From a virus, in the IMG/VR virus record IMGVR_UViG_3300036780_000136, positions 1 to 41,737 of that record: a DNA stretch of 41,737 nt; one strand, 5' to 3'. Below, one piece after another: positions 1-41,737 of the stretch. The position numbers and the translations under genes are program-made. Below the pieces are notes generated by a model. The model was not told the origin of the DNA, did not search any database, and saw nothing but the letters and a program-made list of their open reading frames with translations. Each line of letters begins with the position of its first letter. The first letter of the stretch is position 1.

Positions 1-94
1 CACCCCTGCATCGCCCGCTGCCTAAATTTGCCCCGGCGGAATTTTTGGCACAAAGTCCAAGATCATCCGGCGCAGGTCTGGCATGGCAATCCGG

Positions 95-124
95 AAAAAT
101 TGAGAACCCGTGTAAGGTTCTCAA
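95..124 (-). terminator. Rho-independent terminator of the leftward gene
   Basis: Perfect 9-bp inverted repeat (TTGAGAACC at 100-108, GGTTCTCAA at 116-124) with a 7-nt loop. Read on the minus strand the stem is followed directly by TTTTT (95-99 on the plus strand). It sits 28 bases beyond the stop codon of the only leftward gene, so it should end that transcript and shield it from whatever lies to the left. Positions 1-94 show no supportable gene. Confidence 0.85.
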
Positions 125-152
125 CTAATCGTGCTCTGGGTTTCTCTGGCAG

Positions 153-347
153 TCAGATGTCTGTCGGCTCGTAGTGTCTTGCCAGCACCAATTCCATGAC
201 GTTGTGAATGTTGGTTTCGAGTTGCTCGCGCTGTGCCTTTGTTAGACTAAGCGGCTTCTCGAACTCAACAACCACAGCGACCATGGTTTCAGTTATGGCA
301 ACACCGTAAACTGCGCCGGGTGTCTGACATGGTGTTGACTTTGCCAT
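153..347 (-). CDS. Small leftward protein of unknown function (64 aa)
   Basis: I do not recognise this protein. The open frame runs further upstream to about 623, but the start at 347 is chosen because AAAGGAG lies 5 nt before its ATG and the longer version has no such site. The 64-residue product begins MAKSTPCQTPG, has a short hydrophobic stretch (TMVAVVVEF) and a helical C-terminal half (LTKAQREQLETNIHNVMELVLARHYEP), with no signal peptide or clear membrane segment. It is the only gene on the minus strand and has its own terminator, so it is expressed separately from the rightward late operon. In other phages lone opposite-strand genes are often regulatory or accessory, but nothing in the residues shows which applies here. 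Confidence 0.6.
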   Translation of the reverse strand: MAKSTPCQTPGAVYGVAITETMVAVVVEFEKPLSLTKAQREQLETNIHNVMELVLARHYEPTDI

Positions 348-441
348 GACTTCTCCTTTGCGAGATGCGATTTCATTACAGCCCATGTTTTTCCCGCGAT
401 CAGCAAAGAGTCTCATGTGGAGACGCCGTAGTATCCCTCGG

Positions 442-474
442 AACGGTGCTTCCCCAATCGCCATTGGGGCCGTT
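442..474. other. Interrupted hairpin in the divergent spacer
   Basis: CCCCAAT (452-458) and ATTGGGG (463-469) form a perfect 7-bp stem around a CGCC tetraloop. AACGG (442-446) and CCGTT (470-474) can extend it after a one-sided internal loop. A second short inverted repeat (GCTTG/CAAGC, about 478-499) follows. There is no T-run on either strand, so it is not a standard terminator. It lies between the leftward gene and the rightward operon (348-574), where an operator or a structured leader would fit. I see no convincing promoter hexamers in this spacer. Confidence 0.45.
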
Positions 475-574
475 TCAGCTTGTCGGCCTCTCCGCAAGCC
501 AAAGGAACGCTGCGGTGTCTCCTCATGAAGCGCTTTGCTGAAAATCAAAAGTCGACGAAAGTGGGGGTGAACGT

Positions 575-919
575 GTGGCAACTGAACGTAAAGTTTCCAG
601 AAAGGCACGTCCACCGGCCACAACTCCAGAGCAAAGAGAGAACCAGCTAATCAATGCTGCGGTGGATCTTGCTGAGAAACAGATCCGCGATGGCAAGGCT
701 TCGGCACAAGTAATAACGCATTACCTGAAGCTTGCCTCATCGCGAGAACGACTCGAGCAACAGCGAATCGCAAACGAGAACTTGCTGCTGCAAGCAAAGG
801 TTGACAATCTCGCGTCGCAGGCAAATGTCGAGAAGATGTACAACGAAGCGATCAAAGCGATGCGCGCTTACTCAGGCCATCCAGATCCGGAGGCTGAAGA
901 TGATCCGGACGTACACTGA
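575..919 (+). CDS. Small-terminase-like protein (114 aa)
   Basis: Basic N-terminus (ATERKVSRKARPP), then TPEQRENQLINAAVDLAEKQ and ASAQVITHYLKLASSRERLE, followed by a long coiled-coil-like helix and an acidic tail (DPEAEDDPDVH). The ENQLINxAVDLAEKQ...QVITHxLKL pattern recurs in short proteins of Gram-positive siphophages, beside an HNH endonuclease and the packaging genes. There it is unannotated or called a small-terminase-like protein, and I infer a DNA-packaging or transcription-linked role. The start is GTG at 575 with GGGGGT just upstream. Its 3' end overlaps the HNH gene by 20 bases, so the two are probably translationally coupled. Alternatively it is a sigma-like DNA-binding protein. 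Function is uncertain, reality as a gene is not. Confidence 0.7.
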   Translation: MATERKVSRKARPPATTPEQRENQLINAAVDLAEKQIRDGKASAQVITHYLKLASSRERLEQQRIANENLLLQAKVDNLASQANVEKMYNEAIKAMRAYSGHPDPEAEDDPDVH

Positions 920-1307
920 GTTGTGCCGTTTCGAAAGTCTTGAAGAGCGTTACAAATACCTGCGGGCTTATGCTCAGGTGGGTATCGCAACCTTTGGCTT
1001 CGAGCGCTGGCTGAATCAGGCTTTCTACACTTCAATCGAATGGCGTCAAGTCAGGCAAGAGGTCATAGCAAGGGATCTTGGTTGTGATCTTGGCGTCCGC
1101 GGTCATGAGGTTTCAAGGAAGATTATCATTCATCACATGAATCCAATCTCGTCCCGAGATGTACGGGCGCATGCGGATGAGATCCTGAATCCTGAATACC
1201 TGATCTCGACATCGCTGAGAACACACAACGCCATTCACTTCGGGTCTATCGAACAGCTGGAAAAACCGCTAGTCCCAAGACGGTTTGGTGATACCAAACT
1301 TTGGTAA
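900..1307 (+). CDS. HNH endonuclease (135 aa)
   Basis: The catalytic core is visible: paired histidines H78-H79 in IIIHHMNP, LNPEYLI in the middle, and THNAIHF at residues 108-114. Together these give the His-Asn-His metal-finger pattern, although the usual zinc-knuckle cysteines are absent. HNH proteins of this small size beside phage terminase genes are known to assist terminase in cutting concatemeric DNA at packaging, and that is the likely role here. The ATG at 900 is chosen over earlier in-frame ATGs because GGAGG (889-893) lies 6 nt upstream, inside the end of the preceding gene. The large terminase itself lies 8 kb further right, which is a wider separation than usual. Confidence 0.85.
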   Translation: MIRTYTELCRFESLEERYKYLRAYAQVGIATFGFERWLNQAFYTSIEWRQVRQEVIARDLGCDLGVRGHEVSRKIIIHHMNPISSRDVRAHADEILNPEYLISTSLRTHNAIHFGSIEQLEKPLVPRRFGDTKLW

Positions 1308-1316
1308 GGAGAGATC

Positions 1317-1586
1317 GTGGCAATTGACAGAAAGTACGGCCGCGTAACACTCGAGAACGGTTCGGTAGAAGAAGACGAACCTGTTGTTGTGTTCCGGGCA
1401 GCTGATGTTTTGCTGCCAAAGGTTCTTGCCTGCTACCGCCAGTTCTGTGTGGAACAAGGTTCGTCTCGCTTTCATCAAGATCTAGTTTCGGATGCGCGAG
1501 AGAAGGTTCGGACGTGGCAGCTGAACAATCCTGGCAAAGTGAAAACTCCAAACAGTGCGGAATTCGAAGCACAACGCCAGGACTGA
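1317..1586 (+). CDS. Conserved actinophage protein of unknown function (89 aa)
   Basis: The protein begins MAIDRKYGRVTLENGS and continues DEPVVVFRAADVLLPKVLACYRQFC. This pattern recurs in short hypothetical proteins of actinobacteriophages, so I recognise the family but not a function. It is soluble, with a beta-rich N-terminal third and a helical remainder (VLLPKVLACYRQFC, VSDAREKVRTWQL). The start is GTG at 1317 with AAGGAGAG a few bases upstream. It lies between the HNH endonuclease and the endolysin with short gaps on both sides, so it should share their transcript. Confidence 0.75.
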   Translation: MAIDRKYGRVTLENGSVEEDEPVVVFRAADVLLPKVLACYRQFCVEQGSSRFHQDLVSDAREKVRTWQLNNPGKVKTPNSAEFEAQRQD

Positions 1587-1605
1587 AAAAACAGGAGAGG
1601 TCACT

Positions 1606-2499
1606 ATGCTTATTGCAGACACGAACGAGTTTCATCCGCTGACGAATGCGGTTGCTTACAGGGATTCATATGAAACCGATGGCAGCAAGCATCCGGTCAT
1701 CATCATGCGCGCGACTTACTCCACGACTCACGTGGATTTGGCGTACTCAAAAAGTCTGCGAGCAGCACGCGCTGCCGGCCTGTATATCGGCCATTACGGC
1801 TACATGACTGCGAGTGAAAACGCCGAGGAACAGGGCAAGTTCTTTGCCGATACAGTTGCGGCCAACGGAGGTCTTCGTCCGGGAGACACGATCTGGTGCG
1901 ACGACGAAGAAGGCTCGGGATCTCAGTCAGTCCGTGCTTTGCAATGGCTTGCGGCTGCAGGCAGACCGTTGTCCGCAAAACTGGCGATGGAAGGTGTTTA
2001 CTCCGGCGCAGCATTCTGGCTTGCGCATCTCGGTTCGCTTCCGTCAGGACTTCATCGCTGGGTCGCGGCCTATGGACAGTCGGATCCAAAACTGTCAGAC
2101 GAAAGTCTCTGGCAGTTCACGGACAATCGCGTAGTTCAGGGGGTGTTGGGCCCATGCGACGTTTCGATCTACAGAGGCGATCTCGAACAGTACCTGCTGA
2201 TGGTCGGCGCTGCGTCGTCAACTCCATCTTCGTCTAGTTATCAGGAGGATTCAATGCTTCTCAATCGTGGCGCTAGTGCGCGCACTCCGCTCGCATTGCC
2301 TACCAACGCAACTTCCGTTCGTTTCTTCTCGAACGAAGCGGCCAAGCTCGAGGTCGACACTCGCGACGGCAAATCGGTGCCAGTGACTTTGGGCTACAGC
2401 AGCGCTGTTGCGGTTCCCGTTCCTGCTCAGATCAACGCGTTCGTTGTTCATCGTGTCGACGCGGGAACGAACGATGTTTCCTGCGTAATCAATACGTGA
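1606..2499 (+). CDS. Endolysin, GH25-type lysozyme fold (297 aa)
   Basis: Predicted muramidase that degrades host peptidoglycan at lysis. Residues 1-205 show GH25 features: an N-terminal Asp strand (LIADTNEF), a central acidic cluster DDEE at 99-102 giving the D-x-E pair after strand IW, a WQFTDN strand resembling the family's WQYT, and a closing CDVSIYRGD. A Ser-rich linker (205-216, SSTPSSSSYQED) leads to an 81-residue beta-rich C-terminal domain, probably for wall binding. The ATG at 1606 has AGGAGAGG upstream; the longer frame from 1555 overlaps the preceding gene and lacks a site. The linker encodes a perfect internal AGGAGG before Met217, so the C-terminal domain may also be made separately. 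No holin is adjacent; the membrane cassette lies 24 kb to the right. Confidence 0.82.
   Translation: MLIADTNEFHPLTNAVAYRDSYETDGSKHPVIIMRATYSTTHVDLAYSKSLRAARAAGLYIGHYGYMTASENAEEQGKFFADTVAANGGLRPGDTIWCDDEEGSGSQSVRALQWLAAAGRPLSAKLAMEGVYSGAAFWLAHLGSLPSGLHRWVAAYGQSDPKLSDESLWQFTDNRVVQGVLGPCDVSIYRGDLEQYLLMVGAASSTPSSSSYQEDSMLLNRGASARTPLALPTNATSVRFFSNEAAKLEVDTRDGKSVPVTLGYSSAVAVPVPAQINAFVVHRVDAGTNDVSCVINT
2243..2256 (+). promoter_or_regulatory. Internal Shine-Dalgarno and in-frame start in the endolysin
   Basis: AGGAGG (2243-2248), 5-nt spacer, ATG at 2254. The ATG is in frame with the endolysin and would produce the last 81 residues alone (2254-2499). The site lies exactly in the domain linker and is the best match to the anti-SD sequence in the gene. 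Internal starts of this kind give some known endolysins extra cell-wall-binding subunits. Confidence 0.65.
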
Positions 2500-2517
2500 T
2501 CCAGCTGGAGAGACTCG

Positions 2518-3216
2518 ATGACAACAAATCCCGCTAGCATTCTTGACTCGGTCAAGAAAGTTCTTGGCTTTGACGCTGAGTACACCGCGTTCGATCTAGA
2601 CATCATCATGCATATCAACTCGGCTTTCGGGTCTCTCCAGCAGCTGGGCGCCAGTAACGACTCTGGGTTTGTTATCAGTGATAACACAACTCTCTGGACT
2701 TCGTACATTCTTGACCTTCGCTTGCTGGGTCTTATTCAGCAGTATATTTACCACTCAGTGCGGCTGGCTTTCGACCCACCAAACACTTCTTTCGGCCTTG
2801 ACGCGATCCAGAATCAAATCGCACAACTAGGCTGGAGAATCAACGTCGCGGCCGAAGAGATCCAGCCACCAACCGATCCGTTCGATCCGGATGGGATCAT
2901 CATGCCCGTCATATTTGTGCCGAGAGTTCTGCGGCTCTATCCCGCGAGTCCAGTCACGCCTGATTTCGCCGGCGGCAATGTGTTCTACCTGACGCTGACC
3001 GGCGATACCGTGATTAATCCACCCATCAACGCTTACGATGCGGCCAGGATCCAGATGGAGCTTACGTCTGCCGGTTATCTTGTGACTTGGCCTGCTGGCT
3101 GGAATTTTGGCCGCTCTGGTCTTCCTGGTTTGTCGGTCGACAAAACTGACATCATCAGCGCAGTTTACCGGGCATCATCAAGCGATTGGCTCACAGTCTT
3201 CACTCCCGGTTTCTGA
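2518..3216 (+). CDS. Head-tail connector with C-terminal beta domain (232 aa)
   Basis: Residues 1-115 (ILDSVKKVLGFDAEYTAFDL, then DIIMHINSAFGSLQQLG and VRLAFDPPNTSFGLDAIQ) match the gp6-like head-tail connector seen in Gram-positive siphophages: short helical proteins that ring the portal. Those proteins usually end near residue 115. Here a further 117 residues follow a DPFDPDG linker and have beta-strand patterns (VFYLTLTGDTVINPP, WPAGWNFGRSGLPGLS, KTDIISAVY) like the decoration or fibre domains of other phage proteins. The start is ATG 2518 with GGAGAG at suitable spacing. Its place ahead of the minor tail genes, away from the other connectors at 14147-14768, is unusual. Confidence 0.72.
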   Translation: MTTNPASILDSVKKVLGFDAEYTAFDLDIIMHINSAFGSLQQLGASNDSGFVISDNTTLWTSYILDLRLLGLIQQYIYHSVRLAFDPPNTSFGLDAIQNQIAQLGWRINVAAEEIQPPTDPFDPDGIIMPVIFVPRVLRLYPASPVTPDFAGGNVFYLTLTGDTVINPPINAYDAARIQMELTSAGYLVTWPAGWNFGRSGLPGLSVDKTDIISAVYRASSSDWLTVFTPGF

Positions 3217-3251
3217 CAGAGATCTTCCGACTCAAAAAAAAGGAAAACACA

Positions 3252-3686
3252 ATGGCGCACAACCCGTTTTTCTCTGACGAAGCCGCCAAGGCCGCGGTCG
3301 ACGCTGTCGCTGCCAAGTGCAACGGCGGAACACTCAAGATTTACACTGGCAGCCAGCCCACTGATGCCAACACAGCGCTTGGTGCTCAGACACTTCTCGC
3401 AACTCTGACGCTCAACGCGACGGCGTTTGCTGCTTCGACAGTTTCTGGTTCGGCCGGCTCCAAGATCGTCACTGCTGTGGCCAATTCCATCACGGACGAC
3501 ACTTCGGCTGACGCGACAGGCACTGCCGCCTGGTTCCGCGTGCTCAAGTCAGACGGAACGTCGGTCGTGTTCGACGGTTCAGTCGCTGCTACCGGCGGCA
3601 CTGCAGACCTGCTTCTCGCGTCAACATCGATCGTGGCTTCGGAAGATGTCTCGGTCACGTCTTTCTCCATCACGCTGACGGAGTAA
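3252..3686 (+). CDS. Small virion structural protein (144 aa)
   Basis: The N-terminus FFSDEAAKAAVDAVAAKCNG is followed by GTLKIYTGSQP, LLATLTLN, TDDTSADATGTAAWFRVLKSDG and a Ser/Thr/Val-rich C-terminus. This arrangement is typical of a small beta-rich structural protein common in actinobacteriophage tail and head modules, usually listed as hypothetical or minor tail. The codons are biased towards G or C in the third position compared with the next gene, as in the capsid and tail tube genes, which suggests an abundant product. The start ATG 3252 follows AAGGAAA; the earlier frame from 3186 overlaps the previous gene without a site. Confidence 0.65.
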   Translation: MAHNPFFSDEAAKAAVDAVAAKCNGGTLKIYTGSQPTDANTALGAQTLLATLTLNATAFAASTVSGSAGSKIVTAVANSITDDTSADATGTAAWFRVLKSDGTSVVFDGSVAATGGTADLLLASTSIVASEDVSVTSFSITLTE

Positions 3687-3717
3687 CAGCTTCTAGCCCG
3701 GTGAGAGGAGGGCCGCA

Positions 3718-6700
3718 ATGTCCATGACCGTTACGGTCGACGGAACCGCCAGTAAAATCTCGAATGGGATCAACCTTCGCGTTCTGGTTCTGACGAACGT
3801 CGCCGCAACTCAGGACGGCGCGGCCGTCCACACTAACATCAACGAGCATCAGTCAATTACACCTACCGAGATCGGCAGCCGGATCTACGGTGCTGCTCTG
3901 AACACGAGCGCTAGTGGTTTTGCAGTTAATGGTATTACTACAGCGATCGACAACATCGTCGACTCGACTAACAGTGGGCGTTACGCGACTTGCAAGTCGT
4001 CAGCAGATACAACCGCACTCACTGTGGAAACCATCGGATACAGCAATGCTCGTAACACCGGTGGCATTTCGCTATTCGAGGTAAAGAATGACGGCGTCAA
4101 CTCTATCTTCGAGGATTCAAGCGGGCCTGCCGTCGCTACGGTCACGAACAATTCAGTAGTGACATCTGCGGCATTCACTCCGCCGCCGGGTGCATGGCTT
4201 GTTGCCCTGAGTTCTGGGATGTATGGTTCGCCTCCGTCTATCTCTGACACGATGGGTTTGTCCTGGACCACCAAGTCTTCCCTGCAAACCGGAAGCGGCG
4301 GTCAAGCGGTCATCATGATCGCAAGAGTCCCGAATATCAGCTCTGGTTCAGTTAGTCTAGGCAAGTTCGGATTGACGGGTAGTGGATCTGAGGAAGATTC
4401 TGGTTCAGGTTCGATCGACATGGGCAAGATGGGTTTGTCCGCGTCTGGAACCGAGACAGATGCAGCTAATGGCTCGGTTAATCTGCCTAAAATGAATTTG
4501 TCAGGAGCTGGCAATCAGCGGAATCCAGCCATCGGTTCGATCGACATGGGCAAGTTTGGTTTGTCTGCTGCCGGAACCGTAATGGAACTTGGCTCTGGTT
4601 CAGTTAGTCTAGGCAAGATGGGTTTTTCAGGTTCTGGTTCGGAAAGTGATTCTGGTTTCGGCCTCGTCACTCTCCCGAAGATGAAACTCGGCGGTGCAGG
4701 ACAAGAGTTTGATGTCGCTGCCGGCACGATCAGCATCCACAAACTAGGTCTTTCAGGTGCTGGTGACGAGTTTGATGTTGGCGGCGGTGTAGTCGCCGTG
4801 GGAAAACTTGGGCTGTCTGGGACTGGTAATCTAGGCATAGCTGGTTCCGGCGCAGCCGATCTAGGGAAGCTTGGTCTCTCAGGAACAGGCACCGAAATTG
4901 GCGAAGTCTCAGGCAGTGGCTCGGTTAAAATGCATAAGCCAAGATTGGCTGGTGCAGGACAAGAGTATAACTTCGCTGCTGGCATGATCAGCATGCACAA
5001 GATGAAATTGGCGGGGACCGGAAAAGAAGGAGATCCTGCCAGCGGCATAATAGCCATGCATAAGATGAAGCTCGGCGGTACCGGTGTCGAACTTCAGCTT
5101 ATATTTGGTACTGGGTCTGTGATTCTCAAGAAAGCTAAACTTGCAGGTACCGGCGCGGCGTCTTCAGTCGGGAGTGCCGGTGTAATTCTTCAGAACAGCT
5201 TTGAGGGAGGCGTTGACGCTGTCGATCTTGTAGGCGGCGCAACTGGAAATACTGGCGGAGCAGCCAGCGGTCCGATGCCACTTATAGGCCATACTGCTCA
5301 GCAAAAAGGCTACAATCTAAACGTTCTTAACTGGACACCTCCAGTACCAGTATCAAACGTAGCGATAAAAAATCTTACAGGACCAACTGTCAGTGTAGTT
5401 GTCACTGGTGGTACGGTGACTAATGTCGTTATCAACGGTTCTTCTGCAGGTTCAGGTCCAGGAACATATTCCGTCCCGAACAACCAGACGATCAAACTGG
5501 TTTACAGTTCTAAGCCCACATGGGCATGGACAGGAGTTAACCCAAGCTTTACCAGACTTCAGACTGCACAGTACGCTAACGGCATAGATATTGTAAAAGG
5601 TGGCATAACTTACCCAAGCCCTGTTAGTGGGCTAAACGGTGCACCAGCTCTGGTTGTCCAGAAATGGTTTGTCCCAGAAGGAAGTTATTACACAACACAG
5701 TCGGCAATACCAAATGATCTTACAGACTTGATCGACAACGGCTGTAAGATTGTGCTTTGCATCAAACCGGGTTCTTCCACAGCCCCATTTCAGCAAACTG
5801 CTGCTGACCGCCAGAATTTCGCCAAAACGGTCTATGCATTTAGTTCTTACGCAGCATCAAAATCGGCTCCTGCCCCCATCATCGTCATGGACTCCGAAGC
5901 AAATGCAAACGGTGACTTTGACGTAACGGGCAAAGCCAGAGCTAATCCAGGACAAGCGTCTGCGAATGCTTATATTTCCTGGTATAACTATTACGCTCCA
6001 GCAGCAGAGAACCCGACCGCATACGTTTCCTCAATTCCGGCTGGCAGTGGTCTGGATCCAGGAATCGATTTCGCTACCAATCACAGTAGTGGCGGTAACT
6101 ATCAGCAGTTTTACCCGGGCGACACTCATGTTCGTTTTGTAGGCGGCGACGCTTACGGAAACTTGTACATTAATGACGATCCCTGGTACATAGACCAGCC
6201 GAACGGCATGGCTACTGTAGCGCTGACTGATCTGGCTGACAACAACGCCGTTCATGGACCAGTTCCGTTCTGGATATTTGAATGGGGAGCAGACCAGCAA
6301 GGCGTCAGCGATCCAGTAACTCCCGAAGAGTGGCAGAAGTGGTCTCAGTACCTTATCGGTGTATTCTCTACCAGGGCTAAAGCGGGGAAACCTGCAGGCG
6401 GCATCATCTGGTACTCAGGAACAAACTATCCTGAGTATAATCTGCTCCCTGGCGATCAGCCTGGTGGAATTGGATTCAGTCTTATTTCCGGTCTGAACAA
6501 TGTCAAGAGCTCGCTGCAAGGCGGCTCCGGTGCATATTTCGATAACGTTCACCGCGGTACAGGTGCAACGATTCAGTTCGATAACAGTCACCCTGCCCGA
6601 ACGCCGATGGCTGCCAGGTTCATTACGGATTCTTCAGGCGAGATCGCTTGGATTTCCTGGAAAGATTCGCTCAACGGAACTGCAGAAAAGCTTTACTTCC

Positions 6701-7437
6701 GGATTTACGCATATTTCGATGCCCTGCCTTCTGCGACAACCATTATCGGCCAGTTCCTGACTGATAGCGGTGCTGTTGCAGCAAGTCTGCACCTGTCGAC
6801 AGCTGGTCTTATTCAGTTCAACGACGGTGTGGGCGGTACTGGCCAGATCGGTACGGCTGTTCCTATCCGTACAGGTCACTGGTGGCGTGTAGAAGGCTTT
6901 GTCTCAAGTGGAAGCGGTTCGGGACAGCTTGAGTTCAAATTGTTCAACAATGCTGATTCTTTTGTTCCAGATGATATTCAGACATCAACAGCTACATTTA
7001 ACACCGGTGCTGATATGGCCAGTGTTCAGTTCGGTATCAGTTCTTCGAGTGTTGCGAACGCGGCATTTTCGCTGGATGATCTGGGTGTTTCCACCTTTGG
7101 CTACATGGGACCGACGATTCTTGGCACAGACCAGGGAACCGGTACCGTAGACATGGGCAAGATAGGGCTAACTGGTGCTGGTATATCGACACGAGTTGGC
7201 TCTGGCAGCGTCAATCTCCCCAAACTGGGTTTGACTGGTTCTGGGCTTGAAAAGAACATCGGAACAGGTCATATTTCCCTGAAGAAACCTTCGCTTTGGG
7301 GTGCTACACTGACGCCCGTGTCTGTTTGCCTTAACGGCCGGCTCGTTCCGTGCAGTGTGAAAGCACGAGTTAATGGTGAATGGGTTACAACGGTCCCGAA
7401 AGTCAGAATTGCTGGATCGTGGGTTCCGATTAGCTGA
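3718..7437 (+). CDS. Large minor tail protein / host-binding fibre with hydrolase-like domain (1239 aa)
   Basis: Order of domains: 1-207 beta-rich N-terminus; 208-485 thirteen copies of a 21-residue repeat with consensus GSGSVxLGKMGLSGxG; 545-605 a small beta module (GGTVTNVVINGSSAGSG, KPTWAW); 610-925 a glycoside-hydrolase-like TIM-barrel region with acidic candidates D725/E727 in VMDSEA and E855 in IFEWGAD; 934-1131 a LamG or concanavalin-like jelly roll; 1140-1198 three more repeats; and a C-terminal 40 residues (LNGRLVPCSVKARVNGEW) resembling ends of other actinophage minor tail proteins. It probably forms a tail fibre or spike that binds or trims surface polysaccharide. Hydrolase activity is inferred from fold-like spacing only. 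The start is ATG 3718 with GAGGAGGG. Confidence 0.72.
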   Translation: MSMTVTVDGTASKISNGINLRVLVLTNVAATQDGAAVHTNINEHQSITPTEIGSRIYGAALNTSASGFAVNGITTAIDNIVDSTNSGRYATCKSSADTTALTVETIGYSNARNTGGISLFEVKNDGVNSIFEDSSGPAVATVTNNSVVTSAAFTPPPGAWLVALSSGMYGSPPSISDTMGLSWTTKSSLQTGSGGQAVIMIARVPNISSGSVSLGKFGLTGSGSEEDSGSGSIDMGKMGLSASGTETDAANGSVNLPKMNLSGAGNQRNPAIGSIDMGKFGLSAAGTVMELGSGSVSLGKMGFSGSGSESDSGFGLVTLPKMKLGGAGQEFDVAAGTISIHKLGLSGAGDEFDVGGGVVAVGKLGLSGTGNLGIAGSGAADLGKLGLSGTGTEIGEVSGSGSVKMHKPRLAGAGQEYNFAAGMISMHKMKLAGTGKEGDPASGIIAMHKMKLGGTGVELQLIFGTGSVILKKAKLAGTGAASSVGSAGVILQNSFEGGVDAVDLVGGATGNTGGAASGPMPLIGHTAQQKGYNLNVLNWTPPVPVSNVAIKNLTGPTVSVVVTGGTVTNVVINGSSAGSGPGTYSVPNNQTIKLVYSSKPTWAWTGVNPSFTRLQTAQYANGIDIVKGGITYPSPVSGLNGAPALVVQKWFVPEGSYYTTQSAIPNDLTDLIDNGCKIVLCIKPGSSTAPFQQTAADRQNFAKTVYAFSSYAASKSAPAPIIVMDSEANANGDFDVTGKARANPGQASANAYISWYNYYAPAAENPTAYVSSIPAGSGLDPGIDFATNHSSGGNYQQFYPGDTHVRFVGGDAYGNLYINDDPWYIDQPNGMATVALTDLADNNAVHGPVPFWIFEWGADQQGVSDPVTPEEWQKWSQYLIGVFSTRAKAGKPAGGIIWYSGTNYPEYNLLPGDQPGGIGFSLISGLNNVKSSLQGGSGAYFDNVHRGTGATIQFDNSHPARTPMAARFITDSSGEIAWISWKDSLNGTAEKLYFRIYAYFDALPSATTIIGQFLTDSGAVAASLHLSTAGLIQFNDGVGGTGQIGTAVPIRTGHWWRVEGFVSSGSGSGQLEFKLFNNADSFVPDDIQTSTATFNTGADMASVQFGISSSSVANAAFSLDDLGVSTFGYMGPTILGTDQGTGTVDMGKIGLTGAGISTRVGSGSVNLPKLGLTGSGLEKNIGTGHISLKKPSLWGATLTPVSVCLNGRLVPCSVKARVNGEWVTTVPKVRIAGSWVPIS
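4339..5175 (+). repeat. 63-nt coding repeat array, 13 copies
   Basis: Thirteen consecutive copies of a 63-base unit encode GSGSV(S/D)(L/M)GKMGLSGxGxExD. They differ by point changes, with paired variants LPK, MHK and LGK in the central tripeptide. Three further copies lie at about 7135-7310 in the same gene. Units stay in frame with almost constant length. Confidence 0.85.
7135..7312 (+). repeat. Second block of the minor-tail repeat, 3 copies
   Basis: Three more 21-residue units (GTGTVDMGKIGLTGAG, GSGSVNLPKLGLTGSG, GTGHISLKKPSLWG) of the array at 4339-5175. They are separated from it by about 650 residues that hold the hydrolase-like and LamG-like domains. Confidence 0.8.
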
Positions 7438-7448
7438 AAGGAGGTACT

Positions 7449-7643
7449 GTGCCTAAAATTCTTGTCGGGGACATCCAAGGTCCTCAGGGTGAAACAGGTG
7501 ATCCAGGTCCTCCTGGAGCTACTGGCGTCAATTCTATATTTGACGGAACCAGTTACGTAGATCAGGATGGAGCAAAAAACTTCATCGGAAACACAGATCC
7601 AGGCGCTGTTCCGAATGGATCAGTCTGGTTCGACACTAGCTGA
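7449..7643 (+). CDS. Short collagen-like virion protein (64 aa)
   Basis: Five or more Gly-X-Y triplets (GPQGETGDPGPPGATG) follow a ten-residue N-terminus and precede a 35-residue globular tail (SIFDGTSYVDQDGAKNFIGN, ending GSVWFDTS). Collagen-like triplets in phage proteins drive trimerisation of fibres and whiskers, so this is likely a small trimeric accessory to the fibre gene immediately upstream. The start is GTG 7449 with AAAGGAGG upstream. The C-terminal words PGAVPNGSVWFDTS are typical of actinophage minor tail proteins. Confidence 0.72.
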   Translation: MPKILVGDIQGPQGETGDPGPPGATGVNSIFDGTSYVDQDGAKNFIGNTDPGAVPNGSVWFDTS

Positions 7644-7657
7644 GAAAGGAGGAACGG

Positions 7658-8671
7658 ATGGCAGCACCTACAGCTGCGCAGCGCCGGATACTCGCCAAAA
7701 CTGGTGTAGCGATGCCTGACGGTTCGTACTACATCAGGAATGCTGGCGAACTTAGTGATGCAATTCGTGCAGTCGGTCGCGGTGGTGCAGATCATGATGC
7801 TGTTCGCAAGCACATCATGACCCGGGCAGCTGCACTGAAACTGACAAGCATGATTCCGGACAACTGGAGTTCTGATGGCTCGCTCAAGCAGTCTGCTCTC
7901 GAAGCTGGTCAAGAGTGGCTAGCACACTTCGGCCGCAAAGGCATGCACTGGGGCGAGCACATATTCAGTATGCCATCATCAGGCGGTCACACGGAGAGTC
8001 GTTCGGATTATCGCAAAAGAACCAGTTCCGAACAGTCCGCCTACCGGCAAAAGAAGGCTGCTGATCTTTACGCGCAGTCGAAGCAACACGGTGATAAGAT
8101 CCTGATCAAAACGCATCTTCCAGGAGACCACGTACCGACGATAACGACCGGAACTGAGTTCGCGAAACATCTCGAAGGCGGCCACGCTTTTGATGTTGAC
8201 CGAACAGAAGTTTTTGCCCGTCAGCACAAGGACAACACGCCCTTTATCCTCGAAGGTCCTTCTTCGGGTTATAAGAAGAGTGCTCGTCATGATTCGTTTT
8301 CAGAGGATGATGTAGAAGATTTTCTCGCTCACATCGGTGTGAAGGGCATGCACTGGGGTGTTCGCCGGTCTGGTACAGGCACGGCATCAACGCATATTTC
8401 CTCGGATCACCTGAAGACTCAGGCTGTGCTGAACACCATCAAGCAGCACGGTGTGAAGGCGGCGTCGAACGAAGATCTCCAGACGGTAATCACAAGGCTT
8501 AATCTCGAGTCACAACACGGAAAACTGAATCCGGTTCACGTGAGCGCAGGTAAAGCTTTTGTTGACAGCACGCTTAAGATTTCAAGTGACGTCGGCAAGC
8601 AGCTAGCTTCGGAGTATGTCAAGACTTATGCGAAGAAGGGTCTTGAAAAACTGGTCAAAGATCTGTCGTAA
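7658..8671 (+). CDS. Structural protein with two GMHWG motifs (337 aa)
   Basis: Residues 1-70 form a domain seen in many phage head proteins: RRILAKTGVAMPDGSYYI, then an alpha region with GRGGADHDAVRKHIMTRA and IPDNW. Two copies of the H-h-G-x-K-G-M-H-W-G motif follow: AHFGRKGMHWG at 89-99 and AHIGVKGMHWGVRR at 224-236. The ~120 residues between them include KILIKTHLPGDHVPTI and a charged stretch; the C-terminal 100 residues are helical. Each motif is followed by basic, flexible sequence. The H-x-G-x-KGM-x-WG-x-R motif is widespread at junctions in phage structural and toxin-like proteins and may mark processing or docking sites, but its function is unproven. The start is ATG 7658 with GGAGG. 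Confidence 0.6.
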   Translation: MAAPTAAQRRILAKTGVAMPDGSYYIRNAGELSDAIRAVGRGGADHDAVRKHIMTRAAALKLTSMIPDNWSSDGSLKQSALEAGQEWLAHFGRKGMHWGEHIFSMPSSGGHTESRSDYRKRTSSEQSAYRQKKAADLYAQSKQHGDKILIKTHLPGDHVPTITTGTEFAKHLEGGHAFDVDRTEVFARQHKDNTPFILEGPSSGYKKSARHDSFSEDDVEDFLAHIGVKGMHWGVRRSGTGTASTHISSDHLKTQAVLNTIKQHGVKAASNEDLQTVITRLNLESQHGKLNPVHVSAGKAFVDSTLKISSDVGKQLASEYVKTYAKKGLEKLVKDLS

Positions 8672-8707
8672 CAGATCCGAAACATCCCTCTGAACAAAGG
8701 AAAGAAA

Positions 8708-8998
8708 ATGCCTGACGAGCAAGAACTTCAAACCACCGAAGCCGCGGTCAACGCCGATCTGGCTCTCGGTGACTGGGCTGAAAAGCCCGCAGTCGCGGCC
8801 ACCACTGTCGCGGTCACGAACCACTCCGGGTACGTCGCAGTAGTGGAGATCGCCGGCGGCACTGTCACCGGCGTCAAGGTCGACGCTGTCACGGTCGGCG
8901 CGAGGACCAGCGGGGCGTTCTTGGTGCGTCCCGGCAGCACGATTGCCTGGATCGGAAGTGCGGCACCGACGTGGCAGTGGTTCCTGCTGCCTTTCTAA
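8708..8998 (+). CDS. Small decoration-like structural protein (96 aa)
   Basis: After a 30-residue N-terminus, a beta module runs from TTVAVTNHSGYVAVVEIAGG through GVKVDAVTVG, FLVRPGSTIAW and APTWQWF. The same order of words (GGTVT, V-x-V-x-G, a P-x-G-S/N turn, PTWxW) occurs at residues 545-605 of the large minor tail protein, so the two share a module. The gene is distinctly richer in G/C at third positions than its neighbours, which points to high expression. It sits directly before the terminase. A capsid- or tail-decoration role is my inference. The start is ATG 8708 with AAAGGA. Confidence 0.62.
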   Translation: MPDEQELQTTEAAVNADLALGDWAEKPAVAATTVAVTNHSGYVAVVEIAGGTVTGVKVDAVTVGARTSGAFLVRPGSTIAWIGSAAPTWQWFLLPF

Positions 8999-9016
8999 CT
9001 TAGAAGAGGTTCAGCG

Positions 9017-10762
9017 ATGACTTTGTCGAATACGGCGACGCCCAAGTACTATGGGCAATTCCGTACAGCGGTACTCCGAGGAGAAATCCCAGTAAACCGG
9101 GAAATCTCGATGGAGATGAACCGGATCGATGAACTCATCGAGAATCCTGCTTTCTACTACGACGATGCGGCTATCGACGGTTTCATTCTCTATTGTGAGA
9201 ACGAGCTAACTCTTACAGACGGCAGTGATTTCCGCCTTCTGGATACTTTTAAACTCTGGGCAGAGTGCCTCCTTGCCTGGTTTTATTTCGTCGATAGAAG
9301 TATTTATGTCCCGAATGATGATGGCTACGGTGGGCATTACGTCCAGAAACGCATTCTAAAACGTTTGGTGAACAAGCAATATCTGATTGTTGCACGAGGC
9401 GCAGCAAAGTCGATGTACGACGAATGCATTCAGTCATATTTTCTGAATGTGGACACAAGTACAACACATCAGATTACAACCGCTCCGACGATGAAGCAAG
9501 CTGAAGAAGTGATGGCGCCGTTCCGTACCGCTATCACACGGGCGCGTGGTCCGCTATTCAAGTTCCTGACTGAGGGATCTTTGCAGAATACGACGGGCAG
9601 TAAAGCCAATCGTGTGAAGCTTGCAAGTACGAAGAAAGGTGTCGAGAACTTCCTGACCGGCTCGCTGCTGGAAGTCCGGCCGATGGCGATCGCAAAGCTT
9701 CAGGGATTGAGACCTAAAGTCTCAACTGTCGACGAGTGGTTGTCAGGCGATATTCGGGAGGACGTCATCGGAGCACTCGAGCAGGGAGCATCGAAACTCG
9801 ATGATTACGTTATTGTTGCCACAAGTTCCGAGGGAACTGTCCGGAACGGTTCTGGCGACACTATAAAGATGGAACTCGCTGATATTCTCAAAGGCGACTA
9901 CATCAATCCTCACGTTTCCATTTGGCATTACAAACTGGACGAGATAGAAGAAGTCGCCGACCCTGATATGTGGCTGAAAGCTCAGCCCAATCTTGGGGCA
10001 ACCGTAAGTTACGAAACGTACCAGCTGGATGTTGAACGAGCAGAGAACGCCCCTGCATCGAGAAATGATATTCTGGCAAAGCGTTTTGGAATCCCGATGG
10101 AAGGTTTCACTTATTTCTTCACATACGAAGAAACAATTCCGCACAGGAAACGTGAATTCTGGAAGATGCCTTGTGCGATGGGCGCTGACCTATCACAAGG
10201 CGACGACTTCACAGCGTTCACATTCTTGTTCCCGATAGCCAACGGGGCTTTTGGCGTCAAAACCAGAAGTTATATTTCCAGTCTGACGATGTCCAAACTT
10301 CCCGGTGCTATGCATCATAAATACAGGGAGTTCATAAACGAGGGAAGTCTGCATGTCCTGGACGGTGCTGTTCTGGATATGATGGAGGTTTATGATGACC
10401 TTGAACGTTATATTCTGGACAACGAATACGATGTCCGTGCGTTTGGCTTTGACCCCTACAACGCGAAGGAGTTCGTTACCCGTTGGGAGGCTGAGAACGG
10501 GCCTTTCGGGATTGAGAAAGTAATTCAAGGGGCACGAACGGAATCGGTTCCACTGGGCGAACTCAAGACTTTGTCAGGTGAGCGCATGCTCATATTTGAC
10601 GAAGAACTCATGAGCTTTGCAATGGGGAACGCGATTACCCTGGAGGACACCAACGGCAACCGTAAGTTGTTCAAGCGTCGTCAGGAACAGAAGATCGACA
10701 ACGTCTCGGCGCTTATGGATGCCTATGTGGCCTACAAGCTGAATAAGGATTCCTTCGAATAG
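9017..10762 (+). CDS. terL: Terminase large subunit (581 aa)
   Basis: The packaging motor and nuclease that pumps DNA into the prohead. N-terminal ATPase: a Walker A variant VARGAAKS (125-132), in which the classical G-x4-GK-S/T loop is replaced by RGAAKS as in many terminases, and Walker B STVDEW with D239 and catalytic E240. C-terminal RNase H-like nuclease: D391 in GADLSQGDD, FGFDPYN in the middle, and D561/D568 in KIDNVSALMDAY. Length and order fit the Terminase_1 type. The start is ATG 9017 with AGAGGTT upstream. Followed immediately by the portal gene, as is standard. Confidence 0.95.
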   Translation: MTLSNTATPKYYGQFRTAVLRGEIPVNREISMEMNRIDELIENPAFYYDDAAIDGFILYCENELTLTDGSDFRLLDTFKLWAECLLAWFYFVDRSIYVPNDDGYGGHYVQKRILKRLVNKQYLIVARGAAKSMYDECIQSYFLNVDTSTTHQITTAPTMKQAEEVMAPFRTAITRARGPLFKFLTEGSLQNTTGSKANRVKLASTKKGVENFLTGSLLEVRPMAIAKLQGLRPKVSTVDEWLSGDIREDVIGALEQGASKLDDYVIVATSSEGTVRNGSGDTIKMELADILKGDYINPHVSIWHYKLDEIEEVADPDMWLKAQPNLGATVSYETYQLDVERAENAPASRNDILAKRFGIPMEGFTYFFTYEETIPHRKREFWKMPCAMGADLSQGDDFTAFTFLFPIANGAFGVKTRSYISSLTMSKLPGAMHHKYREFINEGSLHVLDGAVLDMMEVYDDLERYILDNEYDVRAFGFDPYNAKEFVTRWEAENGPFGIEKVIQGARTESVPLGELKTLSGERMLIFDEELMSFAMGNAITLEDTNGNRKLFKRRQEQKIDNVSALMDAYVAYKLNKDSFE

Positions 10763-10777
10763 GAAAGGGGGTGACGT

Positions 10778-12112
10778 GTGGGTAAATTCATGTCCCGTCT
10801 GGCACACGCATTGTCGGCCTGGAACGCTTTCGACTGGCAGGAAAAGAATTTTGCGACTCAGCCGACCTCACAGGAACTCGGTACCGTTTCCACGTTCCGG
10901 CCTGAAAGATCGCGTTTTCGTTACACGAACGAGAAGACCATTGTCACAGCGATTTATACCCGAATAGGGATAGACGCTGCTTCCGTGCCGATCAGGCACG
11001 TCCGGCGCGACGAGAACAACCAGTACAAGACGGATATGCCCAGCGGGCTGAATGATTGCCTGACAGTGCAGCCTAATTGTGACCAAGGTCCTCGTCAATT
11101 CGTTCAGGATGTTGTTCAATCGCTTTTCGATCAGGGTGTTGTTGCGATACTTCCTGTCGATACGACACTGAACCCTCTTACTACTGGTGGATATGACATC
11201 AACTCCATGCGAGTTGGCCGTATCATGCAGTGGTATCCAAAGCATGTCCGGATACGTGCGTACAACGAAGCTAAGGGCATCCAAGAAGAAGTGACCATGC
11301 CAAAGGCTATGGTCGCCATTGTGGAGAATCCGCTCTATTCAGTAATGAACGAGCCTAGTTCTACATTGCAGAGACTGCTGAAGAAGCTGAGTCTTCTGGA
11401 TGCTGTTGACGAACAGAGCGCTTCAGGGAACCTGGACATAATAATCCAGTTGCCTTATGTCATCAAAACTGATGCACGTCGCCAGGAAGCTAATAAGCGT
11501 CTTAAGGAAATTGAGTTCCAGCTGAAAGGATCCAAGTACGGGATTGCTTACACAGATGGAACTGAAAAAGTAACACAGCTAAACCGTCCCGCTGAGAACA
11601 ACTTGATGGGCCAGGTTACATTCCTGACAACGATGCTGTACGGTCAGCTGGGCATAACCGACGAAGTTATGAACGGAACGGCCACCGAAGCCGTAATGAT
11701 CAATTATTACAATCGGACTATAGAACCGATTCTATCAGCCATTTGCGAAGCAATGATCCGCACGTTCCTTACGAAGACCGCTCGTGCGCAAGGACAGTGG
11801 ATTCTTTACTTCAGGGATCCATTCAAACTGGTGCCTATCTCTGCACTTGCAGAACTGGCTGACAAATTCCGACGAAACGAAATTCTCACGGGCAATGAGT
11901 TCCGCGGGGTCATCGGATTCAATCCGAGTACTGATCCTAATGCTGACAAACTTCAGAACCCGAACATTCCAGTGGCTTACTCGAATCAGCCGCAGAACGG
12001 TGTGGCGTTGACAAAACCACAGTTGCCGTCTAAGTCGCCGCTCCCGCAAGTTCCGGCGGTTCCTGCTGTCCCGGCTACAATTCAAGGAGATAACAGTCAA
12101 AATGGTACCTGA
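10778..12112 (+). CDS. Portal protein (444 aa)
   Basis: HK97-like portal forming the twelve-subunit DNA channel at one capsid vertex. Recognisable features are the N-terminal YTNEKTIVTAIYTRIGIDAA, the wing-like region VRRDENNQ...DCLTVQPN, FVQDVVQSLFDQGVVAILPV, the MPKAMVAIVENPLYSV strand, and the stem/clip region TFLTTMLYGQLGITDEVMNG, then AEAVMINYYNRTIEPI. The last 50 residues are a Pro/Gln-rich tail (PQLPSKSPLPQVPAVPAVPA). The start is GTG 10778 after AAAGGGGGTG; ATG 10790 is the alternative. It overlaps the next gene by 11 bases, which suggests coupled synthesis of portal and capsid. Confidence 0.93.
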   Translation: MGKFMSRLAHALSAWNAFDWQEKNFATQPTSQELGTVSTFRPERSRFRYTNEKTIVTAIYTRIGIDAASVPIRHVRRDENNQYKTDMPSGLNDCLTVQPNCDQGPRQFVQDVVQSLFDQGVVAILPVDTTLNPLTTGGYDINSMRVGRIMQWYPKHVRIRAYNEAKGIQEEVTMPKAMVAIVENPLYSVMNEPSSTLQRLLKKLSLLDAVDEQSASGNLDIIIQLPYVIKTDARRQEANKRLKEIEFQLKGSKYGIAYTDGTEKVTQLNRPAENNLMGQVTFLTTMLYGQLGITDEVMNGTATEAVMINYYNRTIEPILSAICEAMIRTFLTKTARAQGQWILYFRDPFKLVPISALAELADKFRRNEILTGNEFRGVIGFNPSTDPNADKLQNPNIPVAYSNQPQNGVALTKPQLPSKSPLPQVPAVPAVPATIQGDNSQNGT

Positions 12113-14129
12113 CTTCAGTGGGTACGTCACTAAGAACGGGATCAAGTGCTCCGATGGCCGGGTCATCATGGCTCACGCCTTCAAGGGCAATGATGGTCAA
12201 ACGGTCCCGCTCGTGTGGCAGCACCAGCACGACGCTCCCAACAACGTTCTCGGCCACGTCATCCTCCACAATCGCAACGAAGGCGTGTGGGGAGAAGGCT
12301 TCTTCAACGACACACCGCCTGGTCAGCAGGCAAAGGCGCTCGTGCACGCCAAGGACATCACTGCACTCTCGATCTTCGCCAACAAGCTCATCCAGCAGGC
12401 AATGAACGTTGTTCACGGTGTCATCTGTGAGGTCAGCCTGGTTCTGGCGGGCGCCAATCCCGGCGCTTTCATCGAAAACGTCAACCTCGCGCATGCTGAT
12501 GGCATCAAGGTTGTCGACGACGAAGCCGTCATCTACACCGATGAAGAGCTTTCGTTCGCACATGCAGGCAGCCCAAGCACCACGGTTCCAGCACCCCAGA
12601 AACTCAATCTGTCCAAGTCGAAAATGCCTGTACCGACCACCACTCCGCCGGCGAACAAGGACGGCGTTTCCGTTCAGGACGTCATCGACGGTCTCAACCC
12701 CACGCAGAAGGAAGTCGTCTACGCTCTCATCGGTGCCGCGGCTAGCGGTTCGGATGACAGTGGGCAGTCCGGAAGCAACGCCACTCACACCCAGGAAGGC
12801 CAAGGCGACGTGACCCACCGCAACGTATTCGACCAGACCAGCGGGGACGGCAACAAGCCCGTGAAGCCTGGCAGCACGCTCTCGCATTCGGCTGTTACCG
12901 AGATCTTCACGACTGCCAAGAAGGTCGGCTCGCTGAAGGAAGCCGTCGAGAGTTACGCGCTGTCTCACGGCATCGATAACATCGAGACGCTGTTCCCGTA
13001 CGACCAGGCGGTCACCGACACCCCGGACTGGATTTCCCGGAGGATGGAGTGGGTCGCCGGCGTTCTGAACGGTACCCGGAAGACCCCGTTCTCCCGGATC
13101 CGCAGCTGGACCGCGGACATCACGCAGGAGGAAGCCCGCGCCAAGGGTTACATCAAAGCGGGCCTCAAGCGTGAAGAGTTCTTCGGTGTGTCTCGGCGGA
13201 TCACGACTCCGCAGACCGTTTACAAGAAGCAGAAGCTAGACCGCGATGACATTCTGGACATCACGGACTTCGACGTCGTGGTTTGGCTGCAGGCCGAGAT
13301 GCGCGTCATGCTGGACGAGGAACTCGCCCGGGCCGTTCTCGTGGGAGACGGCCGAGACATCGGCGACGCAGACAAGATCAACCCGGGAAACGTGCGGCCG
13401 ATCTATGGCGACGACGAGATGTACGTCACCAACATCGAGGTCGATCTTCGCGTCGCCGGCGGAGAGAATCAGGGCGAGAGCAACGCCGACAACATCGTCG
13501 ACGCGGTGGTCATGGGCATGCGTCACTACCGGGGTTCCGGTAACCCGACGATGTTCACCACGTTGCCGTACTTGTCGAAGATGCTGCTGGCGAAAGACAC
13601 GCTGGGCCGGCGTCTGTACGCGACCCAGCAGGAACTGGCTTCCGCACTGGGCGTCAGTGCTGTCATTGCCTGTGAGGCGCTCGAGGCCACCACTGGGCTG
13701 ATCGGCATCATCGTCAACCTGGCGGACTACACGATCGGTGCCGACAAGGGCGGCGAAGTGTCGATGTTTGACTTCTTCGACATCGACTACAACCAGTTCA
13801 AGTACCTGATGGAGACCCGCGTGTCGGGTGCCATGACCAAGTACAAGGGTGCCATCACGGTCACCGAGTTCACTGGTTCTGGCACGCTGCTGGACGACCC
13901 GACTGCGCCGACCTTCGACTCGGTCAGCGGCATCGTCACCATCCCGACCGTGTCACACGTGAGCTATGTGGACGTGGCCGACGATGGCACTTTGGGTTCC
14001 GCTCTGTCCTCCGGCGCGCAGACCGCGATCGCCATCGGCGACAGCGTGCATATCCGGGCTCTGGCAGCGTCGACATACGCATTCTCTGACGGTGCGGACG
14101 ACGACTGGATCTTCACCCGTACGGGCTGA
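12102..14129 (+). CDS. Prohead protease fused to major capsid protein (675 aa)
   Basis: Residues 1-150 resemble the S78 (HK97-type) prohead protease: H41 or H43 in VWQHQHD, S90 in ALSIFANK, and E in VICEVSLVLAGANPGA. Then come a linker and a helical scaffold-like stretch (about 190-285), and the HK97-fold capsid domain from about 290, with TPDWISRRMEWVAGVLNGTR, SADNIVDAVVMGMRHYRG-like helices and VSGAMTKYKGAITV. The last 85 residues are a separate beta domain (SVSGIVTIPTVSHVSYVDVA, ending WIFTRTG). Third codon positions are strongly G/C-biased compared with the portal, as expected of the most abundant protein. It starts at ATG 12102 with AAGGAGAT 10 nt upstream. Protease and capsid would be made in equal amounts and separated by self-cleavage; that is an inference. 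Confidence 0.88.
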   Translation: MVPDFSGYVTKNGIKCSDGRVIMAHAFKGNDGQTVPLVWQHQHDAPNNVLGHVILHNRNEGVWGEGFFNDTPPGQQAKALVHAKDITALSIFANKLIQQAMNVVHGVICEVSLVLAGANPGAFIENVNLAHADGIKVVDDEAVIYTDEELSFAHAGSPSTTVPAPQKLNLSKSKMPVPTTTPPANKDGVSVQDVIDGLNPTQKEVVYALIGAAASGSDDSGQSGSNATHTQEGQGDVTHRNVFDQTSGDGNKPVKPGSTLSHSAVTEIFTTAKKVGSLKEAVESYALSHGIDNIETLFPYDQAVTDTPDWISRRMEWVAGVLNGTRKTPFSRIRSWTADITQEEARAKGYIKAGLKREEFFGVSRRITTPQTVYKKQKLDRDDILDITDFDVVVWLQAEMRVMLDEELARAVLVGDGRDIGDADKINPGNVRPIYGDDEMYVTNIEVDLRVAGGENQGESNADNIVDAVVMGMRHYRGSGNPTMFTTLPYLSKMLLAKDTLGRRLYATQQELASALGVSAVIACEALEATTGLIGIIVNLADYTIGADKGGEVSMFDFFDIDYNQFKYLMETRVSGAMTKYKGAITVTEFTGSGTLLDDPTAPTFDSVSGIVTIPTVSHVSYVDVADDGTLGSALSSGAQTAIAIGDSVHIRALAASTYAFSDGADDDWIFTRTG

Positions 14130-14146
14130 TGTCCCGGAGGTAATTC

Positions 14147-14479
14147 ATGCGGTTCCACGGAACCGTAGGCTATGCGGCCAGCGAGGAGTCGGCTCCAGGG
14201 GTCTGGAAAGATGTAATCACTGAAAGAACATATTACGGTGATGTTATACGGAATTCCAGAACCTTGCAGCCGCCCTCGCTGGTCCCGCCGGAAGTCAATG
14301 ACACACTCTCACTCGAGAACTCGTTCAGCATCATGGCGGACGCTGAGGCCTACGCAAATTACATGAATTTCCGGTATGTTGAGTGGGAGGGAAATCGCTG
14401 GACGATTACCAATGCTGAAATTCGCCGGCCACGGATCATATTGACGATTGGAGGCTTGTGGAATGGGAGCGCGGCTTGA
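14147..14479 (+). CDS. Head-tail connector / head-closure protein (110 aa)
   Basis: Short beta-rich protein with MRFHGTVGYA, DVITERTYYGDVIRNSRTLQ, and FRYVEWEGNRWTITNAEIRR followed by PRIILTIGGLWNG. These words match the head-closure (gp16-like) connectors that plug the portal channel and join head to tail in siphophages of Gram-positive hosts. It lies directly after the capsid gene and before the tail-terminator-like gene, the usual place. The start is ATG 14147 with GGAGGT 6 bases upstream. It overlaps the next gene by 17 bases. Confidence 0.85.
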   Translation: MRFHGTVGYAASEESAPGVWKDVITERTYYGDVIRNSRTLQPPSLVPPEVNDTLSLENSFSIMADAEAYANYMNFRYVEWEGNRWTITNAEIRRPRIILTIGGLWNGSAA

Positions 14480-14768
14480 TCTGCAAACTCTTCTCGAAAG
14501 TCTCCAGGAAAGTGTGTCTGTATATTTTCAGCCACCGTCTAACGTTCTGATGACTTACCCGGCAATTGTCTACAACAGGGACTTTGAGGATGTGAAATAC
14601 GCGGATAACCTTGTATATTCTCTTAAGGTCCGCTGGCAAGTCACAGTGATCGATCCTGATCCGGACAGTCTCATACCAGACAAGGTCAGCGGTCTGCCCC
14701 TGACAAGTTATGTCAGGCATTTCACAACCGAAGGCCTGAATCACGATATTTACAACATGTACTTCTAG
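14463..14768 (+). CDS. Tail terminator / tail-to-head joining protein (101 aa)
   Basis: Residues include LDLQTLLESLQESVSVYFQP, SNVLMTYPAIVYNRDFEDVK, YADNLVYSLKVRWQVTVIDP and LPLTSYVRHFTTEGLNHDIY. This is the pattern of the small alpha/beta proteins that cap the tail tube (gp17-like, tail terminator). Position between head-closure and tail tube genes supports this. The ATG at 14463 is preceded by GGAGG with 9-nt spacing; the open frame starts 5 codons earlier at TTG, which would overlap that site and is less likely. Confidence 0.82.
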   Translation: MGARLDLQTLLESLQESVSVYFQPPSNVLMTYPAIVYNRDFEDVKYADNLVYSLKVRWQVTVIDPDPDSLIPDKVSGLPLTSYVRHFTTEGLNHDIYNMYF

Positions 14769-14776
14769 GAGGAAAT

Positions 14777-15646
14777 GTGACCGCAGTTGTCTGGGACGCC
14801 ATCGGCGATAAGAAGTTCGAAACCGGTGTCGACCACTGCGTGCTCTATCCGTTGAACTCGGAAACCGGCGACTACGACACGGGTTTCGCCTGGAACGGCA
14901 TCACCGCCGTGAACGAGAAGCCCGATGGCGCGGCTGCCAATCCGCAGTACGCGGATAACATCAAGTATCTCAACTTGCTGTCGGCGGAGACATTCGGCGG
15001 CACGATCGAGGCCTTCATCTATCCGGACGAATTCGGTGCCTGCGATGGCACGCAGACTCCAATCTCGGGTGTGGTTGTCGGTCAGCAGACTCGGCAGACT
15101 TTCGGTCTGTCGTACCGCACCGTCGAGGGAAATGATCTGTCTTCTGTCGCGGGCTACAAGATCCATCTCGTGTATGGAGCGCTCGCGGCTCCATCGGAGA
15201 AGGACTACGGCACAATCAATGACTCACCGGCCGCAGTCCAGTTCTCGTGGGATTTCACATGCACGGCGGTGCCGGTGACAGACATGCTGCCGACATGCCT
15301 GGTCGTCATCGATTCAACGAAGGTCGACTCCGGAGCGCTCAGCGACCTCCTGGAGCTGCTCTACGGCACCGAAGGCACCGATCCGTCGCTGCCGAGCCCA
15401 GACGATGTCATTGCTCTCTTCAGCGGAAGCGTCACAGTCACCGCAGAGCCGCCGGCGCCCACGATCTCGTCTGATGTCATCACGATTCCGTCTTCGACGG
15501 GTGTCGTGTACACCATCGGCGGCGTCGTCAAGGCCGCTGGCACGCTGCCGGCGATCACCGAAGACACTGTCGTGAAGGCCCACCCGGCTACTGGGTACGT
15601 CTTCCCGGAGGTTTCGGTCGACGAGTGGCTGATGAAGCACACCTGA
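14777..15646 (+). CDS. Major tail tube protein (289 aa)
   Basis: The protein that stacks as rings around the tape measure to form the tail. Recognisable words are WDAIGDKKFETGVDHCVLYP, GFAWNGITAVNEKPDGAAAN, TFGGTIEAFIYPDEF, TFGLSYRT and FSWDFTCTAVPV. About 220 residues of tube domain are followed by a C-terminal beta module (TISSDVITIPSSTGVVYTIG) ending in DEWLMKHT, similar in layout to the end of the capsid protein. The codons are G/C-biased at third positions, unlike its two paralogues at 16225 and 17157, so this is probably the abundant one. The start is GTG 14777 with AGGAGG at ideal spacing. Confidence 0.9.
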   Translation: MTAVVWDAIGDKKFETGVDHCVLYPLNSETGDYDTGFAWNGITAVNEKPDGAAANPQYADNIKYLNLLSAETFGGTIEAFIYPDEFGACDGTQTPISGVVVGQQTRQTFGLSYRTVEGNDLSSVAGYKIHLVYGALAAPSEKDYGTINDSPAAVQFSWDFTCTAVPVTDMLPTCLVVIDSTKVDSGALSDLLELLYGTEGTDPSLPSPDDVIALFSGSVTVTAEPPAPTISSDVITIPSSTGVVYTIGGVVKAAGTLPAITEDTVVKAHPATGYVFPEVSVDEWLMKHT

Positions 15647-15683
15647 TCGGCTCAGTAATCACTTAGATAAGGAGAACTAGCGA

Positions 15684-16223
15684 ATGCTCCGGCTCAGTAT
15701 CGCAACATCCGAGGCTTATGATGAGGCGGCTGGCGAATTCGTCTCTGCAGAGGTTGAAGAGATACTGCTGGAGCATTCGCTAGTTTCGCTGTCAAAATGG
15801 GAGTCCAAATGGGAAGTTCCGTTCCTGGACAGCACTCAGAAGACTAACGAGCAAGTTCTTGATTACGTCAGGATGATGTTTTCCGGAGACGACTTCCCAG
15901 AACACCTTGTAAAGCACTTCACAAAGATCCATTTCGGTTTGATCAACGACTACATCAACGCAAAGATGTCTGCAACATGGATCGCAGAACAACCAGCTAA
16001 AGGTGCACGAGAGATCATCACAGCAGAACTGATTTACTACTGGATGATTGCTCTCGGCATTCCGTTCGAGTGCCAGAACTGGCATCTCAGCAGGCTGCTG
16101 ATGCTTATCAAGGTCTGCAACATAAAGAATTCGCCAAAGAAGAAGATGAATTCCCAGAATCTGGCAGCGCGTCACCGCGAATTGAACGCACAACGGCGCG
16201 CAGAAACAGGAAGCAGAGGGTAA
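15684..16223 (+). CDS. Tail assembly chaperone (179 aa)
   Basis: Helical protein with the features of siphophage tail assembly chaperones of Gram-positive hosts: LEHSLVSLSKWESKWEVPFL, TEQVLDYVRMMF-like words, TAELIYYWMIALGIPFECQN-type helix, then HLSRLLMLIKVCNIK and a basic C-terminus ELNAQRRAETGSRG. Chaperones hold the tape measure before tube assembly. Many phages make a longer form by programmed frameshift, but I see no convincing slippery heptamer, and the zero-frame end is typical of the family, so a single product is likely. It starts at ATG 15684 with AAGGAGA upstream. Oddly, two tail tube paralogues and three other genes separate it from the tape measure gene. Confidence 0.8.
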   Translation: MLRLSIATSEAYDEAAGEFVSAEVEEILLEHSLVSLSKWESKWEVPFLDSTQKTNEQVLDYVRMMFSGDDFPEHLVKHFTKIHFGLINDYINAKMSATWIAEQPAKGAREIITAELIYYWMIALGIPFECQNWHLSRLLMLIKVCNIKNSPKKKMNSQNLAARHRELNAQRRAETGSRG

Positions 16224-16224
16224 C

Positions 16225-17145
16225 ATGCCAAGAGTTACCTGGAATGATTCTGGATCGCGTCTTTATCACGCCGGAATTGATCGTGGGATGCTTTACACAG
16301 ACGAAGCATCCGTTCCGTGGCCTGGTCTTTCGAGCGTGACTGAATCCCCGGACGGCGGTACGGCAAATCCGTTTTACCTTGACGGAAGAAAGATTCTCAA
16401 TACGACGACTGGCCAGGATTTCGGTGCCACGATCGCCGCATTCGGTGCACCACCTGAGTTTGCATCTTGCGCCGGTCAGGCACGGATATCGACCGGTCTT
16501 TATGCGGCAGATCAGCCAAAAGAATCGTTCGGCTTTTCGTACCGGACGATGATAGGCAGCGATACTGCAGGCATTCAGTTCGCGTACAAGGTACACGTCG
16601 TTTACAACGCGACGGCCAAGATTGCAGACTATACACATACGACAGACTCAGCAAGTCCGTCAGTCAGTGCTTACTCGTGGGATATTTCAACATTCCCGGT
16701 GAGTATCAAGGGCTACAAGCCGACGTCGCACTTCATATTTGACACTAGGTTCGTCCAGCCATACATAATCGGCCGGCTCGAGGCGATTTTGTACGGTGAC
16801 GAGAACGACGATCCGCGAATGCCTACTCCAGAGGAGATTGTTACATTGCTGACAAATCCTCCAGGAACTACTTGGTGGGATCTTACTGGTCTCGACGATT
16901 TCCCGTCGCAAGCCCTCGTTGGCGACATGGGTGTCGATTTCTCCACCGACGATCTTTATGCAGACGTGGACGAGAACACGAATGCTTACTGGTGGGATCT
17001 GACTGGTGGTCAGGACTTCCCGTCTGACGCTGTTATGGGTGACTGGGGATTCGACACAATCACCGGTGAAGTCTGGCTGTACGTTTCCGGCGGAAGCGTC
17101 GATATTCCGAAATTCAGTCTGGACGGTTCCGGGAATGTAGTCTGA
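16225..17145 (+). CDS. Tail tube paralogue 2 with duplicated C-terminal repeat (306 aa)
   Basis: Residues 1-210 align with the tail tube protein at 14777: TWNDSGSRLYHAGIDRGMLY, VPWPGLSSVTESPDGGTANP, FGATIAAFGAPPEF, FGFSYRTMIG, YSWDISTFPVSI. The C-terminus differs: two tandem copies of WWDLTG-x(3)-DFPS-x-A-x-x-GD-x-G, at W217 and W256 (39-residue period). These are followed by SGGSVDIPKFSLDGSGN, which matches the repeat of the large minor tail protein. Codons are less biased than in the main tail tube gene, suggesting a minor component, perhaps a ring at one end of the tube or a decoration. The start is ATG 16225 after GAGGGT, one base beyond the previous stop. Confidence 0.75.
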   Translation: MPRVTWNDSGSRLYHAGIDRGMLYTDEASVPWPGLSSVTESPDGGTANPFYLDGRKILNTTTGQDFGATIAAFGAPPEFASCAGQARISTGLYAADQPKESFGFSYRTMIGSDTAGIQFAYKVHVVYNATAKIADYTHTTDSASPSVSAYSWDISTFPVSIKGYKPTSHFIFDTRFVQPYIIGRLEAILYGDENDDPRMPTPEEIVTLLTNPPGTTWWDLTGLDDFPSQALVGDMGVDFSTDDLYADVDENTNAYWWDLTGGQDFPSDAVMGDWGFDTITGEVWLYVSGGSVDIPKFSLDGSGNVV

Positions 17146-17156
17146 TAGGAGAACAT

Positions 17157-17891
17157 GTGCGTATTACCTGGGACGACGCAAATCCAGTTTACTCCCGGGG
17201 AGTAAACCAAGGCGTTCTTTATCCTCAAAATTCCCCGGGGGTACCGTGGAATGGACTAATTTCAGTTACCGAAAATGGCGACGATACTGCGACCCCGCTA
17301 TATTTCGACGGAATCAGGTATGTAAACCAGATTGTTGCATCGGCGTTCGAAGGAACGCTTTCTGCGTTCACATATCCCGACGAATTCGAGCCGTATGATG
17401 GTATTGTTAGCGGCATCACCGGCCAGGAAAGACTGTCATTCGGGCTCAGTTACCGGTCCAGCAGGGAATTGCATATTCTCTATGGTATAACTGCTAATCC
17501 GTCCAGTGATGCATATGCTTCAGCAGGCGGTGATATTTCCCCAGTCTCGTTCTCCTGGGCCATAAGCGCTATTCCAGTGAATATTCCAGCAGTGAGACCG
17601 ACTGCCCACCTGATAGTAGCTCTCGACCAGGCAGATCCGGCATCGATATCTGCTCTTGAAGACATCATCTACGGTGATGATGCGAACGATCCGTCGTTGC
17701 CGAACCCTGCAACGGTACTTGACATATTTGAGTCGAATACGACTCTTCGGATCACCAATAACGGTGACGGAACCTGGACGGCAAGCGGCCCAGATGGCGT
17801 GGTGTCGATGCTTGATGCTGACACCTTCCAGATAAGTTGTGCGTCCGCTATATTCATCGACTCTTCCTCATACCGCGTATATTCACTCTGA
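17157..17891 (+). CDS. Tail tube paralogue 3 (244 aa)
   Basis: Third member of the tail tube family: ITWDDANPVYSRGVNQGVLY, VPWNGLISVTENGDD, FEGTLSAFTYPDEFEPYDG, LSFGLSYRSSRELHILYG, FSWAISAIPVNIPAVRPTAH. It closes with a different module (TLRITNNGDGTWTASGPDGV, DADTFQIS). The three paralogues are closest in the first 200 residues, which are the tube fold, and their C-termini are unrelated. The gene starts at GTG 17157 with TAGGAGA upstream. A 21-nt palindrome lies 31 bases inside the gene (separate entry) and may lower its expression. Its role could be a specialised ring near the baseplate or head. Confidence 0.75.
   Translation: MRITWDDANPVYSRGVNQGVLYPQNSPGVPWNGLISVTENGDDTATPLYFDGIRYVNQIVASAFEGTLSAFTYPDEFEPYDGIVSGITGQERLSFGLSYRSSRELHILYGITANPSSDAYASAGGDISPVSFSWAISAIPVNIPAVRPTAHLIVALDQADPASISALEDIIYGDDANDPSLPNPATVLDIFESNTTLRITNNGDGTWTASGPDGVVSMLDADTFQISCASAIFIDSSSYRVYSL
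17187..17207 (+). other. Perfect 9-bp inverted repeat early in tail tube paralogue 3
   Basis: GTTTACTCC (187-195 of 17,187) and GGAGTAAAC (17199-17207) flank a CGG centre. The repeat lies inside the coding sequence, 30 bases after the GTG start. As RNA it would form a strong hairpin in the ribosome's path; as DNA it is an operator-like palindrome. A further repeat CCCGGGGA/TCCCCGGG (17194-17201 and 17232-17239) overlaps it. Confidence 0.55.
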
Positions 17892-17904
17892 CCAAGGAGG
17901 TCTG

Positions 17905-18585
17905 ATGGCTACAGTAACAGGCCTCACGGCGGAAGCCATGCAAGCGATCGCGGATGCGAGTATCGTCACGGGAGCTATCGATGGATCGGGTCATCTGCAG
18001 CTCAGCACAAGCGGTGGCGACACGGTCGATGCTGGTGACGTGACCGGTCCGCAAGGTCCTGCCGGCCCGCAAGGTCCAGCGGGATCTACTGGAGATGCCT
18101 CGCCAGGTGCAATCATGATGTTCGGTGCAATGCTGCCTCCCACTGGCTGGCTAGTCTGCGACGGAACACTAGTGCCAAGAACGACATATGCCGCTCTGTT
18201 CTCAGCAATCGGGACACTGTACGGCGTCGGTGATGGCGTTACGACCTTCGCATTGCCGAACTTCGCTAACCGCTTTCCAAGACAGGATAACTCAAACCTG
18301 GCAGTTAAAGGCGGCACAACGCCTACCCATCACGCGCACCAGGTTGACGGCGGCAGCAAACCAGTGACGGCTCATGTCTCGATTTCGCAGAGCGATTCTG
18401 GCCCGAATATCTGGATCGATCGCCAGGCAGGTGACAACTGGACTGCGAACTTTCAGGTTAACGATACTTCGGCTGGAACGAGTAACGACGCCAGGGTGAA
18501 TGGTGCTCTGGTTACTGGTATCACTGATACCTCAGACGATCTGCTTCCTCCTTACCTGAATGTCAGTTTCATAATCAAGTTCTAG
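17905..18585 (+). CDS. Tail fibre with collagen-like stalk and tail-collar domain (226 aa)
   Basis: A 45-residue N-terminus is followed by collagen triplets GPQGPAGPQGPAGSTG and then a phage tail-collar domain: PGAIMMFGAMLPPTGWLVCD, VPRTTYAALFSAIGTLYGVG, TTFALPNFANRFPRQD. The remainder is His-containing (TPTHHAHQVDGG) and ends NVSFIIKF. Tail-collar domains are trimerising host-recognition modules of fibres, and collagen repeats provide the trimer stalk. Start ATG 17905 with AAGGAGG five bases upstream; the frame extends further upstream but into the preceding gene. It lies between tail tube paralogue 3 and the neck protein, separate from the main fibre gene at 3718. Confidence 0.85.
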   Translation: MATVTGLTAEAMQAIADASIVTGAIDGSGHLQLSTSGGDTVDAGDVTGPQGPAGPQGPAGSTGDASPGAIMMFGAMLPPTGWLVCDGTLVPRTTYAALFSAIGTLYGVGDGVTTFALPNFANRFPRQDNSNLAVKGGTTPTHHAHQVDGGSKPVTAHVSISQSDSGPNIWIDRQAGDNWTANFQVNDTSAGTSNDARVNGALVTGITDTSDDLLPPYLNVSFIIKF

Positions 18586-18592
18586 GAGTCTC

Positions 18593-18976
18593 ATGTCGCT
18601 TCGTATCGTCACGACGGGCTCCTTCAGCAACACAGACCGGTTTCTCAACGCGCTGTCAAAGAATCATATTTACGACAAGCTGAGTGTCTATGCCGAACGT
18701 GGTGTGGCCGCTCTTGCTGCTGCTACTCCCGAGGAAACGGGCCGCACTGCTGCTTCATGGAGTTATGAGATACAGAAAAACGGTTCGGATGTCACTATCT
18801 GGTGGACCAACTCACACGTTGATGAAGCCGGTACACCGATTGTGATAATGCTGCAGTTCGGCCATGGAACTGGCACCGGTGGTTACGTTCAAGGCAGAGA
18901 TTTCATTAATCCAGTAATCAGGCCTGTGTTTGATGAAATTGCCAATGATGTGTGGGAGGAGGTGACATCGTCGTGA
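18593..18976 (+). CDS. Neck / HK97 gp10-like protein (127 aa)
   Basis: The words SLRIVTTGSFSNTDRFLNAL, RGVAALAAATPEETGRTAAS, WSYEIQKNGSDVTIWW and LQFGHGTGTGGYVQGRDFIN identify the gp10-like neck (minor capsid) family of siphophages, a small protein at the head-tail joint. It is normally encoded between the head-closure and tail-terminator genes; here it lies after the three tail tube genes and immediately before the tape measure gene, with which it overlaps at GTGA (18973-18976). Start ATG 18593 with TAGGAG. Confidence 0.85.
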   Translation: MSLRIVTTGSFSNTDRFLNALSKNHIYDKLSVYAERGVAALAAATPEETGRTAASWSYEIQKNGSDVTIWWTNSHVDEAGTPIVIMLQFGHGTGTGGYVQGRDFINPVIRPVFDEIANDVWEEVTSS

Positions 18977-21900
18977 GCGGCAACATTGACGAGCGTATCG
19001 TCGAAATGAAATTTCAGGGTGAAAGCTTCGCGTCTGAAGTTAAAAACATCGTTGAGGCTCTTACTAACCTTAAGAATGGGCTGAATAATCTTAAGGGCGG
19101 CGAGAAAGACATAAACAGCCTGGACGATGCGGGCAAGAAGTTCTCATTGTCTGGGATGTCGAACGGTATAGCCAGCGCAGCACATCATTTTGGCTTGCTG
19201 CGTATTGCAGGTCTTACGGCGTTCACCTCTCTGGTTAGGCAGGGTCTTTATGCCGGCGAACGTATTGTCGCCGCTTTCACCATCGACCCGATCAAGGCTG
19301 GGCTTGATGTTTACGAGACGAAGATCAACGCGATCAAGACGATTCTCGCGAACACACAATCAGAAGGCACGAACCTAAAGCAGGTAACAGCGGCGCTCAG
19401 CCAGCTGAACACGTATGCCAACCTGACTGTTTACAACTTCGGTGAGATGGCAAGAAACATCGGCACGTTTACAGCTGCCGGTGTAGGGCTGAAGACTTCG
19501 GTCGCTTCCATCAAGGGAATCGCCAATCTTGCTGCCCTTTCGGGATCAAATTCCGAGCAAGCTTCTACAGCGATGTACCAGCTTTCTCAGGCAATAGCCT
19601 CTGGCACGGTAAAGCTTCAGGACTGGAACTCGGTTGTCAATGCCGGTCTGGGTGGCAAAGTATTCCAGCACGCACTGGAAACGACAGCCAAAGCTACCGG
19701 CGTTAATATCGATGCGATTATCAAGAAAGCCGGAAGTTTCAGGAACTCCCTGCAAAAAGGGTGGCTTAGCGCAAAAATCCTGACTGAGACTCTCTCAACT
19801 TTCACAGGCGATCTTTCCGCAAAGCAGCTTAAGGCTATGGGTTTCACTAACAGTGAAACCGAAGCCATAATGAAGCAAGCGCAGGCTGCGGTCAGCTCTG
19901 CGACTCAGATCAGGACGATAACGCAGCTGATGCAGGCCTTGAAAGAGGAGGTCGCCACTGCATGGTCTAAAGTCTGGGAAGCTCTTGTTGGTAACATAGG
20001 GCAAGCCACGACAACGCTTTCCGCACTCCACCAAACACTTGAGAACTTCTTTACCAAGCCGGTTTACGATCTGGCAAAATACCTGCAGCAATGGAATGAT
20101 CTTGGTGGCCGCGCTAAGCTGATCGATGCTTTCACAAACGGATTTAAATTCCTCGCATCGATTATGCATGTGGTGGGGAGTGCGTTCCGTGAAGTTTTCC
20201 CATCAAGCGCAGGAAACACACTTTTCACTCTGACAACAGCAATAGACAACTTCACAAAGCACCTGAAGCTGAGCAGTCAGGGTGCACAGGAAGTCAAGAC
20301 AATCTTTGAAGGTGTTTTCTCAGTCTTCAAGATCGTGCTGGACTTGATTGGTGATCTCGCTGGTGGTTTCACCAAGATTGGAGGGGCAACAGTACATGCG
20401 TCAGGTGGATTTCTTTCACTGATAGCGCTAGTTGCCTCCTGGATTAATAATCTCCGGAAAGCAGTTGAGTCCGGCAACGCACTTGCACGATTCTTCACGT
20501 TCCTCGGAACAGTACTGTCGCTTCCGATAAAAGCTATTGGCCTGCTGATTAATTTCCTGTCCAGTCTGGGCAGTCATGCCGCTCAGGCCGCTGATGCCGC
20601 AGGATCGTTCGTTGACAAAATCGGTTCCGTTTTCAGCCGCCTCGGCCAGGCAATAGCTGACGGGATCAAGAATGGGAACTTCAACGCCATTGTTGGCGTG
20701 ATCAATCAGGTATTGCTCGGCGGTGTGCTGCTGTCGATCCGGAAGTTTATCTCGAACATAAGTAAAGGCGGCGAAGGCAAGCCAGGTTTGTTCGACACTA
20801 TCAAGGAGTCGTTCGAGAGTCTCACCAACTCGCTCAAGACCTTGCAGGCCAATCTCAAGGCCGGTATTCTGCAGAAGATAGCCATAGCAATAGCATTGCT
20901 TGCCGCATCTCTGCTTGTGCTGTCGCTCATCAACGTCAAGGATCTGACCAAGAGTCTTGCCGCGATGACAGTGATGTTCACTCAGCTCATCTCTGCAATG
21001 GCGATTATCACCAAGATCGGCGGTACCACTGGTATCGTCAAAATGGGAGCCATTGTCCTGGCTCTGAATCTGCTTGCTGTGGCGATAGTTACCCTGTCGG
21101 TGGCTGTGGCGATTCTGTCACGTTTCAGCTGGGAGCAGCTGGCTAAAGGCTTGTCTGCGATAGCGATTCTGCTGATTGAGCTCAACACAGCGGTTGCGCT
21201 TATGTCTAAAGACTCAAAGGGAACGCTAGCTTCTGCTTATGCCATGGAAGTTATGGCCACAGCGATGAACGTTATGTCGTTCGCGGTCGGGCGTCTTGGC
21301 AAAATGCCTATCGGCAACCTAGCTAAAGGCGTCGGCTCGATCGCCGTGCTGCTGGCCATACTGGCCGGCTTTAACAAGATCAGCGGTGTGCAGCTTGTCG
21401 GCACGGCAACTTCCATGGTCATCCTTGGCGCAGCTTTGCTGGTCATATCCAAGGCTGTTGAGACACTTGGCGCTTTGTCGGTCGCCTCGCTGGCCAAGGG
21501 AATTCTTGGTGTAGCTGGAGCATTGGTCGTAATATCAGGTGCTATGTACCTGTTCCCGCCGTCAATGCTGGCCACGGCAACGGGTCTTCTGCTGGTTTCA
21601 GTTGCGCTTGAGATTCTGTCCAAAGCACTGGTTACGATGGGCGGGATGTCCTGGGGTGCGATTGGCAAATCCCTAGTAGTGCTTGCTGGCGCTTTGGTCG
21701 TTATAGCAGCCGCAATGGCACTGATGACGGGCGCTCTTCCTGGTGCAGCAGCGTTGCTTATTGTCTCGGCAGCACTTGCTATCCTGGCTCCAGTTCTGGC
21801 AACACTGGGCAGCTTGTCCTGGGAATCAATAGCTAAAGGCCTTGTGGCGCTCGCCGCGGTTTTCGTTATATTGGGCGCCGCGGGACTTTTGCTGGCACCA

Positions 21901-23196
21901 GTTGCACCGATTCTGCTGGCCATTGGTGCTGCCGTCGCCTTGTTTGGCGGTGGTCTTCTGGCGATAGCAGCGGCTGTAGGCTTGTTTGCAGCAGGCATAG
22001 CTGCAATGTCGGTGGCGGTCATAGCTGCTGGTGCCGCAATAGCCAGCTTCATCAAAAGCATTATCAGCATTGGCCCGGCTGTTATCTCGAATATTGGCCT
22101 GACCATATCCACTATCGCCAAGACGGTGGAAACGGTCGGCAAAGCGATCATTGCTGCATTTGTCGGATTGCTTGACGGCATACTCGACGCGATTACCAAG
22201 GTGGTCGGCAAGGTCGCGACTGCTTTCAATGCGGTCATGGCTGCGGTTCTCAGTGTGGTCAAGGTCGGAGCGCCAAGGGTTCTGGACGCTTTCCTGACCA
22301 TGCTTCTCGATATTGTCCAGAAGATAGCTTCTTACGTACCCAAATTTATCTCCGCGGGCACAAACCTGGTAGTAGGGATTATCAACGGAGTTTCCAGAAG
22401 TCTCGGCCGGGTCATCTCGGCCGGTGTGAATCTGGTCATTTCGTTCGTGAACGCCATCGGAAACGGCATAGGCCGGGTTGTCTCCGCGGGCGTAAACATG
22501 GTTATCAACCTGGTCAACGGAATCGCCAACAAAATCCGCAGCAGTGGTCCTGCGCTTCACTCGGCGGCAGCTAATCTCGGCGCCGCCATTGTCGAAGGCA
22601 TGATATCTGGCATCTCCGGTCTTGCTGGTGGTGTTATCAGTGCTGTAGAGAACATGGCGTCCGGTGCACTGCACAAGGCGCTCAGTTTCCTGCATATCAA
22701 CTCGCCGTCGAAAGTTTTCAGGAAGCAGGTAGGTGCGGCAATCCCAGAAGGAACAGCCCTTGGGGTCAGGGAGAACACGAGCCTGGTTACTGATGAAATT
22801 ACCGCGATGGGCACCGCTTTGCTTAGCGCGGTCGGCAAGACGATGGCTGCGCTAAACGACACGATCAACGACAACATGGACCTGCAGCCAACGATAACGC
22901 CGGTCATAGACCTGACGGCGGCTAAGAAGGGACTCGGCGACCTTGCCGGGATTACCAAGAGCCAGCTGATTGCAGCGACAGTGTCCTCGACGTCCGCGGC
23001 CTCTATATCTGCGTCTAATGCAGCAGCTGCTGCAGCCGCAGGCCTGACCGCTCTTGGCGCAACTAATCTCACATTCAACCAGACGAACGTGTCTCCCAAG
23101 GCATTGTCTGCAACGGATATTTACCGGAAGACCAAGAATCAGATATCCATCGCGAAGGGAGTGCTGAATGCTAACAGCAGTGGAAGTAACAAATAG
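18973..23196 (+). CDS. Tape measure protein (1407 aa)
   Basis: The protein whose length sets tail length. The N-terminal tape-measure domain is visible at about 150-250 (YNFGEMARNIGTFTAAGVGL, SGTVKLQDWNSVVNAGLGG). A helical middle follows, then a hydrophobic region at about 635-1035 built of imperfect 35-40-residue units (LAKGL-x(4)-VLLAIL...), and a C-terminal part with SPSKVFRKQVGAAIPEGTAL and Ala-rich helices. The start at GTG 18973 is chosen because GGGAGGAGGTG precedes it and it overlaps the previous stop as GTGA; the upstream GTG at 18952 would overlap the site. By the usual rule of about 1.5 angstrom per residue, the tail should be about 210 nm long. Confidence 0.93.
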   Translation: MSGNIDERIVEMKFQGESFASEVKNIVEALTNLKNGLNNLKGGEKDINSLDDAGKKFSLSGMSNGIASAAHHFGLLRIAGLTAFTSLVRQGLYAGERIVAAFTIDPIKAGLDVYETKINAIKTILANTQSEGTNLKQVTAALSQLNTYANLTVYNFGEMARNIGTFTAAGVGLKTSVASIKGIANLAALSGSNSEQASTAMYQLSQAIASGTVKLQDWNSVVNAGLGGKVFQHALETTAKATGVNIDAIIKKAGSFRNSLQKGWLSAKILTETLSTFTGDLSAKQLKAMGFTNSETEAIMKQAQAAVSSATQIRTITQLMQALKEEVATAWSKVWEALVGNIGQATTTLSALHQTLENFFTKPVYDLAKYLQQWNDLGGRAKLIDAFTNGFKFLASIMHVVGSAFREVFPSSAGNTLFTLTTAIDNFTKHLKLSSQGAQEVKTIFEGVFSVFKIVLDLIGDLAGGFTKIGGATVHASGGFLSLIALVASWINNLRKAVESGNALARFFTFLGTVLSLPIKAIGLLINFLSSLGSHAAQAADAAGSFVDKIGSVFSRLGQAIADGIKNGNFNAIVGVINQVLLGGVLLSIRKFISNISKGGEGKPGLFDTIKESFESLTNSLKTLQANLKAGILQKIAIAIALLAASLLVLSLINVKDLTKSLAAMTVMFTQLISAMAIITKIGGTTGIVKMGAIVLALNLLAVAIVTLSVAVAILSRFSWEQLAKGLSAIAILLIELNTAVALMSKDSKGTLASAYAMEVMATAMNVMSFAVGRLGKMPIGNLAKGVGSIAVLLAILAGFNKISGVQLVGTATSMVILGAALLVISKAVETLGALSVASLAKGILGVAGALVVISGAMYLFPPSMLATATGLLLVSVALEILSKALVTMGGMSWGAIGKSLVVLAGALVVIAAAMALMTGALPGAAALLIVSAALAILAPVLATLGSLSWESIAKGLVALAAVFVILGAAGLLLAPVAPILLAIGAAVALFGGGLLAIAAAVGLFAAGIAAMSVAVIAAGAAIASFIKSIISIGPAVISNIGLTISTIAKTVETVGKAIIAAFVGLLDGILDAITKVVGKVATAFNAVMAAVLSVVKVGAPRVLDAFLTMLLDIVQKIASYVPKFISAGTNLVVGIINGVSRSLGRVISAGVNLVISFVNAIGNGIGRVVSAGVNMVINLVNGIANKIRSSGPALHSAAANLGAAIVEGMISGISGLAGGVISAVENMASGALHKALSFLHINSPSKVFRKQVGAAIPEGTALGVRENTSLVTDEITAMGTALLSAVGKTMAALNDTINDNMDLQPTITPVIDLTAAKKGLGDLAGITKSQLIAATVSSTSAASISASNAAAAAAAGLTALGATNLTFNQTNVSPKALSATDIYRKTKNQISIAKGVLNANSSGSNK

Positions 23197-23995
23197 CAGT
23201 GGCGCCACACTTCGCCTTCCGGTGGCTGACTCATCTAACGGTTACACAGTCAGGGACATCGAGGGTCTTGATCCAGTCGACGCTACCCTGACAACGTCAA
23301 CGCTGGCGCAGGAAGACGGTGCTCAGGCCCAGAACGCCCAGCTGACTACCCGCAATATCACGATGAAAATTGGTCTTGAGCCGAACTGGGCAACAGATAC
23401 AGTTCAATCACTCAGGGCCACTCTTTACAACTATCTGCTTCCCGCGGCAATCATCGAGCTGGCATTTTACCTTGACGGTACTCTGTTCAGCACAATCTCC
23501 GGTCAGGTCGAGAGCTTCGCCAACACGATGTTCTCGGCCGACCCGGAGGTCGATATTTCAATCATCTGCTACAACCCCAGCTTTGTCAGTCCCAATCCGA
23601 GAGTGCTGGGACTGGAAACGACGTCAGACACTGACGGCATGACGGTCAACTATACCGGAACGAAGGAAACGGGCATTATATTTGCCCTGAGCATTGACCG
23701 GGACGACCTGACCGAGTTTGTGATCTCAAATTCACAACCTGACGGTACGTATCAGCAGATGACTGTGTCAGGCGATTTTTCCTCCGGGGATGTTGTCACG
23801 ATAAACACGATCCAGGGATCGAAAGCAGTCACTCTCACAAGAGCCGGACTCACGGCGTCGCTCATGTACGGCGTCGACCGAACACAGCTCAACTGGATCA
23901 GCTTCAAAAAGGGAAACAACGCCTTCAAGGCGATCGCAGCCGGTGCTGGGATTCCGTACACGCTGACATACGTGTCGCTTTACGGAGGACTTTGA
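23168..23995 (+). CDS. Distal tail protein, Dit-like (275 aa)
   Basis: Located directly after the tape measure gene and overlapping it by 29 bases, with the layout of a siphophage distal tail protein: an N-terminal beta domain (VRDIEGLDPVDATLTTSTLA, KIGLEPNWATDTVQSLRATL), a core ending in DPEVDISIICYNPSFVSPNP, and a C-terminal galectin-like half (TYQQMTVSGDFSSGDVVTIN, LNWISFKKGNNAFKAIAAGA). Dit hexamers form the hub to which baseplate proteins attach. The start is ATG 23168 with AAGGGAG upstream. Its stop shares a base with the next start. Confidence 0.85.
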   Translation: MLTAVEVTNSSGATLRLPVADSSNGYTVRDIEGLDPVDATLTTSTLAQEDGAQAQNAQLTTRNITMKIGLEPNWATDTVQSLRATLYNYLLPAAIIELAFYLDGTLFSTISGQVESFANTMFSADPEVDISIICYNPSFVSPNPRVLGLETTSDTDGMTVNYTGTKETGIIFALSIDRDDLTEFVISNSQPDGTYQQMTVSGDFSSGDVVTINTIQGSKAVTLTRAGLTASLMYGVDRTQLNWISFKKGNNAFKAIAAGAGIPYTLTYVSLYGGL

Positions 23996-25164
23996 TGGAG
24001 TATTACACTCTTGACGACAGCCTCCGGAGGGATTCGATAATTGAAGGCTACCAGTCGATTATCTGGACAGAACGTTATGCTGCTTATGGCGACTTCCAGA
24101 TAATCACTGTTTCGAACCTGCCTAACCGGAGGTTGCTGAGTATCGGGACGTGGATAACCCGGCTTGGATCGAATTACGTCGGAATCATTGACACTGTTTC
24201 CGACGCCGTCGACGATGATGGGATAAAACTCATCACTGTGTCAGGGTCGTTTCTGGAAAAGCTGCTCAACGACAGAGTGGCGATGCCTGCCCTGACGGAC
24301 ACGACGACTCAGCCTAATTGGGTTCTTACCGGAACACCTGGCGCCATCGGAAGAGAGATGTTCAACCAGGTATGCGTCAGTGCAGTGATAGACGTACATG
24401 ACTCGATTCCGTTCTACACGTTCGGGACCTTGCTGCCAACCGGTAATATTCCGGAACCGTCTGAGATAATCACTGTGACAATGAGCCCGGATACGCTCTA
24501 CAACAGCTTGCAGAGCCTCTGTAACGCATATACGCTTGGTTTTCGCCTCGTAAAAGACGAAGATTCGGGTCAGATATATTTCGAAATTTACACTGGCAAC
24601 GACTTGACGTCGAACCAGAAGGAGTTCAATCCGGTCATATTTGACCCGGGCATGGAGAATCTGGCCCAGACGACGGTTTTGCAGTCAACAGCGGCGCTCA
24701 AGACAGTAGCGTACGTCTTTGCTACTAATGGATCGGCGATGGTCTATGCTCCGTGGGCTGATGCCCTTGCTTACGGAACGGACCGGCGCGTCTTGCTGGT
24801 CAATTCCGACAACGACGGAGATGCCGGCGATGCTCTCACGATTGCACTGCAGCAAGAAGGCATAATGGCACTCGCTGCGCAAGCTAAAATTTATGCGTTC
24901 GACGGCGAGTTGCCACCTAACTGTGCTTATATTTACGGTGCCGACTATAATCTCGGCGATCTTGTCGAGGAACGCAACTCTGACGACAACGGCAATCAGA
25001 TGATCGTCACCGAGCAGATATTCTCCTCGGACAATACAGCCGACACGACATATCCGACACTAACACTCAAGCAAGTCATAACACCTGATTCGTGGGATGC
25101 TGTCTTCGGTGCAGAATCCTGGTCCGATATTCCAGACACAACTGACTGGGACGATCTGTCTTAG
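23995..25164 (+). CDS. Baseplate hub / tail-associated protein, Gp37-like (389 aa)
   Basis: Resembles the ReqiPepy6 Gp37-like family of actinophage tail proteins. Words are LDDSLRRDSIIEGYQSIIWT, ERYAAYGDFQI, GTWITRLGSNYVGIIDTV, ITVSGSFLEKLLNDRV and a C-terminal YGADYNLGDLVEERNSDDNG. Such proteins cap the tail below Dit. The ATG at 23995 overlaps the preceding stop (TGATG) and has GGAGG 7 bases upstream; the TTG one codon earlier is discarded. The C-terminal tail ends in repeats of W and D (SWDAVFGAESWSDIPDTTDW), probably a docking segment for the following fibre proteins. Confidence 0.83.
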   Translation: MEYYTLDDSLRRDSIIEGYQSIIWTERYAAYGDFQIITVSNLPNRRLLSIGTWITRLGSNYVGIIDTVSDAVDDDGIKLITVSGSFLEKLLNDRVAMPALTDTTTQPNWVLTGTPGAIGREMFNQVCVSAVIDVHDSIPFYTFGTLLPTGNIPEPSEIITVTMSPDTLYNSLQSLCNAYTLGFRLVKDEDSGQIYFEIYTGNDLTSNQKEFNPVIFDPGMENLAQTTVLQSTAALKTVAYVFATNGSAMVYAPWADALAYGTDRRVLLVNSDNDGDAGDALTIALQQEGIMALAAQAKIYAFDGELPPNCAYIYGADYNLGDLVEERNSDDNGNQMIVTEQIFSSDNTADTTYPTLTLKQVITPDSWDAVFGAESWSDIPDTTDWDDLS

Positions 25165-25175
25165 GAGGCATATTC

Positions 25176-25460
25176 ATGGCTGTTGGCGACCAGGCTGCAG
25201 CGGACGGTTTTCCCATAGTCCCGGACAGCGATCCAGCGAAGAATGGCGCACTAGAGATCAACCGGACGCGCGACTTTGTGGCGCAGGTCCTGAACCTGAT
25301 CCCGGAGATCTGGCCAGTAACCAAAGGCGGTACTGGCGGTGGAACTCCTGCCGCCGCCCGTACTGGAATCGGCATCTCATCTGGGACTGACGACCCGTCG
25401 GATGACAACGGCGGTACGGTGGATGGCAATATCTACTTCAAGATAATGCCTACGAGCTGA
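25176..25460 (+). CDS. Short tail fibre protein (94 aa)
   Basis: Contains TKGGTGGGTPAAARTGIGIS, a linker found at the junctions of phage tail fibres (pattern GGTGxxTxxxAR-x-x-L/I-G). The N-terminal half has FPIVPDSDPAKNGALEINRT and a helix RDFVAQVLNLIPEIWPV. The end is acidic (GTDDPSDDNGGTVDGNIYF). Such short proteins usually bridge baseplate and fibre. Start ATG 25176 with AGGAGG upstream. Confidence 0.75.
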   Translation: MAVGDQAAADGFPIVPDSDPAKNGALEINRTRDFVAQVLNLIPEIWPVTKGGTGGGTPAAARTGIGISSGTDDPSDDNGGTVDGNIYFKIMPTS

Positions 25461-25461
25461 C

Positions 25462-25884
25462 ATGAGCGAACCATCTCCGCCGAGAAATCTCGGCTACGAA
25501 AATCTGACCCCGACGTCGATAACCTTGAACTGGGATCCGCCAAACGATAACGGTGGTTCGTCTATCGTGAACTATCTCATCAGGCGGTACGACGGCGAGC
25601 ATGCGTCTGGGAATAGATTGACCTATCAGAGCCCGATAACAACACGGAACCTGACTGACCTCGTCCCAGGCCAGCAATACACATACGTAGTGCAGGCGAT
25701 CAATAAATCGGGGATATATTCCAATCCGTCGGGATCACTGACTGTCACTTCACGTACAGGTGTGTTTATGCGCCATAAAGGCTCATGGGTTCGAGTCCAA
25801 CCGTATATCAGGATCAATGCCGTCTGGACACCCGCACAGACGTTCGTTCGCAAGACTGGTGTATGGCAACCCACTAACAACTAG
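25462..25884 (+). CDS. FN3-domain minor tail protein (140 aa)
   Basis: Residues 3-97 form one fibronectin type III domain: PSPPRNLGYENLTPTSITLN, W in the B strand, YLIRRYDGEH, TRNLTDLVPGQQYTYVVQAI and a final NPSGSLTVTSRTG. A 40-residue C-terminus (KGSWVRVQPYIRINAVWTPA) resembles the ends of actinophage minor tail proteins. FN3 domains on phage tails bind or decorate. The start, ATG 25462, lies one base after the previous stop with only weak pairing (TACGAG), so the two genes are coupled. Confidence 0.82.
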   Translation: MSEPSPPRNLGYENLTPTSITLNWDPPNDNGGSSIVNYLIRRYDGEHASGNRLTYQSPITTRNLTDLVPGQQYTYVVQAINKSGIYSNPSGSLTVTSRTGVFMRHKGSWVRVQPYIRINAVWTPAQTFVRKTGVWQPTNN

Positions 25885-25896
25885 GAGCGGAGTGAG

Positions 25897-26163
25897 GTGA
25901 AATGGCTTTCGATACTTGGGCGCAACTTTCGGGATACAGTTCTAATGGGGTTCGGCGCATGGATCATCTGGACGCAAGTGTATGCCAAGAATCCAAACGG
26001 ATACCTGGCCGTCATCGGCTTCGCGTGCATGGTACCGTCAGGAAGAGCCGCTATCATCTCCATACTATCCGAGACTTCGCCGTCCTCGCAGTCATCTCAG
26101 TCTCGGGAAGCGCCGCCGGAACCACCCTCATCACAAGGGGGCACTGGTGAACATAAGGCTTAA
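25897..26163 (+). CDS. Small membrane protein in the lysis region (88 aa)
   Basis: A 12-residue N-terminus (VKWLSILGRNFR, GTG start) precedes two hydrophobic helices DTVLMGFGAWIIWTQVY and GYLAVIGFACMVP, then a long Ser/Gln/Pro-rich tail (PSSQSSQSREAPPEPPSSQG). The start GTG 25897 has GGAGCGGAG upstream. An overlapping frame from 25902 is open but has no site and no sensible composition. Proteins with two membrane segments next to the holin in actinophages are candidates for an antiholin or second holin, but I cannot assign this. It overlaps the next gene by 17 bases. Confidence 0.68.
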   Translation: MKWLSILGRNFRDTVLMGFGAWIIWTQVYAKNPNGYLAVIGFACMVPSGRAAIISILSETSPSSQSSQSREAPPEPPSSQGGTGEHKA

Positions 26164-26386
26164 ATACGCTTATGCCGTGCTTGTGGTTATTTCCATGTTG
26201 CTTTCCCTGGCTGTTTTGCTCGTCTGCATGGAACTCGTGCAGGATAACAAATCCCAGACTTGCGGCTTGCTGGGCATTATCGCTTCGAAAAACGTCAGCA
26301 AGCCGGTTCACCCATCCGCAGAACCAAGTCAGAACTCGGATTATCTGCGTCACCGCCGGTTCGTAGCTCTTGATAGGAATTGCTGA
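26147..26386 (+). CDS. Small membrane protein, paralogue A (79 aa)
   Basis: One N-terminal membrane helix (YAVLVVISMLLSLAVLLVCM) followed by a soluble tail with a single Cys in CGLLGIIA, then a KPVHPSAEPSQNSDYLRHRR segment and a terminal Cys. It is a paralogue of the next gene. It starts at GTG 26147 after AAGGGGG. The stop shares an A with the next ATG (TGATG). One-helix proteins with periplasm-like tails beside holins could act as spanin-like or holin-modulating factors, but no activity is known. Confidence 0.68.
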   Translation: MNIRLKYAYAVLVVISMLLSLAVLLVCMELVQDNKSQTCGLLGIIASKNVSKPVHPSAEPSQNSDYLRHRRFVALDRNC

Positions 26387-26625
26387 TGAAAGAACGCAGA
26401 GGTTACGTAGTCCTCGTGCTGATCTCCACTTTCCTGTCAATCGCGACGTATATTGCCGGCGTGTACAGTGTGAACGGGGACGAAAAGAAGTTCTGCGATC
26501 TGATCAACAGTCTCGTAGCAATTCCAGCGCAGAAGCCAACTGACCCGTCAGCAGACCCAAGCCGTGAACGAAGTTACATCATTTACCAGAAGTTCGAAAA
26601 ACTGGATCATTCTCTCGGCTGCTGA
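26386..26625 (+). CDS. Small membrane protein, paralogue B (79 aa)
   Basis: Same length and layout as the previous gene: a charged start MKERRG, a membrane helix (YVVLVLISTFLSIATYIAGV), FCDLINSLVAIP, then KPTDPSADPSRERSYIIYQK and a final Cys. The VLVxIS-x-x-LS-x-A and C-x-L-I pattern plus P-x-PSA-x-PS is shared with paralogue A. The start ATG 26386 is fixed by overlap with the preceding stop; the TTG at 26380 is not used. A role in lysis or membrane exclusion is possible. Confidence 0.68.
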   Translation: MKERRGYVVLVLISTFLSIATYIAGVYSVNGDEKKFCDLINSLVAIPAQKPTDPSADPSRERSYIIYQKFEKLDHSLGC

Positions 26626-26641
26626 CAAGAACGGAGAGGCA

Positions 26642-27016
26642 ATGAAGTTCAGGAACGAAGTGTACGACGCACTAAAAGACGTAGCGCTGCTATATTTGCC
26701 AGCGCTCGGCACACTGTACGCAGCTCTTGCGGGAATCTGGCATATTCCAGCGGCACAAGAGGTTGTCGGCTCGATCGTGGCAATCGACACTTTCCTGGGC
26801 GGTGTTCTCAAGCTTTCAAGCGCTGGTTACACAGTGCCCGTTGACGGGAAACTCGTGGTCGACACCAGCGATCAACAGATTGACAGGTTCAGTCTCGAAC
26901 TCGACAAGCACCCACAGGAATTCATCGATTCCGGGCAGAAAACCGTGACGATGAAGATCCACAAGTCTGCTCCCCCGGTGCCATCACGGCCGATTCCGAT
27001 GTCGAGGCCTGACTGA
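26642..27016 (+). CDS. Holin, r1t-like (124 aa)
   Basis: The N-terminal 70 residues contain two membrane segments separated by a short turn: VALLYLPALGTLYAALAGIW and VVGSIVAIDTFLGGVLKLS. The words LPALGTLYxALAGIW and TFLGxxL match r1t-type phage holins, which make pores that release the endolysin. A charged, Pro-rich cytoplasmic tail follows (KIHKSAPPVPSRPIPMSRPD). The start ATG 26642 has GGAGAGG at correct spacing; the longer frame from 26564 overlaps the preceding gene. The endolysin is at 1606, so lysis genes are split. Confidence 0.83.
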   Translation: MKFRNEVYDALKDVALLYLPALGTLYAALAGIWHIPAAQEVVGSIVAIDTFLGGVLKLSSAGYTVPVDGKLVVDTSDQQIDRFSLELDKHPQEFIDSGQKTVTMKIHKSAPPVPSRPIPMSRPD

Positions 27017-27043
27017 TTTCGCGAAGAAAACACGTCGTATAGT
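27014..27043 (+). promoter_or_regulatory. Promoter copy 1
   Basis: TATAGT at 27038-27043 with CGCG beginning at 27020, exactly 18 nt upstream, and GAGACCC downstream. The upstream hexamer TGATTT is a weak -35. Transcription would start near 27050, just before the GTG at 27067. One of four copies of the same element. Confidence 0.75.
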
Positions 27044-27066
27044 GAGACCCAACGAAAGGAATCGAC

Positions 27067-27369
27067 GTGTTTAGCCGCAAACCAACGGCCGAAACCCACC
27101 CTCTTGACGAGGGCATCACGAACCTCATCTCAGAAATAGCCGGAGAAGAAGCCGGTTCTGAAGAGCATACTCGGGCAGTCCAGTCACTGAAGACACTTAT
27201 GGAGCTCCGCGCCGCCGACAAGGCAGCAGCGAAGCCGTTCCCACTAAGTGCAGACCAGATGGCAGGTATCGCCGCGAATCTCCTCGGAATCGGCCTGATC
27301 ATGGCATTCGAGAAGGCACACGTGCTGACCACCAAGAGCCTGGCATTCGTCCCGAAAGTCAGCGTTTGA
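27067..27369 (+). CDS. Conserved phage membrane-associated protein (100 aa)
   Basis: N-terminal helical part (DEGITNLISEIAGEEAGSEE, TRAVQSLKTLMELRAADK) then a C-terminal hydrophobic helix: MAGIAANLLGIGLIMAFEKA, HVLTTKSLAFVPK. The ANLLGIxLIxxxEKAHVxTxK pattern recurs in short proteins of many siphophages and is listed as hypothetical. It probably associates with the membrane through the last third. GTG start at 27067 with AAAGGAA about 6 bases upstream. It is the first of a set of single-gene units, each with its own promoter. Confidence 0.72.
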   Translation: MFSRKPTAETHPLDEGITNLISEIAGEEAGSEEHTRAVQSLKTLMELRAADKAAAKPFPLSADQMAGIAANLLGIGLIMAFEKAHVLTTKSLAFVPKVSV

Positions 27370-27396
27370 TCCGCAGACCCAAGCAAGTCTCGTAAA

Positions 27397-27440
27397 CAGA
27401 GAGCCCTCGCAGTGTAAAAGCTGCCTGGGTTTTCTGTTTT
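27397..27440 (+). terminator. Terminator after the first single-gene unit
   Basis: Arms 27397-27412 and 27421-27436 pair at 14 of 16 positions (two of them G-U) around an 8-nt loop, then TTTT at 27437-27440. GTAAA (27392-27396) and TTTAC (27438-27442) can extend the stem. It lies between the stop at 27369 and promoter copy 2. Confidence 0.7.
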
Positions 27441-27456
27441 ACGGGGCCTGTAAAAT

Positions 27457-27486
27457 TTGCCTCGCGAAAAGTACTGGGCCTATAGT
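27457..27486 (+). promoter_or_regulatory. Promoter copy 2
   Basis: TTGCCT (27457-27462) as -35, CGCG at 27463-27466, 18-nt spacing to TATAGT (27481-27486), followed by GAACCC. Gene start ATG 27508 lies about 20 nt beyond the expected transcription start. Confidence 0.8.
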
Positions 27487-27507
27487 GAACCCTATAGAAG
27501 GATTGAA

Positions 27508-27714
27508 ATGGATAATTCATATCTTGTCGACGTAATTGACGACGCAATGAACACCTCCGTCGCCGCAGTAGCCCAGCTAAATGGAATGCCCGATGACCAA
27601 ACAAAAGTCAACGCGCTACTCCAAATCGCTGGTAGCCTGCAAGGTGACCTGGCGTTTGTGCAGAGTCAACTGCAAGAGACACCGAAGAAGAAGTTCTATC
27701 AACTCTGGAAGTAG
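27508..27714 (+). CDS. Small soluble protein of unknown function (68 aa)
   Basis: Not recognised. MDNSYLVDVIDDAMNTSVAA is followed by VAQLNGMPDDQTKVNALLQI and a C-terminal KKKFYQLWK. It is helical, without membrane segments, acidic at the start and basic at the end. It has GAAGGA before ATG 27508. It forms a single-gene unit with promoter copy 2 and the terminator at 27722-27748. Confidence 0.65.
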   Translation: MDNSYLVDVIDDAMNTSVAAVAQLNGMPDDQTKVNALLQIAGSLQGDLAFVQSQLQETPKKKFYQLWK

Positions 27715-27721
27715 TAACCAA

Positions 27722-27748
27722 GAGCCCCTAACACGGGCTCAAGGTTTT
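27722..27748 (+). terminator. Terminator after the second single-gene unit
   Basis: GAGCCC (27722-27727) pairs with GGGCTC (27735-27740) around a 7-nt loop, then AAGG and TTTT (27745-27748). The T-run overlaps the -35 of promoter copy 3. Confidence 0.68.
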
Positions 27749-27776
27749 GCCTCGCGAAAAAAACAACCCCTATAGT
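27747..27776 (+). promoter_or_regulatory. Promoter copy 3
   Basis: TTGCCT (27747-27752), CGCG (27753-27756), 18-nt spacing, TATAGT (27771-27776), then GAAACCC. Almost identical to copy 2 outside a few spacer bases. Confidence 0.82.
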
Positions 27777-27807
27777 GAAACCCGTTCCGTGTTTAGGAGA
27801 GGCAATA

Positions 27808-27996
27808 ATGGCCACCACCGAAGTCACGATCGAGGAAGAGACCCCCACCATCAGCCGCAAGCGCAAGGTTGCCGACGCCGTCACCACGACGTCCGTCACC
27901 ATCGCGCTCAGTCTGGTGGCTCAGGTCCTCATCCAGAAGGTCGTTACGAAGGTCCACACCACCATCGTCCCCGAAGACGCCACCAACAACGAGTAA
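27808..27996 (+). CDS. Small single-helix membrane protein (62 aa)
   Basis: Not recognised. An acidic start ATTEVTIEEETP and a basic patch SRKRK precede a hydrophobic helix VTIALSLVAQVLIQ. The end is polar (HTTIVPEDATNNE). TTAGGAGAGGC lies before ATG 27808. Codons are noticeably richer in C/G than in the neighbouring small genes, which may mean strong expression or a separate origin. Promoter copy 3 drives it and the terminator at 28003-28035 ends it. Confidence 0.65.
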   Translation: MATTEVTIEEETPTISRKRKVADAVTTTSVTIALSLVAQVLIQKVVTKVHTTIVPEDATNNE

Positions 27997-28002
27997 AGCA
28001 CC

Positions 28003-28035
28003 GAGCCCTGTAACAAGGGCTCATGCTTTTCTTTC
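28003..28035 (+). terminator. Terminator after the third single-gene unit
   Basis: GAGCCC (28003-28008) and GGGCTC (28017-28022) around an 8-nt loop, then ATGC TTTTCTTTC. Same stem sequence as the terminator at 27722. The next gene begins only 20 bases later with no promoter of its own, so it depends on read-through or antitermination. Confidence 0.68.
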
Positions 28036-28054
28036 TGCATCATTAGGAGAGATC

Positions 28055-28807
28055 ATGTCCGGATCGTCAAGGCTGGATTCTGTCAGCCGTATCCTCAGGA
28101 ACAATTCGCCAACAATCCTTTCAGGCGCAGCCATCGCCGGCGTGATCACCACCGCAGTTCTGACCGCCAAGGCTGCCACCAAAGTCTACGACAAGCAGCT
28201 CAGCGATGACGCCCCGCCGATCGAGTCCAAAAAGGATGTTGTCCAGGCTTACTGGACATATTTCATTCCTGCGGGCATCTCAGGTGCCGCTACGATCGCC
28301 TGCATCGCAGGGGCTAACCAGATCGGCCTGCGCCGGAATGCCGCGCTCCTCGGCGCTTACACGCTCGCTGACACCGCGTTCAGGGAGTACAAAGAAGAAG
28401 TCCTGACCCAAATCGGCAGGACGAAAGAGCAGAAAGTCCGCGACGAGATAGCCAGCAAGCAGATGGCTGAAAACCCGGTGAGCACCAGCACGGTGATCAT
28501 CGCCGGAAGAGGTGATCAGCTCTGCTATGACACCCTCACGGGTCGCTACTTTCAGAGTGACATCGAGGAAATCCGGCAGGCGGCAAACAAACTCAACGCC
28601 GGCATCATCGGCGGCGACATGTATGCCAGTCAGAACGAGTTTTACGGATTGCTGGGGCTGGCTCCAGTCACTATTGGCGATGAGCTGGGATGGAATCTCG
28701 AGAATCTCATCGATCTCCTGTTCTCCTCGCATCTCGCCGATGACGGGCGTCCATGTCTCGCAATCAAGTACAGGAACCTTCCCCGAAAGGATTATGGGAA
28801 GTTCTAG
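28055..28807 (+). CDS. DUF6353-like membrane protein, paralogue A (250 aa)
   Basis: Two N-terminal membrane segments: TILSGAAIAGVITTAVLTAK and YFIPAGISGAATIACIAGA. The soluble C-terminus contains RRNAALLGAYTLADTAFREY, then KVRDEIASKQMAENP and a later ASQNEFYGLLGL and SHLADDGRPCLAI. The order (NSPTILSG...AATKVYD...YFIPA...RNAALLGAY) matches the DUF6353 family of phage membrane proteins as I recall it; the function is unknown. Start ATG 28055 with TAGGAGAGATC. Longer frame from 27869 is open but overlaps the previous gene. A related gene is at 31880. Confidence 0.7.
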   Translation: MSGSSRLDSVSRILRNNSPTILSGAAIAGVITTAVLTAKAATKVYDKQLSDDAPPIESKKDVVQAYWTYFIPAGISGAATIACIAGANQIGLRRNAALLGAYTLADTAFREYKEEVLTQIGRTKEQKVRDEIASKQMAENPVSTSTVIIAGRGDQLCYDTLTGRYFQSDIEEIRQAANKLNAGIIGGDMYASQNEFYGLLGLAPVTIGDELGWNLENLIDLLFSSHLADDGRPCLAIKYRNLPRKDYGKF

Positions 28808-28985
28808 CTGGATCAGGAAGCTGTTCCCGGGTTTTGGGGCATTCTTGTTCTGGATTCTGTGGCCATGGATCGTCGTCAAGACCACAGCAAAGATGTACCG
28901 CAAGTACACCGGTGACGAGTTGCCAAAAGACCAGGCAATTCAGCTCCGGAAAGATCTTGCAAAAATACGGCCAGACAAGAAGTAA
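28794..28985 (+). CDS. Small membrane protein (63 aa)
   Basis: One strong hydrophobic helix near the N-terminus (FPGFGAFLFWILWPWIVV) followed by a basic, polar tail (KTTAKMYRKYTGDELPKDQA). The start ATG 28794 has AAAGG upstream and overlaps the end of the DUF6353-like gene by 14 bases; the tail after the helix faces the cytoplasm by the positive-inside rule. The unit ends before promoter copy 4. I do not recognise the protein. Confidence 0.6.
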   Translation: MGSSSWIRKLFPGFGAFLFWILWPWIVVKTTAKMYRKYTGDELPKDQAIQLRKDLAKIRPDKK

Positions 28986-29011
28986 CTCGCGGGAAAATCT
29001 GGCCCTATAAT
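28982..29011 (+). promoter_or_regulatory. Promoter copy 4
   Basis: CGCG at 28988-28991, 18-nt spacing, perfect consensus TATAAT at 29006-29011, then GAACCC. The -35 position (GTAACT) is a poor match. Directly after the predicted start lies a strong hairpin (next entry). Confidence 0.75.
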
Positions 29012-29020
29012 GAACCCGAT

Positions 29021-29060
29021 GGATACCCTGAGCTGAAACTAAACTCAGGGTATCCTTTTC
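29021..29060 (+). terminator. Attenuator-like hairpin directly after promoter copy 4
   Basis: GGATACCCTGAG (29021-29032) and CTCAGGGTATCC (29044-29055) form a perfect 12-bp stem with an 11-nt loop, followed by TTTTC (29056-29060). It begins about 10 bases after the -10 hexamer, so the transcript would start just ahead of the stem. The first gene starts at 29082, beyond the terminator. Either it attenuates that gene, or the promoter-terminator pair makes an RNA of about 40 nt. Confidence 0.75.
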
Positions 29061-29081
29061 TCCACCCAAAAGGAGTATTAC

Positions 29082-29444
29082 ATGACCGAGACCGAGAGCG
29101 TCCCAGTCGTAGTCCCGGGCAAGCCGGTTCCCGCGCCGCCGGCGAATGGGCGTTCAAAGCCGGTATCAGATCCAGATCGTTTTCTTAAAACGGCCAAGCG
29201 TCTCGCTGTCGACAACTACAACTCACACCGTGACCCGAACAAGTCGCCCGAGCTTATGCTGAGCTCGGTTTACATCATCCGGTTCTCGAAGACTCTCTCA
29301 AACTGGAATGCAGTCATCGCGTCGCCAATCATTCGCGGCTGGCTGTGGGAAATAACTTACAACGGCTACCGCAAGGAAGCCTACATCGAAACGTACAGGA
29401 AAGTTAACAACGTCCGGGTCGAACTGGAGGACAACGAACTATGA
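29082..29444 (+). CDS. DUF6275-like protein, paralogue A (120 aa)
   Basis: A Pro-rich N-terminus (VPVVVPGKPVPAPPANG) leads into FLKTAKRLAVDNYNSHRD, SVYIIRFSKTLSNWNAVIAS and WEITYNGYRKEAYIETYRKV. The FxKTLxNWxxxI...ExTYNGxxxExYxxxYxK pattern matches the DUF6275 family of phage proteins as I recall it and is repeated in the gene at 38415. The function is unknown. Start ATG 29082 with AAGGAG. It overlaps the following gene by 4 bases (ATGA). Confidence 0.72.
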   Translation: MTETESVPVVVPGKPVPAPPANGRSKPVSDPDRFLKTAKRLAVDNYNSHRDPNKSPELMLSSVYIIRFSKTLSNWNAVIASPIIRGWLWEITYNGYRKEAYIETYRKVNNVRVELEDNEL

Positions 29445-30106
29445 TCAAGAAAGAAATCAAATACGAAGACTTCGACGGGAATCCGGTCGTCGAGACGCAC
29501 TACTTCCACATGTCCAAGCCGGAGCTGCTTGAACTCGAGAACTCTGTCAAAGGCGGCTACGAGGCATATCTGACGAAAGTCGCCAAGTCCGGCGAGATCC
29601 CGAAGATGATGCAGGTTCTCAGCGACATCATTTCACGGGCGTACGGCCAGCGCGAGGAAGGCAGCAGCACGCGCTTCAACAAATCGAAGGAACTTTCAGA
29701 GCAGTTCCTGCACTCGCTGGCATATGACGCGTTGCTCGGCGAACTGATGACCTCCGAGACCGCGATGATTGATCTCGTCAACGGCCTGATGCCTAAGGAC
29801 CTGATGCAGATGGTGGCTGCACAGGAAGCCGCGAAAAAGAAGGTGGCCGTTTCCGCTCGGCCACCGCAAGGAAGCACGACAAAACAGAAGCGTGCTGAAG
29901 AAGATACGCCTCGAATCGATCTGCCTGAAGAGCAGGCGATCAGAATCAGCGGTCTCGCCCATCCCTACGACAAGAACCACGAGCTTCTGCCTTGGGCCTT
30001 CCGGGACCCGACTGAGGAAGAACTCGTCGTGATGACCATGGCAGAGATACGGGCCGCCATGCAGCGGCATACGAACGGCTGGGAAGCACCGAAGGGTGTT
30101 CAGTAA
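29441..30106 (+). CDS. Phage protein resembling a tail assembly chaperone family (221 aa)
   Basis: The N-terminus KKEIKYEDFDGNPVVETHYF, then MSKPELLELENSVKGGYEAY, DIISRAYGQREEGSSTRFNK and SETAMIDLVNGLMPKDLM match a family recurring in siphophages of Gram-positive bacteria, listed as hypothetical and sometimes as a tail chaperone. The second half (150-221) is charged, with WAFRDPTEEELVVMTMAEIR. It starts at ATG 29441 with GGAGG about 10 bases upstream. Its place among accessory genes, away from the tail block, argues against a simple chaperone role. Confidence 0.55.
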   Translation: MIKKEIKYEDFDGNPVVETHYFHMSKPELLELENSVKGGYEAYLTKVAKSGEIPKMMQVLSDIISRAYGQREEGSSTRFNKSKELSEQFLHSLAYDALLGELMTSETAMIDLVNGLMPKDLMQMVAAQEAAKKKVAVSARPPQGSTTKQKRAEEDTPRIDLPEEQAIRISGLAHPYDKNHELLPWAFRDPTEEELVVMTMAEIRAAMQRHTNGWEAPKGVQ

Positions 30107-30246
30107 GCAATTTTCATGGGAGCCTTGCTCATTTCTGTACGCTCAGGCTTAAACGACAATATACGAAGCTCTTCCACATCTCCCCTCCGATGTGAATCCC
30201 CCAAGAGTTCGTTATGTGTCCCACTTTCATCTAGACAAGGACACTC

Positions 30247-30900
30247 ATGGAAATGAACGTCGAGCAGCCAAGTGGGCGCCAGGAAACACGACGTGTCTCT
30301 TATCCAGCCAATTCGAGAAAAGGCAAGACTGAGGAAACCAGGAAACCGAAAATCGAGAGTGTTGTCACGAGTCCCGTCAGTGCCCGGAAGCAGAGTGTAG
30401 GAGGACGTTTCCTGCATTCGTTCATAAGCGAAGACGGTGGATCCGTCACTCAGTATGTGGTGATGGAAGTCTTGCTGCCGGCATTCAAAAACATGCTTTC
30501 GGATGGTGTCAGCAAAGGCGTCGAACGTCTTCTCTTCGGCGATGCTCACCCTAGCAGGTCAGGCCGGACCGGTTACACCAATTACAGTCCGGCACGGAGA
30601 ATTCCCGGCAGCCCGTACAATGACCCGCGTCCACCTCTGTCGAGGCAGGCCAGGACCACGCACAATTTCGACGACATCATCATCTCGAGCAGGGCTGAAG
30701 CCGAAGATGTTCTCGACCGGCTGAGAGACCTGATCAACGAGTACGAAGTCGCTACGGTGTCTGACTTGTACGATCTGGTCGGGCTTACTGGCGAATTCAC
30801 TGACGACAAGTGGGGCTGGTACGACTTGAGAAGTGCCAGTGTGCAACCGATCAGAGGTGGTTATCTGCTCAGGCTGCCGAGAACCCAGTCGATCGTGTAA
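30247..30900 (+). CDS. Conserved phage protein, basic N-terminus (217 aa)
   Basis: Residues 1-60 are basic and disordered; 60-95 are helical (QYVVMEVLLPAFKNMLSDGV). The second half has THNFDDIIISSRAEAEDVLD, then YEVATVSDLYDLVGLTGEFT and DDKWGWYDLRSA, and ends with YLLRLPRTQSIV. The HNFDDIIISSRAEAExVLDRL...DLYDLVGLTGxFTDxKWGW pattern recurs in hypothetical proteins of actinophages and other siphophages. Function is unknown. The start is ATG 30247 with AAGG upstream, ATG 30253 the alternative. The 140 bases before it (30107-30246) hold no gene and no clear promoter. Confidence 0.68.
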   Translation: MEMNVEQPSGRQETRRVSYPANSRKGKTEETRKPKIESVVTSPVSARKQSVGGRFLHSFISEDGGSVTQYVVMEVLLPAFKNMLSDGVSKGVERLLFGDAHPSRSGRTGYTNYSPARRIPGSPYNDPRPPLSRQARTTHNFDDIIISSRAEAEDVLDRLRDLINEYEVATVSDLYDLVGLTGEFTDDKWGWYDLRSASVQPIRGGYLLRLPRTQSIV

Positions 30901-30908
30901 GGATTGTC

Positions 30909-31139
30909 ATGCCCAAACCGAACAGCATTACCACCAAAATCCGGCGTGAACTAGCGAATCGACTCCAGCCTTGCCCGGACAAAGGAGAGGCCTGGTGTGT
31001 TAACTGCACTCTGAATTCGGGCCGTACGGCCGTGCTTTCGGCAGACGGCATCAACCCTCATACACTTGAGCATTACCGTATCAATCACGAAGATCACGTA
31101 AGCATTCTGGCCACGTGGCCATCTCAAATCAAGGAGTAA
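30909..31139 (+). CDS. Small protein with a C-x(8)-C-x-x-C motif (76 aa)
   Basis: Basic N-terminus (PKPNSITTKIRRELANRLQP), then CPDKGEAWCVNC, the spacing of a compact zinc-binding site but with no further Cys, and a His-rich end (HTLEHYRINHEDHVSI). Unrecognised family. ATG 30909 lies after TAAGGATTG; an upstream in-frame start would overlap the previous gene. Confidence 0.6.
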   Translation: MPKPNSITTKIRRELANRLQPCPDKGEAWCVNCTLNSGRTAVLSADGINPHTLEHYRINHEDHVSILATWPSQIKE

Positions 31140-31143
31140 TTCA

Positions 31144-31557
31144 ATGTTCAAGAAAAGCGAAGTGGTCGTTATCATCGGCGTTTTCTTCTTCGTTGTCGGA
31201 GTTGCGATTGTCGCGTATTTCGCCAGCGAGTTGAATAACAGCGCACCGGTTGTCTCACATTCGGTAACCGCAACGCCAGCGAACACCCCGATTCTCGCAG
31301 CCCCAATCCAGACGATGCCGACTGCCAGGCAGATAGCCGCTCATCTGCACTGCGACCACTTCAAGGACCTCGGCTCCGGCGGCGTCATCCCGTCCGTCGA
31401 CTCCGGCAGTTGCTGGATCGGTGCGCAGAAGTACGCCATCAACACGTTCGAGACGAAGCAGATCCGCAACGCATGGCTGGAAGCCGCTGAGCCACTCGGC
31501 GTGACACCCAAGTGGACAACCGCGAATGCCGTCATCTACAAGTCGGTGACAACATGA
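31144..31557 (+). CDS. Membrane-anchored exported protein with actinobacterial-type domain (137 aa)
   Basis: A single N-terminal helix (VVVIIGVFFFVVGVAIVAYF) anchors the protein after KK; the rest is outside the membrane. After a Ser/Pro/Ala-rich linker, the last 80 residues contain TARQIAAHLHCDHFKDLG, SGSCWIGAQKYAINTF, and WLEAAEPLGVTPKW. This C-x-x-F ... C ... I-x-x-F-x-x-x-x-x-R-x-x-W pattern resembles extracellular domains of actinobacterial lipoproteins. It has AAGGAG before ATG 31144. It could alter the host envelope (for example superinfection exclusion), an inference. It overlaps the next gene as ATGA. Confidence 0.6.
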   Translation: MFKKSEVVVIIGVFFFVVGVAIVAYFASELNNSAPVVSHSVTATPANTPILAAPIQTMPTARQIAAHLHCDHFKDLGSGGVIPSVDSGSCWIGAQKYAINTFETKQIRNAWLEAAEPLGVTPKWTTANAVIYKSVTT

Positions 31558-31859
31558 ACGTATACTTGTCGGCAGAAAGCAAACATGCTGTACGGGTGAT
31601 AATCACGAATCAGATCAGGAAAGCCAAGGTGTCATTTCTGGATTTGCTCGAAATAGAAGTCGACTGCAAGCCTGAAGTGTTCGTCAAATCTGGAGACGAT
31701 ATCCGGCTGCAGGTACCGCTCAAAAAGCATATTCGTTTCGCCCGGATTTCCTACCGCGACAAAGATGGAGTCGAGCTCCTGTGGTATCAGCTCGACGTAA
31801 TTCCGGGCGATAAAATAAAAACACACGTGCCCACACCAAAAGATTTGTGCCTCATTTAA
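31554..31859 (+). CDS. Unknown protein (101 aa)
   Basis: Beta-rich with a short helical part; MNVYLSAESKHAVRVIITNQ, FLDLLEIEVDCKPEVFVKSG, LQVPLKKHIRFARISYRDKD, YQLDVIPGDKIKTHVP. No signal peptide or membrane segment. ATG 31554 overlaps the previous stop (ATGA), so it is translationally coupled to the anchored protein. I do not recognise it; an intracellular partner of the gene before it is possible. Confidence 0.55.
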   Translation: MNVYLSAESKHAVRVIITNQIRKAKVSFLDLLEIEVDCKPEVFVKSGDDIRLQVPLKKHIRFARISYRDKDGVELLWYQLDVIPGDKIKTHVPTPKDLCLI

Positions 31860-31879
31860 CCCAGGACTCAGGAGAGGTA

Positions 31880-32752
31880 ATGAAACTCGCACCAGGTATG
31901 ACCCGGGCGGTCGGCTCGGGCAAATTCTTCCTGCACAAGAACGCGCCAACCATTCTGACTGGTGCGGGAGTCATCGGCTTCGCGGTCACCACTGCGCTCA
32001 CCATCAAGGCAACTGCCAAGGCCGTGGATGTGCTGCCTGAGATCTCCAAGGACGTCAAGGAAGTCAAAACGGCGTACAGCGAGCAAACCGCTGATAGGAC
32101 CGACTATCAGCGCGATCTCGCGAGGGTCTATCTCAAGAGCAGTCTGAAGCTGACCGAAATCTACTGGCCGGTCCTCGCGTCAGGATCGGCGTCGATCGTC
32201 TGTGTGCTCGCCGGTCACGGCATGATGATGAAGCGCCAGGCGAGTCTCGTCGCAGCGTACACAGCTCTGGATGCAGGCTACAAGGCATATCGGCGTCGTG
32301 TGGCGGAGGTGATCGGCGACGACAAGGAACGTGAGCTTTACAGCCGTGCGAAGACGCTCAAGGAAGACATCGACGCACAGGGCGAAGCGTGTGAGATCAT
32401 CGACCTGGACGACGTGCTGCCGTCGCCATATTCGAGATTCTTCGATGAAACTTCGGCGAACTGGACCAAAACTCCGGAGTACAATCTCATGTTCTTGCGG
32501 GCGCAGCAGCAGTGGGCAAATGACCGGCTCACAGCCTACGGCTATCTGTTTCTAAACGAAGTCTATGAGGCGCTGGGTCTCGAACGGAGTCAGGCCGGCC
32601 AGACGGTCGGATGGCGTCTGCACGGTGACGGTGATGACTTCGTGGATTTCGGCTTGTACACGATCGGCGATGAGTGCAATCGCGCTTTCGTAAACGGTCT
32701 AGAGCACACGGTTCTCCTCGACTTCAATGTCGATGGGCCGATTACGATCTGA
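31880..32752 (+). CDS. DUF6353-like membrane protein, paralogue B (290 aa)
   Basis: Same layout as the gene at 28055: KNAPTILTGAGVIGFAVTTA as the first membrane segment, IYWPVLASGSASIVCVLAGH as the second, then RQASLVAAYTALDAGYKAYR. The soluble C-terminus has SPYSRFFDETSANWTKTPEY, YGYLFLNEVYEALGLERSQA and NRAFVNGLEHTVLLDFNVDG. It is larger than paralogue A by about 40 residues. ATG 31880 follows AGGAGAGG. The following gene overlaps its stop by one base. Confidence 0.7.
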   Translation: MKLAPGMTRAVGSGKFFLHKNAPTILTGAGVIGFAVTTALTIKATAKAVDVLPEISKDVKEVKTAYSEQTADRTDYQRDLARVYLKSSLKLTEIYWPVLASGSASIVCVLAGHGMMMKRQASLVAAYTALDAGYKAYRRRVAEVIGDDKERELYSRAKTLKEDIDAQGEACEIIDLDDVLPSPYSRFFDETSANWTKTPEYNLMFLRAQQQWANDRLTAYGYLFLNEVYEALGLERSQAGQTVGWRLHGDGDDFVDFGLYTIGDECNRAFVNGLEHTVLLDFNVDGPITI

Positions 32753-33471
32753 TGAAGATCCAGACCCTCAGAGGAGGGAAAATCGATGCCATTTCTCTTG
32801 CTGCCGGAGTCGTCGGCGGTCTGCTTGCTGGCGGCGGTGCAGGTTATTTTCTGTGCCGTCGTCATCTGGCTGCTTCTTACGCAGAGCGACTTGATGCCGA
32901 AGTCGCGACAATCAAGGCCGACTACAACGACCGGCTCAAAGGATCATACCGGCAACTCGGAACTCCTTTTGCTGGACCCACAGACGGCGATCTGGCCGGT
33001 GAAAGCGATCACACAGACTACCGGAAAGCCGCCGTGGGAACTGACGATCCCGGAATCCAGCCAGGGGATGTCGCCATCGATCCAGAAGAAGGATTGCCCA
33101 GCGAAAACGAGCTTGCTGTCCGTGAGGCCGAAGCTGCAGAACAGAACCTTTTCGTTAACGAGGCAAAGCCTTCACGCTCTGGCAAACCTCGCCGTATTTC
33201 GGCCGAAGCATTCGCCGAAGCACCGCCGGAGTCGGCGAACATCACCATCACTTATTACGCAGCAGATAAGGTCCTTGTCGACGACCACGATCAGCCTATA
33301 CAGAACATCGGCCGAACGGTTGGAAAACTGGATGCTCTCAGCTTCGGCGGTATATCCGGTGACCCACATATCTGCTACGTACACAATCCGGAACTAGACG
33401 TCTTCTTCGAGATCGTGCTCGACAACCGTTCGTATGCGGAAGTCGTTCTCAACTACGGGAGACCGGTATGA
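32752..33471 (+). CDS. Membrane-anchored protein with C-terminal beta domain (239 aa)
   Basis: A single N-terminal helix (ISLAAGVVGGLLAGGGAGYF) precedes a coiled or disordered acidic middle (DDPGIQPGDVAIDPEEG, AVREAEAAEQNLF) and a C-terminal domain of about 75 residues: ITITYYAADKVLVDDHDQPI, QNIGRTVGKLDALSFGGISG and NPELDVFFEIVLDNRSYAEV. Genes of this build often sit beside DUF6353 genes in phages, and here the one-base overlap (TGATG at 32752) joins them. The pair may act together at the membrane. The function is unknown. Confidence 0.6.
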   Translation: MKIQTLRGGKIDAISLAAGVVGGLLAGGGAGYFLCRRHLAASYAERLDAEVATIKADYNDRLKGSYRQLGTPFAGPTDGDLAGESDHTDYRKAAVGTDDPGIQPGDVAIDPEEGLPSENELAVREAEAAEQNLFVNEAKPSRSGKPRRISAEAFAEAPPESANITITYYAADKVLVDDHDQPIQNIGRTVGKLDALSFGGISGDPHICYVHNPELDVFFEIVLDNRSYAEVVLNYGRPV

Positions 33472-34028
33472 CAGCACTCGTGGACGCAGACGAGCTCTTC
33501 AAGACGAGATACTTCGCCTGGCTTTATGGGTACATCCTCCCCGGCGTTCCGCATGTGCCTGCCGGCAATTACACATATGTCTGCCAGCGGATGCACATGA
33601 AAGTGTTCAAAGCTCTTGTGCCGCACGACAGCAACCGGGTCGGGGATGCGGCCGAACTCCGTGATGAGTTCGCCTCGGAAAAACAGCTGGACGAGATCGG
33701 CAGAGTTGACCTGCTGCTTCCGGACGCAACGATTCTCGAAGTGCTTATCGCACTGGCAAAACGTGCCAACTTCATGATCGAGCGCACCGAGATGCAGTGG
33801 TTCCTGATTTTCCTGGACAATTTGCATCTTGCAGAGCTCACAGACGACGCCTGCGTACCTGGGATCGAAACCACAATCGACAGGCGTCTCAACCGGTTCA
33901 ACGACAGATACTATGATGCGCGGGGACACGGTGGTTTGTTCCCGCTCAACAGCACCGACAAAGACCAGAGGCATGTCGAGCTCTGGTACCAGATGGGTGC
34001 GTTCATGACCGAAAACAACATGTACTAG
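33468..34028 (+). CDS. Conserved phage protein before the polymerase (186 aa)
   Basis: LFKTRYFAWLYGYILPG, FVPHDSNRVGDAAELRDEFA-like words, TILEVLIALAKRANFMIERT, EMQWFLIFLDNLHLAELTDD and RHVELWYQMGAFMTENNMY. The RxSLLEVLxALAxR ... WFxxFLxNLxL ... FPLxxxxKDQRxVELWYQM arrangement recurs in hypothetical proteins beside DNA polymerase genes in siphophages. It is soluble and helical. The start ATG 33468 overlaps the previous stop as ATGA. A role in replication is suggested only by neighbourhood. Confidence 0.68.
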   Translation: MTALVDADELFKTRYFAWLYGYILPGVPHVPAGNYTYVCQRMHMKVFKALVPHDSNRVGDAAELRDEFASEKQLDEIGRVDLLLPDATILEVLIALAKRANFMIERTEMQWFLIFLDNLHLAELTDDACVPGIETTIDRRLNRFNDRYYDARGHGGLFPLNSTDKDQRHVELWYQMGAFMTENNMY

Positions 34029-34050
34029 ACGAGCAAGGGAGGGGCGGTAA

Positions 34051-37000
34051 ATGGACTTTTTTCAGGTCAGGGAACGAGAGACGAAGACCGGGATAGAACT
34101 TTACCCAGATTTCGTCGTCCGCAAATCCTCAGACCTGATCGTTCATGGCAGTTCCTTCCATGCGGTGTGGGATGAGGAGGCTGGACTGTGGAGCACTGAC
34201 GAGTTCGCAGTCCAGCGCCTCGTTGACAAAGCTCTGTACGCCCGTGCTGAGAAGATTGACGCGCCGGTTACAGTCAGGACCATGAGCAGCTTCAAAAGCA
34301 ACTCGTGGAAAGACTTCAAAAGTTATGTGACGAACTTGCCTAGTTCGGACGCACAACTCGACGGAGTTCTGGCTTTCGCAGACACGCCGCCAAAGAAAGG
34401 AGAATTCAGCTCAAAGAAACTGCCTTACGAACTGAAAGCCGGGCCGGTCGTTGCGTACGAGCAGCTGATAAATGTGCTCTACGATCCTGACGAAAGGGAA
34501 AAACTTGAGTGGGCTATCGGATCAATCATCGCCGGCGATGGAAAGCGGATCCAGAAATTCTTCGTTTTGTACGGTGACGCTGGTACCGGCAAAGGAACCT
34601 TTCTCGACATACTCGCTCAGCTTTTCCAAGGATATGTCGCTGTATTCGACGCAAAAGCGATCACCGGATCAGCTAATGCGTTTGCAACGGAAGCGTTCAG
34701 TGGCAATCCACTTGTGGCGATTCAGCATGACGGTGACCTTTCACGGATTGAGGACAACACAAGACTCAACTCGATCGTCTCGCACGAAGAGATCATCATC
34801 AACGGCAAGTACCGTACGCCGTACACAGCGCGGATCAACGCGCTCCTCTTCATCGGAACGAATCAAGCCGTCAAGATCACAGACGCCAGATCAGGAATCA
34901 TCCGGCGGCTGATCGACGTCCATCCGACCGGGAACACCGTTGATCCAGTGGAATATGAGGCACTCAAGCAAAGCCTGAGTTTTGAGCTCGGTGCTATTGC
35001 CCATCACTGCCTGCAGGTCTACCGGAGTAGTGGGCCAAATCGCTACTCCGGCTACCGGCCGATAGACATGATCATCAGGACAGACATGATCTACAACTTC
35101 CTGATGGAACATTTCGCGCTGTTCAAGAACCAGAACGGGACAACGCTGAAGCAGGCATGGGCACTCTACAAGACATTCTGTGACGAAGGCAGCTTCGACT
35201 GGCGTCTTAACCAGAGCCGGTTCAGGGACGAACTCCGGAACTACTTCGACGAGTTCGTCCATCGTGGGCGCATTGAGAATACCCAGGTCACGAACCAGTA
35301 CATTGGGTTCAAGACCGGGAAATTCGGTGTTGCTCAGCTTCCAGATCCGCCACCACCGTCTATCGCACTGAACGAAGACGTCTCGCTGCTGGACGATCTT
35401 CTTGCCCAGCAGCCCGCGCAATACGCGAGCAGTGAGGGAACGCCCAGTAAGTTCTGGGCTAAGGTCCAGACGAAACTTTCAGATCTTGACCCAAGTCAGC
35501 TCCATTATGTCAAATTGCCCCTGCAATACATAGTCATCGATTTCGATTTGCGGGACGATGACGGTCAGAAAAATCTGGCTCTGAATCTTGAGGCTGCAAG
35601 TAGGTGGCCTCCGACATACGCCGAACTTAGTCAGAGCGGTGCAGGCATCCATCTTCATTACGTCTACGACGGAGACGTTTCCGCACTGAGTCACGATTAC
35701 GCACCGGGAATCGAGGTCAAGACATTCCCGGACGACGCTTCACTAAGGCGACGTCTGACCCACTGCAGCACGACTCCGATCGCGACGCTGAACAGCGGTC
35801 TGCCACTGAAGGAGAGGCGTGTGCTTGACTCTGACACGATGAAGAGCGAAAGGGCTCTTCGCGACCTGATCGAGAGAAACCTCCGGAAAGAAATTCATCC
35901 GGGCACGAAACCAAGTGTGGACTTCATCTGGAAAATCCTTGAGGATGCGTGGAACTCAGGGATGAACTACGACATAACCGACATGCGCGGCCGTGTTCTG
36001 GCCTTTGCAAACGGATCGACTAACCAGTCGGTCTACTGCGTCAAGCAGGTTCTGGCGATGCAGTTCGCGTCTGCTGATGCAACCAAACTGTCACCCGAGG
36101 TAAACCCGGCAGACGAACGGCTCGTGTTCTTCGACGCAGAGGTTTACCCGAATCTCTTCGTCGTCTGCTGGAAATACCGTGGCGACGGAACAGTCGTGCG
36201 CATGGTCAATCCGTCACCTCAGGACATTGAAGAGCTGACCAAATACCGCCTTGTAGGATTCAACAACCGGCGGTATGACAACCACATCTTTTACGCCCGG
36301 ATAATGGGCTATAGCGAACTAGACTTGTTCAAGCTAAGTCAGCGCATTGTGGAAAACGAGAAAAGCTGCATGTTCGGCGACGCGTACAACTTGTCGTGGG
36401 CCGACATCTGGGACTTTTCCATAGTCAAACACGGTCTCAAGAGATTCCAGATTGAACTGGGTCTCAACCATCTGGAAATCGGCATCCCGTGGGATCAGCC
36501 GGTGCCCGACGACATGATCGGGAAGGTCGTCGACTACTGCGCGAACGATGTCATCACGACGGAAGCAGTGTTCGAGGACCGGATCGGCGATTACAACGCG
36601 CGGTGCATTCTTGCACAACTCAGTGGGTTGCTTGTGAATGACACAACGCAGCGTCACACAGCAAAGATTATCTTTGGCAATGAGCGCAATCCGCAAGAGA
36701 AATTTGTCTATCCGGATCTCTCCAAGGAGTTCCCTGGATACAAGTACGAGGCTGGTGTCAGCACGTACAGAGATGAGGTTACTGGTGAAGGCGGATATGT
36801 ATACTCCGAGCCCGGAATGTACTTGGACGTCGCGGTCCTTGACGTGGCATCAATGCATCCCACATCGATCAAGGTTCTGGATCTGTTTGGTCCTTATACG
36901 AAGGTGTATAACAATCTCACGTCAGCGCGACTTGCGATCAAACGTGGCGATTACGCTGAAGCTAACGGAATGCTCGGTGGCTCCGGCGCAGCGTATACAT

Positions 37001-37755
37001 CTTCAGACAGTGACGCGAAAGCTCTCTCCGATGCGCTCAAGATCGTCATCAACATCGTCTACGGGCTCACCGGCGCCAGCTTCCCGAACCCCTTCAGGGA
37101 TGTAAGGAACGTAGACAACGTCGCGGCAAAACGCGGCGCTTTGTTCATGATTGACCTGAAACATGCAGTGCAGGATAAGGGCTTCCAGGTGGTGCACATC
37201 AAAACGGATTCGATCAAGATTCCTGGTGCAACGCAGGAGATCATCGACTTCGTTACCAACTTCGGCAGCAAATACGGTTACACATTCGAGCACGAGACGA
37301 CGTACAAAAAGTTCTGTCTTGTGAACGATGCCGTGTATGTTGCCATGAGACCAGACGGAACGTGGACTGCAACGGGCGCACAGTTCCAGCATCCATACGT
37401 CTTCAAGACTCTGTTCAGTGGGGAGGCAATCGACTTCGATGACTACTGCGAAACCAAAACGGTCACGGCAGCGACGATGTATCTCGATTTTGGGGATGGC
37501 GACCCGCATTTCGTCGGCCGTGCTGGGAGTTTTGTTCCAGTCAAAGAGGGAACTGGAGGAGCTGTCCTGCTTCGTGGAAAAGACGGAAAATTCCACGCAG
37601 TCACCGGAACTAAGGGATACTTCTGGAAAGAAGCAATAGCAGTTCGTGATCTCGGGCTGGAAGACACGATCGATATGAACTACTTCCGCAGACTCGTGGA
37701 CACGGCGATCAAAGCCATCTCGAAGTTTGGCGACATCGAGCAGTTCAGGGGATAG
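34051..37755 (+). CDS. Helicase-primase-DNA polymerase fusion (1234 aa)
   Basis: Three replication activities in one chain. Residues 140-360: SF3/D5-type helicase with Walker A GDAGTGKGT (175-183), Walker B VAIQHDGD (222-229) and sensor N271. Residues 465-600: archaeo-eukaryotic primase (PrimPol-like) features, D497-x-D499 in VIDFDLRD, SGAGIHLH (529-536, H534) and E555 in IEVK. Residues 690-840: 3'-5' exonuclease, D695/E697, N739-D743 and Y829-x3-D833. Residues 930-1060: family B polymerase, motif A DVASMHP (D931), motif B K997-x3-N1001-x2-YG, motif C KTDS (D1053). The start is ATG 34051 after GGGAGGGG. No frameshift interrupts it. Fusion of all three modules suggests a nearly self-contained replisome. 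The primase part is the least certain. Confidence 0.85.
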   Translation: MDFFQVRERETKTGIELYPDFVVRKSSDLIVHGSSFHAVWDEEAGLWSTDEFAVQRLVDKALYARAEKIDAPVTVRTMSSFKSNSWKDFKSYVTNLPSSDAQLDGVLAFADTPPKKGEFSSKKLPYELKAGPVVAYEQLINVLYDPDEREKLEWAIGSIIAGDGKRIQKFFVLYGDAGTGKGTFLDILAQLFQGYVAVFDAKAITGSANAFATEAFSGNPLVAIQHDGDLSRIEDNTRLNSIVSHEEIIINGKYRTPYTARINALLFIGTNQAVKITDARSGIIRRLIDVHPTGNTVDPVEYEALKQSLSFELGAIAHHCLQVYRSSGPNRYSGYRPIDMIIRTDMIYNFLMEHFALFKNQNGTTLKQAWALYKTFCDEGSFDWRLNQSRFRDELRNYFDEFVHRGRIENTQVTNQYIGFKTGKFGVAQLPDPPPPSIALNEDVSLLDDLLAQQPAQYASSEGTPSKFWAKVQTKLSDLDPSQLHYVKLPLQYIVIDFDLRDDDGQKNLALNLEAASRWPPTYAELSQSGAGIHLHYVYDGDVSALSHDYAPGIEVKTFPDDASLRRRLTHCSTTPIATLNSGLPLKERRVLDSDTMKSERALRDLIERNLRKEIHPGTKPSVDFIWKILEDAWNSGMNYDITDMRGRVLAFANGSTNQSVYCVKQVLAMQFASADATKLSPEVNPADERLVFFDAEVYPNLFVVCWKYRGDGTVVRMVNPSPQDIEELTKYRLVGFNNRRYDNHIFYARIMGYSELDLFKLSQRIVENEKSCMFGDAYNLSWADIWDFSIVKHGLKRFQIELGLNHLEIGIPWDQPVPDDMIGKVVDYCANDVITTEAVFEDRIGDYNARCILAQLSGLLVNDTTQRHTAKIIFGNERNPQEKFVYPDLSKEFPGYKYEAGVSTYRDEVTGEGGYVYSEPGMYLDVAVLDVASMHPTSIKVLDLFGPYTKVYNNLTSARLAIKRGDYAEANGMLGGSGAAYTSSDSDAKALSDALKIVINIVYGLTGASFPNPFRDVRNVDNVAAKRGALFMIDLKHAVQDKGFQVVHIKTDSIKIPGATQEIIDFVTNFGSKYGYTFEHETTYKKFCLVNDAVYVAMRPDGTWTATGAQFQHPYVFKTLFSGEAIDFDDYCETKTVTAATMYLDFGDGDPHFVGRAGSFVPVKEGTGGAVLLRGKDGKFHAVTGTKGYFWKEAIAVRDLGLEDTIDMNYFRRLVDTAIKAISKFGDIEQFRG

Positions 37756-37763
37756 GAGAAGCC

Positions 37764-38093
37764 ATGGCCGAGGAGCACACCAAGGCGGAGCTAGAGAACA
37801 TGCTGAATCAGCTTCAACCAGGGGCTCTTCCTGGACCGGAAGCCTTCTCAGTTGAACCGACGACGGTTCCCCTGGTAATCTACATCGACGACAAGAAGCA
37901 TATTGCTGTAGAGGCCGCGGTAGTTGACGGGAAGGTGCATGTCAGGATCGGTCCTCGTGATTGGCATAATCTGGAAAGGATGATCAACACCGGATTCATC
38001 ACCAGCGTCTCAATCACCTTCAAGACTGCTGGGCCGGCTCACAAACGTCGTGACGAGGTTCCGGGAGAAATAACGCCAGACCGAAGTCAATAG
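37764..38093 (+). CDS. Small protein after the polymerase (109 aa)
   Basis: A helical start (KAELENMLNQLQPG) followed by a compact beta domain: TTVPLVIYIDDKKHIAVEAA, VVDGKVHVRIGPRDWHNLER, TGFITSVSITFK, and a basic end. Unrecognised. ATG 37764 has AGGAGA upstream. Its position between polymerase and DNA-binding gene suggests a role in replication, but nothing in the residues proves it. Confidence 0.6.
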   Translation: MAEEHTKAELENMLNQLQPGALPGPEAFSVEPTTVPLVIYIDDKKHIAVEAAVVDGKVHVRIGPRDWHNLERMINTGFITSVSITFKTAGPAHKRRDEVPGEITPDRSQ

Positions 38094-38106
38094 GAGAGGA
38101 AAAGAA

Positions 38107-38418
38107 ATGAGCAATGGAATGCCTATCGAAAATGAGGCAAAAGTGGCTGCGGGAAACGCGAAGACTTCAGCAGCCTTCGTGACAGACCAGCGGCCCGACC
38201 TCCAGAACGAACAGCCGGGCGAACTGAAAAGTCCCATTCCCGGCATTGTCGAATCGTTCACGTACTTCGTGACCGCTCAAAGCGACTTCGTGACCGCTCA
38301 ACGGCGCTACCTGAGTGGTCACGACAACGGGACGATGATGAGAGCTCAAGAAACATTCATCGAAGCCCAGCAGGAAATGCTCAACGTGGTCTTCAGGCTG
38401 CTGAGAAGGCCGCTATGA
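38107..38418 (+). CDS. Helical protein with a short internal duplication (103 aa)
   Basis: Polar N-terminus, then SPIPGIVESFTYFVTAQSDF and FVTAQRRYLSGHDNG followed by a helix TMMRAQETFIEAQQEMLNVV. The bases for FVTAQ are repeated 21 bases apart (about 38262-38302), a local tandem duplication. No known family. ATG 38107 has AGGAGAGG upstream. It overlaps the next gene by 4 bases (ATGA). Confidence 0.58.
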   Translation: MSNGMPIENEAKVAAGNAKTSAAFVTDQRPDLQNEQPGELKSPIPGIVESFTYFVTAQSDFVTAQRRYLSGHDNGTMMRAQETFIEAQQEMLNVVFRLLRRPL

Positions 38419-38720
38419 AGGCTGAGAACTCATCAAGTACACCGCGTGAAAGCTTCCAGAGGAAAGCCCGGACGCGGGTCTACGAGTATGTCACGACACA
38501 CCTGGACAAAACCGATGCAGTCAAACTGCCATTCGATGAGGTCTACGTCGTCTGGTTCTGCAAGACGCTGCAGAACTGGAAATGCCTGATCAGCACGACA
38601 CTGCCTGATGGCATGTACTACGAAGTCACCTACGACGGAGCACGGGGCTTCACATACCTCGACGTCTACAAGAAGTTCGACAACATCGAAATCCAGGACG
38701 GAGCTGGCCATCTTGAATGA
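38415..38720 (+). CDS. DUF6275-like protein, paralogue B (101 aa)
   Basis: FQRKARTRVYEYVTTHLDKT, FDEVYVVWFCKTLQNWKCLI, YYEVTYDGARGFTYLDVYKK, FDNIEIQDG. Shares with the gene at 29082 the FxKTLxNWxxxI and ExTYxGxxxxxYxxxYxK pattern and looks closer to the family consensus. Role unknown. ATG 38415 overlaps the previous stop; GAAGG lies upstream. The gene overlaps the start of the next by 8 bases. Confidence 0.75.
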   Translation: MKAENSSSTPRESFQRKARTRVYEYVTTHLDKTDAVKLPFDEVYVVWFCKTLQNWKCLISTTLPDGMYYEVTYDGARGFTYLDVYKKFDNIEIQDGAGHLE

Positions 38721-39222
38721 GGAGCGGCTGCAGCCAGTAGTGCTCGAAGGCCGGCGGATTCTGTTCCGGAATTTCTCTGGCGAAGAAGGCCGCTTCAATG
38801 CCAAAGGCAAACGCAACTTCAGTGTCTTGCTGAAGGACGACGAAGCTGAGGCGATGCTGGGCGATGGCTGGAACGTGAAATACCTTCAGCCTCGCGAAGA
38901 AGGCGATACACCGCAGCCACGACTCGAGGTGAGTGTTCATTACGGCAAGCGGCCGCCGCGTGTCGTGCTGATAACCAGCCGCGGCAAAACACCGCTCGAC
39001 GAAAGCATGATCTCGCTGCTGGACTGGGCTGAGATCGTCGACGTCGACATGATCATCCGGCCGTACGAATGGGAAGTGAACGGCAAGACCGGTGTCAAAG
39101 CGTACCTGAAGTCGATCTACGTCACGATCCGGGAAGACGCACTCGAGCAGAAGTACTACGACGTGCCCGACAGCGCGTCTGCGGCGATGCTGGCTCATGA
39201 TGAACCGGATGAGGATGAATGA
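38713..39222 (+). CDS. Single-strand-DNA-binding-like protein (169 aa)
   Basis: The words RRILFRNFSGEEGRFNAKGK, RNFSVLLKDDEAEAMLGDGW, NVKYLQPREEG, LEVSVHYGKRPPRVVLITSR and VDMIIRPYEWEVNGKTGVKA match a family of phage OB-fold-like proteins often called single-strand DNA-binding. Downstream of the polymerase fusion this would coat DNA during replication. The start is uncertain: TTG at 38713, with GGAG about 9 bases upstream, gives MNEERLQ. An ATG at 38608 is in frame but inside the previous gene without a site. It ends with acidic residues (DEPDEDE), as in known SSB tails. Confidence 0.7.
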   Translation: MNEERLQPVVLEGRRILFRNFSGEEGRFNAKGKRNFSVLLKDDEAEAMLGDGWNVKYLQPREEGDTPQPRLEVSVHYGKRPPRVVLITSRGKTPLDESMISLLDWAEIVDVDMIIRPYEWEVNGKTGVKAYLKSIYVTIREDALEQKYYDVPDSASAAMLAHDEPDEDE

Positions 39223-39392
39223 TGCCGAAATTCATCGATCCAGAACAGAAGATCAGGGAACTCCGTAACACGATCATGGATTTCCATCATTCTCTTGGGC
39301 GCGAGGAAGCACTCAAGAAGCTGGCCGAGCTCGGGTTCTGGCTGGGAATGGCCAAGCCAAAAGAAGGCCGTGAGATAATCACTCACGACTGA
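39222..39392 (+). CDS. Small helical protein (56 aa)
   Basis: Too short for many annotation pipelines. ATG 39222 overlaps the previous stop (TGATG). MPKFIDPEQKIRELRNTIMD is followed by FHHSLGREEALKKLAELGFW and LGMAKPKEGREIITHD. It is helical and soluble. The tight coupling and even codon use support a real gene. Unknown function. Confidence 0.6.
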   Translation: MPKFIDPEQKIRELRNTIMDFHHSLGREEALKKLAELGFWLGMAKPKEGREIITHD

Positions 39393-39406
39393 ATCAAGGA
39401 GGACTT

Positions 39407-39544
39407 ATGCATGACAAGTGCGTGCATTATCAGCTGATCGAAGGTGCCGCAGTTGAAGTGGAGAAAGACGACTGGTTCGACTACTGCACCGACGATCCTG
39501 ACGAGGATGACCCAATGATCGAGGAAACCACTGTACGGGGATGA
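39407..39544 (+). CDS. Very small acidic protein (45 aa)
   Basis: ATG 39407 is preceded by AAGGAGG at ideal spacing. MHDKCVHYQLIEGAAVEVEK, then DDWFDYCTDDPDEDDPMIEE and TTVRG. Highly acidic; two Cys. Its last nine residues (MIEETTVRG) resemble the first nine of the next protein (MIEEARVYK) because of a 22-base duplication. Unrecognised. Confidence 0.58.
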   Translation: MHDKCVHYQLIEGAAVEVEKDDWFDYCTDDPDEDDPMIEETTVRG

Positions 39545-39560
39545 CTCAATGATCGAGGAA
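39505..39560 (+). repeat. 22-base direct repeat at the gene boundary
   Basis: GGATGACCCAATGATCGAGG at 39505 recurs as GGATGACTCAATGATCGAGG at 39539, with 21 of 22 bases identical over 39505-39526 and 39539-39560. Copy 2 contains the start codon of the following gene (ATG 39549). Copy 1 carries an equivalent ATG in frame inside the preceding gene. Confidence 0.8.
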
Positions 39561-39935
39561 GCCCGTGTCTACAAGGTCCAGGTTGGCAGAAGAAATTCGC
39601 TTGAGATCGAATTTCTTGGGGACCACGCTCTCGATTTTGCTCGGGACTTCGTTCGCCAAAGTCAGTCATGGCCTTACGGATTTCAGTGGGTCGAAATTTC
39701 GCCTGACTACTGGAAGTACGGTGATCCTGAGGCCAATTACTGGTCATCATACGTAATAAAAGCAGCTCTGCGAATAGGAGAACTTCGCATGCCGGATACA
39801 GGTGTCAACTTCGATGCTGTGCATGATCAGATTATCGGCAAGTACGAGCCTAGCCGCGAGCGCAGTCTAGCTCTGACCAAGCTCGAGGAAGCCCAGATGT
39901 GGCTTCAGAATGCTGCACCCGCAGGCAAAATCTAG
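39549..39935 (+). CDS. Putative Acb2/Tad1-hairpin-like protein (128 aa)
   Basis: The C-terminal third ends in SRERSLALTKLEEAQMWLQN (residues 102-121), which closely matches the signature helix of the Acb2/Tad1 hairpin family (PSxExSLALTxLEEAxMWxNxAI). In that family small phage proteins bind cyclic (di/tri)nucleotides and block CBASS or Thoeris signalling. The N-terminal 80 residues (VQVGRRNSLEIEFLGDHALD, FARDFVRQSQSWPYGF) are not part of that domain. A second in-frame start, M81 at 39789, has AGGAG 8 bases upstream and would give a free 48-residue hairpin. Full-length start ATG 39549 lies in the repeat. Anti-defence function is an inference from the motif alone. Confidence 0.62.
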   Translation: MIEEARVYKVQVGRRNSLEIEFLGDHALDFARDFVRQSQSWPYGFQWVEISPDYWKYGDPEANYWSSYVIKAALRIGELRMPDTGVNFDAVHDQIIGKYEPSRERSLALTKLEEAQMWLQNAAPAGKI

Positions 39936-39937
39936 CT

Positions 39938-40045
39938 ATGCCCTGGTGGTTCTGGGTATTTCTCGGATGGAATCTGCTGAACACAATGCTCATCCAGATC
40001 CTGCACATGACAACGCCGGGCTACATAATAGTCAGAAGAAGGTGA
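39938..40045 (+). CDS. Micro membrane protein (35 aa)
   Basis: ATG 39938 begins 2 bases after the preceding stop. MPWWFWVFLGWNLLNTMLIQ is a hydrophobic helix rich in Trp, followed by ILHMTTPGYIIVRRR with a basic end (stop 40043-40045). The upstream site is weak (GCAGGC), so translation would rely on coupling. Composition of a single-pass phage membrane peptide. No family known. Confidence 0.45.
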   Translation: MPWWFWVFLGWNLLNTMLIQILHMTTPGYIIVRRR

Positions 40046-40050
40046 ATCAG

Positions 40051-40383
40051 ATGATGAATCCGGGTTATCATTTCGGCAGGATGCGCGAGCTCATAGAAGA
40101 GTTCAAACCGTCCGAAGAACGCGCGAAGGCTAAAGCGTGTATCAAAGAAGCCGAGATGTGGTTGTCGAAATGCCTGCCAACCGACGAAGCTCTTACCCGG
40201 GATCAGGTCGAAGTGCTGGGCCAGCCTTACGATAGACTGAAGGCTGCCCAGCTGGGCGGTTCAGTTGAATTGTTCAGCGACGTCGACCTCCCGACGGCTA
40301 GCGGAACGGAGCTGGAGAGAACCCTCACAGAACACGCGGACCCTTGCGTGGTCACGAACCTATTCCGCGGTAGCCATGGCTGA
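40051..40383 (+). CDS. Second Acb2/Tad1-hairpin-like protein (110 aa)
   Basis: Starts at ATG 40051 (40054 the alternative) after GAAGGTG. Residues 14-40 (LIEEFKPSEERAKAKACIKE, then AEMWLSK) parallel SRERSLALTKLEEAQMWLQN of the gene at 39549: P-S-x-E-R, then E-A-x-M-W-L. The remaining 70 residues (LTRDQVEVLGQPYDRLKAAQ, VELFSDVDLPTASG) have no known equivalent. The longer frame from 39910 lacks a site. A diverged sister of the first hairpin protein is the simplest reading; function is inferred and weaker because the conserved Leu/Ala positions differ. Confidence 0.5.
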   Translation: MMNPGYHFGRMRELIEEFKPSEERAKAKACIKEAEMWLSKCLPTDEALTRDQVEVLGQPYDRLKAAQLGGSVELFSDVDLPTASGTELERTLTEHADPCVVTNLFRGSHG

Positions 40384-40588
40384 CCCAACTGGATTCGCCA
40401 CAGTCAACATCGCGGAACTCAGTCAGCACGACGCTTTGGAATACCGGCGAGAACTCGACTGGGCGTTGTATAATCCGGGCATCGAGTTCGACATGGAAGG
40501 CTGCGACGAGGAAACTGCCCGTAAGGTTTACGTGCAGCGACTCAAAGAAGTCAACGCCTATCTGGCAACGTTCCAGACCCCGCTTTAA
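40376..40588 (+). CDS. Small protein of unknown function (70 aa)
   Basis: ATG 40376 overlaps the previous gene by 8 bases. ADPTGFATVNIAELSQHDAL is followed by EYRRELDWALYNPGIEFDME, GCDEETARKVYVQRLKEVNA and YLATFQTPL. Helical, acidic. It belongs to the same cluster of short ORFs. I see no family. Confidence 0.58.
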   Translation: MADPTGFATVNIAELSQHDALEYRRELDWALYNPGIEFDMEGCDEETARKVYVQRLKEVNAYLATFQTPL

Positions 40589-40598
40589 CTAGAAAAAG

Positions 40599-40623
40599 CT
40601 TCTGGTTTACAAACTTCCAGAAG
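40599..40623 (-). terminator. Hairpin with minus-strand T-run
   Basis: CTTCTGG (40599-40605) and CCAGAAG (40617-40623) with an 11-nt loop. On the minus strand the stem is followed by CTTTTT; on the plus strand the stem is preceded by AAAAAG and followed by ATTAGG, so it would not terminate rightward transcription well. No minus-strand gene can be supported nearby. Confidence 0.4.
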
Positions 40624-40637
40624 ATTAGGAGGTGCTT

Positions 40638-40829
40638 ATGCGGTGCCCCTGGACAAGCGTTGGCATATAGCGGCCGATGCAACTCCTTGAGAAAGGCGCC
40701 TGTATCTCGATACCTCACGAAGTACATTCTGGGTTAACCACTCTGTTTTTCCAGTTCGCTGCCGGGGCGGAGTCAACTCCCTACCCTTCAGGCTTCGTCC
40801 CGGTTCTAGCTGATGAAGAAGAATTATGA
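40638..40829 (+). pseudogene. ORF interrupted by an in-frame amber codon
   Basis: TTAGGAGGTGCTT ATG is an ideal start at 40638, but the frame meets TAG at 40668-40670 after ten codons (MRCPWTSVGI). The same frame then stays open from CGGCCG ATG (40677) to TGA at 40827-40829: MQLLEKGACISIPHEVHSGL, TTLFFQFAAGAESTPYPSGF, VPVLADEEEL. The next gene's ATG overlaps that TGA as ATGA, supporting real coding. Options are a ten-residue leader peptide, read-through of TAG, restart at 40677 (poor site), or a broken gene. TAG ends other genes here (for example the terminase), so it is not reassigned. Confidence 0.5.
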
Positions 40830-41239
40830 ACCAGTCTCGCATAGATAGGTTTTGGCTTGATGAGCTAAATCAAATTCCCGAAAAGGCTCAAGACACATTC
40901 GATCTTGACCACGGCAGTAAAGTTCTGTTCGTCGATGAAAGGAAAAAAATGCCACCACTGGACGTCATCAAGCAGGACACACTCGAAGATCTCAAGAAGC
41001 TGGCCGTCTCGCATCCGACCTTCGGTTCCTTCATGCATGACATGGAGAAGCTGGCGGAAAACACGTGGCACAACGCCCGGGGTCAGGGCGAAGGTCTCGC
41101 GGAAACGGCCGAAACCGAGGCCGAGCAGGATGTCGAGAGCACGGTCACGTCGGCCGTGGACGAGGCTCAGCACGACCTGACGGCGTCAACGCCGCAGCCG
41201 GGTCCAGTCGAGGTCTCAGAGACACCGCCGGCGAGTTAG
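40826..41239 (+). CDS. Protein with long acidic C-terminal tail (137 aa)
   Basis: Starts at ATG 40826 overlapping the preceding stop (ATGA), or at ATG 40949 (Met42), which has AAAGGAAAAAA directly upstream. Both are in frame. The first 41 residues (NQSRIDRFWLDELNQIPEKA) have a lower-G+C codon use than the rest. Middle: DTLEDLKKLAVSHPTFGSFM, MEKLAENTWHNARGQG. The end is a disordered acidic run (AETAETEAEQDVESTVTSAV, then PGPVEVSETPPAS). Unrecognised. The composition shift suggests an older gene extended at its 5' end, or two products. Confidence 0.55.
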   Translation: MNQSRIDRFWLDELNQIPEKAQDTFDLDHGSKVLFVDERKKMPPLDVIKQDTLEDLKKLAVSHPTFGSFMHDMEKLAENTWHNARGQGEGLAETAETEAEQDVESTVTSAVDEAQHDLTASTPQPGPVEVSETPPAS

Positions 41240-41286
41240 TTCGTTAGTTAAATCTGTCTGGTTCCCAAGACCGTCGTGACAGATGT

Positions 41287-41319
41287 GAGCCGGGGTGGTC
41301 AGAAATGGCCCCCCGGCTC
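41287..41319 (+). terminator. GC-rich terminator-like hairpin
   Basis: GAGCCGGGG (41287-41295) and CCCCGGCTC (41311-41319), extended inside by GGTC/GGCC-type pairs around an AGAAAT loop. Strong stem; the following T-run is weak (CTATTCTTTTT begins 13 bases later). It sits in the 131-base gap between two genes and probably ends the short-ORF operon. Confidence 0.55.
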
Positions 41320-41370
41320 GATTAAACAGGCACTATTCTTTTTGAGCAACCGCAGGAAAAAGAGGTGGTT

Positions 41371-41643
41371 ATGAGCATTATAAGAATTATAAACAGGCAT
41401 TACTGTTTTAACTGCATGGAACTACACGGCTGTCACTGCACCTTTGTTCGGTGTTACGCTTGCTGGCTGTATGACTGCCCGGTACTTCATCCAGGACGAT
41501 GCCAAGGTCCTGGATTGTGGGTGTGCCTTGATTCGTACCCAACTCACGATTGGGGTAAGTACTCGCCAAACGGAGCTCGGCTGTGTAACTGGCGGTGTCT
41601 TCGATGCGGTAAAGTTCGCCGCGGAAGGTTCAGGGGTCGCTGA
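41371..41643 (+). CDS. Cys-rich zinc-binding-like protein (90 aa)
   Basis: MSIIRIINRHYCFNCMELHG is followed by CHCTFVRCYACWLYDC, then CQGPGLWVCLDSYPTHDWGK and CNWRCLRCGKVRRG. Twelve or more Cys, several in C-x-x-C pairs, are typical of zinc ribbons. A basic C-terminus (RRGRFRGR) suggests nucleic acid binding. The ATG at 41371 is chosen because AGAGGTGG precedes it. Its stop overlaps the next start (TGATG). It lies directly upstream of a helicase, so it may modify or guide it. Confidence 0.6.
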   Translation: MSIIRIINRHYCFNCMELHGCHCTFVRCYACWLYDCPVLHPGRCQGPGLWVCLDSYPTHDWGKYSPNGARLCNWRCLRCGKVRRGRFRGR

Positions 41644-41737
41644 TGTTCACCAATCCACCACTTATGCCACATCAGGCAAAAGCAGTTAAGAAGATCCGCA
41701 ACGGCTGCGTTCTGAAAGGAGGTGTCGGAACAGGAAA
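41643..41737 (+). CDS. Helicase N-terminus, cut by the window end
   Basis: ATG 41643 overlaps the preceding stop. The visible residues FTNPPLMPHQAKAVKKIRNG and CVLKGGVGTGK combine a Q-motif-like start (PHQAKAV) with a Walker A (GGVGTGK), the pattern at the start of SNF2- and DEAD-type phage helicases. Only 31 codons are present; the rest lies to the right. Confidence 0.72.
   Translation, partial: MFTNPPLMPHQAKAVKKIRNGCVLKGGVGTG

Follow-up and report, generated by a model that had tools for sequence, protein, structure and literature searches.

A viral gene that very probably encodes a HelPrimPolB replicase of the type of GP55 from Lactococcus phage 1706

Introduction

The fusion of a helicase, a primase and a family B DNA polymerase (PolB) in a single polypeptide has been described before. 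Kazlauskas et al. 2020 (PMC7544198) give this architecture the name HelPrimPolB, describe it as an SF3 helicase and a primase fused N-terminal to a polymerase with a divergent motif C, assign the group to the EpsilonN-like clade of family B polymerases, and cite a first description of the helicase-primase-polymerase fusion from 2016. GP55 of Lactococcus phage 1706, a 'four-in-one replicase' purified and characterised in 2025, combines a UTP/dTTP-dependent helicase, an RNA primase, a polymerase and a 3'-5' exonuclease, and replicates ssM13 DNA without an added primer (PMC12205980). GP55 is mainly a dimer by SEC-MALS and requires K189 for helicase, D509 for primase, D712 and E714 for exonuclease and D949 for polymerase activity, the substitution D509A abolishing priming (PMC12205980). 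Its alpha-helical domain (aHD), which is reported to be unrelated to the helix bundle of the NrS-1 and pRN1 primase-polymerases, is also needed for priming, and Y655 and F667 within it were reported to be essential (PMC12205980).

The primase-polymerases of NrS-1 and pRN1 (ORF904) appear to have the AEP catalytic fold in common with the protein that we describe here. The helicase of NrS-1 is of the SF3 type and lies in the same protein as the AEP, as it does in our protein. In both NrS-1 and pRN1 the helicase is C-terminal to the AEP, and neither is known to contain a family B polymerase.

Here we analysed a window of DNA that corresponds to a complete virus record of 41,737 bases (IMGVR_UViG_3300036780_000136), in which a preliminary description, made from the sequence alone, had pointed to helicase, primase and polymerase motifs within one long open reading frame (ORF). 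The architecture has already been published together with its name and its biochemistry, and the family occurs in hundreds of phages, although the preliminary description was made unaware that the family had been named and characterised. We find that this gene very probably encodes a GP55-type HelPrimPolB replicase.

Results

The replicase ORF spans 1234 codons from its ATG to its stop codon and contains no internal stop (Table 1). Its start codon is supported by residues M1-D2-F3, which are identical throughout a five-member alignment (A1). The observation that helicase, primase and polymerase motifs share one unbroken frame is thereby confirmed, and every motif was found at the residue that had been listed for it. 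The order of the three modules was likewise given correctly; to call it unusual was too strong, since this order is fixed across a large family. Indeed, the 'DNA polymerase' family PHROG 4210 matches residues 1-1232 (E=0) and 153 relatives encode the protein as a single ORF, so the motifs are not a product of chance.

Table 1. Coordinates of the replicase, its domains, neighbouring genes and the insertions found in split relatives. Positions are those of the window unless a locus is named.
Feature	Position	Strand	Evidence
Very probable HelPrimPolB-type multidomain replicase	34051..37755	+	single ORF, 1234 aa
N-terminal domain ahead of helicase, residues 1-135	34051..34455	+	confident predicted fold
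Predicted SF3/D5-type helicase, residues 136-425	34456..35325	+	Pfam, PHROG, PDB profile, conservation
Predicted AEP (PriS-like) primase domain, residues 446-598	35386..35844	+	AlphaFold2, Foldseek, conservation
Alpha-helical domain, counterpart of GP55 aHD, residues 599-674	35845..36072	+	model, residue mapping
3'-5' proofreading exonuclease, residues 689-870	36115..36660	+	PHROG, conservation, Foldseek
Family B polymerase core, residues 871-1234	36661..37752	+	PHROG, PDB profile, Foldseek, conservation
DUF6353 protein, conserved upstream neighbour	31847..32752	+	PF19880 E=1.2e-64
Conserved gene directly upstream of replicase, PHROG 4678	33468..34028	+	PHROG
Phage ssDNA-binding / annealing protein, homologue of GP66 (phage 1706)	38608..39222	+	PF24083 E=9e-66, PHROG 4787
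Helicase gene, first codons only (as gene 50 of phage RosaAsantewaa)	41661..41735	+	tblastn
Insert in split relative (approximate)	L153:8712-9866		
Insert in split relative (approximate)	L160:2270-2853		
Insert in split relative (approximate)	L176:4432-5010		

The replicase aligns end to end with GP55 at 39% identity, and the two proteins have in common their domain order, their length class and the aHD. GP55 is the longer at 1317 aa, a difference that is due in part to insertions near the C-terminus, and it is an assayed enzyme whereas the replicase is known here from its sequence and from models. Identity to GP55 is 26% in the N-terminal domain, 31% in the helicase and 41-47% in the others. 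All seven of the GP55 residues that were mapped (K189, D509, Y655, F667, D712, E714 and D949) are identical in the replicase, where they correspond to K181, D499, Y640, F652, D695, E697 and D931. Full-length homologues 48-57% identical to the replicase are encoded by phages of Gordonia, Arthrobacter, Streptomyces and Rhodococcus (for example, ReqiPepy6 gp072); their usual annotation as 'DNA primase/polymerase' leaves out the helicase, and they otherwise differ by sequence divergence only.

When phage records were searched by tblastn, 410 were matched, of which 252 cover at least 80% of the replicase, with a best identity of 57%; among the matches listed, most carry the same 'DNA primase/polymerase' annotation. 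A scan of viral contigs with the replicase sequence alone returned no relatives, and the same scan repeated with an alignment as query gave 80 of 475. Polymerases of Enterococcus phages show 21-24% identity in an alignment that begins only at residue 625, and the one that was inspected is a separate PolB gene of 763 aa.

The predicted helicase, whose assignment rests on sequence, carries Walker A (G175-T183), a Walker B region (222-229), the sensor-1 residue N271 and R285/R286, and the sequence features of an SF3 helicase are present (G180-K181-x-T183, D227, which is shared by 130 of 132 relatives, N271 and R285/R286). It matches DUF5906 in Pfam (E=1.3e-12), a domain found in 34 of the 34 members of the family alignment, as well as phage primase-helicase PHROGs (down to E=9e-24). 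A family profile run against the PDB connects the same part to 7ola (DNA primase) and to 6k9c and 6k9e (NrS-1 primase), a PDB primase chain being matched over residues 38 to 429. The Walker B region reads AIQHDGD in the replicase and IDADSD in GP55, and because of this difference and the low helicase identity the nucleotide preference may differ from that of GP55.

Downstream of the helicase all three catalytic motifs of an AEP are present (D497-F-D499, S527..H534 and E555). A Pfam search of the replicase matched no AEP model, and PHROG primase matches at residues 490-558 were weak. A profile of the AEP region found no AEP among PDB sequences, and a comparison of folds was therefore needed. 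An AlphaFold2 model of residues 436-690 (mean pLDDT 89.7) was compared with the PDB by Foldseek, which returned ten matches with E<1e-3, every one of them an NrS-1 or pRN1 primase-polymerase at a probability of 1.00. The TM-scores against solved AEPs are low, about 0.3-0.37, since the catalytic core agrees with them and the overall size and the helical part do not, so that the result supports an AEP core rather than a close structural match. The proposal that residues 465-600 form an AEP is thus borne out at the level of predicted structure, in that the modelled region significantly matches only AEP primase-polymerases.

The preliminary description had overlooked the helical domain that follows the primase, the counterpart of which is required by GP55 for priming. 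The model places four helices here (600-611, 619-635, 643-654 and 660-669), in the position that is occupied in AEPs by PriL or a helix-bundle accessory domain, and the two essential tyrosine and phenylalanine residues of the GP55 aHD are found within it as Y640 and F652.

The remainder of the protein has the complete motif set of a family B polymerase with proofreading, comprising the exonuclease motifs I-III (D695/E697, Y742-D743 and Y829/D833) and the polymerase motifs A (D931), B (K997/Y1004) and C (K-T-D1053-S). Motif C lacks its first aspartate and so departs from the two-aspartate form, in a protein that shares the domain order of the HelPrimPolB group; this KTDS is identical in all 132 relatives and occurs likewise in GP55, an active enzyme. 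An AlphaFold2 model of residues 1-1200 had a mean pLDDT of 84.5 and a pTM of 0.47, which makes the relative positions of its domains unreliable, and among its listed Foldseek matches 50 of 50 were family B polymerases.

To describe conservation we started from 154 sequences, of which 132 remained once redundancy was removed at 90% identity; these are 38-73% identical to the replicase. Across all 132 there was no change in K181, T183, N271, R285 and R286 of the helicase, in D497, D499, S527, H534 and E555 of the primase, in D695, E697, D743 and D833 of the exonuclease, or in D931, Y1004 and D1053 of the polymerase. Similarly, F652 of the aHD was unchanged in all of them and Y640 in 127, the remaining sequences having F. 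For pairs of relatives in which dS was unsaturated, dN/dS was about 0.01-0.11 in nearly every domain; the most diverged pair, the window replicase and L007, reached values up to 0.15 (exonuclease 0.12), and two linkers gave 0.10-1.1, mostly above the domain values. Every domain is therefore under purifying selection, which is as strong on the helicase, AEP and aHD as on the polymerase.

The single frame also held up among relatives, being intact in 153 of the 165 loci that were fetched; six others were cut by contig ends and six were internally broken, and a seventh internal break (L176) was found later. These breaks sit among intact relatives in the tree, and six of the seven are confined to a stretch of some 55 residues, immediately ahead of motif A or at it. 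For example, in the related loci L153, L160 and L176 the replicase is broken after residue 891. The insert in L153 and L160 holds an ORF with NUMOD4 and I-HmuI-like (HNH-type endonuclease) domains, and the second half of the replicase restarts there at an ATG of its own; the insert of L176 resembles theirs on reading of its sequence. In the tree the intact L117 clusters with L160 and L176, and so there at least the split looks derived. In Bifidobacterium phage BitterVaud1 (L004) the break lies at 918-922, where an insert (L004:5878-6549) contains an ORF of 213 aa that matches nothing in Pfam. A search with Rfam detected neither a group I intron nor any other RNA in L153, L160, L004 or the 41,737-base record, which suggests that the insertions are free-standing genes and not introns. 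Of the three other breaks, the in-frame amber codon (TAG, L014:7916-7918) directly after residue 898 of L014 coincides with the joint of the split genes and could be either a natural split or an error of sequencing, the frameshift near 939-946 in L147 may be a sequencing error, and in L156 a stop lies within the helicase part.

The surroundings of GP55 hold an ssDNA-binding protein, a DUF6353 gene and a second helicase gene, as do those of the replicase. The GP66 sequence of phage 1706 found the window's ssDNA-binding protein gene by tblastn (E=1.5e-28). Because the record stops (41661-41737) within the first codons of the downstream helicase, the contig is incomplete on the right; in the relative L007, VRR-nuclease and RecB-like genes come after the corresponding helicase gene. 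Upstream of the replicase lie two conserved genes without an assigned function in addition to the DUF6353 gene. DUF6353 is also found in phage 1706 (gp51) and in RosaAsantewaa (gene 36), and it is kept near the HelPrimPolB genes of actinobacterial and lactococcal phages. A second copy (PF19880) lies at 27869-28807 (+) of the window.

Elsewhere in the window, the structural region contains a 1239-aa ORF (3718-7437, +) for which PHROG gave no match, Pfam none above the cut-off and tblastn none in 50,697 phage records. Two genes at 14777-15646 and 16225-17145 (+) both match the major tail protein family PHROG 2645.

Discussion

The idea that one protein could open, prime and copy the phage DNA is supported by this comparison, as the replicase would have the activity set of GP55 and conserves its essential residues. 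The replicase is expected to carry out the same activities, to form dimers and to use UTP or dTTP, because GP55, its assayed homologue, does so. The helicase domain would part the strands and lend the polymerase strand-displacement power, the AEP together with the aHD would deposit short RNA primers, and the family B polymerase would extend them under proofreading by its exonuclease. Together with the product of the nearby ssDNA-binding protein gene, the replicase would make up a minimal phage replisome.

Were the helicase or the primase module a dead structural remnant, the protein would act only as a polymerase, and a Walker B region unlike that of GP55 and a motif C that is one aspartate short could be read in this way. 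However, the active GP55 also has KTDS, the invariant helicase and primase residues given above, like the aspartates of the exonuclease and polymerase, do not vary in any of the 132 relatives, and purifying selection on the helicase, AEP and aHD matches that on the polymerase; we regard a dead module as very improbable. Still less credible is that residues 446-598 adopt some other fold with a chance D-x-D and S-x-G-x-H. The lack of a Pfam AEP match, and of any AEP from the region's profile among PDB sequences, would fit such a fold, but the significant Foldseek matches are exclusively to NrS-1 and pRN1, weak PHROG primase matches cover the same stretch, and GP55 loses priming when the counterpart of D499 is replaced in D509A (PMC12205980).

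An assembly artefact that joined a helicase-primase gene to a separate polymerase gene deserves equally little credence. A few relatives do have the protein in two genes, split near residues 891-922, yet these split forms are nested among intact ones in the tree, and the artefact was already refuted by the 153 single full-length ORFs, which come from independent phages and contigs. The reading that we prefer thus remains a GP55-type replicase in one chain.

How far its branch has moved from GP55 is a more speculative matter. It is possible, if rather doubtful, that the helicase (AIQHDGD) and primase of the window's branch use nucleotides and priming sites unlike those of GP55, for which the priming site is CCAAC, and that some relatives work as two-subunit replicases. 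The latter may consist of a helicase-primase-exonuclease subunit and a polymerase palm subunit, with a joint just before motif A that has been colonised by HNH genes in one lineage.

What is known of HelPrimPolB-type systems is unchanged by this finding, which brings one more phage lineage into the replicase family to which the assayed GP55 belongs. The design with four activities is strongly conserved, as relatives with no more than 38% identity still have the same catalytic residues, and enzymes of this kind could replicate DNA with no primer supplied. The split relatives mark the joint at which the enzyme may divide into two working subunits and, if it can be so divided, the coupling of helicase-primase to polymerase becomes testable.
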